Origin: Cytophagaceae bacterium
GTDB lineage: Bacteria; Bacteroidota; Bacteroidia; Cytophagales; Spirosomataceae
Length of the DNA: 64,000 nt
Assembly (NCBI GenBank): GCA_027491315.1
Contig: JAIXWL010000004.1
Coordinates: 62,001 to 126,000 of the forward strand
Direction: 5' to 3'
Shown: in pieces, positions 1-64,000 of the stretch
Position numbering within the stretch: the first letter of the stretch is position 1
How the letters are laid out: every line of letters starts with the position of its first letter
Notes under the pieces: model-generated
Seen by the model: only the letters and a program-made list of their open reading frames with translations
The model's database searches: none
What the model was told of the DNA's origin: nothing
Position numbers and translations under genes: made by a program

Positions 1-864
1 TCATCTACTACTGGTTTTTCAAGTCGTACAGAGAACGTAGGAGCTGTAGAGAATTCAGGTATTGAATTAACCTTGAATTACAAGATCATGCAAACAAAAG
101 ATTTCTACTGGGATATCTCAGCTAACTTTACAAACAACAACAATAAAGTGGTTGAGTTGACAGAAGATAATCTTAACCGTACAGGTGGTGTTTCTAGATT
201 GAAAATTGGTGAGCCAATCGATGTATATTATTTAAATCGCTATGTTGGCGTAAATAAGGAAACAGGTAAGCCAATATATTTGGATAAATCTGGTGCCAAT
301 ACCGAGACTTGGAGCGCAGGAGATGCTGTAATCTTAAGTGGAAAATCTCGTCAAATTAAGTATTTCGGTGGTTTAGGAACTACAGTGACTTATAAAGGTG
401 TGACATTGTCAGCAGACGCTGTTTATCAAGGAGGTCATTACATATTAAACTACAGATGGCAAGACTTGAATTCAGATGGAGAGAATGTATATCAAAATCA
501 GGCAGTAGATGCGTTGAATTATTGGAAAAAAGCAGGAGATGTGAATGTTTTGCCTGATCCACGTAATTTATATCAATCATTCTCTACTGATCGCTTCTTA
601 CAAAAAGGAGATTATATCCGTTTACGTAACGTGACTTTAGCTTATAATTTGCCTAGCAACTTGGTGAAGAAGGCTAAAATGCAGTCAGTACGTGTTTATG
701 CTCAAGCACAAAACTGGTTCTACTGGGCTCCAGAGTTCAAAGGAGATCCAGAAGTAGGATTTGGCCAGGCGGAAAGTGCTGGTGGAACTGTTCAAGGTTT
801 ATATGCGGCATATTCTTATCCGCAAACTAGAACAGTCAATGTAGGATTAGATATCACATTTTAA
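1..864 (+). CDS. SusC/RagA-type TonB-dependent outer-membrane receptor, C-terminal part
   Basis: The frame is open from base 1, so only about the last 287 codons are present and the start lies outside the window. The visible part is the end of a TonB-dependent beta-barrel: codons 12-23 read NVGAVENSGIEL, a motif typical of SusC proteins, followed by alternating aromatic/polar strands, and the chain ends in ITF, an aromatic C-terminal residue as expected for an outer-membrane barrel. A SusD lipoprotein starts 11 nt downstream, the standard SusC-SusD pairing for import of an oligosaccharide or other large nutrient across the outer membrane. The substrate cannot be told from this fragment, and no glycoside hydrolase follows directly. 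Confidence 0.93.
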   Translation, partial: SSTTGFSSRTENVGAVENSGIELTLNYKIMQTKDFYWDISANFTNNNNKVVELTEDNLNRTGGVSRLKIGEPIDVYYLNRYVGVNKETGKPIYLDKSGANTETWSAGDAVILSGKSRQIKYFGGLGTTVTYKGVTLSADAVYQGGHYILNYRWQDLNSDGENVYQNQAVDALNYWKKAGDVNVLPDPRNLYQSFSTDRFLQKGDYIRLRNVTLAYNLPSNLVKKAKMQSVRVYAQAQNWFYWAPEFKGDPEVGFGQAESAGGTVQGLYAAYSYPQTRTVNVGLDITF

Positions 865-875
865 TTAGTAGAGAC

Positions 876-2300
876 ATGAAAATGAAAAAATTCATTCTAG
901 CGATATGCAGTGTTTGCCTAGTAGGACTAGGTTCTTGTGAAAAAGGATTGGAACTGGGACCATATAACTCAGCTACCATCGCACAAGCTTTTGAATCGGA
1001 ATCTGATTTTGCTAATGCTGTCAGAGGTATGTATGGATCAGCTTTAGGAGGCTCTTATTATGGAGGTTCTATGATCAGTTTACCCGATATTTTATCGGAT
1101 AATGTTTTGGTGGCACGTACAGGTCGTTTATCTAATCTTTCTTTCCATGAGTGGCGTTATACTTCAGATGGAACTTGGGGATTATTTGCAACAGCTTATA
1201 CTGGTATTCGCAGAGCTAATGCCATTTTAGAAAACTTAGATCGTTTACCAGCAGGTGCAGCTAAGGAAAATTTTAAGGCTGAAGCTTTGGCTTTCCGCGC
1301 TATGGCACATTTTGATTTGGTACGTATATATGGAAAAGCCTATACCCAAGCTTCTGATACAGACTTAGGAGTTCCATATGTAACATCTACGGATGCTACC
1401 TTGAAACCAAGTCGTGAATCTGTAAAAACTAATTTCAGTAAGATTGAAGCAGATTTAAAAGCAGCTGAAACTGGAATTGGGACTGCCAATGGAATTTATC
1501 GATTCAACAAAGCAGCTGTAGCCGCTTTATTATCTCGTGTTTATTTATACGAAGGAAAATGGCAAGAATCAGCTGATGCAGCGACTCGTTCATTAGCTTT
1601 AAGTTCTAACCCAGGGGGTTTAGCGGATTATGCTAGAATTTGGACAGATGCAGTAAATACAGGTGTATTGTTAAAATTGCAGATTGTAGACAAAGACCGT
1701 ATTACTCCAGGTGTGGAATATAGCCAAAGCTCAGCTTCGGGAGTTCGTAATGAATATGTAATAGACTACCAATTCTTACAGTCTTTCAAAGCCAACGATG
1801 TAAGAACAGCAGCTTCTGTACGATTGACAACATTCAATGGTCAGCCTTATAATTCCATAGCTAAGTGGTTTGGTAGAGCTACTGGTAATGCTAACGTTAC
1901 GGATTCTAAGGTATTACGTGTAGCAGAAGTTTGGTTAAATTTAGCTGAATCATTAGCTAATTTAGGCAAGAATGCTGAAGCCTTAACTGCTTTGAATAAC
2001 CTTCGTAGAAACCGTTATAATGGTTTTGATGCAGGCAATTTTACAGAATCAGGAGATGCTTTGAAAGCAGCTATCGATTTAGAGCGTCGTTTGGAGTTTG
2101 CTTTTGAAGGACATCGTTTATTCGATTTGAAGCGTAAAGGAACAGGAGTTTCTCGTTCTTCGCGTGGTGATAGAGCCGATGGAACTGGTACTCCAGCACG
2201 TTTCTTGACTTTAGCAGCTACAGATTATCGTTTACAATTGCCAATTCCAACCAATGAATTGCGTGTAAACCCTAATATTCAACAAAATCCGAATTATTAA
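876..2300 (+). CDS. SusD/RagB family nutrient-binding outer-membrane lipoprotein
   Basis: A 474-residue protein starting with a lipoprotein signal (basic MKMKK, hydrophobic stretch, lipobox LGSC with Cys21). SusD proteins sit on the SusC barrel as a lid that captures the nutrient. Family hallmarks visible: an N-terminal TPR-like helical region, the stretch AEALAFRAMAHFDLVRIYG around residues 135-153, and the C-terminal block ERRLEFAFEGHRLFDLKR, typical of the SusD C-terminal domain. The end LPIPTNELRVNPNIQQNPNY is a classic SusD terminus. Length is close to the family norm. It is co-transcribed with the upstream SusC and followed by a strong terminator, so this SusCD unit ends here. Confidence 0.95.
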   Translation: MKMKKFILAICSVCLVGLGSCEKGLELGPYNSATIAQAFESESDFANAVRGMYGSALGGSYYGGSMISLPDILSDNVLVARTGRLSNLSFHEWRYTSDGTWGLFATAYTGIRRANAILENLDRLPAGAAKENFKAEALAFRAMAHFDLVRIYGKAYTQASDTDLGVPYVTSTDATLKPSRESVKTNFSKIEADLKAAETGIGTANGIYRFNKAAVAALLSRVYLYEGKWQESADAATRSLALSSNPGGLADYARIWTDAVNTGVLLKLQIVDKDRITPGVEYSQSSASGVRNEYVIDYQFLQSFKANDVRTAASVRLTTFNGQPYNSIAKWFGRATGNANVTDSKVLRVAEVWLNLAESLANLGKNAEALTALNNLRRNRYNGFDAGNFTESGDALKAAIDLERRLEFAFEGHRLFDLKRKGTGVSRSSRGDRADGTGTPARFLTLAATDYRLQLPIPTNELRVNPNIQQNPNY

Positions 2301-2320
2301 TCGACGTATTTTGTGTGTTA

Positions 2321-2355
2321 ATCGAAAAAGTCCCCATTTGAGGGACTTTTTCGAT
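2321..2355 (+). terminator. Rho-independent terminator after susD
   Basis: A perfect 14-bp inverted repeat (2321-2334 with 2342-2355) with a 7-nt loop; the 3' arm contains TTTTT. It sits 20 nt after the SusD stop and closes the SusCD transcript before the protease gene. Confidence 0.8.
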
Positions 2356-2401
2356 TTATATATTAGCCAAACATCTTTATATTTAGGGATAATTACCACT
2401 T

Positions 2402-5029
2402 ATGACGAAATTTCTATACATCATTCTTGCAGTGCTTGGTTTAGGGCACATCGGATATTCTCAACATCATACGATGGATATGATTCCAGGTAAGATGGTT
2501 GAAGAATACACTCCTGAATTCACCAAGATAAAACGCGAACTCCCAGAGGGCTATACCCAGGAAATGAGGGAGTGGGTAAGACGAATGAATTTGGAGACCA
2601 AGGGTACCCAAAATAGAACCTCAGCTAGTGCGGCTAAGTTTACCCTGAGCTTTGAAACACCTCCTCCTGCCGATGTAAGAGCTATTTTTGAGAAGGCGGC
2701 TGAGACTTGGGCTTCAGTGTTAAATTCCGATGTTGAAATTAAAATCCTTTGTAGGTGGCGTACCTTAGCTAGTAATGTATTGGGAAGTGCCGGGGCAACA
2801 GCCAATGTGCGCAATTTCCCAGGAGCAGCTAAAGTGAATACTTTTTATCCCATTGCTTTGGCCGAAAAAATGGCCCATAAGAATTTGAATGGTACGGATT
2901 TTGATATCGTAGCTAACTTTAATTCGGATTATGCCAATTGGTACAAGGGACTTGATGATGTACCAACGATCAATCAAATTGACTTATATTCTGTTGTTTT
3001 ACATGAATTTGGTCATGGACTGGGTTTTATTGGTCAAGTAACAGTAGATAATTCAACGGCCTATTATATTTATCCAGGTATCTTTGATCAATTTATGGTC
3101 AATGCTTCAGGGCTTAGTTTAACTGATACCCTTAATTTTAAAAATGATTCTCCTGAATTAAAAACCCAACTGACTTCAGCTAATTTATTTCTAAATACAA
3201 CCAAAGTACTCGCAGCCAATAAAAAAGAGGCAGCTAAGTTATATGCACCCAAAACTTATACCCAAGGCTCTTCCATCTACCACGTAGATGCCTCTAAATA
3301 CCCGCCTAAGGACCCTAATGCCCTAATGACACCCAGCATTGCCAAAGGAGAAATTACCAGAGAGTTAGGGACTATCGTGCCGGCCGCTTTCAATGATTTT
3401 GGTTGGTATTCATCAAGTGTTATCCCTTCAGGAGATTTATTTACTGATTCAGAAGATGTAACCAAGGATTATGTCTTTACAGCTAAAGTATATTCAGATA
3501 CCTTGCTCAAAGAAAATTCCGTGAAATTGATGCTTTCTACCGATGGTAACATCCAGAATGCAACATCCAGACCACTAAGCTTATCAGGAACAAGTTATTC
3601 CTATACTTTACCTAAAGAAAATAAATTAAGAACCATTGCCTATTATTGGGTTGCCGAAGAGGCAAGTGGAAAGAAATTTACGAGTCCCGCCCAAGCACCC
3701 ATCATTTCGGGAACCACTACCACGAGCATATATAAATTCACCATTGGTCAAGACACCGTTAAGCCCGTTGCGATTTTCTCCAACCCGCTTAAATATGTTT
3801 TCTCAAATCAGACAAAAATCCCGCTTCCTACCTTATTGGCAAATGATAATATAGGAATTGATACAGTTTATATGGAATACAGTATAGGTACTGGTTCTGT
3901 AATTAGATCGGGATTTGTACGCTCTACCAAAGATGCATTTAGCTATAATGGAGCATTCAATTTTGCCTCAGGACAAATCAAAGCAGGGGATATTATTAAG
4001 TACCGTGTGGTGATAAAAGACAAAGCTAAAATTTCCAATTATGTTTATTTTCCTGCCACGGGTAATTACGAATTTGTGGTCTTGACCTCCATGGATGCTG
4101 TCAATAACTACAAAACAGATTTTGAAAATAAACCTAGTGTCGATTTTTATTTGAAAGGCTTTGCTATCAACCAGCCAGCCAATTTTACTTCCTTGGGTTT
4201 ACATACTGATCATCCTTATGCCAATGGAGCAGAAGAGTCTTATGATAATTCAGGTGGTTCCGATAAATTTACCAATTACGATGCCATTCTCTTAAAGCCC
4301 ATTATCATTCGCGCAGATACGGCCCGCATTTCCTTTGATGAGGTGGTTTTGGTGGAAACAGCCGAGACAACAGGAACCTCTTTTTTAAATGCAGATGGAA
4401 CGGTCAATCGCTCATTTTATGATTATGTGATTGTGCAAGGTTCTAAGGATGGAGGTCTTACCTGGCAAAATTTACGGGATGGCTGGGATTCCAATGATTA
4501 TTCCGAATGGCAAAAAGCATGGACTGGAACCAATGTCGACAAAAATGGAAACTCTACCCTGAAAGGTACTGCCGCCTTATTCCAAAAAAGAGAGATTGAT
4601 ATTTTAGGGTCGGGTAAATTTAGTCCGGGAGATAAAGTATTGCTACGTTTCCGTTTACATGCGGATGTAGGCGCCTATGGTTGGGGCTGGGCCATCGATA
4701 ATTTAAATATTCAAGGTGCTCAAGCTGTTACTCCTCCTAAATTAGTATTGGCTGTAGAAAATGGAACAGAAGACAGAGGCTTACTGATTCGACCGAATCC
4801 TAGCCAAGGGCTATTTCGCTTGCAATTACCTTTAGAGCAAATGGGCCAAGTAGTGGAATTAAACGTGGTTGATTTGCAAGGAAGAGTGGTTTATCAAGAA
4901 AATATCCGCGTAGGAGGCTCTCTATTAGACAAGGAAATAGAAGCGGGGAATTGGCCAACAGGTACGTATTTCTGTATTGTTAAAACGGAAAAGCAACAGT
5001 GGGTAAAGAGAGTATTTTTATTGAAATAA
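2402..5029 (+). CDS. Secreted zinc metalloprotease-like protein with T9SS C-terminal sorting domain
   Basis: An 875-residue protein with an N-terminal signal peptide (MTKFLYIILAVLGLGHIGYS). Residues 201-205 read HEFGH, a zincin HExxH motif with catalytic Glu202, continuing as HEFGHGLGFIG. A canonical metzincin would have His at the last place of HExxHxxGxxH; here it is Gly, so the third zinc ligand must lie elsewhere. The middle contains beta-rich domains, and the last ~80 residues (from RPNPSQG to KRVFLLK) are a type A sorting domain recognised by the type IX secretion system, so the protein is probably exported and either released or anchored to the cell surface. It stands alone behind the susD terminator. 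The substrate is unknown; proteolytic activity is inferred from the motif only. Confidence 0.85.
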   Translation: MTKFLYIILAVLGLGHIGYSQHHTMDMIPGKMVEEYTPEFTKIKRELPEGYTQEMREWVRRMNLETKGTQNRTSASAAKFTLSFETPPPADVRAIFEKAAETWASVLNSDVEIKILCRWRTLASNVLGSAGATANVRNFPGAAKVNTFYPIALAEKMAHKNLNGTDFDIVANFNSDYANWYKGLDDVPTINQIDLYSVVLHEFGHGLGFIGQVTVDNSTAYYIYPGIFDQFMVNASGLSLTDTLNFKNDSPELKTQLTSANLFLNTTKVLAANKKEAAKLYAPKTYTQGSSIYHVDASKYPPKDPNALMTPSIAKGEITRELGTIVPAAFNDFGWYSSSVIPSGDLFTDSEDVTKDYVFTAKVYSDTLLKENSVKLMLSTDGNIQNATSRPLSLSGTSYSYTLPKENKLRTIAYYWVAEEASGKKFTSPAQAPIISGTTTTSIYKFTIGQDTVKPVAIFSNPLKYVFSNQTKIPLPTLLANDNIGIDTVYMEYSIGTGSVIRSGFVRSTKDAFSYNGAFNFASGQIKAGDIIKYRVVIKDKAKISNYVYFPATGNYEFVVLTSMDAVNNYKTDFENKPSVDFYLKGFAINQPANFTSLGLHTDHPYANGAEESYDNSGGSDKFTNYDAILLKPIIIRADTARISFDEVVLVETAETTGTSFLNADGTVNRSFYDYVIVQGSKDGGLTWQNLRDGWDSNDYSEWQKAWTGTNVDKNGNSTLKGTAALFQKREIDILGSGKFSPGDKVLLRFRLHADVGAYGWGWAIDNLNIQGAQAVTPPKLVLAVENGTEDRGLLIRPNPSQGLFRLQLPLEQMGQVVELNVVDLQGRVVYQENIRVGGSLLDKEIEAGNWPTGTYFCIVKTEKQQWVKRVFLLK

Positions 5030-5072
5030 TCATCTAATAGGGAATTAGTTTTCCATGCCACCTCTTTTTAAT

Positions 5073-5080
5073 TATCTTTG
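5073..5080 (+). promoter_or_regulatory. Probable -7 box of the accD promoter
   Basis: TATCTTTG matches the Bacteroidota -7 consensus TAnnTTTG and lies 23 nt before the accD start codon. The expected -33 position holds only a degenerate TTTT (5049-5052). Confidence 0.45.
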
Positions 5081-5103
5081 CAGTCCTTTATAAAAAAGAA
5101 ATT

Positions 5104-5949
5104 ATGTCTTGGTTTACCAGAAAAGATAAGGGAATTCAAACTCCTACCGAATTCAAAAGAGAAGCCCCAGATGGTTTATGGTATCAGTGCCCTTCTTGCA
5201 AGAAGGCCATCCATACCAGAGAGCATCGTTTATTTGCTTACACTTGTTCCAATTGTAATTACCATGAGAAGATAGGTTCTCAAGAATATTTTGAATTACT
5301 ATTTGATCAAACAAAATATACCGAATTAGATGCTTTAATGAGTTCAGGTGATCCATTGAAATTTGTGGATACCAAGAACTATCCAGATCGAGTTAAAGCA
5401 ACGGAATTAAAAACCGGTTTAAAAGACGCTGTTCGTTCGGCTTATGGTGAAATGAACGGCATGCCCATTACCATTTCGGCCATGGATTTCAGTTTCATTG
5501 GAGGTTCCATGGGATCTGTGGTGGGTGAAAAGATTTCTAGAGCCATTGATTATTCTTTGGAGCATAAACAGCCTTTTTTAATGATTTCTCGTTCCGGTGG
5601 TGCCCGTATGATGGAAGCAGGTTTTTCATTAATGCAAATGGCAAAGACCTCTTCTCGTTTAGCCCTATTGGATGAAGCTAAGATTCCTTATATTTCCTTG
5701 TTGACAGATCCTACCACTGGAGGTGTTACGGCATCTTTTGCCATGTTGGGTGATTTCAATATTGCAGAACCAGGTGCTTTGATTGGTTTTGCCGGACCAC
5801 GTGTTATTCGTGAAACGATAGGTAAGGATTTACCAAAGGGATTCCAAAGTGCCGATTTTGTGTTGGAACACGGATTCTTGGATTTCATTGTAGATCGTAA
5901 AGATCTAAAAGATAAATTGACTTCTTTATTGGGAATGTTGCAGAAATAA
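5104..5949 (+). CDS. accD: Acetyl-CoA carboxylase carboxyltransferase subunit beta
   Basis: AccD pairs with AccA to move the carboxyl group from carboxybiotin to acetyl-CoA, giving malonyl-CoA for fatty-acid synthesis in the cytoplasm. The 281-residue protein has the N-terminal zinc ribbon with Cys29, Cys32, Cys48 and Cys51, followed by the crotonase-like carboxyltransferase domain with the glycine-rich [12 protein letters not shown] and [18 protein letters not shown] blocks. Length is normal. The start is supported by a -7 promoter box 23 nt upstream. It stands as a single gene here; accB and accC are 33 kb away on the other strand and accA is not in the window. Confidence 0.97.
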
Positions 5950-5969
5950 TCCCAAACAGAAATATAATA

Positions 5970-6003
5970 AAAAAGGCTCCTGAAATTTTCGGGAGCCTTT
6001 TTT
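5970..6003. terminator. Bidirectional terminator between accD and the zinc-ribbon gene
   Basis: Inverted repeat with arms AAAAAGGCTCC and GGAGCCTTTTTT around a 10-11 nt loop. A and T runs flank it on both sides, so it can end accD on the plus strand and the zinc-ribbon gene on the minus strand. Confidence 0.8.
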
Positions 6004-6004
6004 A

Positions 6005-6808
6005 TTACTCAGCAGCAGGAGCGGCAACCGCTGCCTTGCTACGGCTTTTCTTTTCTTTCTCTGGAGGAGGAATAACATCTTCCACACCGGCAAAAACTCG
6101 ACCACAGTGCTCGCACACAATGATTTTCTTCTTGTCCTTGATATCTGTTTGTCTTTGTGGAGGAACAGAACTAAAACATCCGCCACAAGCACCACGTTTC
6201 ACCATCACCACGGCTAAACCGTTGCGGGCATTATCACGTAATTTTTCGTAAGACTTAAATAAACGAGGGTCCACTAATTTCAAAGCCTTCTCACGATCTT
6301 TCATCGCTTTTTGCTCATCTTCTTCGCTCTCGTTGATGATAACCTCTAATTCTTTCTGCTTTTGTTCTAAATCTTTTTTGCGTTCAAACAAAGTAGATTC
6401 AACAGAAGCGATTTCGTCGTTTTTGTTCAAAACTTTGAAATCAATTTCTTTGATACGCTTATCAGCGATCTCCATTTCTAATCCCTGAAGTTCAATTTCT
6501 TTTGAAATAGCTTCAAATTCACGGTTATTACGCACGTTCATTTGTTGCTCTTTGTACTTCACAATTAACTTATCAGAATCCTTTTTAGAATTTTTGTAGT
6601 TAGAAATTTGCTCTTCAAAAGACGCGATTTCTTGTTGGAATTTAGCCAAACGAGTCTCTAAACCCATGATCTCATCCTCTAAATCACGTACTTCTTCGGG
6701 TAAATCACCTCTAACTTTCTTGATATTATCTAAGGCTGAATCAATGGTCTGAAGCTTTAATAATGCTTCTAACTTTTGGGCAATCGTAGTTTCGGTAGCT
6801 GTAGCCAT
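6005..6808 (-). CDS. C4-type zinc-ribbon coiled-coil protein
   Basis: A 267-residue cytoplasmic protein. Residues ~10-190 are a long charged coiled coil, and a C-terminal zinc ribbon follows with Cys208, Cys211, Cys232 and Cys235 (CGGC and CEHC pairs). The tail after residue 245 is rich in Lys, Pro and Ala. This matches the widely conserved zf-RING_7/CT398-type family, proposed to be a nucleic-acid-binding or flagellar/export chaperone-like factor in other bacteria; its role is not established. It lies 40 nt downstream of the Nif3-like gene on the same strand, a neighbour pair found in many bacteria, and probably shares its transcript. Confidence 0.9.
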   Translation of the reverse strand: MATATETTIAQKLEALLKLQTIDSALDNIKKVRGDLPEEVRDLEDEIMGLETRLAKFQQEIASFEEQISNYKNSKKDSDKLIVKYKEQQMNVRNNREFEAISKEIELQGLEMEIADKRIKEIDFKVLNKNDEIASVESTLFERKKDLEQKQKELEVIINESEEDEQKAMKDREKALKLVDPRLFKSYEKLRDNARNGLAVVMVKRGACGGCFSSVPPQRQTDIKDKKKIIVCEHCGRVFAGVEDVIPPPEKEKKSRSKAAVAAPAAE

Positions 6809-6848
6809 TATTATTGTTACGTTTGAAAGTGTTTAACTCTCTTTATTC

Positions 6849-7940
6849 TTATGCATACTTGACCGGATTGGTCAAGGTCTCGCTTTTCAGAACGGCAAAA
6901 TTACTAAAAATATTTGATAAATAAGCATGGATAGCATCCTTTATCATGACTTCGGATTCATAATGGCCTATATCACAAAGCATACAGCTATTTTCGCCAT
7001 CAAAGAATTCATGATATTTTAAATCACCGGTCAAAAACGCATCAGCGCCTTGTCGCTTTGCCTCCCCAATCAAAAAACTTCCTGCTCCCCCACAAAGGGC
7101 TACTTTTTTAATTTCTTTGGATGGAATATTCGTATACCTGATGGCTGACAAACCGAGTGATTTTTTTACAAAGTGTAGGAATTCTTCTTGGGTCATGGCC
7201 TTCTCCAATTCACCAATAAACCCAGCTCCTACCTCTTGCCAACGGTTTGACAACGAATGAATGAAATAAGCTACCTCCTCGTAAGGATGTGCCTTTTTCA
7301 AGGTTCTAAGTATGGTAGCCTCTAAATAACTCGGGAAAATCATATCCACTTTTACTTCTGGAACTTCCGTAGATTGCCCTGCTTGACCCATAAAAGGTTG
7401 GGCTTCATCAGACGGAGTAAACCGTCCCATACCTTCTGAGGAGAAACTGCATCCCGCGTACTCACCGATGTTGCCAGCTCCAGCCATATGTAAAGCATTT
7501 CTCACAGCTTCTTGTTGTGCTAGCGGGACAAAATAAGTGATTTGTTTTAGGGCATTTTCTGCTGGTAATAGCACCTTTCCATTGATTCCTAATTTTTGAG
7601 CCAAATGAAAGGAAACACCTTTCGGGGCATGGTCTAAATTGGTATGGGATGCATACAATGCGACGGAATGTTGGATTGCTTTAATGACCGTTCTTTCTAC
7701 ATGATTTTTTCCCGTTAAGGATTTTAACCCTTTGAACACGATAGGGTGATGCGAAATAATGACATTGCAGCCTTTTTGAATAGCTTCTTCGACCACAGCC
7801 TCGGTACAATCAAGGCTGATTAAAACCCCTGTTACCTCCATCGTGGGATCTCCGATAATCAATCCTGCATTATCATAGGATTCCTGCCAGGCCAAAGGCG
7901 CCCATTCTTCCATGCTACGGCAAACGTCTGCAAGCTTCAT
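6849..7940 (-). CDS. Nif3-like dinuclear metal centre protein (YbgI/GTP cyclohydrolase I type 2 homologue)
   Basis: A 363-residue protein of the long Nif3 form, in which an extra PII-like (CutA-like) domain is inserted in the middle. Metal ligands of the family are visible: the NVIISHHPIVFKG block near residue 60, and DIGHYESE near the C-terminus, with the TGDLKYHE motif shortly before. Homologues form hexameric rings with a two-metal site in each subunit; enzymatic function is unresolved, and the annotation as GTP cyclohydrolase is by homology only. It heads a two-gene unit with the zinc-ribbon gene. A -7 box (TACCTTTG, minus strand, 7959-7966) lies 19 nt before the start codon. Confidence 0.93.
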   Translation of the reverse strand: MKLADVCRSMEEWAPLAWQESYDNAGLIIGDPTMEVTGVLISLDCTEAVVEEAIQKGCNVIISHHPIVFKGLKSLTGKNHVERTVIKAIQHSVALYASHTNLDHAPKGVSFHLAQKLGINGKVLLPAENALKQITYFVPLAQQEAVRNALHMAGAGNIGEYAGCSFSSEGMGRFTPSDEAQPFMGQAGQSTEVPEVKVDMIFPSYLEATILRTLKKAHPYEEVAYFIHSLSNRWQEVGAGFIGELEKAMTQEEFLHFVKKSLGLSAIRYTNIPSKEIKKVALCGGAGSFLIGEAKRQGADAFLTGDLKYHEFFDGENSCMLCDIGHYESEVMIKDAIHAYLSNIFSNFAVLKSETLTNPVKYA

Positions 7941-7958
7941 ATTCTTTTTTTAGTATGC

Positions 7959-7966
7959 CAAAGGTA
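7959..7966 (-). promoter_or_regulatory. Probable -7 box for the Nif3/zinc-ribbon operon
   Basis: Reads TACCTTTG on the minus strand, matching TAnnTTTG, 19 nt before the Nif3 start. No clear TTG at the -33 position. Confidence 0.38.
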
Positions 7967-8038
7967 AAATTCTTTCGGGAGCTTTGAAAAAAATGGCTAT
8001 ATTTAAGCAGATAATACCTATCTAATTGAATTAAGTAT

Positions 8039-8479
8039 ATGCGATGTAGACCGGCCATTGTGATTATGGAAAATGATCACGTTTTATTAATGCGCTATCA
8101 ATTTGGCAGTGGAATGGTGTATAATTTTCCTGGGGGTAATCCTGACCCAGGAGAAATTTTTCCAGAAACCATTATTCGTGAATGTCAAGAGGAATTGGCG
8201 GTAGAGGTAGAAGTGGGAAAACTTCTTCTTATGGGAGAAATTCCTTCCAAAGAAGACAAAAAAAGTACTTTACATATTCTGTTTGAAGGTAAAATTGTTT
8301 CTGGTATACCCATCCTTCAGGCACATGAAACCACTGCCCAAGAGCTATGTTGGGTTCCCATTTCTCAGTTAGCCAGTCTTCATTTATACCCGAACGTAGG
8401 GGAGGCTTTACAAGATTTAGTTTTCTTACAAAAGAAGGGGGAATACCTAGGGGCTATCCAACAACCTTGGGTGGATTAG
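8039..8479 (+). CDS. NUDIX hydrolase
   Basis: A 146-residue single-domain protein. The NUDIX box is clear around residues 37-57: Gly, then Glu six places on, then RECQEE, which supply the magnesium-binding glutamates that cut a nucleoside diphosphate linked to a moiety X. The final Gly of the consensus is replaced (EELAVEV). The substrate cannot be predicted. The gene is divergent from nif3 and converges on the symporter gene, with a 26-nt overlap of the two 3' ends and no terminator between them. Confidence 0.88.
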   Translation: MRCRPAIVIMENDHVLLMRYQFGSGMVYNFPGGNPDPGEIFPETIIRECQEELAVEVEVGKLLLMGEIPSKEDKKSTLHILFEGKIVSGIPILQAHETTAQELCWVPISQLASLHLYPNVGEALQDLVFLQKKGEYLGAIQQPWVD

Positions 8480-9842
8480 GCCAAAGGTAGGTTCCTGCCA
8501 CCAACCCAAATAAACTAGCTGCCAATCCTGGCCAAATCGAGGGGATTTCAGAAGGTGAAATAAACTGAAAATAGGCCCAAACGCCTAATCCCAATGTCAT
8601 ACTAAGGTGGCTACCAAGGGAGCTAGCCTTTTTCCACCATAATCCGGCATTTAGTGGGATGAAAAGTGACACCAACCCAAAGGCGGAGGATTCACCCACC
8701 AATTCAAAAATATTTTGTCTCTTGACAGCCATGTAAATACATGACAGGGTGACTATCACCACCGACAAACGAATGACGCTCAAAACCTTTTTATCCGATG
8801 GATTTTTTAGTAAAGGTTTGATTAAGTTTTCTCCCAAAACCGATGCAGGAGCCAAAATAGCACCACTGGTAGTACTCAACAAGGCTGAAAGCAAGGCGCC
8901 TAAAAATAGTATTTGAATTCCAGTAGGGGTAAATTTCATGACCAAATGAGGGATTAATAACATATCGTCAGCGAGTAAACTTGGGTATAAATTCACTCCT
9001 AAAAATGCTATAAGTAAGGGTAACATGGCTACACTTAAGTACATCATGCCAGCAGAAAAACTAGCTATACCCGCAATGTGAGATGATTTAGCTGACATGA
9101 CCCGTTGAAATATGTCTTGCTGAGGAATAGACCCTAATCCTATGGTAATCCAGGCGGCCAAATAGGTTAGCCAAGAGTTTAAATCATGTTTTTGAGGAGT
9201 GAATTTAAAAAAGTTGGATTCTTGCTTAGCTACTATTGCTCCCAAATTGGGTGTTTCCTGGTAAAGCAAAAAGGCTAAAAATGCTAATCCTACTATGAGA
9301 ATGATGTTATGAAAAAAGTCGGTGATCGAAATTGACCACATACCACCTAATAGGGTATAGGTCATCACGAGCAATGCCCCGAAAACAATACCCCATTCGG
9401 TACTGATTGGCAAAAGTAGGTGTAAGGTTAAACCTAGGGCAACCAGCTGTGCTGAAATCCACCCAAAATAGGAGGGTACCATCACGATTGCAGATAACTT
9501 TTCGGAGAAATTACCAAACCTTTGTCGGAAGTAATCACTAAACGTTAGAACTTTTAAAGCATATAATTTACGGGCATAGATAGTTCCCACTATCATCAAA
9601 CCCAAAGCCGCACCAAAGGGCTCCTCTATGATGGATAAAACACCACCATGGACAAATTCCCTGGGAGCACCCAAAATGGTCTCAGATCCAAACCAGGTAG
9701 CAAAGGTGACCATGGTAGCTAAGGCAAAGGGCAGGTTTCTACCTGCCAAAACAAAATCTTGTGTGGTATGCACTTTTTTACTCGCCCACCAGCCAACGGC
9801 TAGGTTCAATGCCAAATAAAAAAGTACAAATGCGATTAACAT
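8454..9842 (-). CDS. Sodium:solute symporter (SSS family)
   Basis: A 462-residue inner-membrane transporter with about 13 hydrophobic segments spread over its length and short basic loops. The N-terminal part (AGRNLPFALATMVTFATWFG near residues 32-51, then SETILGAPREFVHGG) is the conserved SSS signature of TM1-TM2 of the LeuT fold, which couples sodium influx to solute uptake. The substrate is not evident; proline/pantothenate-like and sugar-like relatives both occur. It is monocistronic, and its 3' end overlaps the NUDIX gene by 26 nt in the convergent direction. Confidence 0.9.
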   Translation of the reverse strand: MLIAFVLFYLALNLAVGWWASKKVHTTQDFVLAGRNLPFALATMVTFATWFGSETILGAPREFVHGGVLSIIEEPFGAALGLMIVGTIYARKLYALKVLTFSDYFRQRFGNFSEKLSAIVMVPSYFGWISAQLVALGLTLHLLLPISTEWGIVFGALLVMTYTLLGGMWSISITDFFHNIILIVGLAFLAFLLYQETPNLGAIVAKQESNFFKFTPQKHDLNSWLTYLAAWITIGLGSIPQQDIFQRVMSAKSSHIAGIASFSAGMMYLSVAMLPLLIAFLGVNLYPSLLADDMLLIPHLVMKFTPTGIQILFLGALLSALLSTTSGAILAPASVLGENLIKPLLKNPSDKKVLSVIRLSVVIVTLSCIYMAVKRQNIFELVGESSAFGLVSLFIPLNAGLWWKKASSLGSHLSMTLGLGVWAYFQFISPSEIPSIWPGLAASLFGLVAGTYLWPNPPKVVG

Positions 9843-9916
9843 GTTGAAGAGAATGAGCCTAAAAATACGTAATTTTCTTTACCCATTTCTAACCCCATTA
9901 GCCTTTACCCTCTTGT

Positions 9917-11191
9917 ATGTTGATTAAATTCCCTTACTATTTGATGTTTTTACTGGCAAGCTTATTCTTTAGTGCTTGTCAAACCGCTAAGATGAAACAA
10001 GCATTTGTGAAATCTGGCTTAGCTAAATTTCATACAGGAATCCTAATTCAGGAATCATCGGGTAAGGTAGTTTTTTCTCAACGAGCTGAACAATATTTTA
10101 TGCCAGCCTCTAATGTCAAATTGTTGACCTTATTGATGGCCAAAACTATTTTGCCTGACTCTGTTCCGGCTTTTCGTTTTCAAGAAAAAGGAGACAGCTT
10201 ATATTTTTGGGGCACTGGAGACCCCTCAACGCTTCATGCTAGATTAAAGGGGACAGCTTTATTTAATTTTTTACAACATTCAAACAAAAATTTAGTCTAT
10301 GCTGATGATCCTTTATTCGTATTGCCGCAAGGGGCAGGCTGGGCTTGGGATGATTATCAAGATTATTATGCTGCAGAAATTTCTAGTTTACCACTTTATG
10401 AAAACTTAGCTCATTTCACGAATTTGGGAAATACCTGGAAGGCCCATCCTTCGTTTTTTCAGTCTAGCATTAGCCTAACTACAGAAAAGAACGCCTCAAG
10501 GGATAGAAATACCAATCAATTTCGATTACCTATCCCCACTGCCCAATCTTCCCCAAAACAAGTGACTATACCTTATTTGACTTCACCTGTTTTAACTGCC
10601 CGGTTGTTATCCGACACCTTACATAAACCTATTACATATCGCATAGCGAAACCAGATGTAGCAAACTCAAAAATTCATTATGCAGGAAAGTTGGATAGCT
10701 TATTGCTACCCTTGTTGCATTATAGTGATAACATGATTGGAGAGCAATTGATTTACCTGATGGGGGCTCAAAGAGGATGGAATGGCCCTACGACTAACAT
10801 CCTAGGTAAATTAGTTCAAGAGCCTGGATTTGAGTTTTTGAAGGAAGTGAAATGGGTGGATGGTTCGGGACTATCGCGCTATAATTTATTTCGTCCTAAA
10901 GATATGATGCTAGTTTTGGAGCATTTGAAAAATAAATTGCCAGCGGCCCAATGGCAAATCCTTTTACCTGAATTAGGAAAATCAGGCACCTTAAAATCCA
11001 TGAAATTGGATAATCCTCAATCCCATGCTTGGGCCAAGTCAGGCTCTTTTGGAAATACCTACAACCTGTCTGGCTACTATCAAAATGCCAAAGGAAAGCT
11101 GTATTTGTTTACCATCATGACTAATTTGGCCAATCAGTCGGTGACAGTCAATAAAAAACAAATTTTAGAATTTTTGAATGTGCTCCGCTAA
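9917..11191 (+). CDS. D-alanyl-D-alanine carboxypeptidase/endopeptidase, PBP4-like (peptidase S13), probable lipoprotein
   Basis: All three penicillin-binding motifs are present: Ser65-xx-Lys68 (SNVK) with the nucleophilic serine, Ser270-Asp-Asn272, and Lys374-Ser-Gly376. The order and spacing fit family S13, which trims or cuts peptidoglycan peptides in the periplasm. The N-terminus ends in a lipobox-like FSAC (Cys21), so the protein may be lipid-anchored rather than soluble. At 424 residues it is slightly shorter than Escherichia coli DacB. It converges on the APC permease gene, sharing a 4-nt CTAA in which both stop codons lie. Confidence 0.92.
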   Translation: MLIKFPYYLMFLLASLFFSACQTAKMKQAFVKSGLAKFHTGILIQESSGKVVFSQRAEQYFMPASNVKLLTLLMAKTILPDSVPAFRFQEKGDSLYFWGTGDPSTLHARLKGTALFNFLQHSNKNLVYADDPLFVLPQGAGWAWDDYQDYYAAEISSLPLYENLAHFTNLGNTWKAHPSFFQSSISLTTEKNASRDRNTNQFRLPIPTAQSSPKQVTIPYLTSPVLTARLLSDTLHKPITYRIAKPDVANSKIHYAGKLDSLLLPLLHYSDNMIGEQLIYLMGAQRGWNGPTTNILGKLVQEPGFEFLKEVKWVDGSGLSRYNLFRPKDMMLVLEHLKNKLPAAQWQILLPELGKSGTLKSMKLDNPQSHAWAKSGSFGNTYNLSGYYQNAKGKLYLFTIMTNLANQSVTVNKKQILEFLNVLR

Positions 11192-12516
11192 GGGCTTTTT
11201 TCCTGGAATAAATTTCGATAAATCAGGTAGGTGGCCAGAATAAACAGAGCCACATATATTCCACTACTTGGATTTTGAGCAAGCGTCCCAAGTAAAAATA
11301 AAGCTGAAATAATTAATAATATTCCCGGCACTAGGGGATATGCCCATGCACGGTAGGGACGATGCAATTGTGGTTCCTTTTTTCTTAATTGAATCAGTGA
11401 TGAAAAGCCTGACAAATAACTGGCTACAAAGAAAAATGTGGCGATGTCAGAAAGTCTTTCATTTAAATTTTTTCCAGCCAATAAAAGTAAACAGGACATG
11501 GCTACGGTTAAATGAGTAGCAAAACTGGGACTACCGACTGCGTTTACTTCACTTGCCTTTTTCCAGAAAAGTCCGTCCCGACTCATGGAAAAAAGTACAC
11601 GAGGGGCAAACATCACCTGGGTATTCAGAATTCCAAATATACTTAAAGCCAAAAATGCGGTTATCCATTGACCTGTATGAGCCCCAAAAAGCAGGGTGAT
11701 GGCATCTGCCGCGGCCAATTTGGAATGTCGAACATCTTCTAGTGGAAGTACATAAAAGATGGCTACGTTGATGAGCAAATAGATACTTGCAACAGAAATG
11801 ACGCCGATATACATGGATTTGGGCATGCTTTTCACGGGGTCGGCATTTTCTTCAGTGAAATATGCGGCGGTGTGCCAACCATCAAAAGCATAAAAAATGG
11901 AAAGTAAGGCCGTCATGATACCCGACCAAATAGGTAAACTAGGTTTAGCTGCTGCCTGATCCTGATGCCACATGCCTCCAGAACCATGAATAAAACAAAG
12001 AAGTATGAAGCCCACCAGTGCAACCGCTTTGATGCCAGATAACCATTCTTGGGATTTTCCAGCCATAACTACGCCTAATTGATGGAAAAACCAAAGTAAC
12101 AGCAAAGTGCCTACGGCCACAAAATTTTCTTGATGTTGAAAAAATGGAAATAATATGCCGACATATTCACTGAAGGTATATGATCCAAAGGCAAGGGCAG
12201 TGACAGTCCCAAGCCAAGAGCTAATTCCCACTAGAAAACCAATGTATCGGCCAAAGGCTCTTTCAGCATAGCCATACCAAGCACCTGCTTTAGGAATAGA
12301 TAAACTTAACTCCAAGACGGTACTGATTCCTAATAAGGCATAGAGAGCTACTAAGAGCCATAAGCCAATGATTAAATATGGATGGGCCAATTGGTCAGCA
12401 ATAGGGCCTGGTTTACGGAGTATCCCTGTGCCAACGGTGCCACCTAAAGTTACCGCCACACCAAAGCCCGTACCTAAAACCTTCCAAAGTTGATTTGTTG
12501 CCTTTTTTTTCGACAT
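11188..12516 (-). CDS. APC-superfamily amino-acid permease
   Basis: A 442-residue membrane protein with about 12 predicted transmembrane segments. The first contains GTVGTGILRKPGPIA (residues 26-40), the conserved unwound TM1 substrate-binding segment of APC transporters. The later FAFDGWH-like stretch (AFDGWHTAAYFTEE, TM6) is also typical. It probably moves amino acids across the inner membrane; the substrate is unknown. A good promoter lies directly upstream (12524-12552, minus strand). Its stop overlaps that of the PBP4-like gene by 4 nt. Confidence 0.9.
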   Translation of the reverse strand: MSKKKATNQLWKVLGTGFGVAVTLGGTVGTGILRKPGPIADQLAHPYLIIGLWLLVALYALLGISTVLELSLSIPKAGAWYGYAERAFGRYIGFLVGISSWLGTVTALAFGSYTFSEYVGILFPFFQHQENFVAVGTLLLLWFFHQLGVVMAGKSQEWLSGIKAVALVGFILLCFIHGSGGMWHQDQAAAKPSLPIWSGIMTALLSIFYAFDGWHTAAYFTEENADPVKSMPKSMYIGVISVASIYLLINVAIFYVLPLEDVRHSKLAAADAITLLFGAHTGQWITAFLALSIFGILNTQVMFAPRVLFSMSRDGLFWKKASEVNAVGSPSFATHLTVAMSCLLLLAGKNLNERLSDIATFFFVASYLSGFSSLIQLRKKEPQLHRPYRAWAYPLVPGILLIISALFLLGTLAQNPSSGIYVALFILATYLIYRNLFQEKSP

Positions 12517-12523
12517 AATTGAA

Positions 12524-12552
12524 CAAAAATAAATAAATTTAGGTTATTGCAA
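12524..12552 (-). promoter_or_regulatory. Bacteroidota-type promoter for the APC permease gene
   Basis: On the minus strand: TTG (12550-12552), 18 nt spacer, TATTTTTG (12524-12531). This fits the -33/-7 consensus, with the -7 box 8 nt before the start codon, so the leader must be extremely short. Confidence 0.55.
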
Positions 12553-12569
12553 GGCTTACCTTACATTGA

Positions 12570-13835
12570 ATGAAAAAGCTGCTTTTTATAAAGCTGTGTG
12601 TTCTATTACTCATATCCACTGCTCTTTTCGCTCAAAAGCCCAAAGTAGTGAAGGAAGAATATATTAGCTTCCATTGGAAAAAATCAAAAAAAACCGTTTA
12701 TATACCCTTTGACCTATATTCTAATTTGGTCATTGTACCCCTTGTCATCAATGGTTCTGATACCTTAAAGTTTATTTTAGATACAGGAGTAGGGACTACT
12801 ATTTTATCTGATCCGGAGGTCGCCAAAAAATTGGCTTTAAAATCTGTTCGTAAAATTCGAGTGAATGGGGTAGGTATGGGTGAGTCTATTTCTGCCAATA
12901 TCGTTATAGATGTGAAGATAGGATTGGGAGAGGCGCAAGCGAACCGACAAAGCATCATATTTTTAGATTCGGATGTTTTGGATTTGTCCAGTTTTGTTGG
13001 AACCAAAATTCACGGAATAATAGGGGCCGATGTATTTAATAATTTGGTAGTAACCATCGATTATTTAAATAGGAAGGTAGAGCTACGTCATGTGGGTAAT
13101 TATACATACCGGCCAGGAAAAGGCTTGAAATTTCCCATCACCATTTTAGATAATAAACCCTATATCCAAGGGGTTAATTTGACGAATAATCGAAATACCA
13201 CATCTGATTTATTGTTAATAGACTCCGGTGCAGGACATGCTTTTTCCATAGAAGGTCAAACAGGAGATACAACGAAATTTCATTTGTCAAAACATCAATT
13301 TCAACTAGGGAAGGGATTGAATGGTATCATTTTGGGCCATTTGGGAAGAATCAATCAAGTGGGTTTAGGTCCTTGGAAATGGAAGGATGTGGTTAGTTCT
13401 TTTCCAGATTCCCTATCTTATCAAGTCAAACAAATGCAGGGAAAATCTACGGTATCGGGAAGTATCGGAGGGGAATTTTTGCGAAGGTTTAAATTGACTT
13501 TTCATTATTTAAATAATTATGTGGTTTTCAAACCGATTGCTTCTCGGTTGAACCGTCCATTTGAGGAAGGACTATCAGGCCTAACCATAGTAGCCATATC
13601 TCCAGAATTTAAACGCTTTAAAGTAGAATCTGTCCAAGAAGGGTCACCAGCGGATGATGTAGATTTTAGGGCAGGAGATGAAATTTGGATGGTGAATAAT
13701 CGCCGAGCTACTGAGTATAGGTTAGATGAATTAAATCGAATTCTTCAAACCAAGGTCGGAGATAAGGTGATGTTTTTAATCAAGCGAGGAACCGAGGTTC
13801 AATTGAAGGAAATTACCCTCAAAAGATTATTTTAG
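12570..13835 (+). CDS. Retropepsin-like aspartyl protease with C-terminal PDZ domain
   Basis: A 421-residue exported protein with a signal peptide ending FAQ (residues 20-22). It contains two aspartic-protease active-site triads, Asp71-Thr-Gly (ILDTGVGTT) and Asp218-Ser-Gly (LIDSGAGHAF), so a complete pepsin-like site can form in one chain. The last ~95 residues are a PDZ domain (EGSPADDVDFRAGDEI), which would bind the C-termini of substrates or partners. This architecture is common in Bacteroidota, where the cellular role is unknown. It converges on the EEP phosphatase gene with a 4-nt TTAG overlap of the two stop codons. Confidence 0.88.
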   Translation: MKKLLFIKLCVLLLISTALFAQKPKVVKEEYISFHWKKSKKTVYIPFDLYSNLVIVPLVINGSDTLKFILDTGVGTTILSDPEVAKKLALKSVRKIRVNGVGMGESISANIVIDVKIGLGEAQANRQSIIFLDSDVLDLSSFVGTKIHGIIGADVFNNLVVTIDYLNRKVELRHVGNYTYRPGKGLKFPITILDNKPYIQGVNLTNNRNTTSDLLLIDSGAGHAFSIEGQTGDTTKFHLSKHQFQLGKGLNGIILGHLGRINQVGLGPWKWKDVVSSFPDSLSYQVKQMQGKSTVSGSIGGEFLRRFKLTFHYLNNYVVFKPIASRLNRPFEEGLSGLTIVAISPEFKRFKVESVQEGSPADDVDFRAGDEIWMVNNRRATEYRLDELNRILQTKVGDKVMFLIKRGTEVQLKEITLKRLF

Positions 13836-14950
13836 TTTTTCTTAATGACGTAGCTAGCTACGATAGGAAAGTGGTCTGAATAGGTGATTTTTCTTAAAGT
13901 GGTAAATTGCAGAATCTCAAATTCCTTAGAGAAAAATTGGTTATCAATACGGACCATGTAAGGGCTCCGATTCAGTGTAAAACCAAATCCCCTTCCAGCA
14001 CTTTCAAAAGCATTATCCATTCTTTCCCTGAGAGTACCATATGCCCAGCCATAAGGAGTTTCGTTTAAGTCGCCAGTAACTAAAACGGGATAAGGGCTTT
14101 GCTGGATGATGCGATTGATTTGGCTAATTTCCTCTTTATGACGGATGAATCCTTTTTTTAGTGAAGCGATGATACCCCTTCCTTCTTTTTTAGCATCTTC
14201 ATAATCTTGGTCTCGGATTTTCCCCGTGACTTTTCCAACGCGAATTCCCATGGACCATAATTGTAAATTAATGACGCGAATGGTGTCTTTCCCCTTAACT
14301 AAATCTACAAAAAGAAAACCATTGGCCGAGTTTTTAAACTGTTGGCCCTCTTGGTGAATGATGGGGTACTTAGAGAATATGGCTAAACCCATTTTTTCGT
14401 TGGCATCAAAAATTTCTTTCTTTAAAGCTTGTATGGCATAATGAGGGTATTGTTGCTTCATCATACTGATACTTTTATAAGCTGGACGGTCGGCATTGGA
14501 ATAGAATTCCTGAAAACACTTGATGTCAGCTTCGTAGTCCAGCATGAATTTTTTTAATTTTTCTACATTTTCTTCATTAGCCTCATAGGCATTGGAATAC
14601 ATCCCGTAGACATTATAATTTAAAACCTTGATTGGCTTTTCTAAACTTTCCTTAGGGTTATTGATGGCAATACTCCTTTGAATGAAACTATAGCCTAATA
14701 CCAAAACAGTTAAAGGTAATAGCGCTCTTTTGGCACGTTGAAATATCCAATATATAAGCGATACAAAACAAAGAATTTGGGCCACGGGCATGCTCATCAT
14801 GATGAATCCAGCAAGCCAATGATCAACAATTAATGAATAACTAAGTAAATAGGTTAATAAGGTGTATAAACACAAGGGTAAAGTGCCTAACCAGATGATG
14901 GAGGATATTATTTTCTTAGGAAGAGATTCGGTGGTTTTACGCTTACCCAT
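13832..14950 (-). CDS. Membrane-anchored endonuclease/exonuclease/phosphatase (EEP) family protein
   Basis: Two or three hydrophobic segments occupy residues ~13-95, followed by an EEP catalytic domain. Catalytic landmarks: CFQEFYSN (metal-binding Glu), VTGDLNETP (Asp-Leu-Asn), and YSDHFPIVASY (the C-terminal Ser-Asp-His). The domain could act on DNA, phospholipids or other phosphodiesters; the membrane anchor with an outward-facing catalytic part suggests envelope or extracellular substrates, but this is inference. I chose the ATG at 14950 (MGKRK); the frame continues upstream only to a TTG at 14965. Confidence 0.85.
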   Translation of the reverse strand: MGKRKTTESLPKKIISSIIWLGTLPLCLYTLLTYLLSYSLIVDHWLAGFIMMSMPVAQILCFVSLIYWIFQRAKRALLPLTVLVLGYSFIQRSIAINNPKESLEKPIKVLNYNVYGMYSNAYEANEENVEKLKKFMLDYEADIKCFQEFYSNADRPAYKSISMMKQQYPHYAIQALKKEIFDANEKMGLAIFSKYPIIHQEGQQFKNSANGFLFVDLVKGKDTIRVINLQLWSMGIRVGKVTGKIRDQDYEDAKKEGRGIIASLKKGFIRHKEEISQINRIIQQSPYPVLVTGDLNETPYGWAYGTLRERMDNAFESAGRGFGFTLNRSPYMVRIDNQFFSKEFEILQFTTLRKITYSDHFPIVASYVIKKN

Positions 14951-15010
14951 ACTCAAAGATAGCAATTGAATAATAATGGGAGAGATATTTTATAAATTTT
15001 AGAAAGGGGA

Positions 15011-15041
15011 TTGCAATTTTATAAAATTATGAGTACTTTTG
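15011..15041 (+). promoter_or_regulatory. Strong Bacteroidota-type promoter for rpmB
   Basis: TTG (15011-15013), 20-nt spacer, TACTTTTG (15034-15041): a full match to TTG-N20-TAnnTTTG, as expected for a highly expressed ribosomal protein gene. The leader is about 50 nt. Confidence 0.68.
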
Positions 15042-15100
15042 CCATCCGATTTGATAACAAATATAATTCAAGAGCGAGTCTCAAATAAAAAGCAAATATT

Positions 15101-15340
15101 ATGGCAAAGGTTTGTCAACTAACTGGAAAGAGAACAAGAGTAGGAAACAATGTTTCTCACGCTAACAATAAGACCAAGCGTAAGTTTTTCCCAAATTTAC
15201 AGACAAAGAAATTCTTTTTAGAATCTGAAGGTGTTTGGGTACGTATGAAAGTAAGCGCTAAGGCAATTCGTACCATCAATAAGAATGGTTTCGAAAAGAC
15301 TTTAATTGCTTCTGCACGTAAAGGAACTTTAACTGTATAG
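15101..15340 (+). CDS. rpmB: Large ribosomal subunit protein bL28
   Basis: A 79-residue basic protein beginning MAKVCQLTGKR, the standard bL28 start, and ending in the family's lysine/arginine-rich fold. Only one cysteine (Cys5) is present, so this is not a zinc-binding CxxC form. It has its own consensus promoter and terminator. In many Bacteroidota rpmB is followed by rpmG and a DUF4295 gene; here neither follows, so the unit is a single gene. Confidence 0.97.
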   Translation: MAKVCQLTGKRTRVGNNVSHANNKTKRKFFPNLQTKKFFLESEGVWVRMKVSAKAIRTINKNGFEKTLIASARKGTLTV

Positions 15341-15364
15341 ATTGTAAAATTTTTACGAAATTAG

Positions 15365-15396
15365 AGCCTCTTTGAAAATCAAAGAGGCTTTTTTTG
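15365..15396 (+). terminator. Rho-independent terminator after rpmB
   Basis: Perfect 10-bp stem (15365-15374 with 15380-15389), AAAAT loop, then a run of seven T. The TTG at 15394 lies inside this T-rich tail, which argues against it as the start of the next gene. Confidence 0.88.
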
Positions 15397-15402
15397 TTTC
15401 CT

Positions 15403-16506
15403 ATGCTTACATCAGAGGACTTCATTCGTTATCAAAAACAGCTTAAAATGGCTGATTGGGGAGAAGCACAGCAGCTCGCTTTAGCCAAGGCTAAGGTATT
15501 GGTGGTGGGTGCTGGTGGCTTAGCCAGTGGGGCTTTACCCTATTTGGCAGCGGCTGGCATAGGACAAATAACCATCATTGATGGCGATACTGTTGATTTG
15601 TCCAATCTAGGTCGACAGGTCATTTATCAGCAGGCCGACATCGGGGAGTTCAAAGCAATTCGAGCGGAGGCCTATGTGAAAGGGCTAAATCCGAGCATTC
15701 AAGTTCAGGCTATTGCCCAGCAATTACACGAAGATAATGCCGAGTTACTTATCCAATCCGTGGATTTGGTGATTGATTGTACCGATAATTTTAAGACTAG
15801 ATATTTAATCAATGATTACTGTGTGGCCTTAGGAAAACCCTTTATTTACGCTGCCATTCATACCTGGGAGGGACATTTAAGTGTTTGTAATATGCGCTTG
15901 TCATCGGGAAAAATGAGTCCCACCTACCGTTGTTTCTTTCCCCAGGAACCTGGGCCTAATGAAATTCCGACTTGTGATGAAGCGGGTGTTTTAGGTTTTT
16001 TACCGGGAATTTTGGGAATCATGCAAGCCAAGGAGGCCATTTTTTGTTTAGCGGGTATGGAATCTCCCGCCCAAGGGGCCTTGATGACTTGGGATGCACA
16101 AGAAATGCGCAGTCATTTTTTTGCCCTGGAAAGAGATCCATTGGCCGAAGAAAAGATTTTTCCAATCACCGAGGATAGTCGAACCGTCCGTGAATTAAGT
16201 CCTGAGGAGGCATTTTCCCTATGGCAATCAGGTCAGATTGATTATTTATTGGACGTACGTGAAGAAGATGAATGGGATTTTGCGCGAATAGAAGGAGCGA
16301 TTCATGTCCCCATGAATGAAATTCCAGGTAAATTGGCTGATTTACCTAAAGCATCAAAGGGATTGGTACTTTGCCATCATGGGATGCGATCAGCCAGCGT
16401 CATTGTGTACTTACAACAAGAGGCAGGTTTCAAGCAGCTCTATAATTTAGCAGGAGGAATTGATGCTTGGTCTAGAAGAATTGATCCTGATATTCCTCGA
16501 TATTAA
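15403..16506 (+). CDS. ThiF/MoeB-family adenylyltransferase fused to a rhodanese domain (MoeZ-like)
   Basis: E1-like enzyme that would adenylate the C-terminus of a ubiquitin-like sulfur carrier (ThiS or MoaD type) and, through its rhodanese domain, pass on sulfur for thiamine or molybdopterin synthesis. The nucleotide-binding VVGAGGLASG begins near residue 34, and the Asp/Asn/Arg block DLSNLGRQVIY follows. Cys191 (PTCDEAG) corresponds to the E1 cysteine. The rhodanese domain spans about residues 265-367 with active-site Cys324 (CHHGMRS). The usual zinc cysteines are largely missing: only YRC (Cys177) remains of the first CxxC and the second pair is absent. I use the ATG at 15403. No thi or moa genes are adjacent, so the pathway is open. 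Confidence 0.88.
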   Translation: MLTSEDFIRYQKQLKMADWGEAQQLALAKAKVLVVGAGGLASGALPYLAAAGIGQITIIDGDTVDLSNLGRQVIYQQADIGEFKAIRAEAYVKGLNPSIQVQAIAQQLHEDNAELLIQSVDLVIDCTDNFKTRYLINDYCVALGKPFIYAAIHTWEGHLSVCNMRLSSGKMSPTYRCFFPQEPGPNEIPTCDEAGVLGFLPGILGIMQAKEAIFCLAGMESPAQGALMTWDAQEMRSHFFALERDPLAEEKIFPITEDSRTVRELSPEEAFSLWQSGQIDYLLDVREEDEWDFARIEGAIHVPMNEIPGKLADLPKASKGLVLCHHGMRSASVIVYLQQEAGFKQLYNLAGGIDAWSRRIDPDIPRY

Positions 16507-17828
16507 GAAACGATAGTCCCGTATAAATCAAATTCCTCAGCACGGTCTATTTTAACCTGAACAAAATCCCCTAAACGAGCATATTGCTCAGCAGGAATCA
16601 AAACCTCATTGTCTACTTCTGGAGAATCAAATTCAGTACGTCCTACGAAATAGCCGCTTTCTTTACGGTCAATCATCACCTTGTAGGTATTGCCAACACG
16701 TGCTTGATTTAATTCCTCTGAAATACCTTGTTGCAATGCCATGATTTCATCCGAACGCTCTTGCTTTACTTCTTCTGGGACATCATCTTGAACAGAAAAT
16801 GCGTGTGTATTTTCTTCATGACTGTAATTGAAAATTCCCAAACGATCGAAACGCATGCGTTCTACGAAGGAATAGCTTTCTTCAAAATCAGCATCTGTTT
16901 CTCCCGGATAACCCGAAATTAACGTGGTTCTTAGGGCTATACCTGGAACCGTTTCTCGGATGGTCTCAATCAAAGCTTCTGTTTTTTCGCGGGTAATACC
17001 ACGGCGCATACGCTTTAAAACCGCGTCGGAACCACTTTGAAGTGGCATATCTAAATATTTACAAATGTTGTCCCTTTCAGCCATCGTTTGTAAAATTTCT
17101 ACAGGGAATCCAGCAGGGTAGGCATATTGTAAGCGTATCCATTCAATGCCATTGACATCGGAAAGCCGTTCCAATAATTCCTTTAGTTTTCGTCCACTTG
17201 GGCTACCTGCTTCTTTGAAATCTAAGCCATAAAAAGTTAGGTCTTGAGCAATCAAGATAAGCTCTTTGGTTCCCTTCTTAGCCAATGAATTAGCTTCTTT
17301 GACTAGTTCTTCCATAGGCCGTGAAATGTGGTTGCCACGCATCAAAGGAATGGCACAGAAGGAGCAAGGGCGGTCGCATCCTTCTGCAATTTTCAAATAA
17401 GCATAATGAGCTGGTGTGGTTAAAAGACGTTCGCCTACTAATTCATGCTTATAATCAGCTTTCAGCGCTTTCAATAAACGAGGTAATTCATTGGTTCCAA
17501 AGAAGGAATCCACCAATGGAATTTCTCTTTCTAAATCATCCTTGTAGCGATGAGAAAGACAACCTGTGACATATAATTTATCTATTTTACCTGCTTCTTT
17601 AGCATCTGCATAGCGTAAAATAGTGTCAATGGATTCTTGTTTGGCATTATCAATGAAGCCGCAGGTATTGATGACAACGATATTGGCTTTATCTTTTTTG
17701 GCTTCATGGGTCACTTCCAAACCATTTCCTTTTAGTTGGGTAAATAGCACTTCCGAGTCGACCAGGTTTTTGGAACAACCTAGGGTAATGATATTGATGG
17801 AAGGTTTGGCGACAACTTTAGTTTTCAT
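16503..17828 (-). CDS. rimO: Ribosomal protein uS12 methylthiotransferase RimO
   Basis: Radical-SAM enzyme that adds a methylthio group to the conserved aspartate of ribosomal protein uS12. The 441-residue protein has the three parts of the family: an N-terminal UPF0004 domain whose Cys18, Cys56 and Cys90 hold an auxiliary 4Fe-4S cluster, the radical-SAM core with Cys151, Cys155 and Cys158 (CxxxCxxC), and a C-terminal TRAM domain. The N-terminal TLGCSKNLVDSE signature separates RimO from MiaB. Its stop shares the palindrome TTAA with the convergent ThiF-rhodanese gene. Confidence 0.96.
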   Translation of the reverse strand: MKTKVVAKPSINIITLGCSKNLVDSEVLFTQLKGNGLEVTHEAKKDKANIVVINTCGFIDNAKQESIDTILRYADAKEAGKIDKLYVTGCLSHRYKDDLEREIPLVDSFFGTNELPRLLKALKADYKHELVGERLLTTPAHYAYLKIAEGCDRPCSFCAIPLMRGNHISRPMEELVKEANSLAKKGTKELILIAQDLTFYGLDFKEAGSPSGRKLKELLERLSDVNGIEWIRLQYAYPAGFPVEILQTMAERDNICKYLDMPLQSGSDAVLKRMRRGITREKTEALIETIRETVPGIALRTTLISGYPGETDADFEESYSFVERMRFDRLGIFNYSHEENTHAFSVQDDVPEEVKQERSDEIMALQQGISEELNQARVGNTYKVMIDRKESGYFVGRTEFDSPEVDNEVLIPAEQYARLGDFVQVKIDRAEEFDLYGTIVS

Positions 17829-17971
17829 GAAGCATGATTAAATGAACATGCAATTTACGAAGAAAGAACGAAACCTCGATTTTTACCTTTTTTGTGTAAT
17901 TTTTTCTTTTCGGGATACAAATTTTAGATTCTTTTTATAGTATTGCAGTTCACAAAATCTAAATGTTAATT

Positions 17972-18676
17972 ATGAAAAAATTTATCTTAACCTGCTCTTT
18001 AGTAGCGATGGGGATAGCCGCATTCGCACAGAAGGCTAATACATTGACTAACAAAGAGAAGAAAGAAGGTTATCAGTTATTATTTGATGGTACAACGTTA
18101 AAAGGATGGCATGGCTACAATAAACCAGGTACCGTAGGTGCTTCATGGACAGTTAGTAATGGCGAGATAGGATTTGATGTAAGTAAAAAAGATGGAGGGG
18201 ATTTAACAACGGATGAGGAATTTGAAAATTATGATTTTTCGGTGGATTGGAAGATTTCGCCCAAGGGTAATAGTGGTATTATTTTCAATGTCACAGAAGA
18301 TCCAAAATACCGTAGTTCCTATAATACAGGTCCTGAAATGCAGGTTTTGGATAGCGACGGCCATCCAGATGGGAAGATATTCAATCACCGTGCAGGGGAT
18401 TTATATGATTTAATTCATTCTTCGGTTGAAACCGCTAAACCAGTAGGTGAATGGAATACAGCACGCATTGTGAATAACCGCGGTTTATTGCAATTATTCC
18501 TTAATGGAGCGAAAGTGGTAGAAACGCGTTATGACGATGAGAACTGGAAAAAGATGATTGCAGGATCTAAGTTTAAAAATATGCCAGGTTTTGGTGTGAA
18601 CATGAAAGGTCGTATTTGTTTGCAAGATCATGGTAACCCAGTTTGGTATAGAAATATCAAGATTAAGAAATTGTAG
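17972..18676 (+). CDS. Exported DUF1080 (3-keto-disaccharide hydrolase-like) protein
   Basis: A 234-residue protein with a signal peptide (MKKFILTCSLVAMGIAAFAQ). The rest is one DUF1080 domain, a concanavalin-like jelly roll: GYQLLFDGTTLKGWHGY opens the domain, then FDVSKKDGGDLTTDEEFENY, and the end NPVWYRNIKIKKL is highly characteristic. Members of this family cleave 3-keto-glycosides, and most stay uncharacterised. The first ATG of the frame is at 17963; I prefer 17972 because MKK begins a standard signal peptide. It is monocistronic with a strong terminator. A weak -7-like box (TAGTATTG) lies at 17938-17945. Confidence 0.93.
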   Translation: MKKFILTCSLVAMGIAAFAQKANTLTNKEKKEGYQLLFDGTTLKGWHGYNKPGTVGASWTVSNGEIGFDVSKKDGGDLTTDEEFENYDFSVDWKISPKGNSGIIFNVTEDPKYRSSYNTGPEMQVLDSDGHPDGKIFNHRAGDLYDLIHSSVETAKPVGEWNTARIVNNRGLLQLFLNGAKVVETRYDDENWKKMIAGSKFKNMPGFGVNMKGRICLQDHGNPVWYRNIKIKKL

Positions 18677-18694
18677 TTAATATTGATGGATGCT

Positions 18695-18726
18695 AAAGGC
18701 CTGAGAGCGATCTCAGGCCTTTTTTT
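18695..18726 (+). terminator. Rho-independent terminator after the DUF1080 gene
   Basis: Perfect 12-bp stem (18695-18706 with 18711-18722), GCGA tetraloop, followed by a T run. Confidence 0.88.
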
Positions 18727-18787
18727 ATGGATTATCAGTTGATTGGATTTTAAAAGCTATGGAGTTTTATTGATTAAGCGCCAAGCA

Positions 18788-18805
18788 GCTATTCGACATG
18801 TTCTG
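18788..18805. repeat. Degenerate inverted fragment of the 82-bp repeat
   Basis: The stretch GCTATTCGACATGTTCTG matches the reverse complement of the right end of the repeat dyad (CAGAACATGTCGAACAGC) at 17 of 18 positions. It lies about 60 bp before the tandem array and in the opposite orientation, suggesting a remnant of an earlier copy. Confidence 0.5.
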
Positions 18806-18865
18806 AAAGGCATTTGGAATTGTTGATGAAAAGAATCTTCGATTCGCTATTATCCACGTGGAGGC

Positions 18866-19104
18866 TATAGGATGGGATTATAAATCCCTTTTATTTGTCG
18901 TTCGACATGGCCCTGCGGAACATGTCAAACAGCGGAGTTTAAATTATTATAGGATGGGATTATAAATCCCTTTTATTTGTCGTTCGACATGACCCTGCAG
19001 AACATGTCGAACAGCGGAGTTTAAATTATTATAGGATGGGATGATAAATCCCTTGTATTTGTCGTTCGACATGACCCTGCAGAACATGTCGAACAGCGGA
19101 GTTT
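18866..19104. repeat. Tandem 82-bp intergenic repeat, three copies, with two dyads per unit
   Basis: Units start at 18866, 18948 and 19030 with an exact 82-bp period; the third is cut at about 75 bp. Copies 1 and 2 differ at 3 positions and copies 2 and 3 at 2. Each unit holds a small dyad GGGATT-ATA-AATCCC (disturbed in copy 3) and a larger one with 10-bp arms GTTCGACATG and CATGTCGAAC separated by 11 nt (18982-18991/19003-19012 in copy 2, 19064-19073/19085-19094 in copy 3; one mismatch in copy 1). It fills most of the roughly 500-bp gap between the DUF1080 gene and the next gene. It looks like a REP/MITE-like element rather than CRISPR, as there are no variable spacers. Confidence 0.9.
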
Positions 19105-19175
19105 TCTTGCTCTATCGCAAGTTTTCTTCTCCTTAATTTCTTCAATTTTAGGAATTCAAAAATGATCCATTTGGG

Positions 19176-20063
19176 ATGAAGATATACAACTTAAGAACAT
19201 ACCTGATGTTTGTTGTTTTACTCTTGACCAGCCTAAGGTCTCATGCACAGAATCATCCAATCCAAATACTTAGTCAGGCCGATAGTTCTGTTGTTTCTTT
19301 TGCCTCTATATTATTTGAAAGTAGGAAGCAAGGTTTTCATAGCGATGAGCAGGGAAGGTTTACCTTACCCATACAACAAGCTGTAGATACCATCAAGATT
19401 CGGTCTATTGGTTTTCAGGATACTTTGGTAATTGTAGATAAATCGAAAGTCAAGGGGGAATTATTGATTTATTTACCAGTTAAATCTATCATTTTACCAG
19501 AGTTTCGAGTTTTGTCTATTAATAAACCTTATACAAGCAAGAAACCTAAAAAAACAGGGTCGTTACAACAATGGGGAGGGGTAGGGTCTCAATATGGATT
19601 ACTTTTGAATGATGAGAAATTGATAGGTCGTAAAATGCTCAAGGCTCATTTTTATTTGGCACATGGGGGAAATCCAAGATATCCATTTCGGATCAGGATA
19701 TATTCCATCAAACAGGGTAAGCCAGATCAAGAGTTAAGCCATGAAAGTATCATTGTTCGAGCCACCCAGCAGGGCTGGAACGAATTTGATATTAGCCAAT
19801 ATGATATTTACGTTCCAGAAGGAGGATGCCTTTTAGCGATGGAGTGGCTAAATTTTGAATATGTTGTATCCGCTGAATTAATTCTCACAAAAGGTAAATA
19901 CCCGGGTCAAGTTCTTGGAATGGGGGATTTTGGGAACCAATATTTGGGTTTTGTGAAGGATGATTTTAGTAACTGGCATTTTAATGGAGATTATCTTCCC
20001 AGATACCAGTTACCTGATAAAAGTAAATTTTTGAATCCCATGATACGTTTGACGGTGCAATAA
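19176..20063 (+). CDS. Exported protein with CarboxypepD_reg-like N-terminal domain
   Basis: A 295-residue protein with a signal peptide (hydrophobic residues ~9-22, then SHAQ). Residues ~27-105 form a carboxypeptidase regulatory-like beta-sandwich: ILSQADSSVVSFASILFES, HSDEQGRFTLP and TIKIRSIGFQDTLV give the GxFxL-type pattern of that fold, common at the N-terminus of Bacteroidota outer-membrane proteins. The C-terminal ~170 residues contain no motif I can name; they are beta-rich with many aromatics (RYPFRIRIYSIKQGKP). No TonB plug or barrel follows, so it is not a receptor. Possibly a surface or periplasmic binding protein. It sits directly after the 82-bp repeat array and before a bidirectional terminator. 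Confidence 0.75.
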   Translation: MKIYNLRTYLMFVVLLLTSLRSHAQNHPIQILSQADSSVVSFASILFESRKQGFHSDEQGRFTLPIQQAVDTIKIRSIGFQDTLVIVDKSKVKGELLIYLPVKSIILPEFRVLSINKPYTSKKPKKTGSLQQWGGVGSQYGLLLNDEKLIGRKMLKAHFYLAHGGNPRYPFRIRIYSIKQGKPDQELSHESIIVRATQQGWNEFDISQYDIYVPEGGCLLAMEWLNFEYVVSAELILTKGKYPGQVLGMGDFGNQYLGFVKDDFSNWHFNGDYLPRYQLPDKSKFLNPMIRLTVQ

Positions 20064-20070
20064 ATGGGTA

Positions 20071-20108
20071 AAAATAAAGGCTTGAGAATTCTCCCAAGCC
20101 TTTATTTT
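20071..20108. terminator. Bidirectional terminator between two convergent genes
   Basis: Perfect 14-bp stem (20071-20084 with 20095-20108), 10-nt loop, A/T runs in both arms. It serves the exported protein gene on the plus strand and the SMP-30 gene on the minus strand. Confidence 0.85.
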
Positions 20109-20130
20109 TAATTGTATCATTTATAATTTC

Positions 20131-21153
20131 CTACCAGCCCATTCCTTTGGTCTTCGTTCTCACGCGTAATAAGTTCATGTCGGCCGTGATAAATAGGGTA
20201 GAGCCATCTTCTCCAAAGGCGACATTGGCGGTGGCACTGCCGGCCTCTATTCTTCCTAATAATTTACCTGCAGGACTAATAATCAATACACCTCCGGGAC
20301 CTGTGGCCCATAAATTGCCTTCTTTGTCGATCTTAAATCCATCGGGTGCACCTCTCCAGCCATTTTTAGCTAGTTCTGCTCCATCAAAAAAGATTTTTCC
20401 CTCTCCTAAATTACCGTCTTTGTCAACGGGGAATGCCTTCCAAATTAAACCCTTCGGGTCCGATTGTCCTACATACAATATTTTTTCATCCGGACTAAAT
20501 GCCAATCCATTTGGACGCGTCATGTCTTTAACTTGTAAGCTCAATTCACCCTTTTTATTCAAGCGATAAACACCTTGAAATGGGAGTTCCTTCGCTGGTT
20601 CATCTTTTCCTCTTCCAGGTAATCCATAAGGGGGATCGGTAAAATAATAATCTCCCGAACTATGTTGTACTAAATCATTGGGGCTATTCAGTTTTTTCCC
20701 CTCAAACAAATGCGCCAAGGTTTTCTTTTTGGCAGGATTGTCCAAAGGCATTTCGGCAATTCTACGATCGCCATGCTCACAAGAAACTAAATTTCCTTTT
20801 TTGTTGATGATCAATCCATTGGCTCCCGGTTCTTCAGAATAGGGTACGCTTCCCGTATAGCCCGATGGTTTTAAAAATACTTCGACATCCTTTCCTGGCG
20901 CCCATTTATGGATTACATTCTCAGGAACATCTGAAAACAACAAATAATTTCCTTTTTTGACCCAAACAGGACCTTCAGACCAAGTATAGCCTGTCCCTAA
21001 AATTTCGATGGGTGAATTAATATCCAGTAATTTATCCAAAGCAGGATCCAATCGATGAATCTTTCCAATGGTCGGATAGCTTTTTTCCTGTGCATTCATG
21101 CTAAAAAGGCCGCTTGTTAAACAGCAAAAGAGGTAAAAGATATTTTTTTTCAT
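20131..21153 (-). CDS. Exported SMP-30/gluconolactonase family protein
   Basis: A 340-residue protein with a signal peptide (MKKNIFYLFCCLTSGLFSMNAQ). The remainder is a six-bladed beta-propeller of the SMP-30/gluconolaconase/LRE family, with blade motifs such as GYTWSEGPVWVKKGNYLLFSD, NSPNDLVQHSSGDYYFTDPP and RPNGLAFSPDEKILYVGQSD; the Asn/Asp in the latter two are the usual calcium ligands. Such enzymes open sugar lactones. The start at 21153 is chosen because an upstream in-frame ATG (21192) falls inside a terminator hairpin. It follows the GMC dehydrogenase genes, whose oxidation of an aldose would give a lactone, but the terminator between them means it may have its own promoter. Confidence 0.9.
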   Translation of the reverse strand: MKKNIFYLFCCLTSGLFSMNAQEKSYPTIGKIHRLDPALDKLLDINSPIEILGTGYTWSEGPVWVKKGNYLLFSDVPENVIHKWAPGKDVEVFLKPSGYTGSVPYSEEPGANGLIINKKGNLVSCEHGDRRIAEMPLDNPAKKKTLAHLFEGKKLNSPNDLVQHSSGDYYFTDPPYGLPGRGKDEPAKELPFQGVYRLNKKGELSLQVKDMTRPNGLAFSPDEKILYVGQSDPKGLIWKAFPVDKDGNLGEGKIFFDGAELAKNGWRGAPDGFKIDKEGNLWATGPGGVLIISPAGKLLGRIEAGSATANVAFGEDGSTLFITADMNLLRVRTKTKGMGW

Positions 21154-21162
21154 GGTCTTGAG

Positions 21163-21192
21163 AAAAAAAATGTGGACTCTGTAAGTCCACAT
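21163..21192 (-). terminator. Rho-independent terminator after the GMC dehydrogenase gene
   Basis: Read on the minus strand: a 9-bp stem ATGTGGACT/AGTCCACAT (21170-21178 with 21184-21192), 5-nt loop, then eight T. It separates the dehydrogenase operon from the SMP-30 gene. Confidence 0.82.
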
Positions 21193-21210
21193 TTCAAAGA
21201 AAAACTCAAC

Positions 21211-22923
21211 TTATAAATTACGTTTTTTCAATTCCTTCACTGCAAAATCGGCCGCACGGGCTGTTAATGCCATATAGGTTAAGGAAGGATTCACACAAGA
21301 TGCCGAAGTCATGGAAGCACCATCAGTGACAAAGACATTTTTAACTGCATGTACTTGATTATTGCCATTCAAAACGGAAGTTTTTGGATCACGACCCATG
21401 CGGGCAGTTCCCATTTCGTGAATAGCCATACCCGGATAAGAACCATTATCAAATGCTCTGACGTTTTTCAAACCAGCACTTTCTAACATTTCACGGGCAT
21501 CTTCCATGATATCTTTACGCATTTTCTTCTCGTTTTCCTTGAATTCTGCATCAAATACCACTACCGGTAATCCCCATTTATCCTTTGTATTCGGATCTAA
21601 GTACATTTTGTTTTCATGGTAAGGTAAAGTCTCACCAAAACCACTTAAGCCCATCATCCATGGACCCGGTTTCGTCATGGATTCTTTGTAATCAATACCA
21701 AAGTTTAGATCACCTACGCCACGGTTCCATCCTTGACGTGAACCACTTCCTTGGTATCCGAATCCACGTAAGTAATCACGTTTATCGTTTCCAATATTAC
21801 GGTAACGAGGAATGTAAATACCATTAGCGCGACGACCGATGTAATATTTGTCTTCATCTCCTTCCCAAACACCGCTAGCACCAATTTTGAAGTGGTGATC
21901 CATTAAGTTATGTCCTAATTCTCCAGAATCATTTCCGAAACCATTCGGGAAACGACGAGATTTGGAGTTCAATAATAGGGCAGTCGTACTAACCGTAGAA
22001 CCGCAAACAAAAATGATTTTAGCATAATATTCACGTACATCTTTGGTAACCGTGTCAATTACTCGAACCCCTTTGGCTTTTTGTTTTCGCTCATCATATA
22101 AGATCTCAGAAACTAGAGAATCTGGACGAAGCGTCATTAAGCCTGTTTTGGCAGCAGGAGGCAAGGTACAAGATTGAGAACTGAAGTAAGCTCCATAAGG
22201 GCATCCTAAGCGGCACTTATTGCGGTATTGACAGGCACTACGTCCAATACCCAACTGAGCTTGCTTGGCTTCCGATAAGTTTGCCACACGACCTATCGTC
22301 ATGTGTCTTCCAGGAAAATTTTTCTCAATACGTTTTCTTACCTCTTTTTCCACACAATACATGTCCATCGGTTTTAAAAATTCCGAATCGGGCAATTGAG
22401 GTAATCCTAATGCTTCCCCAGAAATTCCCACGTGCTTCTCCACATAAGAATACCAAGGTGCAATGTCTTTGTAACGAATAGGCCAATCTACGGCAATTCC
22501 ATCTTTTAAATTTGCCTCGAAATCGATATCACTTAAACGATAGGTTTGGCGTCCCCACATGATGGATTTTCCTCCGACGATATTAGGACGGAACCAGTCA
22601 AAACGTTTTTCTTCCTTGTACATGGAGTCGGAATCATTGAACCAATAGGTTTCCGTCATCTCATTGTAAGGATAATCTCGAGCTAATTTGGGGTGAGAGG
22701 CTTTTTGTTCATTGGTTAACAAACCATTGTATTTAAAATCCCAAGGATCTTTGTAGCTAGGGGTATATCCTGTTATGTGCTCCATTTGCTTACCACGGTC
22801 TAGTACCAAGACGCGCAAACCTTTTTCCGTTAATTCTTTGGCAGCATATCCACCAGAAACACCCGATCCTACGATGATGGCATCGTAAGTTTGATTTTTG
22901 ATTGAATCTATATTTAAGTTCAT
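21211..22923 (-). CDS. GMC-family FAD-dependent dehydrogenase (gluconate/sugar dehydrogenase large-subunit type)
   Basis: A 570-residue flavoprotein. The FAD-binding GSGVSGG (Gly19, Gly21, Gly24) is at the N-terminus, and the GMC C-terminal block carries His502 (HEMGTARMG) and Asn545 (CVNPSLT), the expected catalytic pair. A cysteine cluster at Cys231, Cys237 and Cys241 matches the cluster seen in gluconate 2-dehydrogenase-type flavoproteins, where it can hold an iron-sulfur cluster. It probably oxidises a sugar or polyol, possibly at C3, and passes electrons to a cytochrome. It lacks its own signal and is preceded 24 nt upstream by the Tat-exported subunit 3, which likely carries it out of the cytoplasm folded. 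Confidence 0.92.
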   Translation of the reverse strand: MNLNIDSIKNQTYDAIIVGSGVSGGYAAKELTEKGLRVLVLDRGKQMEHITGYTPSYKDPWDFKYNGLLTNEQKASHPKLARDYPYNEMTETYWFNDSDSMYKEEKRFDWFRPNIVGGKSIMWGRQTYRLSDIDFEANLKDGIAVDWPIRYKDIAPWYSYVEKHVGISGEALGLPQLPDSEFLKPMDMYCVEKEVRKRIEKNFPGRHMTIGRVANLSEAKQAQLGIGRSACQYRNKCRLGCPYGAYFSSQSCTLPPAAKTGLMTLRPDSLVSEILYDERKQKAKGVRVIDTVTKDVREYYAKIIFVCGSTVSTTALLLNSKSRRFPNGFGNDSGELGHNLMDHHFKIGASGVWEGDEDKYYIGRRANGIYIPRYRNIGNDKRDYLRGFGYQGSGSRQGWNRGVGDLNFGIDYKESMTKPGPWMMGLSGFGETLPYHENKMYLDPNTKDKWGLPVVVFDAEFKENEKKMRKDIMEDAREMLESAGLKNVRAFDNGSYPGMAIHEMGTARMGRDPKTSVLNGNNQVHAVKNVFVTDGASMTSASCVNPSLTYMALTARAADFAVKELKKRNL

Positions 22924-22947
22924 TTTATTCTAGTCTTGACATGAAAA

Positions 22948-23523
22948 TTAAAGTGCCCAAGTTTTTTGTCCTGGAGCTAATGGCATACATCCATCGAATT
23001 TACCTGGGATTGGTAGGTATTCCAAAGCCTTAGTAGCACCGATTTCTGATGTAAAATAACCTGTAGTGGTTAATTCTTTCATCATAAAAAAGAAAGGAGT
23101 AGGTGCTTTTTTGCCTTTATTGGCAGTTCTTTCAGCATCAGATTCCAGCATGATACTTGTCAAGGCTTCTTTCTTTTCTACGGCACTAGCTTGTGTGAAT
23201 GATTTTCCCGTTTTAGCTTGACAATTGGCATCTAATTTGGCTAATCCAGCATAAAAATGCTCTTGATCTTCTTTAGGATAACAATCACGTACCACACGAA
23301 CAATGAATTTCTCCACACCTGCCGCTTTGGCTCCTGGGGTTCCAGTGTTAGGAATGATTACATCGGCCACTTCCGCCAATAAAGACTCTTGATCAGCGCT
23401 TACACTGACAAAAGCCCCATGGTTTAACTTTTCTCCTCGCAGTCCAGCCATGGCAGGGGCAGAAACAACACCACCCATTAACATGACCACACGCTGTACA
23501 GCTTCTCTACGGTTAATGTTCAT
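22948..23523 (-). CDS. Gluconate 2-dehydrogenase subunit 3-like protein, Tat-exported
   Basis: A 191-residue small subunit with a twin-arginine signal (NRREAVQRVVMLMGG, then APAMA). The mature part matches gluconate 2-dehydrogenase subunit 3, the partner of GMC dehydrogenases: LLAEVADVIIPNTGTPGAKAAGV near residues 50-72, and the TTTGYFTSEIGATKALEYLP block near 145. It is the first gene of the unit and is followed by the flavoprotein; the cytochrome subunit of the classical three-part enzyme is not adjacent. Two -7-like boxes on the minus strand lie upstream (TATATTTG at 23592-23599 and TAATTTTG at 23611-23618), both without a clear -33 element. Confidence 0.9.
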   Translation of the reverse strand: MNINRREAVQRVVMLMGGVVSAPAMAGLRGEKLNHGAFVSVSADQESLLAEVADVIIPNTGTPGAKAAGVEKFIVRVVRDCYPKEDQEHFYAGLAKLDANCQAKTGKSFTQASAVEKKEALTSIMLESDAERTANKGKKAPTPFFFMMKELTTTGYFTSEIGATKALEYLPIPGKFDGCMPLAPGQKTWAL

Positions 23524-23683
23524 ATTCAGATTAATTTATAAGGATTCAAGGTTATTGCATTGAAATAATTCAATTTTTTCCATACTGATTTCAAATATAT
23601 ACAATTATAGCAAAATTACTAGTGGGTATTGGAGGTCATTTCTAAAAAAAATATTGCGTAAATTGTGGCCATAAAACTTGTAT

Positions 23684-24538
23684 ATGCCCATTTTAGCCGC
23701 TGATTTAGTTCGTCAAGTTCAGTCAGCCATACAGCCTTTATATTCAGCCCAAGAAGTAGACGCTATTGCCTATTTGATGGTAGAAATGAGTACGGGTGCA
23801 TCTCGCTTGGATTGCTTGATGGGAAAAGAAGTGGAAGAGGTCCCGCATTGGGAAGAATCCTTGGCTAGATTAACTCAGCATGAACCTTTTCAATATGTCT
23901 TGGGTAAAGCTTGGTTTCGAGATCAATTATTTGGATTAAATCCTCATACACTAATTCCAAGGCCAGAAACGGAGGAACTGGTGGATAATGCCTTGGAAAA
24001 AATACCCCAACAAAAAACCGATTATAAAGTCTTAGATGTGGGTACTGGCTCGGGCTGCGTGGCTATTTCTATTGCATTAGAAGCTCCTCATGCTCAAGTG
24101 TCTGCATGGGAAATATCTCAAGAAGCACAGCAACAGGCACAGCTTAATGCCCAATCGCTTGGTGCACAGGTACAAATAGACTTACAAGATGTGTTTCAAT
24201 GGTCTACGCGAAACGATGCTGAAATTTGGGATATGATTGTTTCCAATCCTCCTTATGTCATGTTTCAGGAGGCCGAGCACATGGAAAAGCATGTAAAGGA
24301 CTATGAACCCGGCTTAGCCCTTTTTGTGCCTGATTCCAATCCATTGATTTTTTATGAAGTATTGGAATGCATGGCTTGTAAACATCTGCGAAAGGATGGT
24401 TGGATTCTATTGGAGATTAACCAGGCCTTGGGTAAGGAAACTAAAGCGCTTTTTGAAAATAAAAACTGGAAGCAAGTGGAATTGAAACAAGATTTTCATG
24501 GAAAAGATCGTTTTGTCATAGCTCAGAAGGACATTTAA
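23684..24538 (+). CDS. prmC: Peptide chain release factor N(5)-glutamine methyltransferase
   Basis: SAM-dependent methyltransferase that modifies the glutamine of the GGQ motif in release factors RF1 and RF2. The 285-residue protein has the N-terminal helical domain, the SAM-binding VLDVGTGSGCVAISIAL block, and the substrate-binding Asn188-Pro-Pro-Tyr191. The RPETEELV motif in the middle is also typical of PrmC. The frame could begin at a TTG at 23678; the ATG at 23684 is preferred. It stands alone, with the dehydrogenase operon divergent upstream. Confidence 0.95.
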   Translation: MPILAADLVRQVQSAIQPLYSAQEVDAIAYLMVEMSTGASRLDCLMGKEVEEVPHWEESLARLTQHEPFQYVLGKAWFRDQLFGLNPHTLIPRPETEELVDNALEKIPQQKTDYKVLDVGTGSGCVAISIALEAPHAQVSAWEISQEAQQQAQLNAQSLGAQVQIDLQDVFQWSTRNDAEIWDMIVSNPPYVMFQEAEHMEKHVKDYEPGLALFVPDSNPLIFYEVLECMACKHLRKDGWILLEINQALGKETKALFENKNWKQVELKQDFHGKDRFVIAQKDI

Positions 24539-24603
24539 ATAAGTAATCTTACATTTGTCAGGGAAATGGAACATTTATCCTTTAAAAAGCATTTTAATGG
24601 AAA

Positions 24604-24638
24604 TTTGCAAAGGACAGATAGTAATTTGTATACCTTTG
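24604..24638 (+). promoter_or_regulatory. Promoter for the LemA-TPM-gmhA transcript
   Basis: TTTG (24604-24607), 23-nt spacer, TACCTTTG (24631-24638), a full -7 match with a somewhat long spacer. It lies just before the LemA ATG at 24669 and rules out the far-upstream in-frame ATG at 24555. Confidence 0.5.
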
Positions 24639-24668
24639 CAGAGCAAAAATTTTAAAACAATATCAACA

Positions 24669-25262
24669 ATGAACAGAAAACTTTGGATTGCTTTGGGCGT
24701 CATTGCTCTTGTGATTTTTTGGGGAGTCGGAGTGCGTAATGGATTAGCTACCAGTGACCAAGAAGTAAAAGGGTCATGGGCCAATGTACAATCGGCATAT
24801 CAGCGTCGTGCTGATTTGATTCCAAACTTAGTTAAAACCGTACAGGGAGTTGCCAATTTTGAGAAATCAACATTGACGGATGTCATTCAAGCACGTGCTA
24901 GTGCCACACAAATGAAATTGGATGCCAAGGATTTAAGTCCTGAAAATATGCAGAAATACCAAGCAGCACAATCATCCTTAGGGGGAGCATTATCTCGTTT
25001 AATGGTTGTTGCTGAGAATTATCCTCAATTGAAAGCTACTGAGAATTTCTCTGAATTACAGGCTCAATTGGAAGGAACAGAAAACCGCATTAAGGAAGAA
25101 AGAGATCGTTTTAATGAATCGGTTAAGTCTTATAACAGTAAGGTGGTTACGTTTCCGAATAATTTGATTGCATCTTTCTCTGGATTTACTGAGAAAGGAT
25201 ATTTCCAAGCAGAAGCTGGTTCTGAAAAAGCTCCAGAAGTAAATTTTGACGAGAAGAAATAA
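24669..25262 (+). CDS. LemA family membrane protein
   Basis: A 197-residue protein with one N-terminal membrane helix (residues ~5-22) and a helical LemA domain. The VQSAYQRRADLIPNLVKTVQ stretch near residue 40 and the later RLMVVAENYPQLKA are the family signature. Role unknown; LemA proteins often occur beside TPM-domain proteins, as here, and are thought to act with them at the envelope. The frame begins further upstream at 24555, but the promoter at 24604-24638 and the absence of a sensible signal in the extra residues support MNRKLW at 24669. It is followed 2 nt later by the first TPM gene. Confidence 0.93.
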   Translation: MNRKLWIALGVIALVIFWGVGVRNGLATSDQEVKGSWANVQSAYQRRADLIPNLVKTVQGVANFEKSTLTDVIQARASATQMKLDAKDLSPENMQKYQAAQSSLGGALSRLMVVAENYPQLKATENFSELQAQLEGTENRIKEERDRFNESVKSYNSKVVTFPNNLIASFSGFTEKGYFQAEAGSEKAPEVNFDEKK

Positions 25263-25264
25263 GG

Positions 25265-25690
25265 ATGCACATAAGCCAGGAACAGCAAGCGGAGATTTTA
25301 AAAGCAATTAAAGAAGCTGAATTAGGAACTTCTGGTGAAATACGTGTGCACATAGAGAGTCATTGTGAAGGGCACCCGATCGAACGATCCAAGGTGCTCT
25401 TCTATCAATTAGGCATGAACCAAACCGATTTACAAAATGGGGTTTTGGTTTACTTAGCCATCAAAGATCGTAAATATGCCATCATTGGGGATAAAGGGAT
25501 TGATGCCCATGTAAACCCTGAGTTTTGGGAAACCATACGCGATGAAATGAGGCCTTATTTGGCCAAAAATGAAATAGGAGCAGGATTAGCTTGGGGGATT
25601 CGTCGAATTGGCGAAGTTCTGACCATGTATTTCCCTTACCAAAAAGACGATATCAATGAGCTCACGGATGAGTTGTCCTTTGGGGCTTAA
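25265..25690 (+). CDS. Cytoplasmic-type TPM domain protein
   Basis: A 141-residue protein made of little more than one TPM_phosphatase domain: GEIRVHIESH near residue 20, VLVYLAIKDRKYAIIGDKGID in the middle and GIRRIGEVLTMYFP near the end. No signal peptide or membrane segment is visible. The family was named for a thylakoid phosphatase, but activity in bacteria is uncertain. It lies between LemA (2 nt) and a second, exported TPM protein, whose start overlaps its 3' end, so all three are translated from one mRNA. Confidence 0.88.
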   Translation: MHISQEQQAEILKAIKEAELGTSGEIRVHIESHCEGHPIERSKVLFYQLGMNQTDLQNGVLVYLAIKDRKYAIIGDKGIDAHVNPEFWETIRDEMRPYLAKNEIGAGLAWGIRRIGEVLTMYFPYQKDDINELTDELSFGA

Positions 25691-26453
25691 TATAATACGA
25701 GTTTTTATCTTGGGCATGGCTTTCCTTGGCCTGTCTATGCCTTTACTTTTGGCACAAAATGGTATTCCAGAAAAGCCAAATGGTTATGTGCTGGATTTGT
25801 CCAATAAATTAAGCCCAGAAGAAAAGCAAAACTTAGAACAAAAATTGAGGGGCTATGCGGATAGCACATCCACTCAATTGGAGATAGTGATTGTTCCTAC
25901 CACCGGCAATACCGATCCTTATGATTATGCCATGGAAATAGGCAAGGCATGGGGAGTTGGTCAAAAGGGTAAAAATAATGGTCTAGTTTTACTGATTACC
26001 TCAGAAACTAGGAAAATTAGGATTGTTACAGGCCGAGGTTTAGAATCAGTCCTGCCTGATGCTATATGTAAAAGGATTATCAATCGGATTTTAAAACCTG
26101 CCTTAAAGCAGGGGAATTATTTTGGCGGTATTGATGCTGCTACCACAGAAATGATGCAAAGGGCTAGTGGTACCTTTCAATCTGATGGGAATGGAGAAGG
26201 TGAAAAAGGAATCCCATTAGTCTTTATTATTGTCATATTCTTTATCATCATCACCATCATTCGGGCCATCAAAAATAGAGGAGGAGGGTCCGGTCCTGGT
26301 TCCCACGGTGGAGGAATGTTTTTTCCACCCATCTTCTTAGGAGGAGGTCATTCGGGAGGCGGATTCGGTGGAAACAGCGGAGGCGGTGGATTCGATTTTG
26401 GTGGATTCGGAGGTGGAGATTTTGGTGGTGGTGGCGCAGGCGGTGATTTTTAA
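25656..26453 (+). CDS. Exported TPM domain protein with glycine-rich C-terminus (YgcG-like)
   Basis: A protein of up to 265 residues. After an N-terminal signal sequence (ending LLLAQ) comes the TPM domain ([20 protein letters not shown] to about residue 170), then a membrane helix ([20 protein letters not shown]), and then a tail of repeated Gly-Gly-Gly-Phe/Gly-Gly-Asp units. This TPM-helix-glycine tail layout matches the YgcG family, beside LemA in many genomes. The start is either the ATG at 25656 (35-nt overlap with the upstream gene) or at 25668 (23-nt overlap); the sequence does not decide. Confidence 0.9.
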
Positions 26454-26461
26454 CAGAAGTT

Positions 26462-27052
26462 ATGAGCATGGTACAACAATTAATACAGAATTCATTAAAG
26501 GAATCTCAGTCGGTTTTAGACCGATTTGTAAATAATCCAAAACAAATACAGGCCATTGAGGCTGCGGCTCAGGTTTTAGTGGAGGCCCTTAAAGAGGGTC
26601 ATAAAATCATTTCCTGTGGAAATGGGGGTAGCCACTGTGATGCCATGCATTTTGCCGAAGAATTATCTGGGCGTTATCGGGAAAACCGCCCTGCTTTAGC
26701 AGCCATGGCAATTTCAGATCCATCTCATATAACTTGTGTGAGTAATGATTTTGGTTACAATTTTGTTTTTTCCCGATTTATAGAGGGTTTAGGACAAGCA
26801 GGGGATGTATTAGTAGGAATATCCACAAGTGGAAACTCAGCCAGTATTATAGAAGCAGTAACAGCTGCTAAACAAAAAGGAATGAAGGTGATATTACTCA
26901 CTGGAAAAGATGGTGGGAAATTGGCAGGTTTAGGAGATGTAGAAATTCGTGTTGAGCACGAAGGTTTTGCTGACCGTATTCAAGAAATTCACATCAAGGT
27001 CATTCATATTATGATTCAATTGGTGGAATATCACCTGTTTGGAAGACAATAA
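26462..27052 (+). CDS. gmhA: Phosphoheptose isomerase (sedoheptulose 7-phosphate isomerase)
   Basis: Converts sedoheptulose 7-phosphate to D-glycero-D-manno-heptose 7-phosphate, the first step to the heptoses of lipopolysaccharide or S-layer glycans. The 196-residue SIS-domain protein has [22 protein letters not shown] (split here by residues ~51-72) with the zinc ligand His and Glu, then [11 protein letters not shown], and the C-terminal [12 protein letters not shown] with the Gln and His ligands. It begins 8 nt after the TPM gene and is probably read from the LemA promoter, an unusual partner set. A bidirectional terminator follows. Confidence 0.93.
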
Positions 27053-27125
27053 CCCTTTACCTAGTTAGCAGCCTTAGGATGTAAGCTAGGGCTTTTACGT
27101 TATGCCCATGTAGGGTTTAATCAAA

Positions 27126-27156
27126 AAAAAGGCCCCAAATTCATTGGGGCCTTTTT
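27126..27156. terminator. Bidirectional terminator between gmhA and ftsA
   Basis: GC-rich stem GGCCCCAA/TTGGGGCC extended by A and T runs (27126-27138 with 27144-27156), loop ATTCA. It ends the gmhA transcript and the minus-strand division/cell-wall operon. Confidence 0.88.
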
Positions 27157-27174
27157 ATATTTATTTTAAAGTAA

Positions 27175-28500
27175 TTAGTATTCTCCTTCTGCTTCATTGC
27201 TACCCATGAGTACATCTACTACACGGGAGAATATAGTTTTTATACCTGGTTTGTCTCCAACTTTACCGGGGTCTTTTGGACCATCTCCACCAATGATAGC
27301 AGGTTCTTGCTCTTTTGTTGGAATAGCTTGGTCTAATTGTTCGTAATAAACTTGTACTAAACCAATGGCGGTAGCAAAGGATGGATCAAGTATTTCTTCC
27401 GATGCCTGTGAGTTTTGTACCACCATAGGAACACCAATGCGGCATTCTAAATCGGTCAATTTTTGGAATAACTCAGCAATGTCGGGTAATTGAGCTCCAC
27501 CACCGCAAAGCACAATGCCACTTTTGAAGGCCTGAGGATCGCCAACTTTACTGATTTCAGCTACAATTTTAGCGGCCAATTCTTTTAGGCGCTCTTCTAA
27601 AATGATGGCTAAGTTTTTAACTGATACCGGGCTAGGTTTACGCCCCGCAATACCTGGAATCATTACTACTTCATTGATATCAATTAATTTACTTACAGCT
27701 GAGCCAAAGGTAGTTTTTAATGCTTCTGCATTTTCCAATGATACATTCAATCCAATTCTAATGTCTTCGGTCAACCTATCTCCACCCCAATTTAGAATGC
27801 TGGCTTGTACCAATCTTTTGTTTTGGTATACACTGATTTCAGTGGTGCCACTTCCGATATCTACCAAGATAACTCCTTCTTCTTTTTCTTCTGGACTTAA
27901 TACGGCTGTCGATGCAGCAATTGGACTAAAATAAACATTTCCCTTTTTGAGGTGATCAGATTCAGCTGCTTCTAAGCATTGAACCAATAAACCATATTTA
28001 TCAGGATTCGCCGTAACTACCATGAAGTCGGCTTGGATTTTCTGACCAATTTGTCCAACAGGGTCTAGGGTAGTAGGTAAATTATCTACTTTAAAACCGA
28101 TGGGTAGCGTATGTAAAATACAAGGATTCTTCTCTGTGATGGGTTTTTTAGCCTCTTCAATCAAGGCATAAACCTCCTGAAGTGATACAGCCTCGCGCGG
28201 ATTCTTTCGGATTTTCGTGCTAGAATAAGGCTGAACACTGATATGACTTCCTGACAAATTCGATGCAAAATAATAATCGGTATTCTTGCCTTCCAAGGCA
28301 CCAGAGATTTTTTTTAGCGCCTCTGCAATAGCTGCAGTAGTTTTATGAATATTGACAATCTCTCCTCGTAAAATGTTTCCAACCGTACTGGCTTTACCTG
28401 ATGCAATGATCTCTAATTTACCAGTGGCATTTTGTCTGCCAGCTACAGCTCTTACGAAGGAGCTACCAATGTCTAATCCGATGATTAAATCGTTCCGCAT
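27175..28500 (-). CDS. ftsA: Cell division protein FtsA
   Basis: Actin-like ATPase that ties FtsZ filaments to the inner membrane at the division site. The 441-residue protein has phosphate-binding motifs GLDIGSSFVRAV near residue 9 and VDIGSGTTEISV near residue 208, and a late adenosine-binding GIVLCGGGAQLP. The end carries an amphipathic stretch (IFSRVVDVLMGS), the membrane-targeting helix. It is the last gene of the murD-to-ftsA run; ftsZ, which normally follows, is not present, and the convergent gmhA lies beyond the terminator. Confidence 0.96.
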   Translation of the reverse strand: MRNDLIIGLDIGSSFVRAVAGRQNATGKLEIIASGKASTVGNILRGEIVNIHKTTAAIAEALKKISGALEGKNTDYYFASNLSGSHISVQPYSSTKIRKNPREAVSLQEVYALIEEAKKPITEKNPCILHTLPIGFKVDNLPTTLDPVGQIGQKIQADFMVVTANPDKYGLLVQCLEAAESDHLKKGNVYFSPIAASTAVLSPEEKEEGVILVDIGSGTTEISVYQNKRLVQASILNWGGDRLTEDIRIGLNVSLENAEALKTTFGSAVSKLIDINEVVMIPGIAGRKPSPVSVKNLAIILEERLKELAAKIVAEISKVGDPQAFKSGIVLCGGGAQLPDIAELFQKLTDLECRIGVPMVVQNSQASEEILDPSFATAIGLVQVYYEQLDQAIPTKEQEPAIIGGDGPKDPGKVGDKPGIKTIFSRVVDVLMGSNEAEGEY

Positions 28501-28566
28501 AATTTGTTATTGAAGATTACTCTAGCTTAATAGGAAGCCATAAAGGTTTAAAAATAGCTATTTTGA

Positions 28567-29358
28567 CTAATAATCGCAAATAACCTGATTCTTATATTTT
28601 AAGCGTACCCAGCGATAAGTATTCCAGCCTTTGTTTGGAATTATCTTCTTATAAAACAGGGCTAGTTTTTTGAATTTTGTCTCCACATTGATAGGCAAAC
28701 CAAAGTCGACCCGCGTGATACCTAAGGTAGGAATCATCACGACACCACCATCTTCCGTAACTTCCAATTGTGAAATTTGGGCTCTCCAAAATTCATTGTT
28801 ATTGATGAATTCAAATAGTGCTACCAAATGTTTTCCTTTCGCGTCACTTAGGTTTTTTCGATTCTTTTTGAAAAAAGGACCTGAAACGACGAGGATTCGG
28901 GGGGTGAAAAGTGGACTAGTACCAATGAATTTACCATCTTGGGTGACATATTGGTCGCTCAATTCAGATTCACTGACGGTGCTTCTTAGGATACGTGCAA
29001 TGGGGCTATATTCTTTGACAGAAATGATGATTTTGCCCGAAAAGTCATAGTGCGCTTCACAGGATTTTACCAAAGGAATGCGTTTGACTCGCTCTTCCAT
29101 TTGATGTAAGGAAATATTTTGAAGATACTTGCCTACATAGTACCTAGTACCTTGCTCAGTGACAACATTATTGATATCTTTTTTACCTAGAAGCGGTCTT
29201 TCATTTTCAGAATCTAACTTAACCACGATGCCCGTGCATTTGATATCGTTGTAAGATAAATCAGAATAGATAACGGCTGCTACGCCCATGCTCAACAAGA
29301 TGATTAAGCTGATTAATCGTTTGATTAGTGCCCACTTACTTGTGTTTAATAGAGCCAT
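28567..29358 (-). CDS. ftsQ: Cell division protein FtsQ/DivIB
   Basis: A 263-residue bitopic inner-membrane protein: short cytoplasmic N-terminus, one membrane helix (residues ~10-29), and a periplasmic part with a degenerate POTRA domain (VVKLDSENERPLLGKKDIN, then VKRIPLVKSCEAHYDFSGKI) followed by the beta domain. FtsQ links early and late division proteins. Sequence conservation in this family is low, so the call rests on topology, the POTRA pattern and position between murC and ftsA, which is the normal place. Confidence 0.9.
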   Translation of the reverse strand: MALLNTSKWALIKRLISLIILLSMGVAAVIYSDLSYNDIKCTGIVVKLDSENERPLLGKKDINNVVTEQGTRYYVGKYLQNISLHQMEERVKRIPLVKSCEAHYDFSGKIIISVKEYSPIARILRSTVSESELSDQYVTQDGKFIGTSPLFTPRILVVSGPFFKKNRKNLSDAKGKHLVALFEFINNNEFWRAQISQLEVTEDGGVVMIPTLGITRVDFGLPINVETKFKKLALFYKKIIPNKGWNTYRWVRLKYKNQVICDY

Positions 29359-29379
29359 GTAATGAGTTTTTTTTTAATT

Positions 29380-30756
29380 TTATTGTAATGAGTCTTTTAA
29401 ATCGGCCAAAAGTAAATCAATATCTCCTGCACCCATGGTGACTAATAGTCGGGGCTTTTTGACTTTAATGACTTGTTTTAAAGCTTCTTTGCTGATGCAT
29501 TGTTTATGTTCTAACTGGACAATTTCCAATAATTTTTCAGAAGTGACTCCCGGAATGGGAAGTTCTCTGGCTGGATAAATGTCCAATAAATATAATTCAT
29601 CTGCTAAGGAAAGACTTTGTGCAAAATCATCTAAAAAATCCCTAGTTCTGGAAAATAAATGTGGTTGAAAAACAGCCACTATTTTCTCATTGGGATATAA
29701 AGCCCGTACGGAATTCAAGCATGCCGCTATTTCAGTAGGATGGTGTGCATAGTCATCAATCATGACATGATCCTCGGATTCAACATGGTATTCAAACCTT
29801 CTTTTTACACCTTTGAAGCTAGCAATACCTGCTTTAATTTCTTCCCCTGTTAATCCCACTTGCATGGCAAGGGCAGCCGCTGCTAAAGCATTTTCAATGT
29901 TATGAAAACCTGGAATACGCATCGGAATATCTTTAATTTCACCCCCAGGATATAGCATATCAAACACCATGCGATGTGCTTGAATACGTATATTAATTGC
30001 CTGGAAATCACCTGAATCTATTCCAAAAGTGGCATTTTTTTGTTGGGATACTAAACCTAAGCCTACTTTTTGAATAAAAAAACCTTGGTCCTGAATTTGG
30101 CTAACAAATAATTGAAAAGATTCTACCACTTGTTCTGAGGCTCCATAAATATCCAAATGGTCAGCATCGGTGGAAGTAACTACGGCCGCATAAGGGTGTA
30201 AGGTTAAAAATGAACGATCGTACTCATCGGCCTCTACCACACAAATGATATTTTCTTTGTCTTTATTGGGAATAAAGTTCGTCCCATAATTTTGTGTAAT
30301 TCCACCTAAAAAGGCGGTCACATTTTTATTGGCATGAATAAGTAAATGTGTCAATAGGGAAGAAGTCGTGGTTTTACCATGTGTCCCTGCCACAGCTAAG
30401 GTTGGAATTTGTTGTGTAATCCAGCCTAATATTTCAGATCTTTTAAATAGCGGAATGCCTAAGCTAAGCAAATAGTTTTTTTCAACATGATCAGCCGGAA
30501 TTGCTGGTGTATAAATGAAAAGACTATGTGCTGTATCCGCCAGAATTTCAGCGGGAATACAATTAACATCATCCGTATAATGGATATTCATGCCTTCCTG
30601 ACTAAGGGTTTTGGTCAATGGGCTTTCTGTTTTATCGTATCCTGCCACTGGAAATCCATTATGTAAAAACCAGCGGGCAATGGCCGACATACCGATACCC
30701 CCTATACCTAGGAAATAGACATAAGTTAAATCTTTCAGTTGAATATTACTTTTCAT
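29380..30756 (-). CDS. murC: UDP-N-acetylmuramate-L-alanine ligase
   Basis: Adds L-alanine to UDP-MurNAc, the first amino acid of the peptidoglycan stem peptide. The 458-residue protein shows the three Mur-ligase domains: the N-terminal Rossmann fold with YFLGIGGIGMSAIARW, the ATP-binding loop GTHGKT at residues 124-129, and the C-terminal domain with VFQPHLFSRTRDF. It overlaps the end of murG by 11 nt, indicating coupled translation. Confidence 0.97.
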   Translation of the reverse strand: MKSNIQLKDLTYVYFLGIGGIGMSAIARWFLHNGFPVAGYDKTESPLTKTLSQEGMNIHYTDDVNCIPAEILADTAHSLFIYTPAIPADHVEKNYLLSLGIPLFKRSEILGWITQQIPTLAVAGTHGKTTTSSLLTHLLIHANKNVTAFLGGITQNYGTNFIPNKDKENIICVVEADEYDRSFLTLHPYAAVVTSTDADHLDIYGASEQVVESFQLFVSQIQDQGFFIQKVGLGLVSQQKNATFGIDSGDFQAINIRIQAHRMVFDMLYPGGEIKDIPMRIPGFHNIENALAAAALAMQVGLTGEEIKAGIASFKGVKRRFEYHVESEDHVMIDDYAHHPTEIAACLNSVRALYPNEKIVAVFQPHLFSRTRDFLDDFAQSLSLADELYLLDIYPARELPIPGVTSEKLLEIVQLEHKQCISKEALKQVIKVKKPRLLVTMGAGDIDLLLADLKDSLQ

Positions 30757-31858
30757 GTAGGGTAAGCAAGGCTAAAATGTTCGTAGCTATATCTTGTGCG
30801 GCCATCGGTTTAGCCATGGATTTACTTTGTTTTTCAATTTGAGCGATGAGCTCTTTGTTTTGTAAGCTTTTAATGGCCTCATCGATTAATGTCTGTTGGG
30901 CATCTCCATCTTTGACTAATATGGCAGCACCCTCGGATACCAGGCTATGGGCATTTTGGGTTTGATGATCTTCAGCGGCACTCGGTAACGGAACTAAGAT
31001 ACTGGCTTTTCCTACCAAGCAAATTTCTGACACGGAAAGAGCGCCCGCTCGGGAAATCACTAAGTCGGCAGCAGCATAAGCCAAATCCATTTCATAGATA
31101 AATGCCGACACAAAAGCGCTTAGGTCTTTTTGCTTTTCTACGGAGGCTATGGCTTCTTTTTCAAAAGGAATACCGGTTTGCCAAATAATTTGCACCTGAG
31201 ATTGGGCTAATTTTTCTAATCCGGCTTGGATAGCTAAATTGATGCTTCTAGCTCCTTGGCTTCCTCCAATGATTAAAATGCAAGGCATTTTTGGGTTTAG
31301 GCCAAAATGCTTGATGGCTTTTTCTTTTTTACCGGCTTGATCGATCAAGTCTTTTCGAACAGGATTACCTAAATATTGAATTTTCTCTTTGGGGAAGAAT
31401 TTTTCCATATTGGGGTAGGCAACAAAGATTTGTTGGGCTTTGGAACTCAAAAATTTATTGGTAATTCCTGCAAAAGAGTTTTGTTCTTGGATGACAAATG
31501 GGACACATTTAACCCAAGCAGCTAGTAACATGGGGCCCGATGCGTATCCACCAACTCCCACAGCCAAATCAGGTTTGAACTCATTTAATATAGAAAACGC
31601 TTTGGATAGACTTTTGATTAATTTAAAGGGGAAAAGCAGGTTTTTCATCATGTGCTGACGGTTGATGCCAACGATAGGAAGCCCAACAATGTTAAAACCA
31701 GCTTTAGGCACTTTCTCCATTTCCATTTTTCCCTCGGCACCTACAAATAGAAATTCACTATTGGGTGCCATTTCTTGGATGGCTGAAGCTATGGCTATGG
31801 CTGGATAGATATGTCCACCAGTGCCACCCCCTGAAATGATGATTCTTTTTGGTTTCAC
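30746..31858 (-). CDS. murG: UDP-N-acetylglucosamine-N-acetylmuramyl-(pentapeptide) pyrophosphoryl-undecaprenol GlcNAc transferase
   Basis: Makes lipid II from lipid I at the inner face of the membrane. The 370-residue GT-B enzyme has the N-terminal glycine loop GGGTGGH (residues 10-16), VGVGGYASGPMLLAA, and the C-terminal IIGGSQGARSIN and ISRAGALSVSEI motifs that bind UDP-GlcNAc. The start codon is GTG at 31858, which shares one base with the ftsW stop codon. Confidence 0.97.
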   Translation of the reverse strand: MKPKRIIISGGGTGGHIYPAIAIASAIQEMAPNSEFLFVGAEGKMEMEKVPKAGFNIVGLPIVGINRQHMMKNLLFPFKLIKSLSKAFSILNEFKPDLAVGVGGYASGPMLLAAWVKCVPFVIQEQNSFAGITNKFLSSKAQQIFVAYPNMEKFFPKEKIQYLGNPVRKDLIDQAGKKEKAIKHFGLNPKMPCILIIGGSQGARSINLAIQAGLEKLAQSQVQIIWQTGIPFEKEAIASVEKQKDLSAFVSAFIYEMDLAYAAADLVISRAGALSVSEICLVGKASILVPLPSAAEDHQTQNAHSLVSEGAAILVKDGDAQQTLIDEAIKSLQNKELIAQIEKQSKSMAKPMAAQDIATNILALLTLHEK

Positions 31859-33033
31859 TAAATAATGGTTTTAAGATCTTTGGTTTCTTGCTCTTTATCT
31901 CTACTTACTGAAAGAATGAGACCAATACTAATGGCTGTAAATATCAGTGAAGTACCACCTGCTGACACCATGGGCATAGGCTGTCCTGTCACAGGACCTG
32001 CACCTACAGCAACCAGCATATTGATAAAGGCTTGAAAAACGATGGAAAAAGTGAGTCCTGCCGATAGTAATCCACCAAATGGTTTACCACTATGCCGGAC
32101 GGCATTCGCCCCTCGGTACATGAGCCAGAGGAAAAAGATTGGGATTAAAATGGCCACGACGATACCATATTCCTCTACTATAATGGCATAGACAAAATCG
32201 GATTCTGCCTGTGAAAGGAAGTAACGTTGCTGACTTCTACCAGGTCCTTTGGGGCTTAATGCTCCCGTGGCAATGGCATAATAACTTCGGTATAGCTGGT
32301 AATCTTCGTCTTTTTTGTCAATGGATTTACTATCCTGTTTTCCTACTCGATTTCTAAAATTTGTAATCCTTGCTTTTACGGTTTTTGCTCTTTGGCCTAT
32401 TTCAAGGGTAACGACCAAGCTAGCCAAAATAGCGACGGAGGCAATGATGTAACCAATTTGTTTCCATGGAACCCGACCAAAAATCATTAGGATGATACTA
32501 GTCAGGAATATCAAAATGCTTGTTGAAAAGTTTGATAACATGATCAAGAAGCAGGTGATTCCAATTTTAATTAATAACCAAAGGAAAAACTGCCAATTAT
32601 ATGCCTCAGGATTAGATTGTCGGGTTGAAAAGTCTTTTGCTAAACTACCTATCAAACATAATTTAGCCATGTCTGAGGGCATAAAAGAAATAGGTCCAAT
32701 CTCCAACCAGCGACTTGCTCCTCCTTTACTTTCTCCAAAAATAAAGGCAACTAGGATGAGCATCCAGGAAAAGATAAGTGCTAAATGACTGTATTGCGCA
32801 AATTTCAAATAGTTTTGCCGAGAGAACCACGACATCATGATGAATGAGAATATTAAGATCACGAAAGACTTAATAAAGCTCATGATAGGGTCCATCGGAT
32901 TCATCATCACCATACGGCCTTTGGCAGAAAACTGTATGAGCAAGCCAAAGGCATTTAGGACAAATACGATGAACCATATTTGGTAATCTCCAGCTAATTT
33001 AGACTTGATGAATTCAGAGATTCTATTTTCCAT
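31858..33033 (-). CDS. ftsW: Peptidoglycan glycosyltransferase FtsW (SEDS family)
   Basis: A 391-residue polytopic inner-membrane protein of the SEDS family, which polymerises lipid II at the septum together with a class B penicillin-binding protein. About 10 hydrophobic segments are present; ESDFVYAIIVEEYGIVVA and the C-terminal PMPMVSAGGTSLIFTAISIG are the SEDS signatures. Placed between murD and murG, as in the standard division/cell-wall cluster, which favours FtsW over RodA. It overlaps murD by 11 nt. Confidence 0.94.
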   Translation of the reverse strand: MENRISEFIKSKLAGDYQIWFIVFVLNAFGLLIQFSAKGRMVMMNPMDPIMSFIKSFVILIFSFIMMSWFSRQNYLKFAQYSHLALIFSWMLILVAFIFGESKGGASRWLEIGPISFMPSDMAKLCLIGSLAKDFSTRQSNPEAYNWQFFLWLLIKIGITCFLIMLSNFSTSILIFLTSIILMIFGRVPWKQIGYIIASVAILASLVVTLEIGQRAKTVKARITNFRNRVGKQDSKSIDKKDEDYQLYRSYYAIATGALSPKGPGRSQQRYFLSQAESDFVYAIIVEEYGIVVAILIPIFFLWLMYRGANAVRHSGKPFGGLLSAGLTFSIVFQAFINMLVAVGAGPVTGQPMPMVSAGGTSLIFTAISIGLILSVSRDKEQETKDLKTII

Positions 33034-34357
33034 CGTTGAGCATTTTTACCATGGCTTTAAATTGATTTCCACGATCCTCGTAGTTTTTAAATAAGTCAAA
33101 ACTAGCGCAGGCAGGAGAGAGCAATACTACATCTCCAGCTTGTCCCCACTCCATACTTTTTTTGACAGCTATCTCTAAATTGTCTGTTGAAAAGATGGAA
33201 GAACAAATAGGCCCAAAATGGGATTCTAGTTTTTTGTTATCTGTACCTAGGCAGATAATACCTTTTACCTTCTCTTTGACTAAATCATCCAAGACTTCAT
33301 ATTCATTGCCTTTATCAACACCTCCAATGAGTAGAATGATGGGTTGTTTGAAACTATTTAAGGCATAAAAAACTGCGTCGACATTCGTGGCTTTGGAATC
33401 ATTAATGAATTGTACTCCATTCCAAGTTCCACAAGGTTCTAGTCGGTGCGGGGCGTTTTCAAAGGTTTTAAGTGCCCTATGAATAGACTCTGCACTAATT
33501 CCAACAGCTTCTGCTGCCAAAATTGCTGCTGACATATTGATGGCATTATGTGGGCCTTTCAAAGGGGCATCCTCCAGGTTTAAGTGGAATTGGGAAGAAC
33601 CCTTCAATTGATTATTTTGGATCAGCATGTCGGCCTTAGAATCATCAAAACTAATGGTTCTTAGCTTTGCTTGATGGGGTAAAGAGCTAGCGTGCGACAA
33701 AAGTACGGGATCACCTGACCAAAAGATGCACGTATTATGGGAGGTAGCATTTTGAAAAATGCGAAATTTCGATTGAATATAATTTTCGAATTGGTAATCG
33801 TACCTATCTAAATGATCGGGGGTGATGTTTAATAATACGGCTACATCAGGAGCAAAATGGAAGCAGCGATCAAGTTGAAAAGAAGAAATTTCTAATACAT
33901 AATAGTCATGTTGATTTTCCATGACTTGTTTAGCAAAACTATGGCCGATATTACCAGCCAGACCTACTCGATATCCTGCTTCTTTTAATAAATGGTAGGT
34001 TAATAGGGTGGTGGTTGTCTTTCCATTGCTACCGGTTATAGCAATGATTTTGGCCTGTGTATACCGTGCTGCAAATTCTATTTCTGAAATAAAAGAAATG
34101 TTTTTTTGCTTGATTTCTTTGACGATAGGGCTTTTTTCGGGTATTCCTGGGCTGATGATTATTTCATCAGCTTCCAGCACTTTTTCCATGGTATGGCTTC
34201 CTTGTTCAAAAGGAATTTGCGCGTCCAATAAGTTTTGTTGGTATTCGGGTTTTAATTGTCCTTGATCGGATAAAAAGACCTCGAAGCCTTGATGTTTGGC
34301 TAACAAGGCAGCCCCAACGCCACTTTCACCCCCGCCTAGGACTACAATTTTTGACAT
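33023..34357 (-). CDS. murD: UDP-N-acetylmuramoylalanine-D-glutamate ligase
   Basis: Adds D-glutamate to UDP-MurNAc-L-alanine. From the ATG at 34357 the protein is 444 residues, beginning MSKIVVLGGGESGVGAALLA (nucleotide fold) with the ATP loop GSNGKTTT at residues 109-116 and the C-terminal DKGNEY and SPACASFDLFKNYEDRG motifs. An upstream ATG would add 14 hydrophobic residues unlike the family. It is the first gene of this division/cell-wall run; the usual upstream genes (mraY, murE, ftsI, ftsL, mraW, mraZ) are not next to it. A near-consensus -7 element (TATCTTTTG) lies on the minus strand shortly upstream. Confidence 0.96.
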   Translation of the reverse strand: MSKIVVLGGGESGVGAALLAKHQGFEVFLSDQGQLKPEYQQNLLDAQIPFEQGSHTMEKVLEADEIIISPGIPEKSPIVKEIKQKNISFISEIEFAARYTQAKIIAITGSNGKTTTTLLTYHLLKEAGYRVGLAGNIGHSFAKQVMENQHDYYVLEISSFQLDRCFHFAPDVAVLLNITPDHLDRYDYQFENYIQSKFRIFQNATSHNTCIFWSGDPVLLSHASSLPHQAKLRTISFDDSKADMLIQNNQLKGSSQFHLNLEDAPLKGPHNAINMSAAILAAEAVGISAESIHRALKTFENAPHRLEPCGTWNGVQFINDSKATNVDAVFYALNSFKQPIILLIGGVDKGNEYEVLDDLVKEKVKGIICLGTDNKKLESHFGPICSSIFSTDNLEIAVKKSMEWGQAGDVVLLSPACASFDLFKNYEDRGNQFKAMVKMLNDGK

Positions 34358-34684
34358 TTGCTTAAAAAAATGGAAAACAAAAGATATAAACCAATACAAG
34401 TTAGAAAATGTCTTGGACTAATGAAAATGAGAAATCACCACTTTTATAAAAATTAGAGATTATGTTTTTTCGGAAATAAGATTACCAAATATCAAGTAGT
34501 TGATATTAAGTACTGGAATGCTAAAGTTGATTTCAAATGAAGGGAATTTTAGGTAAAATGGAAGGTTTTGCTTTCGACGTTCAATTAAGAAATTTAATTC
34601 GCGATTATTATGATTTATTGATAGACTATATTCCGTTAAATAATTTTCATTTTTTTGTCCAAACCCGTAATCAACGTTACCGCT

Positions 34685-34858
34685 ATGAAATCTGAAGAAA
34701 GTATTGAATCTCAATTTGAAATATTAAATGAAAAGCATGATACCGAAAGGCTACGGGTAGAATCATTCCGTAAATTCAATGCGGCTAATGAACGATATTT
34801 TCGCTTAATTGAAACTGGGATGATGCGAAAGCGTGGTTTACACACTTCGAGGAATTGA
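34685..34858 (+). CDS. Small hypothetical protein (57 aa)
   Basis: A short frame beginning at ATG 34685 and encoding 57 residues, highly charged, with helical character: ESFRKFNAANERYFRLIETG followed by a basic MRKRG. It has no signal or membrane segment. Similar short, charged proteins with a terminal KRG-type motif occur next to division genes in Bacteroidota, but I cannot name a family. It is the only plausible gene in the gap between murD and tsf (34358-34949), reads towards a terminator that would serve it, and is not antisense to a known gene. The rest of that gap is AT-rich with no other feature seen. Confidence 0.4.
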   Translation: MKSEESIESQFEILNEKHDTERLRVESFRKFNAANERYFRLIETGMMRKRGLHTSRN

Positions 34859-34896
34859 AGATGTTCATTTACACAGAGTTAAAAAATCTAATGGGC

Positions 34897-34930
34897 AAAA
34901 AAAAGACCAACTTTTCAGCTGGTCTTTTTT
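34897..34930. terminator. Bidirectional terminator between the small ORF and tsf
   Basis: Stem AAAAAAGACCA/TGGTCTTTTTT with a 10-nt loop and A/T runs on both sides. It ends the rplM-rpsI-rpsB-tsf transcript on the minus strand. Confidence 0.78.
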
Positions 34931-34949
34931 ACTTTCGGTGGATTGGAAA

Positions 34950-35783
34950 TTAAGCCAAAGCCACACGTTTGAAAGTTGAGATAGTCAAACCTTTCTGAGT
35001 TTGCTCTAACAACTGACGAATATTGATCGATGAATCTTTCACGAATTGTTGGTTCAATAAAGTAGATTCTTTGTAGAACTTCTCTAATTTACCAACTGCA
35101 ATTTTCTCTAACATCGCTTCTGGCTTACCTTCTTGACGAGCTTGATCTTTTCCGATTTCGATTTCACGTTGAATCGTTTCCGCATCAACACCATCTTTAT
35201 CTAAAGCTACTGGCTTCATCGCAGTGATTTGCATCGCGATATCTTTACCTACTTCTGTCACGTCTGTTCCCTCAACACCTTCGAATGCTACTAAAACACC
35301 GATTTTGTTGTTGGAGTGGATATAAGATACAACTTTCTCTGCATCAATGTTTTCATAGGCAGCTAAAGTGATTTTTTCACCAATTTTACCTGTTAATTCA
35401 ATGATGTGACCTTCTACTGAACGACCGTCTGAAAGTGGTTCAGCTAAAAGAGCAGAAGCACTAGGAGCGTGTGATTTCACAGCAGCTTCTAGAATGCTTT
35501 GAGCTAAGTTATTGAAATCGGCTACTTTTGAAACTGGTTCAGTTTCGCAAGCAAGAGCGATTAATTTACCATTTGAATGATCGGCTGAAAGAGCTACGAG
35601 TACTACTCCCTCGTTGGTTGCGTTTTCAGCACGTTTTGCTGCTACCTTCTGACCTGCTTTACGAAGAATATCGATTGCTGCTTCGAAATCGCCATCGGCT
35701 TCCGTCAAAGCTTTTTTGCAATCCATCATTCCGGCGCCAGTCATTTGGCGTAATTTATTAACGTCTGCGGCTGTAATTGACAT
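34950..35783 (-). CDS. tsf: Translation elongation factor Ts
   Basis: Nucleotide exchange factor for EF-Tu. The 277-residue protein opens with the UBA-like domain (ADVNKLRQMTGAGMMDCKKA), then the TDVxKDIAMQITAMKP-type core (VTEVGKDIAMQITAMKPVAL) and the C-terminal coiled-coil part. It lies 13 nt after rpsB and is the last gene of the ribosomal unit, the normal rpsB-tsf pairing. Confidence 0.97.
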   Translation of the reverse strand: MSITAADVNKLRQMTGAGMMDCKKALTEADGDFEAAIDILRKAGQKVAAKRAENATNEGVVLVALSADHSNGKLIALACETEPVSKVADFNNLAQSILEAAVKSHAPSASALLAEPLSDGRSVEGHIIELTGKIGEKITLAAYENIDAEKVVSYIHSNNKIGVLVAFEGVEGTDVTEVGKDIAMQITAMKPVALDKDGVDAETIQREIEIGKDQARQEGKPEAMLEKIAVGKLEKFYKESTLLNQQFVKDSSINIRQLLEQTQKGLTISTFKRVALA

Positions 35784-35796
35784 TTTATGAATATGT

Positions 35797-36606
35797 TTAT
35801 TCTTGTTCTGCTTCTTTTTCGTACTTAGCGGCTACTTTAGCTGCTTCTTGTGATTCCTCATCTGCAATACGCTTTGATTCCTCTTCTTCAGCTAAACGAG
35901 CATCGTCTTTATCTTGTTTTCTTTCAGCTAAACCTTCTTCGATAGCTTTACCAATAGCAGCTGTAATAACAGCAATGGATTTGTAAGCATCATCATTTGC
36001 AGGGATAGGGAAATCAACTAAATCTGGGTTAGAGTTAGTATCGCACATAGCAAAAACTGGGATACCTAATTTTTTAGCTTCTTCTACTGCAATGTGCTCA
36101 CGCTTAACGTCAACCACAAAAAGAGCTGCTGGAAGGCGAGTTAATTCAGTGATACCACCTAATACACGCTTCAATTTCTCTTCTTCACGCGTCATCATTA
36201 AACGCTCACGCTTAGCAAGAGTTTTTACGATTACTTCGTCTTTTAACATTTTGTCGATGCTTGACATCTTCTTGATAGACTTGCGTACAGTCGCGAAGTT
36301 AGTCAACATACCACCTAACCAACGATCGGTTACGTAAGGCATCTTTAATTTTTCTGCTTCAGCAGATACCACTTCTTGTGCTTGCTTTTTAGTAGCAACG
36401 AACATGATCTTACGACCAGAACGAACGATAGCACGCATAGCTGCAGTAGCTTCGTCTAAACAAGAAAGAGTTTTATTAAGATCGATGATGTGAATCCCGT
36501 TCTTCTCCATGAAGATGTAAGGAGCCATTTTCGGGTCCCACTTACGGGTAAGGTGTCCAAAGTGTACACCTGCATCTAATAATTCATTGTAGCTTAATTG
36601 TGCCAT
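35797..36606 (-). CDS. rpsB: Small ribosomal subunit protein uS2
   Basis: A 269-residue protein with the uS2 signatures: [19 protein letters not shown] at the N-terminus and [19 protein letters not shown] in the middle. The last ~40 residues are an acidic, Lys/Glu/Ala-rich extension (from about residue 228) not found in the minimal bacterial protein and probably disordered or helical. It is translated just before tsf. The 81-nt gap to rpsI holds a hairpin with a T-rich tail that could act as an attenuator. Confidence 0.97.
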
Positions 36607-36626
36607 TTTTTGAGTTTAAGAATGAG

Positions 36627-36676
36627 GAAAAATAAAAATGTGGAAAAGGCATCGGCAACAGACAAGCCCTTTCCAC
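36627..36676 (-). terminator. Possible terminator/attenuator between rpsI and rpsB
   Basis: On the minus strand: an 11-bp stem (GTGGAAAGGGC with GCCTTTTCCAC, one G-U pair; 36666-36676 with 36640-36650), 15-nt loop, then ATTTTTATTTTT. It could end part of the rplM-rpsI transcript or regulate uS2/EF-Ts expression; no clear promoter for rpsB lies inside the gap. Confidence 0.5.
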
Positions 36677-36687
36677 GCAATTTGGGA

Positions 36688-37077
36688 TTAACGCTTAGAG
36701 AATTGGAATCTCTTACGCGCCTTTCTTCTACCTGGTTTCTTACGTTCTACCATGCGTGGGTCACGCGTTAGGAAACCTTCTTTTTTCAAAGGTGAACGTA
36801 ATTCCGAGTCTTGCGTTTGCAATGCACGAGAAATAGCTAAGCGTAAAGCTTCAGCTTGTCCTTTGATTCCACCACCATCTACGTTGGCGGTTACATCAAA
36901 AGAACCTAATGTGTTGGTTAATGCGAAAGGCTGATTAACGACAATCTGAAGAATTTCAGATGGGAAGTAATCAGTCATCGTACGGCCGTTGATTTTAATC
37001 TGGCCTTTACCAGGGGTCATTGAAATACGGGCAATTGCCGTCTTTCTTCTACCGATTTTGCTTGTTAATTCTGCCAT
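36688..37077 (-). CDS. rpsI: Small ribosomal subunit protein uS9
   Basis: A 129-residue basic protein with the uS9 motifs IGRRKTAIARISMTPGKGQI at the N-terminus and the terminal KKPGRRKARKRFQFSKR, whose basic tail reaches the P-site tRNA. It follows rplM at 39 nt, the universally conserved uL13-uS9 pair. Confidence 0.98.
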   Translation of the reverse strand: MAELTSKIGRRKTAIARISMTPGKGQIKINGRTMTDYFPSEILQIVVNQPFALTNTLGSFDVTANVDGGGIKGQAEALRLAISRALQTQDSELRSPLKKEGFLTRDPRMVERKKPGRRKARKRFQFSKR

Positions 37078-37116
37078 TTGATTGAGGATTGACCTATTTT
37101 TGGGTCATATTGTCCG

Positions 37117-37560
37117 TTAAAACTTTATTTCTTTTGGTTGTTGAGCTGCATGTGGGTGCTCAGTACCAGCATATACAAATAGGTTAGTGAATAATTCACG
37201 TCCTAAACGATTTTTTGGTAACATACCTTTCACCGCAGATTCTATCACACCGCGTGGGTTCTTAACTAACACCTCACGTGGAGTAGCAAAACGCTGTCCA
37301 CCTGGATATCCTGTGTGACGGATGTACACCTTGTCAGTCATTTTCTTTCCTGTCAAGCGAACTTTCTCCGCATTGATCACAATGACATTATCACCACAAT
37401 CTACGTGTGGAGTGAATGAAGGCTTGTGCTTGCCACGAATAATTTTTGCGATTTCAGAACATAAACGTCCTAAAACTTGATTTTCAGCATCTACCACCAC
37501 CCAGTCTTTCTGTACTGTAGCCTTATTGGCGGAGATGGTTTTGTAACTTAAAGTATCCAC
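37117..37560 (-). CDS. rplM: Large ribosomal subunit protein uL13
   Basis: A 147-residue protein with the uL13 landmarks [20 protein letters not shown] and [20 protein letters not shown], and the C-terminal [20 protein letters not shown]. The start is a GTG at 37560; there is no in-frame ATG close upstream. It is the first gene of the rplM-rpsI-rpsB-tsf unit, with a consensus promoter about 110 nt upstream, leaving an untranslated leader of about 100 nt that could fold. Confidence 0.97.
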
Positions 37561-37673
37561 TATAGTATTGTTTAACTGTTGAATCGCACCATAAAGACCA
37601 CGGAATTTGTCTTAAGGATTTGATTATGACCTATTTTGCAACTAAACGGGCATTCAATCGAAAAATGGGAGTG

Positions 37674-37704
37674 CAAATTTAGAAATTCAAAGACTAATAT
37701 CCAA
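37674..37704 (-). promoter_or_regulatory. Bacteroidota-type promoter of the rplM-rpsI-rpsB-tsf operon
   Basis: On the minus strand: TTG (37702-37704), 20-nt spacer, TAAATTTG (37674-37681). A full match to TTG-N20-TAnnTTTG. Confidence 0.6.
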
Positions 37705-37741
37705 GCGAGATATCAAAAAATAAAAATATATGTCTGAAAAC

Positions 37742-37765
37742 AAAAAAGGAGGCCTTCGCCTCCTT
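37742..37765 (-). terminator. Rho-independent terminator after accC
   Basis: On the minus strand: 8-bp stem AAGGAGGC/GCCTCCTT (37758-37765 with 37746-37753), 4-nt loop GAAG, then a T run. It closes the yceD-to-accC transcript. Confidence 0.78.
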
Positions 37766-37787
37766 CTTTGAATGTCTCCATCAGGAC

Positions 37788-39131
37788 CTATAAATTGCTT
37801 AAATCAAAGCTGTCCATAAAGGCTGTGGTGAATTTACCCGATTGAAAACCAGGGTCATCCATTAATTTAATGTGGAAAGGAATGGTCGTTTTAATTCCCT
37901 CAATCACAAATTCCTGAAGCGCTCGTTTCATTCGTAGTAAAACTTCCTCTCTGCTTTGTCCGCTTACAATCACCTTCGCAATCATGGAATCATAATTTGG
38001 AGGGATGGTATAGCCAGAGTAAACGTGGGAGTCAATACGTACTCCATGTCCACCGGGTAAATGTAAGTTGGTGATTTTACCAGGAGATGGTCGGAAACCA
38101 TTGGAAGGATCTTCCGCGTTAATACGACATTCTAAAGCATATAATTTAGGGAAGTAATTTTGCCCTGAAATAGCAATACCAGCTGCTACTTTAATTTGCT
38201 CCTTTATTAAGTCAAAATCGGTTACTTCTTCTGTAATAGGATGCTCTACCTGAATACGTGTATTCATTTCCATGAAATAGAAGTCTCCATTTTTGTCTAC
38301 TAAAAACTCAATGGTTCCAGCTCCTTCATATTTGATAGCCGCAGCACCCGCCACTGCCGCTGCACCCATACGAGTACGCAGGTCGTCCGTTAAGGCAGGA
38401 GATGGTGTCTCTTCACACAATTTTTGGTGACGTCTTTGAATGGAGCAATCACGTTCTGATAAGTGACATACAGTACCAAATTTATCGCCCACTACCTGAA
38501 TTTCAATATGACGAGGTTCTTCCACGAATTTCTCCATGTACATTCCATCGTTTCCAAAGGCCGCAGCAGCTTCCATTTTGGCATCATCCCAAAGTTTAGC
38601 AAATTCAGACTCTTCACGGATGATACGCATACCGCGTCCACCACCACCAGCAGTGGCTTTGATGATAACAGGGTATTTAATTTTTTTGGCTAATTCTATG
38701 GCTTCCTCGACGGTATCCAGGAGACCATCTGAACCAGGAATCACAGGTACCCCAGCTTTTTTCATGGTATCTTTTGCCGTGGCTTTATCTCCCATGGAAT
38801 TAATCATCTCAGCCGAAGCTCCAATAAATTTGATTCCGTGTTCTTCACAAATGCGAGAAAATTCTGCATTCTCAGATAAAAAGCCATAACCTGGGTGAAT
38901 GGCATCAGCACCGGTAACTTCAGCGGCTGAAATAATGGCAGGGATACTTAAATAAGATTGTTTACTGGGAGGGGGGCCAATACAAACCGCCTCATCCGCA
39001 AAACGAACATGCAAACTGTCGCGATCTGCTGTGGAAAAAACAGCCACCGTTTTGATGCCCATTTCCTTGCAGGTACGAATGATTCGAAGGGCTATCTCCC
39101 CACGATTCGCAATGAGTATTTTTTTAAACAT
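37788..39131 (-). CDS. accC: Biotin carboxylase subunit of acetyl-CoA carboxylase
   Basis: Uses ATP and bicarbonate to carboxylate biotin on AccB. The 447-residue ATP-grasp enzyme shows the N-terminal [18 protein letters not shown], the glycine-rich loop [13 protein letters not shown], and the active-site block [15 protein letters not shown]. Length matches stand-alone AccC. It is the last gene of the unit with accB 48 nt upstream and is followed by a terminator. Confidence 0.98.
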
Positions 39132-39179
39132 AGTAATTCTTTTTTGGCGCTCTAAAGCCTTTTGCAGGCGGAGCTTATA

Positions 39180-39650
39180 TTATGCTTTTTCTACTAGGAA
39201 AAGGGGTTGGTCAAATTCAACAGGTGTGGCATTATCCACTAAAATTTTCACGATTTTACCCGATACTTCCGCATCGATCTCGTTGAATAATTTCATTGCC
39301 TCAATCATACAAACCGTTTTACCAGGTTCGATGCTCGATCCAACTTCTACATAATTACCTTTATCTGGCCCTGGAGCTAAATAAATGGTTCCAATCATAG
39401 GAGATTTTACTGTATATAAATTGTCTGCTACTGGAGCCGGTGCTGCTGCCACTGGAGCGGCTGGTGCAGCTGCGGCAACTGCCGGTGCAGGCGTAGCTGC
39501 AGGAGATGGGCTGTGAACTACTTGTACACTTGGAGCAGCTTCTCCATGTTTTTTAACAGAAACTTTTAATCCTTCAGTTTCAATACTAACCTCTGCTAGA
39601 GGTGATTTTGCGATATAATCTAGCAATCGCTGTATTTCTTTGGTGTCCAT
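39180..39650 (-). CDS. accB: Biotin carboxyl carrier protein of acetyl-CoA carboxylase
   Basis: Carries the biotin between AccC and the AccAD transferase. From the ATG at 39650 the protein has 156 residues: an N-terminal part (MDTKEIQRLLDYIAKS), an Ala/Pro linker at about residues 48-75, and a biotinyl domain with the target Lys120 in EAMKLFNEI. The frame extends 14 codons further up, but the extra residues do not match the family. It lies between efp and accC. Confidence 0.96.
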   Translation of the reverse strand: MDTKEIQRLLDYIAKSPLAEVSIETEGLKVSVKKHGEAAPSVQVVHSPSPAATPAPAVAAAAPAAPVAAAPAPVADNLYTVKSPMIGTIYLAPGPDKGNYVEVGSSIEPGKTVCMIEAMKLFNEIDAEVSGKIVKILVDNATPVEFDQPLFLVEKA

Positions 39651-39717
39651 TCTTGATAGTATTAGGTTTACCTGCTTGTGCTTATGGTACAAATGTAATA
39701 AAAATGAGATAAGCTGT

Positions 39718-40281
39718 TTATTTTACTCTTTCCGCATAGGCGTAAGTACGCGTATCTACTTTGATAACCTCGTCTTGTTCAATAAAGATAGGTACTGTAA
39801 TGGTGGCACCTGTCTCTACAGTAGCGGGTTTTTTGGGCGAGTTAGCTGTATCTCCACGAACACCTGGTTCTGTGTAAGTTACTTTTAATTCCACGAATGG
39901 AGGTAATTCGCAAGAAATAGCCTCATCATTCTCGGTATTAATTAAGATTTCTACTTCTTGACCTTCTTTCATTAAATCTGCCATCACCACGAGGTTGTCA
40001 TTTAACAAGATTTGCTCAAATGATTCATTGTCCATGAAGTTATATCCATATTCATCTTTATAAATGAATTGGAATTTTCTTCTCTCCACACGAACTGGAT
40101 AAATGTTTACCCCTGAGTTGAAAGTATTATCAATCACTTTGCCAGAAGTTAAGGATCTCAATTTCGTGCGAACGAAAGCTGGGCCTTTTCCTGGTTTAAC
40201 GTGTAAAAATTCGACGATGGAAAAAAGGTCATCATTGTATTTGATAACCATTCCATTTTTAATGTCTGCTGTAGTTGCCAT
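39718..40281 (-). CDS. efp: Translation elongation factor P
   Basis: Helps the ribosome through polyproline stretches. The 187-residue protein has the three beta-barrel domains of EF-P; the tip loop HVKPGKGPAFVRTKLR places conserved Lys32 at the position that is post-translationally modified in other bacteria (a modification enzyme is not seen here). The C-terminal VETGATITVPIFIEQDEVI fits domain III. It sits in the fatty-acid operon between fabH and accB, as in many Bacteroidota. Confidence 0.97.
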   Translation of the reverse strand: MATTADIKNGMVIKYNDDLFSIVEFLHVKPGKGPAFVRTKLRSLTSGKVIDNTFNSGVNIYPVRVERRKFQFIYKDEYGYNFMDNESFEQILLNDNLVVMADLMKEGQEVEILINTENDEAISCELPPFVELKVTYTEPGVRGDTANSPKKPATVETGATITVPIFIEQDEVIKVDTRTYAYAERVK

Positions 40282-40296
40282 GTATGTAATGTAAAA

Positions 40297-41298
40297 TTAT
40301 TTCGGATTATAAGCCCACTTCACATAAGCAGATGCCCAGGTAAAGCCTCCACCGAAAGCTGCTAAAATTAAATTATCTCCTTTTTTCAATTGGTTTTCAT
40401 AATCCCAAAGACATAATGGGATGGTGGCTGCTGTGGTATTTCCATATCGATGGATATTCAACATCACTTTATCTTCCCCAATGTTCATGCGATTTGCCGT
40501 AGCATCAATAATGCGCTTATTGGCCTGATGAGGTACCAAAAAGGCAATATCATCTCCTGTCAATTGATTTCTTTCCATGATTTCCGCAGATATATCTGCC
40601 ATACGCGTCACCGCGAATTTGAAAACAGATTGACCTTCTTGGCGAATATAATGTAGTTTTTGGTCGATGGTTTCATGACTTGGAGGATAGGCACTTCCAC
40701 CTCCTTTTTGCATCAAACTTTCACAACCTTCTCCGTCTGATTTTAAAATAAAATCTTGAACCCCCATACCATCTTCCGTTGGTTCCAACATCACGGCACC
40801 GGCTCCATCTCCAAAAAGAATGCAAGTAGTGCGGTCTGTGTAGTCTACAATGGCCGACATTTTATCTGCCCCCACTACCACAACTTTTTTGTAACGGCCT
40901 GATTCGATGAAAGCAGTACCAGTTCCTAAAGCATTTAAAAAGCCCGAGCAAGCAGCAGCTAAATCAAAAGACGCCGTTTCGCGAATACCCACTGATTTAC
41001 AAATCAAGTTGGAACAAGACGGGAAAAAATAGTCTGGGGTAACCGTAGCACAAATTAATAAATCAACCTCTTCTGGTTTCGTATTCGTTTTCTTCAATAA
41101 TTCAGTGACAGCTTTGGCTCCCATGAAAGAAGTTCCTAAGCCTTCGCCTTTGAGAATTCTACGTTCTTTGATTCCGGTACGACTGGTAATCCATTCGTCG
41201 TTAGTTTCGACTAACTTTTCTAATTCTTCGTTGGTCAACACATAGTCCGGTACATATCCTGCTACTCCGGTAATGGCTGCGTTTATTTTATGGGTCAT
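40297..41298 (-). CDS. fabH: Beta-ketoacyl-ACP synthase III
   Basis: Starts fatty-acid chains by condensing acyl-CoA with malonyl-ACP. The 333-residue thiolase-fold protein has catalytic Cys117 (AAACSGFL), His257 (VPHQANKR) and Asn287 (YGNTTAAT), the FabH triad. It follows plsX by 21 nt and belongs to the yceD-rpmF-plsX-fabH cluster. Confidence 0.97.
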
Positions 41299-41319
41299 GT
41301 TTCTTTAACCTAAACTTTT

Positions 41320-42264
41320 TTATTTGTTCTCGATGATGCCCTTGATTTTCTCGTAGACTTTCGATTCCACCACGGACTTACATAGTCCAATCATATTTTT
41401 AATAGCTAGCGGACTCGATGCACCATGTGCGATGATCACGTTGCCATTGATTCCAATGATGGGACTACCACCGTATTTTTCGTAATTGGTATTTTCAATA
41501 AATTCATTGGTCATCCCTTGGTCCTTCATGATGTTATAAATGGATTCACCCATTTTTAACATGATGTTTCCCGTAAAGCCGTCTGTTACAATAACGTCTG
41601 CTTTTCCCTTGAAGAAATCTTTTCCTTCAATATTACCAATAAAATTAATGTTTGTATTCGCTTTTAATAAAGCGTGAGTCGCCTGGGCTAAAATAGAACC
41701 TTTTTGTTCTTCTTCACCAATATTGATAAGGCCTACGCGAGGTGATTTGATGCCAGTAGTAGCTTCAAAATACACGGAACCTAACAAGGCAAACTGTTCA
41801 AGCATTTCTGGCTTACAGTCCGCGTTGGCGCCAATGTCCAGCATCACGGCATATTTTCCATTGGTCTGAGGAACAAAACCAGCAATGGCTGGCCTTTGTA
41901 TACCCTCAATGGTTTTTACGGAGAATAAGGATCCCACCATCATGGCTCCTGTATTTCCTGCCGAAGCAAAGACATCGGCTTTGGCCTCCTTTAAAAGACC
42001 AAACCCAATTCCGATAGAGGAATTGGGTTTTTGGGATAAAGCTCGGGTAGGGTGTTCACCCATTTCAATCACCTGATCTGCGTGAATGATTTGGATTTGC
42101 GTTCCAGTATATTGATGTTCATCCAAAATAGCTTGGATGGTATCACGAGGACCTACAGCTAGAATTATTTCATTATTGGAAAGACTTGGAAGCGCTAAAA
42201 GTATACCCTCTATTACTGCTTTCGGAGCAAAATCTCCACCCATCACGTCGACCGCTATTTTCAT
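41320..42264 (-). CDS. plsX: Phosphate acyltransferase PlsX
   Basis: Converts acyl-ACP to acyl-phosphate, the acyl donor used by PlsY in phospholipid synthesis; a plsY gene lies at 53139. The 314-residue protein opens with IAVDVMGGDFAPKAVIEG and contains ASAGNTGAMMVGSLF and IVTDGFTGNIMLKMGES, all PlsX signatures. The 128-nt gap to rpmF upstream holds a 16-bp direct repeat that includes a -7-like TATTTTTG in each copy. Confidence 0.97.
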   Translation of the reverse strand: MKIAVDVMGGDFAPKAVIEGILLALPSLSNNEIILAVGPRDTIQAILDEHQYTGTQIQIIHADQVIEMGEHPTRALSQKPNSSIGIGFGLLKEAKADVFASAGNTGAMMVGSLFSVKTIEGIQRPAIAGFVPQTNGKYAVMLDIGANADCKPEMLEQFALLGSVYFEATTGIKSPRVGLINIGEEEQKGSILAQATHALLKANTNINFIGNIEGKDFFKGKADVIVTDGFTGNIMLKMGESIYNIMKDQGMTNEFIENTNYEKYGGSPIIGINGNVIIAHGASSPLAIKNMIGLCKSVVESKVYEKIKGIIENK

Positions 42265-42286
42265 CTAATTATGTTTAATTACTAAA

Positions 42287-42362
42287 GCTTGAGGCAAAAA
42301 TAGTATTAAATTTAGTCAAAAAATAGCATTTTAACGGGATATTTTCGCTTGAGGCAAAAATA
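42287..42362 (-). repeat. Pair of 16-bp direct repeats upstream of plsX
   Basis: GCTTGAGGCAAAAATA occurs at 42287-42302 and at 42347-42362, exactly 60 bp apart. On the minus strand each reads TATTTTTGCCTCAAGC, whose first eight bases match the -7 consensus TAnnTTTG, so they may be two promoters for plsX-fabH or a duplicated control site. No good -33 element is visible. Confidence 0.5.
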
Positions 42363-42392
42363 AGTTGTTTTCCTTGATAAAGAGAAATAAGA

Positions 42393-42581
42393 CTAAGAAG
42401 AATAACCTTCTACGATCATCTTTCCTTTATAGAATAAGTTTCCTTCGTGAACGTGGGCACGGTGGAATAAATGAGTTTCTCCTGTTTGGCTATCCACAGC
42501 TAATTGTCTTGGAGTGCTAAAATCGTGAGAACGTCTTTTGTCACGGCGTGTGGTTGAAATCTTTCTTTTAGGATGTGCCAT
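42393..42581 (-). CDS. rpmF: Large ribosomal subunit protein bL32
   Basis: A 62-residue basic protein starting [19 protein letters not shown], the standard bL32 start. It contains no cysteines, so it is the zinc-free form. It lies between the DUF177 gene and plsX, the conserved yceD-rpmF-plsX order. Confidence 0.96.
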
Positions 42582-42603
42582 TGTATGTAAATTGAATTAA
42601 TTT

Positions 42604-43143
42604 CTAATTATTGTCTGTTAATTTTTTTAATGCTGCCCAGCGTGGATCCATGCTTTCTTCCTCTGTTTTAGGAATATCGGTTTCCTTGGCTGTGGTATAT
42701 AAAAATTCGTTTTCAGCTGATTCATCTTCTGGTTTAACAAACCTAGGATGTAATTTTTTCATAGGCACCTGTAAGGCTATGAAATCATATAAATCCTGCG
42801 ATAAATCAAGTTTTGGTTCTTTTCTGTCTATTAAAAACAGATTATCCCCCAAGTCCTCAAAATGATCCCCGTATTTGTAAATTAACTTTTCCTGAATATC
42901 AATGGGGAACTCAAATTCCTCATTGGATCGATCACAAATTAAATTCAAATGGCCTTTGATCTTCATCAAAACCTGGATCATGGTAGCAGATTTATTTAAC
43001 TCTATCTCTGCCTGAAACTTGCCTTTTTGTACCCATTCCTGCTCAAAAGCCTCAAAAAAATCATCTCCGCCCTCAAAGCTATATCGGTACGATTTATCTT
43101 CTAAGGAAATGATGGGTATCTGATAGGCATCCAATACTTTCAT
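42604..43143 (-). CDS. DUF177 (YceD) family protein
   Basis: YceD-type proteins precede rpmF in most bacteria and have been linked to 23S rRNA accumulation in plants and bacteria. From ATG 43143 the protein has 179 residues, beginning MKVLDAYQIPIISLEDKSYR; the middle holds CDRSNEEFEFPIDIQEKL, the conserved cysteine-containing core, though the usual second cysteine is not seen close by. The C-terminus ends SMDPRWAALKKLTDN, the typical DPRW block. Upstream in-frame ATGs would fall in or above the promoter at 43167-43196, which fixes the start. Confidence 0.93.
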   Translation of the reverse strand: MKVLDAYQIPIISLEDKSYRYSFEGGDDFFEAFEQEWVQKGKFQAEIELNKSATMIQVLMKIKGHLNLICDRSNEEFEFPIDIQEKLIYKYGDHFEDLGDNLFLIDRKEPKLDLSQDLYDFIALQVPMKKLHPRFVKPEDESAENEFLYTTAKETDIPKTEEESMDPRWAALKKLTDNN

Positions 43144-43166
43144 GTTCTCTCGGGTAAAAAGGATTG

Positions 43167-43196
43167 CAAAATTAGTCATTTTTTTGGAAACAGCAA
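43167..43196 (-). promoter_or_regulatory. Bacteroidota-type promoter of the yceD-rpmF-plsX-fabH-efp-accB-accC operon
   Basis: On the minus strand: TTG (43194-43196), 19-nt spacer, TAATTTTG (43167-43174), 23 nt before the yceD start codon. Confidence 0.62.
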
Positions 43197-43241
43197 GGTT
43201 AAGCTGGAACAATTTGATAAAATCTTACGACCTTTGAATTC

Positions 43242-43877
43242 ATGAATCAACTACCCGCCTCCATTCGATCTTTTATACGGACTTGGCTGTTCTTCGAAGT
43301 CATTGTTTGGATTTATTCCTTAGCCTTTCAGCGATTTGATCAAGTGCGCTGGATTAATGAGTGGCATCAACCCATTTTAGACCTAGTATTTCGGTTTTTC
43401 ACCAGTTTAGCAGAGGTATTCCTGCCTTTGTTTTTTGCCATATTTCTATACATTAAACAGCGAAAATGGGTTTTACCCTATTTAGCATCTTACCTATTAT
43501 CCACGCTCATCACTCAGGGACTTAAGCATTTTGTTTTTGAAGGTAGTTTAAGGCCATTCGCTTATTTTAGAGATGAAAGCTATACATGGTATACCGTACC
43601 CGGGGTATTTATCAATGAATTTAATAGTATGCCTTCCGGACATACCGCAGCTGCCTGGTTTATGTTTTTTTGGATGGCCTTGATAATCAAATCTTCTCGC
43701 TGGGGTATTCTCATGGCTTGCATGGCCGCAGGTGTCGCTCTGTCGCGCGTGTATCTTTTTCAACACTTTCCCATAGATACCGCGGTTGGGGCCATCATTG
43801 GGGTAATGAGTTCAGCTATCCTATATTATTTGACCATCTATAAAAAAATGCCTCATGAGTCCAATCCTGCTGCGTAG
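43242..43877 (+). CDS. PAP2-family membrane phosphatase
   Basis: A 211-residue integral membrane protein with about six hydrophobic segments and the three PAP2 motifs: KHFVFEGSLRP (KxxxxxxRP), MPSGHTAAAW (PSGH) and SRVYLFQHFPIDT (SRxxxxxHxxxD). Such enzymes remove phosphate from lipid or sugar phosphates, for example undecaprenyl pyrophosphate or lipid A. Its 3' end overlaps the GT39 gene by 23 nt, so the two are translated together and may act on the same lipid-linked substrate. Confidence 0.92.
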   Translation: MNQLPASIRSFIRTWLFFEVIVWIYSLAFQRFDQVRWINEWHQPILDLVFRFFTSLAEVFLPLFFAIFLYIKQRKWVLPYLASYLLSTLITQGLKHFVFEGSLRPFAYFRDESYTWYTVPGVFINEFNSMPSGHTAAAWFMFFWMALIIKSSRWGILMACMAAGVALSRVYLFQHFPIDTAVGAIIGVMSSAILYYLTIYKKMPHESNPAA

Positions 43878-45513
43878 ACCTTACCTTTTTTGGTTCTTTA
43901 TCGGGGCCTTGGTGTATATTCCTTTTCTTGGGGCGAGCCATTTATTTGATTGGGATGAAATCAATTTTGCGGAGTCGGCCAGAGAAATGATTAAAACGGG
44001 TGACTACCTCAGTGTTCAAATTAATTTTAAGCCATTTTGGGAAAAACCACCTTTGTTTATCTGGTTGCAAGCCTTAAGTTTTCAATTTTTTGGGACATTT
44101 ACAGACCAGGCTTGGACTAGCATGGAGTTTGCCGCCCGCTTTCCTAATGCCTTGATTGGAATTGCCACTTTATTGACTTTATATCGAATTGGAGTGAAGC
44201 ATTTTTCACCTAAAATGGGTCATTTATGGGCATTTTCGTATTTAGCGGCCATTACTCCTCATGTGTATGCTAGTTCCGGCATCATTGATCCATTATTTAA
44301 TTTGTTGATTTTCTTGGGTGTATATTTTTTAATTCAATCTTTTTGGAAAGACTTTGCCACAAAGGAATTAGTTATTTCTGCCTGCTTTATCGGTCTAGCT
44401 TTATTAACTAAAGGTCCAGTTGCTTTGTTGATTTGGGGATTAACCGCTGTGGTTTATCTCGTTTTGAATCGAAAAGAATGGAGCCGACTTTTTGCTTGGT
44501 TGAAAGCGCTAACCTGGGTTAGTATCATTGCTATTATCTTCTTTATCTCTTGGTACGGAATCATTGCCTTAAAATTTGGAACTGGCATTATTGCTGATTT
44601 TTTTGCTTATCAAGTTCGGCTTTTAACTACCGGCGATGCAGGACACGGCCAGCCTTTTTATTACCATGCCATCGTATTAATATTAGGCTGTTTTCCTATT
44701 TCCATTTGGGCGATAAGTCCATTGATTTCCCGAAAATCTGAAATTAATTTAGCTACTGAGCATGAACGAGATTTGAGCCTTTGGTTTCGAATATTATTTT
44801 GGGTCGTGTTAATTCTATTTAGTTTAGTTAAGACTAAAATTGTTCATTATTCTTCCATGTGTTGGATTCCATTGAGCTTTTTTTCTGCCCGAGTTTTATG
44901 CGATTGGGAATCGGGCTTCAGTTCTTGGAAAAGAATTCACAGCATCGGGCTACTTGTCATAGGTTTGTTGTTTTCATTAATTTTATCCCTAGTGCCCTAC
45001 ATAGGGTCTCATGCCTTTGAATTCATTCCCTACATTGAGGATAAATTTGTTCAAGGAAATTTACAAGCTCCTGTTTATTGGTCGGGATTTGAAATAGGCA
45101 TAGGATTGGCATTTGCCTTGGCTATTTTGTATTGGATAACCAAGAAAGGGGCCCTAATTCCTAAGCGTATTTATGGTTTAATGATAACGGGAATTGCCAT
45201 CATCATGGTTTACATGGCGGTAGTGGTGCCAAAAATTGAAGGATATACGCAGGCTACTGTGATAGATTTTTATGAATCTAAAGTAGGTCAAAAGGTGTAC
45301 ATAGAAACCGTTGGTTTTAAGTCATTCGCTCATCTTCTATATTTCCAAAAGCCAGAAGGCTCTCCAGATGGAGAAACACTGATTAAGAATGACCGTGTGG
45401 ATAGACCTACTTACTTTGTCATGAAAAATGATGTGGATGATGCCATGCGATATCACCCACATCTTACCTTCATGAAAGAAGAGAATGGTTTTTTATTCTT
45501 TAAGCACAAATAA
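43855..45513 (+). CDS. GT39/ArnT-like membrane glycosyltransferase
   Basis: A 552-residue GT-C enzyme with about a dozen membrane segments. The first periplasmic loop carries FDWDEINFAESAREM (residues ~24-38), the acidic motif of ArnT/PMT-type transferases that use polyprenyl-phosphate sugars. Partners are lipid A, a glycan or a protein; the sequence does not say which. It begins inside the 3' end of the PAP2 gene. Its stop abuts that of the convergent ndk gene with no spacer (TAATTA). Confidence 0.9.
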   Translation: MSPILLRRPYLFWFFIGALVYIPFLGASHLFDWDEINFAESAREMIKTGDYLSVQINFKPFWEKPPLFIWLQALSFQFFGTFTDQAWTSMEFAARFPNALIGIATLLTLYRIGVKHFSPKMGHLWAFSYLAAITPHVYASSGIIDPLFNLLIFLGVYFLIQSFWKDFATKELVISACFIGLALLTKGPVALLIWGLTAVVYLVLNRKEWSRLFAWLKALTWVSIIAIIFFISWYGIIALKFGTGIIADFFAYQVRLLTTGDAGHGQPFYYHAIVLILGCFPISIWAISPLISRKSEINLATEHERDLSLWFRILFWVVLILFSLVKTKIVHYSSMCWIPLSFFSARVLCDWESGFSSWKRIHSIGLLVIGLLFSLILSLVPYIGSHAFEFIPYIEDKFVQGNLQAPVYWSGFEIGIGLAFALAILYWITKKGALIPKRIYGLMITGIAIIMVYMAVVVPKIEGYTQATVIDFYESKVGQKVYIETVGFKSFAHLLYFQKPEGSPDGETLIKNDRVDRPTYFVMKNDVDDAMRYHPHLTFMKEENGFLFFKHK

Positions 45514-45933
45514 TTAGATAAGTTCTTTTTCAGAAAAGAAAAATGAACCTTCTATGGCGGCGTTTTCATTGGAATCAGAACCATGAATGGCATTGGATTC
45601 CAAGGATCTGGCGAACTGTTTGCGAATAGTTCCTTCGGCTGCTTGCGCTGGATTAGTAGAGCCAATCAGTTTGCGAAAATCCTCAACGGCGTTTTCTTTT
45701 TCAAGAATCATCGGGATAATGGCTCCTGAACTCATATAATCACACAAGCTCTGGTAGAAAGGTCTTTCTGCATGAACAGCATAAAATTTACCAGCTTCTT
45801 CACTATTTAATTGTACTTTTTTAAGAGCCAAGATTTTAAAACCAGCTGCTTCAATTTGCTGAATGATGGGTCCTGTAAAGCCATCTGCCACAGCATCAGG
45901 CTTGATCATAGTAAAGGTGCGATTTGTAGGCAT
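45514..45933 (-). CDS. ndk: Nucleoside diphosphate kinase
   Basis: Balances nucleoside triphosphate pools by phosphate transfer through an active-site histidine. From ATG 45933 the protein is 139 residues: [13 protein letters not shown] at the N-terminus and NAIHGSDS with His117 near the C-terminus, both invariant. A few residues of the open frame upstream are excluded because they precede the usual start and fall next to the promoter. It converges on the GT39 gene with abutting stop codons. Confidence 0.97.
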
Positions 45934-45948
45934 AGTAAAATTTTTAAT

Positions 45949-45980
45949 CAAATTTATCTTTAACTTTGCGAACGCCCAAA
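45949..45980 (-). promoter_or_regulatory. Bacteroidota-type promoter of ndk, overlapping a divergent -7 box
   Basis: On the minus strand: TTTG (45977-45980), 20-nt spacer, TAAATTTG (45949-45956), a full match. On the plus strand a -7-like TAACTTTG (45961-45968) for the DHH phosphoesterase lies inside the same spacer, so the two divergent promoters overlap. Confidence 0.6.
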
Positions 45981-46005
45981 TTTATTATGGCGCATTATCA
46001 AATTT

Positions 46006-47034
46006 ATGTCTTCCATTTCGGCGCTTCAAGCACAATTACTTCCTGGTACTAAGGCAGTCATCACGACGCACTTTAATCCTGATTCTGATGCCATTGGCTC
46101 TTCATTAGCTTGGCAAAATTATTTGCTTCAGCTGGGTGTTGATGTCCGTGTTATCGTACCTTCAGCGGTTTCTGCCAACTTAAAGTGGATGGCAGGAGCG
46201 GAGGATATACTTAATTTTGAAGATACGGTACATCGAGTACAAATTGAAGCAATCATTCAAGAAGCGGCTTTCGTTTTTTGTTTGGATTTTTCAGGTATGC
46301 AACGTTTGCATGGTCTGAGTCATTTAATTAAAGCGGCTCGTGGGAAAAAAGTAGTGATTGACCATCACCTCAATCCAGAGGATTTTGGTGATTATTATTA
46401 TCACCGGACAAGCGCCGCTTCCACTTGTGAATTAATTTTTGATTTGATTCAAGAATGGGGACATGATGCCTACATAAATGAATCCATGGGTGCCTGCTTG
46501 TATTCTGGTATCATGACGGATACAGGTTCTTTTCGCCATCCCAACACGACAGCCCATGTACATGAGGTGGTAGCTCAATTGATTCAGAAAGGGGTTAATA
46601 CCAATGCCGTTCATCGAAAAATATTTGATTCGGCTAGTTTGGACCGCTTGCGATTTTTAGGCCATGTGTTAGCCAACCGCTTGGATTATCTACCTGAATA
46701 TCATTTGGCCTTACTTTGGATCACAGAGGAGGATCAAAAGCAATTTAATTCCCAAGCCGGAGATACGGAAGGTATCGTAAACTATGGCTTACAAATAGCT
46801 GGGGCAATTTGGGCTATTTTATTAATACAGCGTCCTGATGGTATTAAATTATCTTTTCGGTCCATCGAACCATTTGCTGTCAATGAATTTGCCTCTACAT
46901 ATTTTGAAGGAGGTGGTCACAAAAATGCCTCAGGTGGTCGATTTTCTTCTAGCTCCATCGAAGGGGCGAAGGAAAAATTGCAAGAAGTGTTACCTTTGTA
47001 TCTTTCTGAAATAAATCGAGTTAAAAATTTATAA
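46006..47034 (+). CDS. DHH-family phosphoesterase (NrnA/RecJ-like bifunctional oligoribonuclease/pAp phosphatase)
   Basis: A 342-residue cytoplasmic phosphoesterase. The N-terminal motif HFNPDSDAIGS (His22, Asn24, Asp26, Asp28), the DHH triad Asp119-His-His121, and the C-terminal DHHA1 block EGGGHKNASGG show a complete two-metal site. NrnA relatives degrade very short RNAs and 3'-phosphoadenosine 5'-phosphate. It is followed by three FKBP lipoproteins; in Flavobacterium a DHH gene also precedes the gliding protein GldI, an FKBP lipoprotein, so the order may be conserved. Confidence 0.93.
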   Translation: MSSISALQAQLLPGTKAVITTHFNPDSDAIGSSLAWQNYLLQLGVDVRVIVPSAVSANLKWMAGAEDILNFEDTVHRVQIEAIIQEAAFVFCLDFSGMQRLHGLSHLIKAARGKKVVIDHHLNPEDFGDYYYHRTSAASTCELIFDLIQEWGHDAYINESMGACLYSGIMTDTGSFRHPNTTAHVHEVVAQLIQKGVNTNAVHRKIFDSASLDRLRFLGHVLANRLDYLPEYHLALLWITEEDQKQFNSQAGDTEGIVNYGLQIAGAIWAILLIQRPDGIKLSFRSIEPFAVNEFASTYFEGGGHKNASGGRFSSSSIEGAKEKLQEVLPLYLSEINRVKNL

Positions 47035-47086
47035 ACGAAACAATCTAAAACAATCTATAACAGACTCAGGTCTCAACAAAACAATC

Positions 47087-47950
47087 ATGCGTAAACAACT
47101 CATTGGTCTTTTATCCGCAGTCGTATTTTTGTCTGCATGTAATCAAAACAAAGTCGAGGTTATCGACGGCGTAAAAATTCAATTTCACAGTCATGACGAC
47201 AAAGCCAAAAAACTGAAGGATGGAGACATCATTACTTTTGGTTTAGTGATTAAAAATTCAACAGATTCTGTTTTACAGGATACTTACAAAGAAGGTAAGC
47301 CAGGCAAAGGAATGATTCAAGCTCCGAATAACGCTCCTGGTTCATTCAAAGGCACTTTCGAAAACGGATTACGTTTATTGGCCTTAGGAGATAGTGCTAC
47401 TATCTTAGTTCCGATCGATAGTTTGACTAAAAACATTCAAGCGCCACTTCCTCCATTCTTGAAGCCTGGTTCAGATTTGAAATACACAGTAAAGGTATTA
47501 AAAGTACAATCACGTGCAGAGTTTGAAAAAGAAATGGAAAAAGAAGCGGCTGCTAACAAGCAAGCGGCGGCTGGAAAATTGGCTCAAGAGCCAAAGGTGA
47601 TAGCTGACTATGTGGCTAAATCAGGTAAGAATTTCCAGAAATCAGCTTCCGGTTTGTATTATGCTATACTTAATCCAGGTGCTGGAGCTTCAGCTAAAAT
47701 GGGAGAGACTTGGTCTGTAAACTACCGTGGATCTTTCGTTGATGGTAAAGAATTTGATAAAGGAAGTGCTGCTGAAATGCCATTAGGTCAAATGATTCCT
47801 GGTTTCAACGAGGCATTAACTTTATTGAAAAAAGGTGGAAAAGGTATCTTCGTTATTCCTTCAGCTTTAGGTTATGGAGATCAAGAGCGTGGTCCTATTC
47901 CAGCCAATTCAGTATTGGTATTTGAAGTAGAGTTATTGAACAAAAAATAA
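47087..47950 (+). CDS. FKBP-type peptidyl-prolyl isomerase lipoprotein 1 (two FKBP-like domains)
   Basis: A 287-residue lipoprotein with lipobox LSAC (Cys19). Residues ~30-140 look like a degenerate FKBP fold (GDIITFGLVIKN, ENGLRLLALGDSATILVP), and residues ~190-287 are a regular FKBP domain (VNYRGSFVDGKEFDKG, GQMIPGFNEALTLLKKGGKG, ALGYGDQERGPIPANSVLVFEVEL). It should help fold or assemble proteins in the periplasm or at the outer membrane. It stands first in a run of three similar genes and may correspond to gliding-motility GldI, which is inference. A weak hairpin follows it. Confidence 0.9.
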   Translation: MRKQLIGLLSAVVFLSACNQNKVEVIDGVKIQFHSHDDKAKKLKDGDIITFGLVIKNSTDSVLQDTYKEGKPGKGMIQAPNNAPGSFKGTFENGLRLLALGDSATILVPIDSLTKNIQAPLPPFLKPGSDLKYTVKVLKVQSRAEFEKEMEKEAAANKQAAAGKLAQEPKVIADYVAKSGKNFQKSASGLYYAILNPGAGASAKMGETWSVNYRGSFVDGKEFDKGSAAEMPLGQMIPGFNEALTLLKKGGKGIFVIPSALGYGDQERGPIPANSVLVFEVELLNKK

Positions 47951-47954
47951 ATTT

Positions 47955-47976
47955 TAAGGGGATTTCGGTCCCCTTA
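47955..47976 (+). terminator. Possible weak terminator after the first FKBP gene
   Basis: 8-bp hairpin TAAGGGGA/TCCCCTTA with a 6-nt loop, followed only by a CTTCTTTG tail. The weak U-tract makes termination uncertain; it may instead be a processing or pausing site. Confidence 0.35.
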
Positions 47977-48044
47977 CTTCTTTGTTCCATACGAATCGGA
48001 TATCATATTCGTTTAAAATGGAATAAAATTGAGTGAATTAGTGA

Positions 48045-48923
48045 ATGTATATGATGATGGTCAATCGAATGTTTGTTAGAATTAGTGCTTTTTTGGCTTT
48101 GACTTTGGGTTTGGGGGCTTGTTTAAGCAATGTGGAATTAGTGGATGAAATTAGAGCCAAAGAAAATCAAGCTCAGATTACTGCCTATTTTACTAAATTG
48201 GGCCAAAGTCCAACCGCCATGGAAAACGGAGCCTATTATGTGCTCACTAAAACAAATCCAAGCGGCGAATTAGCCACTAAAGGGGACACCTTATCCGTAC
48301 ACTTTGAATTTGCTAACTTGGTTACAGGTCAGGTCTTAGACAGTACTGATCGTAAAAACAATGCTCCATTTGTCTATCTTTATGGATTTACGAATCCAGT
48401 ATTTAGCCGCTTGATGGCATTTCTTCGTGAAGGAGAACAGGCGGTATTGGCATTGCCAGGAACGGCCCAGGAGTTTCCGGGTTTACCTGCCTACACACCT
48501 ATGAGAGTGACGATTAAATCCTATAAAGTACGTTCTCAAGCTGATAATATTAATGAATTTATAGCTGCTCGTGGTTATAATGTAACTGAAACTACCGAGG
48601 ATGGTTTACGATTTATACAATTAGTTAAAGGTACTGGGGAATTAGCTGCCAGCGGTAAAGTCGTCAAAGTGAAATATACAGGCCGTTTTTTAAATGGTGT
48701 AGCTTTTGACGGTAATATGTTGAAAACAGACAGTCTTTCAGTAACCATTGGAGGATCACAAACCGTAAAAGGTTTTCAAAAAGGTATCGAGAAAATGCGA
48801 TTGGGGGAGAAGGCTATCTTGGTTTTCCCTTCTACCTTGGGGTATGGTCAAGCAGGATCAGGAAGTATTCCAGGTTATACCCCCTTGATGTTTGAAGTAT
48901 ATTTAGCCAAAATTAATGAGTAG
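48045..48923 (+). CDS. FKBP-type peptidyl-prolyl isomerase lipoprotein 2 (two FKBP-like domains)
   Basis: A protein of up to 292 residues with a lipoprotein signal (lipobox LGAC, Cys26 from the first ATG). The N-terminal half (GDTLSVHFEFANLVTGQVLDST, LREGEQAVLALPG) is a degenerate FKBP domain, and the C-terminal half is a standard one (VKVKYTGRFLNGVAFDG, KGFQKGIEKMRLGEKAILVF, LGYGQAGSGSIPGYTPLMFE). Several in-frame ATGs (48045, 48051, 48054, 48057, 48069) lie close together at the start; the signal peptide works from any of them. It ends 5 nt before the third FKBP gene, so they form one transcript. Confidence 0.9.
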   Translation: MYMMMVNRMFVRISAFLALTLGLGACLSNVELVDEIRAKENQAQITAYFTKLGQSPTAMENGAYYVLTKTNPSGELATKGDTLSVHFEFANLVTGQVLDSTDRKNNAPFVYLYGFTNPVFSRLMAFLREGEQAVLALPGTAQEFPGLPAYTPMRVTIKSYKVRSQADNINEFIAARGYNVTETTEDGLRFIQLVKGTGELAASGKVVKVKYTGRFLNGVAFDGNMLKTDSLSVTIGGSQTVKGFQKGIEKMRLGEKAILVFPSTLGYGQAGSGSIPGYTPLMFEVYLAKINE

Positions 48924-48928
48924 TTATC

Positions 48929-49825
48929 ATGAATAGAAGTACACTTTACCTAAGTATTACACTAATTTTTACGCTTTTCACATTCGCTAGTTGTAATTTC
49001 AATGCCATCGATCAACAGGTTGAAAACAACGAAAGTGATATTCAAAAATACATTAAGGATAACAAGTTAAATGCCCAAAAATCTCCAGAAGGGATGTACT
49101 ATTCCATCTTATCTGCGGGTACTTCGGGTAAACAAGCAAATTACACCGATTTAGTGAAGTTCCATTATGTCATGACTTTATTAAACGGTTCCAAAGTAGA
49201 TTCTACCTCCCGTATTCTTAAGCAGCCTAGGGCCTATGTAACGGGAAGTTTTGAGAGTATTTTCTCATTGCCTTTGCGATACATGAAAGAAGGCGACAAA
49301 GGCGTCTTTATATTACCAGCTAGTTTAGCCTTTGGTGGTAGCTCTTATGGAAATGGACTTATTCCTGCTTTTTCTGTCATTAAAATCGATATAGAGCTGA
49401 TTTCTATACAATCAGAAACTCAGGTAATTGATGAGATGAAAAAGACCTACAATGTCAACAATCCTGAGGTGACAAGTAGTGGTTTGATATTCCAAAAAAC
49501 CATTTCTAACCCTAATGGTAAAGCCCTAATACCAGCTCAAACGTATCTGGTCAACTATACAGGCCGTTTAGGTTTTAGTTATTTAAAACTGGATGCTGCC
49601 GGAAAGGTCGTTTATGATCCAATTTTTGATTCTCGTAATGGAGCATCCATGTTGGTAGGAGCAGGTCAACTTATTGCTGGTTTTGATGAAGGTATCATGA
49701 AGTTGAAAATGGGAGAAAAAGCCATCGTCATCATTCCATCCAAACTTGGATATGGCGCCAATAACCAAGGATCTATTCCAGCCAACTCACCTTTATGCTT
49801 TGAAATAGAGGTTCCAGTTCAATAA
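48929..49825 (+). CDS. FKBP-type peptidyl-prolyl isomerase lipoprotein 3 (two FKBP-like domains)
   Basis: A 298-residue lipoprotein with lipobox FASC (Cys22). Both halves resemble FKBP: residues ~50-160 (DLVKFHYVMTLLNGSKVDSTSR, RYMKEGDKGVFILPASLAFG) and ~190-298 (YLVNYTGRLG, IAGFDEGIMKLKMGEKAIVIIPSKL, GYGANNQGSIPANSPLCFEIEV). The second half carries an insert of about 15 residues between its first two motifs. It is the third of three related lipoproteins and lies 4 nt before the RdgB-type gene. Confidence 0.9.
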   Translation: MNRSTLYLSITLIFTLFTFASCNFNAIDQQVENNESDIQKYIKDNKLNAQKSPEGMYYSILSAGTSGKQANYTDLVKFHYVMTLLNGSKVDSTSRILKQPRAYVTGSFESIFSLPLRYMKEGDKGVFILPASLAFGGSSYGNGLIPAFSVIKIDIELISIQSETQVIDEMKKTYNVNNPEVTSSGLIFQKTISNPNGKALIPAQTYLVNYTGRLGFSYLKLDAAGKVVYDPIFDSRNGASMLVGAGQLIAGFDEGIMKLKMGEKAIVIIPSKLGYGANNQGSIPANSPLCFEIEVPVQ

Positions 49826-49829
49826 TTCC

Positions 49830-50429
49830 ATGTTACCCATCTTATATCTGGCGACCCAAAATCCTCATAAGGTAGAAGAGCTTGCAACGCTTTTACAAGG
49901 GCAGTTTGAGCTTAGAACCGTCAAAGACTTGGGTCTGGAGGAAGAAATACCAGAAACTGGAAAAACCTTGCAGGAAAATTCCTTGTTGAAAGCACAATTC
50001 ATTGCTCAACGCTATCAAGTTACTTGTTTGTCGGATGATTCAGGTTTAGAAGTGGAAGCCTTGGGTGGAGCACCTGGTGTTTATTCCGCTAGGTATGCCG
50101 GGGAGCCCAAAAACGATCGTAAGAATCTTGAATTATTATTGAAAAATTTAGAACACATCAATCAACGCCAAGCAAGATTCGTGACCGTTTTAACCTATCA
50201 TGAACAAGGTCAGTATTTTCAATTTGAAGGAGAAATACTAGGAAATATTACTTTACAAGCCCAAGGTTCAGGTGGTTTTGGATACGATCCCGTATTTCAG
50301 CCCGAGGGTGAAAGTCGGACCTTTGCCGAAATGAGCCTTCAAGAAAAAAATCAAATGGCTCATCGAGCGCGTGCTTTACAGAAATTCAAAAGATTTGTCG
50401 ACGAAAATCGAAAATCTCACGACATATAG
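49830..50429 (+). CDS. rdgB: Non-canonical purine NTP pyrophosphatase (RdgB/HAM1 family)
   Basis: Removes deaminated purine triphosphates such as ITP and XTP from the nucleotide pool. The 199-residue protein has the N-terminal LATQNPHKVEEL (family pattern T/SxNxxK), the CLSDDSGLEVEALGGAPGVYSARYAG block (here within residues 68-93), and GGFGYDPVFQPEG near residue 150. It starts 4 nt after the third FKBP gene, so it is probably the last gene of that transcript. Confidence 0.95.
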   Translation: MLPILYLATQNPHKVEELATLLQGQFELRTVKDLGLEEEIPETGKTLQENSLLKAQFIAQRYQVTCLSDDSGLEVEALGGAPGVYSARYAGEPKNDRKNLELLLKNLEHINQRQARFVTVLTYHEQGQYFQFEGEILGNITLQAQGSGGFGYDPVFQPEGESRTFAEMSLQEKNQMAHRARALQKFKRFVDENRKSHDI

Positions 50430-50455
50430 TGGGATTGTTGCAATCAATCTGTATT

Positions 50456-50488
50456 TTTGCTTAGGTATCTTTTAAGCTTTTAACTTTG
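50456..50488 (+). promoter_or_regulatory. Bacteroidota-type promoter of the DUF5686 gene
   Basis: TTTG (50456-50459), 21-nt spacer, TAACTTTG (50481-50488), 15 nt before the start codon. A second -7-like box, TATTTTTG, overlaps the upstream element at 50452-50459. Confidence 0.52.
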
Positions 50489-50503
50489 TTCAACAGTAGA
50501 TAA

Positions 50504-53026
50504 ATGAATTGGAGAAGTCGTGTTTTTTTGGCTCTGCTAATTCTTTTGGTGGGTGTGCATTGGGCTGAAGCTCAATATGTGATCAAGGGAAGAGTAACGG
50601 ATGCTTCCAATGGAGATCCTGTGCCCTTTGCTTCGGTGGGTTTAGTGGGTATAAATCTAGGTACAACAACTAATTTTCAAGGGGAATACACGTTTAATTC
50701 CAAAGTCTTAACGGATTCTTTGTTTGTATCTTTTGTCGGGTACAAAAAAAAGGTCAAATTCATTGATAAGAAGAAAACGGCTCAAGTAGTTGATTTTCAA
50801 TTGGAACCAGCCCAGCGATCTTTGCAAGAAGTCGTGGTGTATTCTGGGGAAAATCCAGCCTTCAAAATTTTACGTCAAGTATTAAAGCAGCGCGACATCC
50901 ATGACCGCAATAAGTTGACGGCTTATGAGTATGATTCTTATACCAAAATGGAGCTGGATGTAGACAACATTTCAGAGAAATTAAGGAATACAAAAATCAT
51001 GCGGGAGATTGAATCCTCCATTAAAAAGTTTGAAAAAGAAGCAGGAGAAGATGGAAAGCCTGTTATTCCAACATACATCTCGGAGTCAATAGGTAAATTT
51101 TATTACCGTGAGTCCCCCAAAAGAAAGAAGGAAAAAATCCTAAAGACCAATATCAAAGGTGTCGGGGTACAAGACGGAGGTTTCATCTCCCAGTTGGTAG
51201 GTGGTAATCTGGTAGCAAATTATAATTTTTACCAAAATTATGTGCCCTTCTTCGGAAAGGATTTTGCCAGCCCTATTGGAGATAACTGGAAAGGAAATTA
51301 TAAATATTTCTTGGGCGATACCGTCAATGTAGATGGTCATATCTGCTATCAATTGGATTTTGATCCTAAAAATCCACAAGACCTAGTCTTTACGGGTCAA
51401 ATGTGGATTGATACTACCAGTTTTGCTTTAGTGCAGATTGATGCGGTAATCGACAAGCAAGCCAATTTAAATTTCATTGATAAGATTAAAATCTCTCAAG
51501 AGTTAGAGCAAGTGGCTGATGGAGCTTGGTTACCCTCGCGCACTCGTTTTTTAATTGATATTGAAGAACTGACCAAAGGCTCAGCTGGGATGTTATTAAA
51601 GATGTATATCTCCAATAAAGGCTTTATTGTTAACCAGCCTAAGCCATTAGAGTTTTATGATTTGACTTCAGAAGTAGCCGAGGATGCCAAAGAACCTGAC
51701 CCTGAGTTTTGGAAACATGCACGGTATGAACCTTTAAGTCGACAAGATTTAACGGCCTTTGCCTTGATTGATTCGGTAAAGAATTTGCCCGTTGTGCGTA
51801 CCTATGTGGAAATAGCGGAAATAGCCTTGAGTGGTTACAAGAAGTTTAATGACATTGAGGTGGGGCCTTATTTGAGTAGTTTCGCCGTCAATCGTTTGGA
51901 GGGTGCACGATTTAGATTGGGATTCAGAACCAATTCTAATTTTGATAAACATTGGATTTTGCGAGGTAATGTGGGATTTGGTACAAAAGATTTAGTGCCC
52001 AAATATTCCATTGAAGTCAATTATCTTTTCTCCAAAGCGAAGTGGACAATTGCTGGATTACGACATTCCTATGACATCGAACGGGTTGGTTTAACTCCCG
52101 AATTAATTGGTGATAACCGCTTATTTTATGCTTTTACCCGATGGGGAGCTTTTTCTGGAGCATTTTTTAGAAGGGAAAGTGAGGCATTTTTTAGTACTGA
52201 GCTTACCAAAGGTTTGAGTTTTACAGCTCAAATGAATACGCGTTCATTTGATCCACTGTTTAGATTTCAATACCGTTTAAAACCTGAGTTAGGGAATGCT
52301 TCGCCTGTACAAGATTATTACCAAGAGTCCTTTTTTACCCTAGAAGCTAGATTTGCCAAGGGGGAAACCTTTATCATGAATGGTAATGAACGCATCACTT
52401 TAGCTACCAAGCGCATACCCGTGGTGACTTTTCGATATCAAAGGGGGTTAAAAGGCTTTTTAGGAGGTGATTTTGATTACGAGCGATTTACGCTAAAAGC
52501 TTATCAAACATTTAGATTAGGCACTTTAGGTAGATCTGATTATACCTTATCCATGGGTTATACCCCATCCAACTTACCAGCTCCCTTATTATTTCCTCAT
52601 CTAGGAAATGAGACTTTGTTTTTTGTACGTAGTGCCTTCTCCACCATGAATTATTTTGAATTTGTGAGTGATCAATTCGTTTCTTTGCAATACAACCATA
52701 ATTTCGAAGGTTTATTATTCAATCGTATTCCCTTGATCAAGAAATTGAAATGGCGATTTATTGCTAGCGGAAATTTATTGTGGGGCAGTCAAAGAAAGGA
52801 AAATAAAGACATCATGAAAGATGTCAATAATCCATTAAAATCGAAGTTTCTCGACATGTATTCTTTTGACTCCTTGAATCCTAATGTACCTTATGCTGAG
52901 GTGGGTTATGGAATCGATAATATTTTCAAATTATTTAGGATTCAAGCCTTCCACCGTTTGTCGTATATGGATCACGGTTCACCTAAGGCTTTTCGCCTGA
53001 TGGCATCGGTTAATTTCTCATTCTAA
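50504..53026 (+). CDS. DUF5686 outer-membrane protein with carboxypeptidase-like regulatory domain
   Basis: An 840-residue exported protein with a signal peptide (cleaved near WAEAQ). Residues ~25-105 form a CarboxypepD_reg-like sandwich (VIKGRVTDASNGDPVPFASV, TTTNFQGEYTF), and the large remainder matches DUF5686, a Bacteroidota family thought to form an outer-membrane beta-barrel; the C-terminus ends in alternating aromatic strands and a terminal Phe (MASVNFSF). Its function is unknown. It is monocistronic behind its own promoter. Confidence 0.92.
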   Translation: MNWRSRVFLALLILLVGVHWAEAQYVIKGRVTDASNGDPVPFASVGLVGINLGTTTNFQGEYTFNSKVLTDSLFVSFVGYKKKVKFIDKKKTAQVVDFQLEPAQRSLQEVVVYSGENPAFKILRQVLKQRDIHDRNKLTAYEYDSYTKMELDVDNISEKLRNTKIMREIESSIKKFEKEAGEDGKPVIPTYISESIGKFYYRESPKRKKEKILKTNIKGVGVQDGGFISQLVGGNLVANYNFYQNYVPFFGKDFASPIGDNWKGNYKYFLGDTVNVDGHICYQLDFDPKNPQDLVFTGQMWIDTTSFALVQIDAVIDKQANLNFIDKIKISQELEQVADGAWLPSRTRFLIDIEELTKGSAGMLLKMYISNKGFIVNQPKPLEFYDLTSEVAEDAKEPDPEFWKHARYEPLSRQDLTAFALIDSVKNLPVVRTYVEIAEIALSGYKKFNDIEVGPYLSSFAVNRLEGARFRLGFRTNSNFDKHWILRGNVGFGTKDLVPKYSIEVNYLFSKAKWTIAGLRHSYDIERVGLTPELIGDNRLFYAFTRWGAFSGAFFRRESEAFFSTELTKGLSFTAQMNTRSFDPLFRFQYRLKPELGNASPVQDYYQESFFTLEARFAKGETFIMNGNERITLATKRIPVVTFRYQRGLKGFLGGDFDYERFTLKAYQTFRLGTLGRSDYTLSMGYTPSNLPAPLLFPHLGNETLFFVRSAFSTMNYFEFVSDQFVSLQYNHNFEGLLFNRIPLIKKLKWRFIASGNLLWGSQRKENKDIMKDVNNPLKSKFLDMYSFDSLNPNVPYAEVGYGIDNIFKLFRIQAFHRLSYMDHGSPKAFRLMASVNFSF

Positions 53027-53086
53027 GCAATTTTGGTATATTATTAAGACGAAAATTTAAACATTTCAAGAATGTTTTTAATGTTC

Positions 53087-53117
53087 TTGATTTTAGGTTT
53101 AAGCCACCCTATATTTG
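53087..53117 (+). promoter_or_regulatory. Bacteroidota-type promoter of plsY
   Basis: TTG (53087-53089), 20-nt spacer, TATATTTG (53110-53117), 21 nt before the ATG at 53139. Confidence 0.6.
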
Positions 53118-53138
53118 GGTTCTGCGCCTCGTTAAATT

Positions 53139-53804
53139 ATGGTGACATTTAATATTATAATGATTTTAATTCTCATTGGGCTTTGTTTATTAAGCTACAT
53201 ATTGGGCTCTATACCTACGGCTATTTGGTATGGTGAAGCCTACCATGGAGTAGATATCCGTACCTTGGGAAGTGGGAATGCAGGAGCTACCAATACCTTT
53301 CGGGTATTAGGAAAAAAAGCAGGTAGTATTGTCTTGTTTGTGGATGCATTTAAAGGATTTTTAGCTACTTCTTTGTCTACTTTTTTATTTTACCTTCATT
53401 TGATTGATTGGCAGACCTGCGTATCCTTAAAAATTGTCTTTGGATTTTTGGCAGTATTAGGTCACTTGCTGCCCATATTTTGTGATTTTAAAGGAGGAAA
53501 AGGAGTGGCCACCTTGATGGGTATGGTTTTGGCCTTGCATCCCGAAGCAGCTTTGGTGAGCATAGCTGTATTTTTACTTGTATTTTATGTATCCAATTAC
53601 GTCTCTTTAGGTTCTATGGTGGCCTCCTTGGTATTTCCCTTTTTGATGGTTTTCAAGGTCTTTGGAGAGGAATTTCCGATTCTGATATATTTTGGATTTA
53701 TCGTGGCATCTTTGGTCATTTTCATGCACCGCAAAAATATTGCGCGTATCCTTCAAGGAAAGGAGAATCGCATGTATCTAATCCCTCGAAAGAAACAATC
53801 CTAA
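53139..53804 (+). CDS. plsY: Glycerol-3-phosphate 1-O-acyltransferase PlsY
   Basis: Inner-membrane enzyme that transfers the acyl group of acyl-phosphate (made by PlsX) to glycerol 3-phosphate. The 221-residue protein has about five membrane helices and the family motifs LGSIPTAIWYGE, LGSGNAGATNTFRVLGK and FKGGKGVATLMG. Length is normal. It is preceded by a full-consensus promoter, which supports the start at 53139. Confidence 0.96.
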   Translation: MVTFNIIMILILIGLCLLSYILGSIPTAIWYGEAYHGVDIRTLGSGNAGATNTFRVLGKKAGSIVLFVDAFKGFLATSLSTFLFYLHLIDWQTCVSLKIVFGFLAVLGHLLPIFCDFKGGKGVATLMGMVLALHPEAALVSIAVFLLVFYVSNYVSLGSMVASLVFPFLMVFKVFGEEFPILIYFGFIVASLVIFMHRKNIARILQGKENRMYLIPRKKQS

Positions 53805-53816
53805 GTCGTTTTTATT

Positions 53817-53824
53817 TATCTTTG
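53817..53824 (+). promoter_or_regulatory. Probable -7 box for the dipeptidase-murQ operon
   Basis: TATCTTTG matches TAnnTTTG, 34 nt before the dipeptidase start. No clear TTG at the -33 position. Confidence 0.4.
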
Positions 53825-53858
53825 TGCGTGGATGTTGTAATCCCATTCGCCTTTCGAT

Positions 53859-55232
53859 ATGAAAAAAACGCAAGCTTATATTCAAGCAAATCAACAACGA
53901 TTTTTAGATGAATTATTGGATTTATTACGAATCCCCTCTATCTCGGCGGATCCTGCCTATGCTGGAGATGTTCGTAGAGCGGCAGAATATATTGCCCAAA
54001 ATTTACGTCAATCTGGTGCAGATCACGTTCGTTTAGAAGAAACTGCTGGCTTTCCAGTGGTTTATGGTGAGAAAATCATTGATCCACAAGCTCCTACTGT
54101 TTTGGTATATGGACATTATGATGTTCAACCTGCAGACCCTTTGGAATTATGGGAGAGCCCGCCCTTTGAACCAGTTATCAAAGATGATATCATTTATGCC
54201 CGTGGGTCTTGTGACGACAAAGGACAGGTTTTCATGCATGTGAAAGCCTTTGAAGCGATGTTAGCTACGGATAATTTACCTTGTAACATCAAGTTTATGA
54301 TTGAAGGGGAAGAGGAAATTGGCTCCAATAATTTAGCCATTTTTGTGGCGAATCATAAAGAATTATTGAAGGCAGATGTTATTTTGATTTCTGATACTGC
54401 CATCATTGCCAATGACATTCCATCCATTGATGTAGGTTTACGAGGTTTAAGCTATTTGGAAGTAAAAGTTCAAGGACCAAACCGCGACTTACATTCAGGG
54501 GTTTATGGAGGTGCGGTAGCAAATCCGATCAATATTTTATGTGAAATGATTGCCTCCATGCATGATGAATTTAATCGGATTACCATTCCAGGTTTTTATG
54601 ATGCTGTTCAAGAATTAAGTGCTTCCGACCGAGCGGCTATGGCTCAAACACCATTTGATTTGGATGCTTATCAAAAAGATTTAGGTATTGCTTCCGTACA
54701 TGGGGAAAAAGGCTATTCTACCCTTGAAAGAGCGTCCATCCGTCCGACACTGGATGTTAACGGAATATGGGGTGGATACATTGGTGAAGGGGCTAAAACA
54801 GTTCTCCCTTCGGTAGCGCATGCTAAAATTTCCATGCGATTAGTTCCAAATCAAAGTTCAGAAAAAATCACCCAGTTGTTTATAGATCATTTTAAGTCCA
54901 TAGCACCTAAAGGAGTGAAAGTGACTGTCACACCCCATCATGGTGGGGAGGCTTATGTGATGCCAACGGATTCCATTGCTTATCAAGCTGCTTCCAAGGC
55001 CTTAGCCGAGACATTTGGAAAAGAGCCCGTTCCTACTCGTGGCGGAGGAAGTATACCGGTACCTACTGTTTTTGAAAAAGAATTAGGAATTAAGTCGGTT
55101 TTAATGGGTTTTGGATTGGATTCAGATGCCATTCATTCGCCTAATGAGCATTTTGGCTTGTTTAATTTTTATAAAGGAATAGAAACAATTCCTCATTTTT
55201 TTAAGCATTTTTACACACTTTCTTCAAAATAA
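53859..55232 (+). CDS. M20-family dipeptidase (carnosinase/DapE-like)
   Basis: A 457-residue cytoplasmic metallopeptidase. The metal-site motifs are in order: TVLVYGHYDVQPADP (His and Asp), GSCDDKGQVF (bridging Asp), IEGEEEIGSNN (catalytic Glu pair), and a late HSPNEHF (His). The middle part has the dimerisation lid. It cleaves dipeptides; the match is to the CNDP-type branch. It ends in TAATG with murQ starting at the overlap, so the two are coupled and may both serve cell-wall peptide recycling. Confidence 0.94.
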   Translation: MKKTQAYIQANQQRFLDELLDLLRIPSISADPAYAGDVRRAAEYIAQNLRQSGADHVRLEETAGFPVVYGEKIIDPQAPTVLVYGHYDVQPADPLELWESPPFEPVIKDDIIYARGSCDDKGQVFMHVKAFEAMLATDNLPCNIKFMIEGEEEIGSNNLAIFVANHKELLKADVILISDTAIIANDIPSIDVGLRGLSYLEVKVQGPNRDLHSGVYGGAVANPINILCEMIASMHDEFNRITIPGFYDAVQELSASDRAAMAQTPFDLDAYQKDLGIASVHGEKGYSTLERASIRPTLDVNGIWGGYIGEGAKTVLPSVAHAKISMRLVPNQSSEKITQLFIDHFKSIAPKGVKVTVTPHHGGEAYVMPTDSIAYQAASKALAETFGKEPVPTRGGGSIPVPTVFEKELGIKSVLMGFGLDSDAIHSPNEHFGLFNFYKGIETIPHFFKHFYTLSSK

Positions 55233-56059
55233 TGACCGAGAATTTAAGCAAGCTAGCCACCGAGTCTGACTCTAATTATTTGGATTTGGATAAACAGTCG
55301 GTAGATACCATTTTACGACAAATCAATGCCGAAGATAAAACAGTGCCTTATTCGGTAGAAAAGGTGATACCTCAAATTGAGAAATTGGTCTTACAGATAG
55401 TTGCTAGAATGCAAAAGGGTGGCAGATTATTTTATATAGGAGCTGGTACAAGTGGTAGATTAGGAGTGGTAGATGCTTCGGAATGTCCTCCAACTTACGG
55501 AGTCCCTCATGATTGGGTTATAGGTTTAATTGCAGGGGGTGATGGCGCCATTCGAAGGGCTGTGGAAAATGCCGAAGATGATGAAAAGCAGGCATGGCTC
55601 GATATGAAAGCTTACGACATTGATGAACATGATGTGGTGATAGGTATTGCCGCCTCAGGAAGGACGCCTTATGTTATTGGAGGTCTACGAGATGCCAATG
55701 CCCACGGCGTTTTAACCGCTTGCATTGTTTGTAATGAGGGAAGTTTGATTGCCCAGGTGGCTCAATATCCGATCGAAGTGGTAGTGGGGCCTGAGTATGT
55801 GACGGGTAGTACTCGCATGAAATCAGGTACAGCACAGAAATTGGTTTTGAATATGATTTCGACTGCGGTAATGATTCGATTAGGTCGGGTTCGAGGAAAT
55901 AAAATGGTGGATATGGCCTTAAGTAACCACAAATTAGTTTTACGAGCCATTCGTATGGTTAAGGAGGCCACGGGTGTGACAGAAGATAAAGCTTCGGAAT
56001 TATTGGATCAACATGGAAGTGTTAGAGCTGCTGTGGATGCTTTTCATGCCTCTATTTAA
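55232..56059 (+). CDS. murQ: N-acetylmuramic acid 6-phosphate etherase
   Basis: Splits MurNAc 6-phosphate into GlcNAc 6-phosphate and D-lactate during recycling of peptidoglycan. The 275-residue SIS-domain protein opens LATESDSNYLDLDKQS and has YIGAGTSGRLGVVDASECPP, IGIAASGRTPYVIGG and GPEYVTGSTRMKSGTAQK, all MurQ signatures; it lacks the longer C-terminus of E. coli MurQ. It overlaps the dipeptidase stop by one base. Confidence 0.95.
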   Translation: MTENLSKLATESDSNYLDLDKQSVDTILRQINAEDKTVPYSVEKVIPQIEKLVLQIVARMQKGGRLFYIGAGTSGRLGVVDASECPPTYGVPHDWVIGLIAGGDGAIRRAVENAEDDEKQAWLDMKAYDIDEHDVVIGIAASGRTPYVIGGLRDANAHGVLTACIVCNEGSLIAQVAQYPIEVVVGPEYVTGSTRMKSGTAQKLVLNMISTAVMIRLGRVRGNKMVDMALSNHKLVLRAIRMVKEATGVTEDKASELLDQHGSVRAAVDAFHASI

Positions 56060-56143
56060 TAAAAAGGGAGAAATATGCGTAAAAGCATATAGAAAATAAC
56101 GTTTAAATCCCTTATTTTGTGAACAATTAAACATTCAATCAAA

Positions 56144-56470
56144 ATGAAAAAAATATCAAAATTTATTTTGGCTGTTACCTTAGGAACCTTTGCATTTGGA
56201 TTTCAAGCCCATGCAGAAGATTTTCCTGCTGATATCAAGCCATTAATGCAAAAATATACTTGCTTTGCTTGTCACAAGGTAGACGCTCGTTTAGTTGGAC
56301 CAGCCTACACCGAAGTTGCTAAGAAAAAGTATAGCAATGCGAAAATTGTTGAATTAATTGCGAATCCAAAACCAGAGAACTGGCCAGGTTACCCACCAAT
56401 GATGGCATTGAAAAATGTGCCAAAGGCGGATGCCATGAAAATTGCTTCTTGGATCAATTCTTTGAAATAA
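56144..56470 (+). CDS. Small periplasmic cytochrome c (class I)
   Basis: A 108-residue protein with a signal peptide (MKKISKFILAVTLG, ending HAED). The heme motif CFACH spans residues 40-44, followed by DARLVGPAYTEVAKKK, and Met86/Met87 in YPPMMALK supply the likely distal ligand. This is the layout of c551-type electron carriers. It has its own terminator and no enzyme partner next door; it could in principle take electrons from the GMC dehydrogenase 33 kb away, but nothing in the sequence shows this. Confidence 0.9.
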   Translation: MKKISKFILAVTLGTFAFGFQAHAEDFPADIKPLMQKYTCFACHKVDARLVGPAYTEVAKKKYSNAKIVELIANPKPENWPGYPPMMALKNVPKADAMKIASWINSLK

Positions 56471-56474
56471 GCAT

Positions 56475-56506
56475 AAAAAAAATCCCGAATCAATCGGGAT
56501 TTTTTT
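56475..56506. terminator. Bidirectional terminator between cytochrome c and the DUF5606 gene
   Basis: Stem AATCCCGA/TCGGGATT (56481-56488 with 56494-56501) extended by A and T runs, 5-nt loop. Confidence 0.85.
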
Positions 56507-56523
56507 ATTTAGTATGGAGCGGC

Positions 56524-57048
56524 TTATTTAGTCGCATTTGCTTTTTTAGGAGCTTTCTCCGTTTTTTCTTCTGTCACTTCTTTTACTTCCTTTGCTGCTT
56601 TGGGCGCTTTTGCCGCCTTTTCCACCTTAGGCTCGGCAGGAGCAGTTTGGAACATATCAGGAGTATTATTCACTAAAATTAAATACCAAGAAAGGATTTT
56701 TTTGATGTCTGAGGCATATACACGATCCGAATCGTAGTTTGGAACAATGCTGGCTAATAAGCCAAATAACTCTGAATCACTTGCCTTTTTTGGCTCGATT
56801 TGTAAGCTTCCCTGACATACAGTATGAATCTTTTGGAATAAATCACCTAATGGCAAGGTGCTATCTTGGTGATCATCTAAGTATAGTGAGATATCTTTTA
56901 ATACAGAAATACGTGTTTGACCACTAACAACAGACTTTTGCTTAAGAGCATCTAATGTTTCTACAATAACCCCCGTACGAGTGGGTTTCAATACTCTAAA
57001 TAATCCGCTTTTGCCTGAGATGTGGGCAATTTCATTTAATAATTCCAT
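56524..57048 (-). CDS. DUF5606 domain protein
   Basis: A 174-residue protein of a Bacteroidota-restricted family. The N-terminus (LNEIAHISGKSGLFRVLKPT, then VIVETLDALKQKS) is a small beta-rich domain, and residues ~45-135 are helical with SVLKDISLYLDD. The last ~35 residues are a Lys/Ala/Glu-rich tail (KAPKAAKEVKEV), probably disordered. Its function is unknown. It lies 29 nt downstream of engB on the same strand and may share its transcript, which would hint at a link to ribosome assembly or translation. Confidence 0.85.
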   Translation of the reverse strand: MELLNEIAHISGKSGLFRVLKPTRTGVIVETLDALKQKSVVSGQTRISVLKDISLYLDDHQDSTLPLGDLFQKIHTVCQGSLQIEPKKASDSELFGLLASIVPNYDSDRVYASDIKKILSWYLILVNNTPDMFQTAPAEPKVEKAAKAPKAAKEVKEVTEEKTEKAPKKANATK

Positions 57049-57077
57049 GTGTGATGTTTAATTCGGTCGCAAAAATA

Positions 57078-57695
57078 TTAAGATTTCCTTGATTTATAGG
57101 GAGATGAGTCAATTAATTCCTGAATACTGGCTAAGATTTCTTCTCTTCCTTGATGTTTTTCAGCGGAAGTGATGAACATTTTCGGTAAAGCTTCCCAAGA
57201 TTGTAATAAGTATTCTTGGTAATGTTTGAAATTGTCATCCACCTGTTTTTGAGATAATTTATCCGCTTTGGTGAAGACAATGTAAAAAGGAATTTGTTCT
57301 TCCGCCATTCTTTCCATGAAAGCAATATCCACGGGTTGAGGCTTCAAACGTAGGTCTACCAATAAAAACAAACAGGTTAAACTTTTACGATTGATCAAGT
57401 AATCTAAAATCATCTTTTCAAATTCCTTTCTCTTTTCTTTGCTTACTTGGGCGTAACCATAGCCAGGTAAATCCACTAAATACCAGTTGTCGTTAATCAA
57501 AAAGTGATTGATTAATTGCGTTTTACCTGGTGTTTGAGATGTTTTGGCTAATTTTTTATGAAAGGTAATGGAGTTGATTAAAGAAGATTTACCCACATTC
57601 GAACGACCTATGAAGGCAAATTCTGGGAATTTGTCAGGCGGACATTTTAAGTAATCGGTATTACTGGTGATGAATTGCGCACTAATTACTTGCAT
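57078..57695 (-). CDS. engB: Ribosome-biogenesis GTPase EngB (YsxC/YihA)
   Basis: A 205-residue GTPase needed for large-subunit assembly in other bacteria. The GTP-binding motifs are clear: G1 GRSNVGKS at residues 30-37, G2 Thr in KTSQTPGKTQ, G3 DLPGYGYAQ and G4 TKAD. Length is typical. It is the first gene of a pair with the DUF5606 protein, divergent from hemE across an AT-rich gap with a dyad repeat. Confidence 0.96.
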   Translation of the reverse strand: MQVISAQFITSNTDYLKCPPDKFPEFAFIGRSNVGKSSLINSITFHKKLAKTSQTPGKTQLINHFLINDNWYLVDLPGYGYAQVSKEKRKEFEKMILDYLINRKSLTCLFLLVDLRLKPQPVDIAFMERMAEEQIPFYIVFTKADKLSQKQVDDNFKHYQEYLLQSWEALPKMFITSAEKHQGREEILASIQELIDSSPYKSRKS

Positions 57696-57745
57696 ATGGG
57701 TAACAGGTTAAGATGGTAAAGATACAAGGATATTATTTATTAGGG

Positions 57746-57836
57746 TTTAGTTATTAGTTATTAGGGATGAGTTTTTAGTGATTTCGGCATGGCAGGTATC
57801 TCTAATCACTAATAACTAATCACTATTAACTAATCA
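57746..57836. repeat. AT-rich dyad repeat between engB and hemE
   Basis: Short TTAGTTATTAG-type units face AATCACTAATAACTAAT-type units. The clearest pair is TTAGTGATT (57775-57783) with AATCACTAA (57804-57812), and ATTAGTTATTA (57753-57763) is the reverse complement of 57810-57820. The two arms contain shared sub-repeats, so several pairings are possible. Confidence 0.55.
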
Positions 57837-57852
57837 TTTGCCATTTCTTAAC

Positions 57853-57860
57853 TACCTTTG
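57853..57860 (+). promoter_or_regulatory. Probable -7 box of hemE
   Basis: TACCTTTG matches TAnnTTTG and lies 16 nt before the hemE start. No TTG at the expected -33 distance. It argues against the in-frame TTG at 57838 as start. Confidence 0.38.
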
Positions 57861-57876
57861 TGGCTTGATTTACAAT

Positions 57877-58908
57877 ATGGAAGTACTACAAAATGATCGC
57901 CTGATTAGGGCTGCGAAAGGGTTGCCAGTAGATAGAATACCTGTCTGGGTGATGCGTCAAGCTGGAAGAATCTTGCCAGAGTATAGAGAAGTTAGGGCCA
58001 AGGCTGGTTCTTTTATAGGATTGGCCACCCATCCGGAGTGGGCAGCCGAAGTAACCATTCAGCCGGTAGATCGATTTGATGTAGATGCTGCTATTATTTT
58101 TTCAGATATTTTGGTCGTTCCCGAAGCCATGGGCTTGCCCTATGTGATGGAGGAGCAAAAGGGCCCTGTATTTCCTCAGGTCATTCGTTCCCAAGCGGAT
58201 CTAAATGCCTTGAAAACAGCCGTTCCCGAAGAGGATTTGGCCTATGTGTTGGATGCCATAAAAATTGTTAAGCGGGATTTGTCGGGTAAAATACCTTTAA
58301 TAGGTTTTGCTGGGGCACCATTTACTATATTTTGTTATATGGTGGAAGGGAAAGGGTCTAAAACTTTTTCTCAGGCTAAAAAAATGCTTTATGCTGAACC
58401 CGCTTTAGCACATGCGCTATTGCAAAAAATTACGGATTCTACCATTGCCTACCTGAAAGCCCAAGTGGCGGCAGGTGCCAACTTGATTCAAGTATTTGAT
58501 TCTTGGGCAGGTATTTTGTCTCCAGCCCAATACAGTATTTTTTCCACTCCTTACCTCAAGCAAATTTGCGATGCTTTAACTGAGGTTCCGGTGACCTTAT
58601 TCGCAAAGGGTGCGTTTTTTGCTCGAGAAGAAATGGCTCAATTGAATTGCGCTACCATTGGATTGGATTGGAACATGGATATTCAGGAATCAAGAAAACT
58701 GGTAGGTCCGAATAGAACACTTCAAGGTAATTTAGATCCATGTGCACTTTATGGCGATTTTAAAACGGTAGAGAGTGAAACCAAAAAGATGATCGATCAA
58801 TTTGGGACCCAGCGCTATATAGCCAATTTAGGCCACGGCGTTTATCCTGACATCCACCCAGATAAGGTGAAATGTTTTGTTGATACCGTTCATAATTATC
58901 CAGTATAA
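57877..58908 (+). CDS. hemE: Uroporphyrinogen decarboxylase
   Basis: Removes four carboxyl groups from uroporphyrinogen III in heme synthesis. From ATG 57877 the protein has 343 residues: [15 protein letters not shown], then [20 protein letters not shown] with the substrate-binding Arg residues, [17 protein letters not shown] with the conserved Asp, and the C-terminal [17 protein letters not shown]. The frame is open back to a TTG at 57838, but those extra residues do not match the family. It is monocistronic with a strong terminator; no other heme genes lie nearby. Confidence 0.97.
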
Positions 58909-58932
58909 TTTATTGAATAGTTGGTAAAAATG

Positions 58933-58965
58933 AAAAAGCTCAGGGTTTAAACCCTGAGCTTTTTT
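58933..58965 (+). terminator. Rho-independent terminator after hemE
   Basis: Perfect palindrome with 16-bp arms (58933-58948 and 58949-58964), A run before and T run after, so a tight hairpin with a T tail forms. Confidence 0.85.
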
Positions 58966-59013
58966 GATTATCAATATCTTGGACAATATCTTTAAAAACT
59001 TATTCGTTTTTGC

Positions 59014-59046
59014 AACGCTGTCAAGGTTTCAAACCTTGACAGCGTT
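59014..59046. repeat. Perfect 33-bp palindrome between hemE and guaB
   Basis: Two perfect 16-bp arms (59014-59029 and 59031-59046), beginning AACGCTGTCAAGG, around a single central base. There is no T run beyond either arm, so it is not a usual terminator. It lies 20 bp before the guaB stop codon on the minus strand. It resembles dispersed REP-like palindromes of Bacteroidota, which is inference. Confidence 0.7.
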
Positions 59047-59065
59047 AAGGGAAAAAAACTGTTTT

Positions 59066-60535
59066 TTATTTAGCACTATAATTCGGTGCTTCTTTGGAAA
59101 TGCTGACATCATGCGGATGGCTTTCTTTCACGCCCGCCGAAGTGATTTTAACAAATTTGGCCTGTTGCATATCCGCAATAGTACCCGCTCCGCAATAACC
59201 CATACCAGCTTTTAATCCACCTACCATTTGGTATAGAATTTCCGTCACCGAACCCTTAAATGGTACTCGACCTACGATACCCTCAGGAACCAATTTTTTA
59301 ATATCATCTTCCGCATCTTGAAAATATCGATCCTTAGATCCATCTTCCATGGCCTCTAAAGAGCCCATGCCGCGGTACGATTTAAATTTACGACCTTCTA
59401 GAATGATCATTTCACCCGGTGCTTCGTCAGTACCTGCTAAAAGGGATCCAATCATTACGGTACTTGCACCTCCTGCGATGGCTTTGGCAATATCCCCTGA
59501 AAAACGAATACCTCCATCAGCAATTAATGGAATGTTATAAGGTTCTAGGGCCTTAGCAGCCTCATATACCGCAGTTAATTGGGGCATTCCCACACCTGCA
59601 ATGATACGGGTAGTACAAATACTGCCTGGACCCACCCCCACTTTTACGGCATCCGCTCCTGCCTCAGCTAATGCTTTGGCCGCTTCTCCCGTAGCGATAT
59701 TGCCCACAATTACATCCAAACTTGGGTAGGAAGTTTTAACGGATTTCAAAGCATCTATGACACCTTTGGAATGGCCATGTGCTGTATCTATACTAATTAC
59801 GTCTACACCTACTTGAACCAATGCTTGTACACGATCCAATAAGTCGGGGGTAACTCCAACAGCGGCTCCCACTCGTAAACGACCCAACGAATCTTTCGAA
59901 GCCAAAGGGTGGCTTTTACGCTTTAAAATATCTTTATAGGTAATTAATCCAATCAATCGACCATTCTTGTCGATGATGGGTAATTTCTCAATTTTATGCT
60001 CTTGCAAAATACTCTCCGCCGCTTCCATGCTAATTCCTTCATTCGCCGTGATTAAATTAACCTTGGTCATGATTTCATGTACAGGTCTAGCCGTTTCCTT
60101 TTGGAAACGTAAATCACGGTTTGTTAGAATACCAACCAAAATTCCTTGGGTATCAATGACAGGAATACCCCCAATTTTAAATTCCTTCATGATGCGCTGA
60201 GCATCTCCCAAAGTTTGCGTATCATGTAAGGTAATGGGATCGATGATCATTCCTGATTCTGAACGCTTTACTTTGCGAACTTGTGCCGCTTGCTGAGCAA
60301 TCGTCATATTTTTATGAATGATTCCAATGCCTCCCTCTTGCGCTAAAGCAATGGCCAAGTCAGCCTCAGTCACCGTATCCATGGCAGCAGAAACAATAGG
60401 GATATTCAAACTGATATTTTTGGTCAGTCGAGTTTGAGTCTTTACATCACGTGGTAAGACTTCGGAATAGGCAGGAAGCAACAGTACGTCGTCGTAGGTG
60501 AGAGCTTCAAAAAGAAATTTGGATGAATCAAGCAT
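59066..60535 (-). CDS. guaB: Inosine-5'-monophosphate dehydrogenase
   Basis: Rate-limiting step of guanine nucleotide synthesis, oxidising IMP to XMP. The 489-residue protein has the (beta/alpha)8 barrel interrupted at about residues 95-210 by two CBS domains, catalytic Cys307 in [13 protein letters not shown], and the NAD-binding and flap motifs [20 protein letters not shown] and [10 protein letters not shown]. Length is standard. The terminator-like palindrome downstream is discussed separately. On the minus strand a -7-like TAACTTTG (60601-60608) lies 65 nt before the start. Confidence 0.98.
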
Positions 60536-60600
60536 GGCAAATAGTTTGAACGGGAATTGGATTTATCGGATGAAGGCGAACCATACCCTTATTTGCGAGA

Positions 60601-60608
60601 CAAAGTTA
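60601..60608 (-). promoter_or_regulatory. Possible -7 box of guaB
   Basis: Reads TAACTTTG on the minus strand, matching TAnnTTTG, giving a leader of about 55-60 nt. No clear -33 element. Confidence 0.33.
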
Positions 60609-60633
60609 CAATTTTTTTTGTAATATTTGACAG

Positions 60634-61635
60634 ATGAATAAAAAATCCCTGCTAGCCGCTGCCTTACTGATGTTCAGCGGCTTTTTGACGCAAGCTCAAT
60701 GGACCAAATATCGATTTGAAACAGCCAGAATGGGCTCTCCATTTCGAATCATTGTCTCTACTCAAGATTCGACAGGATTGTCTCAAACCATTAAAAATGC
60801 ACAAGCCTTAGCAGCGAATTTGGAATCGCAATTAAGTGATTATCAGCCTAATTCTGATGTTAGTCAAGTGAATCTAAGAGCGGGAACGGGGCAATTTTTT
60901 CCAATTAAGGAACCATTTAAAGCTATCTTAAAGGAATCGATGTTGGCATTTGAGCAAAGTGGAGGAGACCTGAATATTTTTATTGGGAAATTAGTAGCTG
61001 CGTGGAGAATAGCAAGAAAGACACATGTTTTACCAGCGGAAGATGTATTACAATTTGGACTAAAGGCCACAGAAATAGCTTGTTTAGAATTTAATGCGGA
61101 TAGTAGTGCTATTCGATTAACTAATTCAGCTTGTCAAATAGACTTGGGTTCTATTGGGAAAGGTTTTGTAGCCCAACGAGTTTTGGATTTTTTAAGGAAA
61201 TCAGGGTATCCTTATGCCTTAGTAGATGCAGGAGGGAAAATTTGCGCCAGCCAAGTAAATCCCAACGGAGATGCATGGAAAGTCGGTCTAGAATTGCCCA
61301 ATTCAAAAAAAGTAGCAGTTGATTTTATTGAAATTAAAAACCAATCGATAGCAAGTTCAGGTAAAACCTATCAGCAAGTTGAAATTGCTGGAAAAAATTA
61401 TTCTCATGTCATTAATCCCAAGACAGGCCTAGGATTGGAGCATGCTCGATCGGCTACTGCCATAGCACCTGATGGAGCAAGGGCAGATTGGATAGCCACA
61501 GCTGCTACGATGATGGAATTGGACAAGATCAAAGAATTACTAAAAAGCATTCCCAAGGTGCAGGTGCTTGTATGGGAATACCAAAATGGGGAATTGGAAA
61601 TATTATTGAATCATGGTATCTTGAAAGTCGATTAG
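60634..61635 (+). CDS. apbE: FAD:protein FMN transferase (ApbE family), exported
   Basis: Attaches FMN covalently to a Thr/Ser of target flavoproteins, or otherwise hydrolyses FAD, in the periplasm. The 333-residue protein has a signal peptide (MNKKSLLAAALLMFSGFLTQAQ), the N-terminal FETARMGSPFRII, DLGSIGKGFVAQRVLDFLRK with the FAD-binding segment, ALVDAGGKI, and SYSHVINPKTGLG-like metal-binding SHVINPKTGLG. The target flavoprotein is not adjacent. It lies 13 nt before the SUMF1-like gene and is probably co-transcribed. Confidence 0.93.
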   Translation: MNKKSLLAAALLMFSGFLTQAQWTKYRFETARMGSPFRIIVSTQDSTGLSQTIKNAQALAANLESQLSDYQPNSDVSQVNLRAGTGQFFPIKEPFKAILKESMLAFEQSGGDLNIFIGKLVAAWRIARKTHVLPAEDVLQFGLKATEIACLEFNADSSAIRLTNSACQIDLGSIGKGFVAQRVLDFLRKSGYPYALVDAGGKICASQVNPNGDAWKVGLELPNSKKVAVDFIEIKNQSIASSGKTYQQVEIAGKNYSHVINPKTGLGLEHARSATAIAPDGARADWIATAATMMELDKIKELLKSIPKVQVLVWEYQNGELEILLNHGILKVD

Positions 61636-61648
61636 AATTAATTAAAGA

Positions 61649-62611
61649 ATGAATAGAAAATTACGTGTATTAGTACTGGCCTTGAGTGTAGGGATAAGTC
61701 AGCTTGGAATGGGGCAGCAATTAAAATCATACCGACAAACCATTCCTAATTCTACGGTAGCATTTGATATGCAGGCCATTCCTGCGGGTAATTTGTTATT
61801 GGGAAGTCCGAATACTGAGGCGGGGAGAAATGCAGATGAGGGTCCTCAACAAAAATTGACCATGGAGGCATTTTGGATGGGGAAAACCGAAGTGACCTAT
61901 GACGAGTATCAATTGTTTTTTGAAGAAGATCGTGATCCTGCTCCCAAACCAGCTAAAGAAGGACCCGATGCTATTTCTCGTCCTAGTCCACCCTACATTG
62001 ATTTTACCCTTGGAATGGGAAAAGTAGGGGGCTACCCAGCCAATTCCATGCAGCATTTTGCTGCGCTGATGTATTGTAAGTGGTTATATGCCAAAACCCA
62101 GATATTTTACCGATTACCTACCGAGGCCGAATGGGAATATGCGTGTCGGGCTGGTGGTAAAGGAGCTTATTCTTCCTTATCAGCCAATGAGAAATTAGAA
62201 GATTACGCTTGGATAGCTAGTAATTCAGGGGATAAATACCATTTGGTTGGTCAGAAAAAGCCCAATGCTTGGGGATTATATGATATGCTAGGAAATGTAC
62301 ATGAATGGGTATTGGATCATTATGAGCCAACTTACTCAGCTAATAAAAAGGCACATCAAGCGATTTTTAAAGATAAATATGCGGATGCCATTGTCCGTGG
62401 AGGTAGTTTCCGGGATGAGGCCAACATGGCTCGAAGTGCCAGCCGATTAGCCGCTGATCCAGTTTGGAACCGAAGAGATCCGCAGGAGCCTAAAAGTAAA
62501 TGGTGGAATGCAGATGCTCCTTTTGTAGGATTTCGTATCATGCGCCCTGCCAAACAACCAAGTCCGGAGGAAGTTCGGGCATTTTTTGATCAATATTTAA
62601 AAGATTTTTAA
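61649..62611 (+). CDS. Formylglycine-generating enzyme (SUMF1) family exported protein
   Basis: A 320-residue protein with a signal peptide (ending GMGQ, residues ~21-24). Residues ~40-310 are an FGE-sulfatase fold: GNLLLGSPNTEAGRNADEGP, FWMGKTEVTYDEYQLF, YRLPTEAEWEYACRAGG, LYDMLGNVHEWVLDHY, and VRGGSFRDEANMARSASR, closing with GFRIMRP. True formylglycine enzymes need two copper-binding cysteines in the C-terminal part; I do not see a matching CxxxxC pair, so it may be a structural or lectin-like relative, as with GldJ/GldK gliding proteins. It lies between apbE and the Gfo/Idh gene. Confidence 0.88.
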   Translation: MNRKLRVLVLALSVGISQLGMGQQLKSYRQTIPNSTVAFDMQAIPAGNLLLGSPNTEAGRNADEGPQQKLTMEAFWMGKTEVTYDEYQLFFEEDRDPAPKPAKEGPDAISRPSPPYIDFTLGMGKVGGYPANSMQHFAALMYCKWLYAKTQIFYRLPTEAEWEYACRAGGKGAYSSLSANEKLEDYAWIASNSGDKYHLVGQKKPNAWGLYDMLGNVHEWVLDHYEPTYSANKKAHQAIFKDKYADAIVRGGSFRDEANMARSASRLAADPVWNRRDPQEPKSKWWNADAPFVGFRIMRPAKQPSPEEVRAFFDQYLKDF

Positions 62612-62636
62612 CCTTCAAAATAGATACCTAAATAAC

Positions 62637-63986
62637 ATGAAAAATTCACGTAGAGAATTCATCGTGCAGTCGAGCCTGGGAGCCGGAGCACTGCTAGCAG
62701 CTCCACTAGTCACACAGGCCAGTCCAGGAGTAAGTTTTAGCCAAAGTTTGGTGGGAGATACCTTGAAAGTAGCCTTGATTGGTTGCGGTGGTAGAGGAAC
62801 AGGAGCCATCATTCAGGCTTTAAGTACGAAAGAAAATATTCAATTGGTGGCTATGGCTGATGCCTTTAAAGATCGATTGGAAGATTGCTACAAGAGCGTC
62901 ATGAATTCTCGTGCCAAAGATAAATCGGCTCAAGCAGTACCAGTGAATCAGAAAGTCAATGTTCCTGAGGACCATAAATTCGTAGGTTTTGATGCTTATA
63001 AGCAAGCTATGGCTTTGGCCGATGTGGTGATTTTGACAACTCCTCCAGGATTTCGTCCCTATCATTTTGAAGAGGCGGTACGTTTAGGAAAGCAAATTTT
63101 CATGGAAAAACCGGTGGCAACTGATCCAGCGGGTATACAACGTGTTTTGGCAGCGGCTAAAATAGCCAAAGAAAAGAAATTGAATGTGGTGGTGGGATTG
63201 CAGCGTCACTACCAAAATTCTTACCGTGATTTGATGAAGCGTGTGCAAGATGGCCAGATTGGTGATATTGTATCGGCATCTTGTTGGTGGAATAACGATG
63301 GCGTATGGGTAAAACCACGCAAGGAGGGGCAATCGGAAATGGAATACCAAATGAGAAACTGGTATTATTTCAACTGGATTTGCGGGGATCATATTACAGA
63401 ACAACACATTCATAATATTGACGTGATCAACTGGGCGAAAAACGGATATCCAGTTAGAGCCAGAGGTACAGGAGGTAGAGAAGTAAGAAAAGGGAAGGAT
63501 TATGGTGAAATTTTTGATCACCATATTGTAGAATTTGAATATGCAGATGGAACTATCCTAAATAGTCAATGTCGGCATATTCCTGGAACCTGGACAAAGG
63601 TAGATGAGCATTTAATTGGTACTAAAGGAAAGGTGTTATTTGATTCAGCCAAAATGTTGGATTTGAAAGGAAATGTGAGTTATGCTTTTGATAAAAAGAC
63701 AAAAGAGAATAATCCATATCAAACCGAGCATGATGAGTTATGGGCCAGTGTAGCAGCGGGAGAGTATAAATTTGCTGATGCAGAAAATGGGGCATATTCT
63801 ACCATGACATCTATCTTAGGAAGAATGGCTACCTATTCAGGACAGATCATTGAATGGGATAAAGCGATTAATTCAGGGATCAATATAGCACCAAGTCGAT
63901 TTGCTTGGGATGCAGATATGCCATTGAAGCCAGATGCGAATGGATTGTACCCAGTAGCAGTGCCAGGAAAAACCAAGTATTTTTAA
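62637..63986 (+). CDS. Tat-exported Gfo/Idh/MocA family oxidoreductase
   Basis: A 449-residue protein with a twin-arginine signal (SRREFIVQSSLGAGALL), so it is exported folded with its bound cofactor. The Rossmann part has VALIGCGGRGTG, DVVILTTPPGFRP and the diagnostic GKQIFMEKPVATDP; the C-terminal alpha/beta domain has GDHITEQHIHNIDV with the catalytic His residues. Such secreted members have been linked to oxidation or hydrolysis of sugar derivatives with tightly bound NAD. It follows the SUMF1-like gene by 25 nt and ends 14 nt before the window edge. Confidence 0.93.
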   Translation: MKNSRREFIVQSSLGAGALLAAPLVTQASPGVSFSQSLVGDTLKVALIGCGGRGTGAIIQALSTKENIQLVAMADAFKDRLEDCYKSVMNSRAKDKSAQAVPVNQKVNVPEDHKFVGFDAYKQAMALADVVILTTPPGFRPYHFEEAVRLGKQIFMEKPVATDPAGIQRVLAAAKIAKEKKLNVVVGLQRHYQNSYRDLMKRVQDGQIGDIVSASCWWNNDGVWVKPRKEGQSEMEYQMRNWYYFNWICGDHITEQHIHNIDVINWAKNGYPVRARGTGGREVRKGKDYGEIFDHHIVEFEYADGTILNSQCRHIPGTWTKVDEHLIGTKGKVLFDSAKMLDLKGNVSYAFDKKTKENNPYQTEHDELWASVAAGEYKFADAENGAYSTMTSILGRMATYSGQIIEWDKAINSGINIAPSRFAWDADMPLKPDANGLYPVAVPGKTKYF

Positions 63987-64000
63987 TAAAATAATCTTCA

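Follow-up and report, generated by a model that had tools for sequence, protein, structure and literature searches.

The window, i.e. the whole 64,000-nucleotide stretch of DNA that was analysed (G000:C2:62001-126000 in the coordinates of our analysis), belongs to a Bacteroidota genome of 2.92 Mb in 17 contigs. Between a gene for a 3-keto-disaccharide hydrolase, which ends at 18676, and another that starts at 19176 and gives a weak CarboxypepD_reg-like match, it contains a tandem array that Tandem Repeats Finder (TRF) delimits at 18866-19104 with a period of 82, 2.9 copies, 96% matches and no indels, in agreement with the initial annotation, which reported three units of exact 82-bp period in a gene-free stretch. 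A repeat search places the copies at 18866-18947, 18948-19029 and 19030-19111, the third of which diverges past 19104. The intergenic region comprises the following features:

18695-18722, plus strand: intrinsic terminator belonging to the gene upstream (conserved across five genomes; terminator scan)
18761-18785, plus strand: left copy of an imperfect flanking repeat, GGAGTTTTATTGATTAAGCGCCAAG (score 24)
about 18788-18845, minus strand: second-type unit, inverted, with a partly decayed large hairpin and the small dyad GAATCTTCGATTC at 18833-18845 (BLAST)
18853-18862, no strand: palindrome TCCACGTGGA between the inverted unit and copy 1 (sequence)
18866-19104, plus strand: tandem array, 2.9 x 82-bp period, i.e. 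a 60-nt element and a 22-nt array-specific linker (TRF, repeat search)
18874-18933, plus strand: core double-hairpin element, copy 1 (covariance model match G000:C2:80874-80933, flank alignment, fold)
18956-19015, plus strand: core double-hairpin element, copy 2, both hairpins intact (covariance model, fold z -4.1)
19038-19097, plus strand: core double-hairpin element, copy 3, small hairpin with one mismatch (covariance model, fold z -3.6)
19098-19121, plus strand: right copy of the imperfect flanking repeat, GGAGTTTTCTTGCTCTATCGCAAG (edge comparison with the empty site)

Both of the dyads initially described are found in every unit. The core of copy 1 consists of the GGGATT/AATCCC small hairpin, a spacer, the GTTCGACATG..CATGTCAAAC large hairpin and the AGC end; TCAAAC breaks one pair of the large dyad here and, as had been noted, in this copy only, while a T-to-G change breaks one pair of the small dyad in copy 3. 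Compared to shuffled sequences, single-strand folding is favoured in copy 2 (z = -4.1) and copy 3 (-3.6), and more weakly in copy 1 (-1.7). The loops of copies 2 and 3 both contain a derived GCAG, at the position where copy 1 has the GCGG common in the family, which suggests that copy 3 probably arose from copy 2 or vice versa, and which lends partial support to the proposal that these two copies are younger. The 10-bp palindrome annotated at 18853-18862 is present (TCCACGTGGA); it exhibits no sign of conservation and is absent from the matched relatives according to BLAST. A BLAST search of the array against plasmids and phages returned no match. Elsewhere in the window, at 57731-57836, there are two short AT-rich tandem arrays with periods of 21 bp and 14 bp.

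The piece near 18788-18805 that had been described as a reversed, degenerate remnant of the dyad is indeed inverted, but it is part of a complete second-type unit (about 18788-18845) rather than an 18-bp scrap. This unit matches loci L106, L080, L095, L098 and L091 of four relatives (G017, G020, G024 and G033), with up to 91% identity over 69 nt, and in these genomes it forms inverted pairs of about 165 bp with a shorter unit type, four such pairs standing in tandem in G033:C31. In the window this second-type unit makes up such an inverted pair together with the first array unit, and it is the right-hand partner of this pair that has been multiplied. Between the same two genes, G024 and G033 have an intergenic space of only about 160 bp without the insert of about 320 bp, i.e. 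an empty site. Conversely, an inverted pair that is missing from the corresponding place in the window is found in both of them downstream of the next gene, and G005 and G017 possess different, decayed units in the intergenic space that corresponds to the array. The terminator at 18695-18722 predates the insert and is separate from it.

Both edges of the insert resemble a single 21-nt piece of the empty site in G024 and G033, and the score of 24 for the flanking repeat corresponds to p of about 2.5e-4 by shuffles and 8e-4 against random 30-mers of the window. This diverged repeat of 21-25 nt is a possible candidate for a target duplication, clear at one site; at the G024 and G033 composites a duplication was looked for and was not clear. 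Y1 transposition is not known to generate such duplications. Divergence at the orthologous C16 site was too great to allow a clean comparison with an empty site, and none was obtained by searching around the C2:371266 site.

The position of the array downstream of a gene and the terminator-like GGGATTATAAATCCC-TTTT that the terminator scan detects in its units could indicate that the units act at the RNA level, as weak terminators or 3'-end stabilisers, with the small dyad and TTTT terminating transcription and the array reinforcing this effect between co-directional genes. However, a strong conserved terminator already lies at 18695-18722, the array is absent from the syntenic relatives G024 and G033, and units elsewhere occur on both strands and in inverted orientation around a transposase gene (see below). 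The Rfam scan of the window gave no match at the gathering score, leaving the structured-RNA and binding-site readings of the initial annotation without positive support. We regard it as quite improbable that the units are RNA-level elements of this sort, and a structured-RNA or binding-site role may be a secondary function of the array units.

The dispersed 60-nt element

Alignment of the copies together with their flanks reveals a shared element of about 60 nt, composed of a small hairpin, a spacer of about 12 nt, a large hairpin of about 10 bp, and AGC: GGGATTACAAATCCC, a spacer ending in TGTC or TATC, GTTCGACATG-11 nt-CATGTCGAAC, and AGC, directly after which there is a sharp right boundary. 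The search of this genome and its relatives that had been proposed at the outset was carried out with BLAST and then with a covariance model; 15 copies were found in the source genome, five further genomes of the genus have 36, 19, 10, 9 and 3, and 32 of the 38 genus genomes have none; the unit is thus present in 6 of 38. Every copy checked outside the window stands between ORFs, and units are found on both strands. Copy numbers are low. Units lie within the first 250 bases of contigs G005:C32, G005:C53, G000:C7 and G020:C32; these repeats probably break the assemblies, so that the actual number of copies may exceed the count. At L026:4983-5190 (G000:C16) a unit is adjoined by another dispersed repeat, about 200 bp long, of which the five relatives searched contain dozens of copies; at several G005 sites this repeat comes after the unit as though attached to it.

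In the alignment of 46 units, 92.7% of the cells of the two hairpins are paired, compared to at most 47.6% with the partner slid; the structure was read off the same 46 sequences, which biases this percentage in its favour. The double changes are independent of that, and 21 cells are changed on both sides, as compared to 6.3 in shuffles. The compensatory signal resides in the small dyad, whose third pair has changed from GC to AU in 10 units; the large hairpin hardly varies except at its foot and for that reason shows little compensatory change (one pair). A unit occurring nowhere else, with no covariation in its dyads and no transcript, was initially considered the mark of a chance local duplication; the unit found here is dispersed and its dyads covary.

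Head-to-tail arrays are common among units of this kind. Each array has linkers of its own between the tandem copies, and the periods observed are 80, 82, 86 and 106; since the arrays at other sites depart from that of the window in linker and in period (80, 86 and 106), we rejected the idea of a fixed 82-bp mobile unit. Since the linkers are private to each array, the 82-bp period reflects local amplification of the element together with its linker: judged from the aligned copies, the length of 82 bp is array-specific and the mobile element itself is about 60 nt. The private linkers, which make the period a local event, would also suit an ordinary local tandem duplication, similar sequences elsewhere being passive remnants spread by recombination. 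However, the dispersed copies, the sharp boundary after AGC, the empty site, the covariation and the systematic flanking of transposase genes require a defined dispersing element, and a purely local duplication, largely refuted by the dispersed family, must be considered very unlikely.

RAYT genes and their flanking arms

On contig C1 of the source genome, inverted units flank an ORF of 175 aa, which belongs to the REP-associated tyrosine transposases (RAYTs): it scores 120.8 bits against the curated NCBIfam profile REP_Tyr_transpos (NF047646; cut-off 80), matches Pfam Y1_Tnp, and contains the HUH and Tyr motifs, whose residues H60, H62 and Y137 are invariant in 15 homologues. The best Foldseek match of its AlphaFold model (pLDDT 84.9) is 4er8 (E 1.2e-9), the solved complex of a RAYT with a REP hairpin. 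The arrangement is the same at each of the four intact RAYTs of the genus: upstream there is an inverted unit, and downstream, 14-55 nt beyond the match end, a direct one, the inverted arms being 61-64 nt long and 89-95% complementary. The genus RAYT resides at one orthologous locus, which fits the view of RAYTs as domesticated, vertically inherited genes (PMC8049555).

The RAYTs of G017 and G020 are internally deleted relics, and no RAYT was found in G005, though it bears units. An intact RAYT is present in three of the six unit-bearing genomes and in none of the 32 others (p about 0.002, hand calculation), although the six may represent one clade, so that this co-occurrence would not be independent evidence. 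One G033 copy (L056:1501-2022) has the HUH motif NHNH, not the NHIH seen in the neighbouring second copy of that genome. In the RAYT locus L025:8481-9808 (G000:C1) the units form a mosaic with copies of a second hairpin family, GTTGGCTGAGGCTCTCGAAGCCAAC, as they do in G024 and G033, and within the C1 locus a ParD/ParE toxin-antitoxin pair lies between unit clusters (L025:8730-9303).

The association extends beyond the genus. A scan of GTDB genomes yielded 80 related RAYT loci across Bacteroidota, which together with the four genus loci provided 83 testable cases, and inverted flanking arms were found within 450 nt of the gene in 51 of the 83, compared to 3 of 164 mismatched controls. On inspection, many of these arms comprise a small proximal and a larger distal hairpin, with arm sequences that are unrelated to each other; an automated count of two-hairpin arms is weakly above the expectation (13 of 35 vs 7.2 in shuffles). 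Inspection of the arms thus suggests that the two-hairpin build is likely to be general among Bacteroidota RAYTs. The folding energies of the arms are low (median z -3.4), CAG or AGC stands at the outer end in 20 of the 35 non-redundant arms (4.1 expected), and additional copies of the RAYT arms are dispersed in the genomes of Pedobacter planticolens, whose RAYT is 66% identical to that of the genus, and Mucilaginibacter endophyticus.

One could argue that the units are miniature inverted-repeat elements moved by some other transposase, for which the RAYT locus is a mere insertion site, given that inverted pairs do occur (13 minus-plus neighbours) and that some unit-bearing genomes lack an intact RAYT. 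Such a coincidence, exceedingly unlikely in our opinion, would have to account for a single geometry at all four genus RAYTs, and for similarly built arms of unrelated sequence at 51 of 83 Bacteroidota RAYTs compared to 3 of 164 controls.

Proposed origin of the array and relationship to known repeats

We consider it highly probable that a non-autonomous repeat of the REP/RAYT kind was amplified locally to give the array. The suggestion in the initial annotation of a REP/MITE-like element multiplied in tandem is borne out by the dispersed copies, the inverted copies at the RAYT gene, the covariation of the dyads and the empty site. Points against it are the three unit-bearing genomes without an intact RAYT, the low copy numbers, the scarcity of compensatory change in the large hairpin, the lack of GTAG, and the possible target duplication, for which Y1 transposition is not known. 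The units probably transpose, and the array repeat is probably RAYT-dependent. Two inverted modules of about 60 nt would also serve as the ends that flank the RAYT gene at its one inherited locus, and the enzyme most likely recognised the module as a folded single strand, e.g. on the lagging-strand template. In E. coli and S. maltophilia, the TnpAREP proteins require the GTAG foot and cleave single-stranded REPs at CT dinucleotides adjacent to the hairpin (PMC8266576). GTAG is absent here; the RAYT of the genus would most likely cleave at the CT beside the large hairpin, where the complementary strand reads 5'-GCT-hairpin, which makes the GCT complementary to AGC a candidate cleavage or guide motif. 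An inverted module pair would then have been inserted as single-stranded DNA between the two genes, just downstream of the terminator, after which replication slippage or unequal recombination would have amplified the right-hand module head to tail together with its local linker, creating the 82-bp period. It is tantalizing to go further and suppose that Bacteroidota RAYTs of this type use an undescribed two-hairpin substrate, whose CAGC/GCTG outer end replaces the GTAG guide and fixes the cleavage, with a target duplication of about 20 nt, although we find this extension rather doubtful.

Among known systems, the element with its enzyme comes closest to subclass 2.6 of the TnpA_REP (RAYT) proteins of Bacteroidetes, to which the enzyme may belong and whose flanking repeats are called 'atypical secondary structures' in the accessible text of PMC6006769. 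The subclass as presented there agrees in its host phylum, the NH[LIV]H and WQ motifs, the C-terminal SS, the length of about 175 aa, and the presence of non-GTAG structured flanking repeats with copies elsewhere in the genome. It differs in the Tyr motif, YIH[QN]NP in the subclass and in most order-level homologues as opposed to YIHLNP in the genus, where it accompanies NHIH, WQ and SS. The two-hairpin anatomy and the end tag are not given in that text, and while the kind of repeat is known, this build, which recurs at many related transposase genes on either end, is apparently undescribed so far.

Other groups show resemblances as well. The four genus loci fit the TIRtron (TIRYT) pattern, with a RAYT-like gene bordered by long, partly self-complementary inverted repeats and a moderate repeat family, but here each inverted repeat comprises two hairpins and an AGC end, and head-to-tail arrays are common (PMC3733652). 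With canonical GTAG REPs, BIMEs and REPINs the units share short palindromes dispersed between genes, inverted pairs, and the flanking of a RAYT at one inherited locus, yet they contain two hairpins each and have TGTC/TATC on one strand and GCT on the other in place of GTAG/GTGG at the 5' hairpin foot; the tag led us to reject membership in this class. CGTC REPs were considered on account of TGTC, which stands ahead of the large hairpin in 29 of the 46 units, about half of the stems also starting with AT. CGTC REPs have a CGTC/TGTC tag, an 8-9-bp stem beginning with AT, a loop of 4-5 nt and a CCA tail, and are reported without a RAYT link (PMC3733652), in contrast to the 10-bp stem, the 11-nt loop, the AGC tail and the RAYT linkage observed here, and stem, loop and tail led us to reject this assignment as well. 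The ends of IS200/IS605 elements resemble the units in their subterminal hairpins and in the HUH Y1 fold of the enzyme, but our ends are inverted copies of each other and the gene remains at one inherited locus.

The biology of RAYTs is almost entirely founded on the GTAG-tagged REPs of Proteobacteria, and the Bacteroidota repeats have so far been termed atypical, with a description lacking in the accessible text of PMC6006769. The 60-nt module, its candidate end tag and the empty site provide a concrete substrate for tests of RAYT recognition and cutting, and allow one to ask whether a guide other than GTAG exists. Local tandem clusters of REPINs are known in E. coli (PMC8049555); head-to-tail arrays are reported to be rare or absent in most GTAG families, whereas they are common here.
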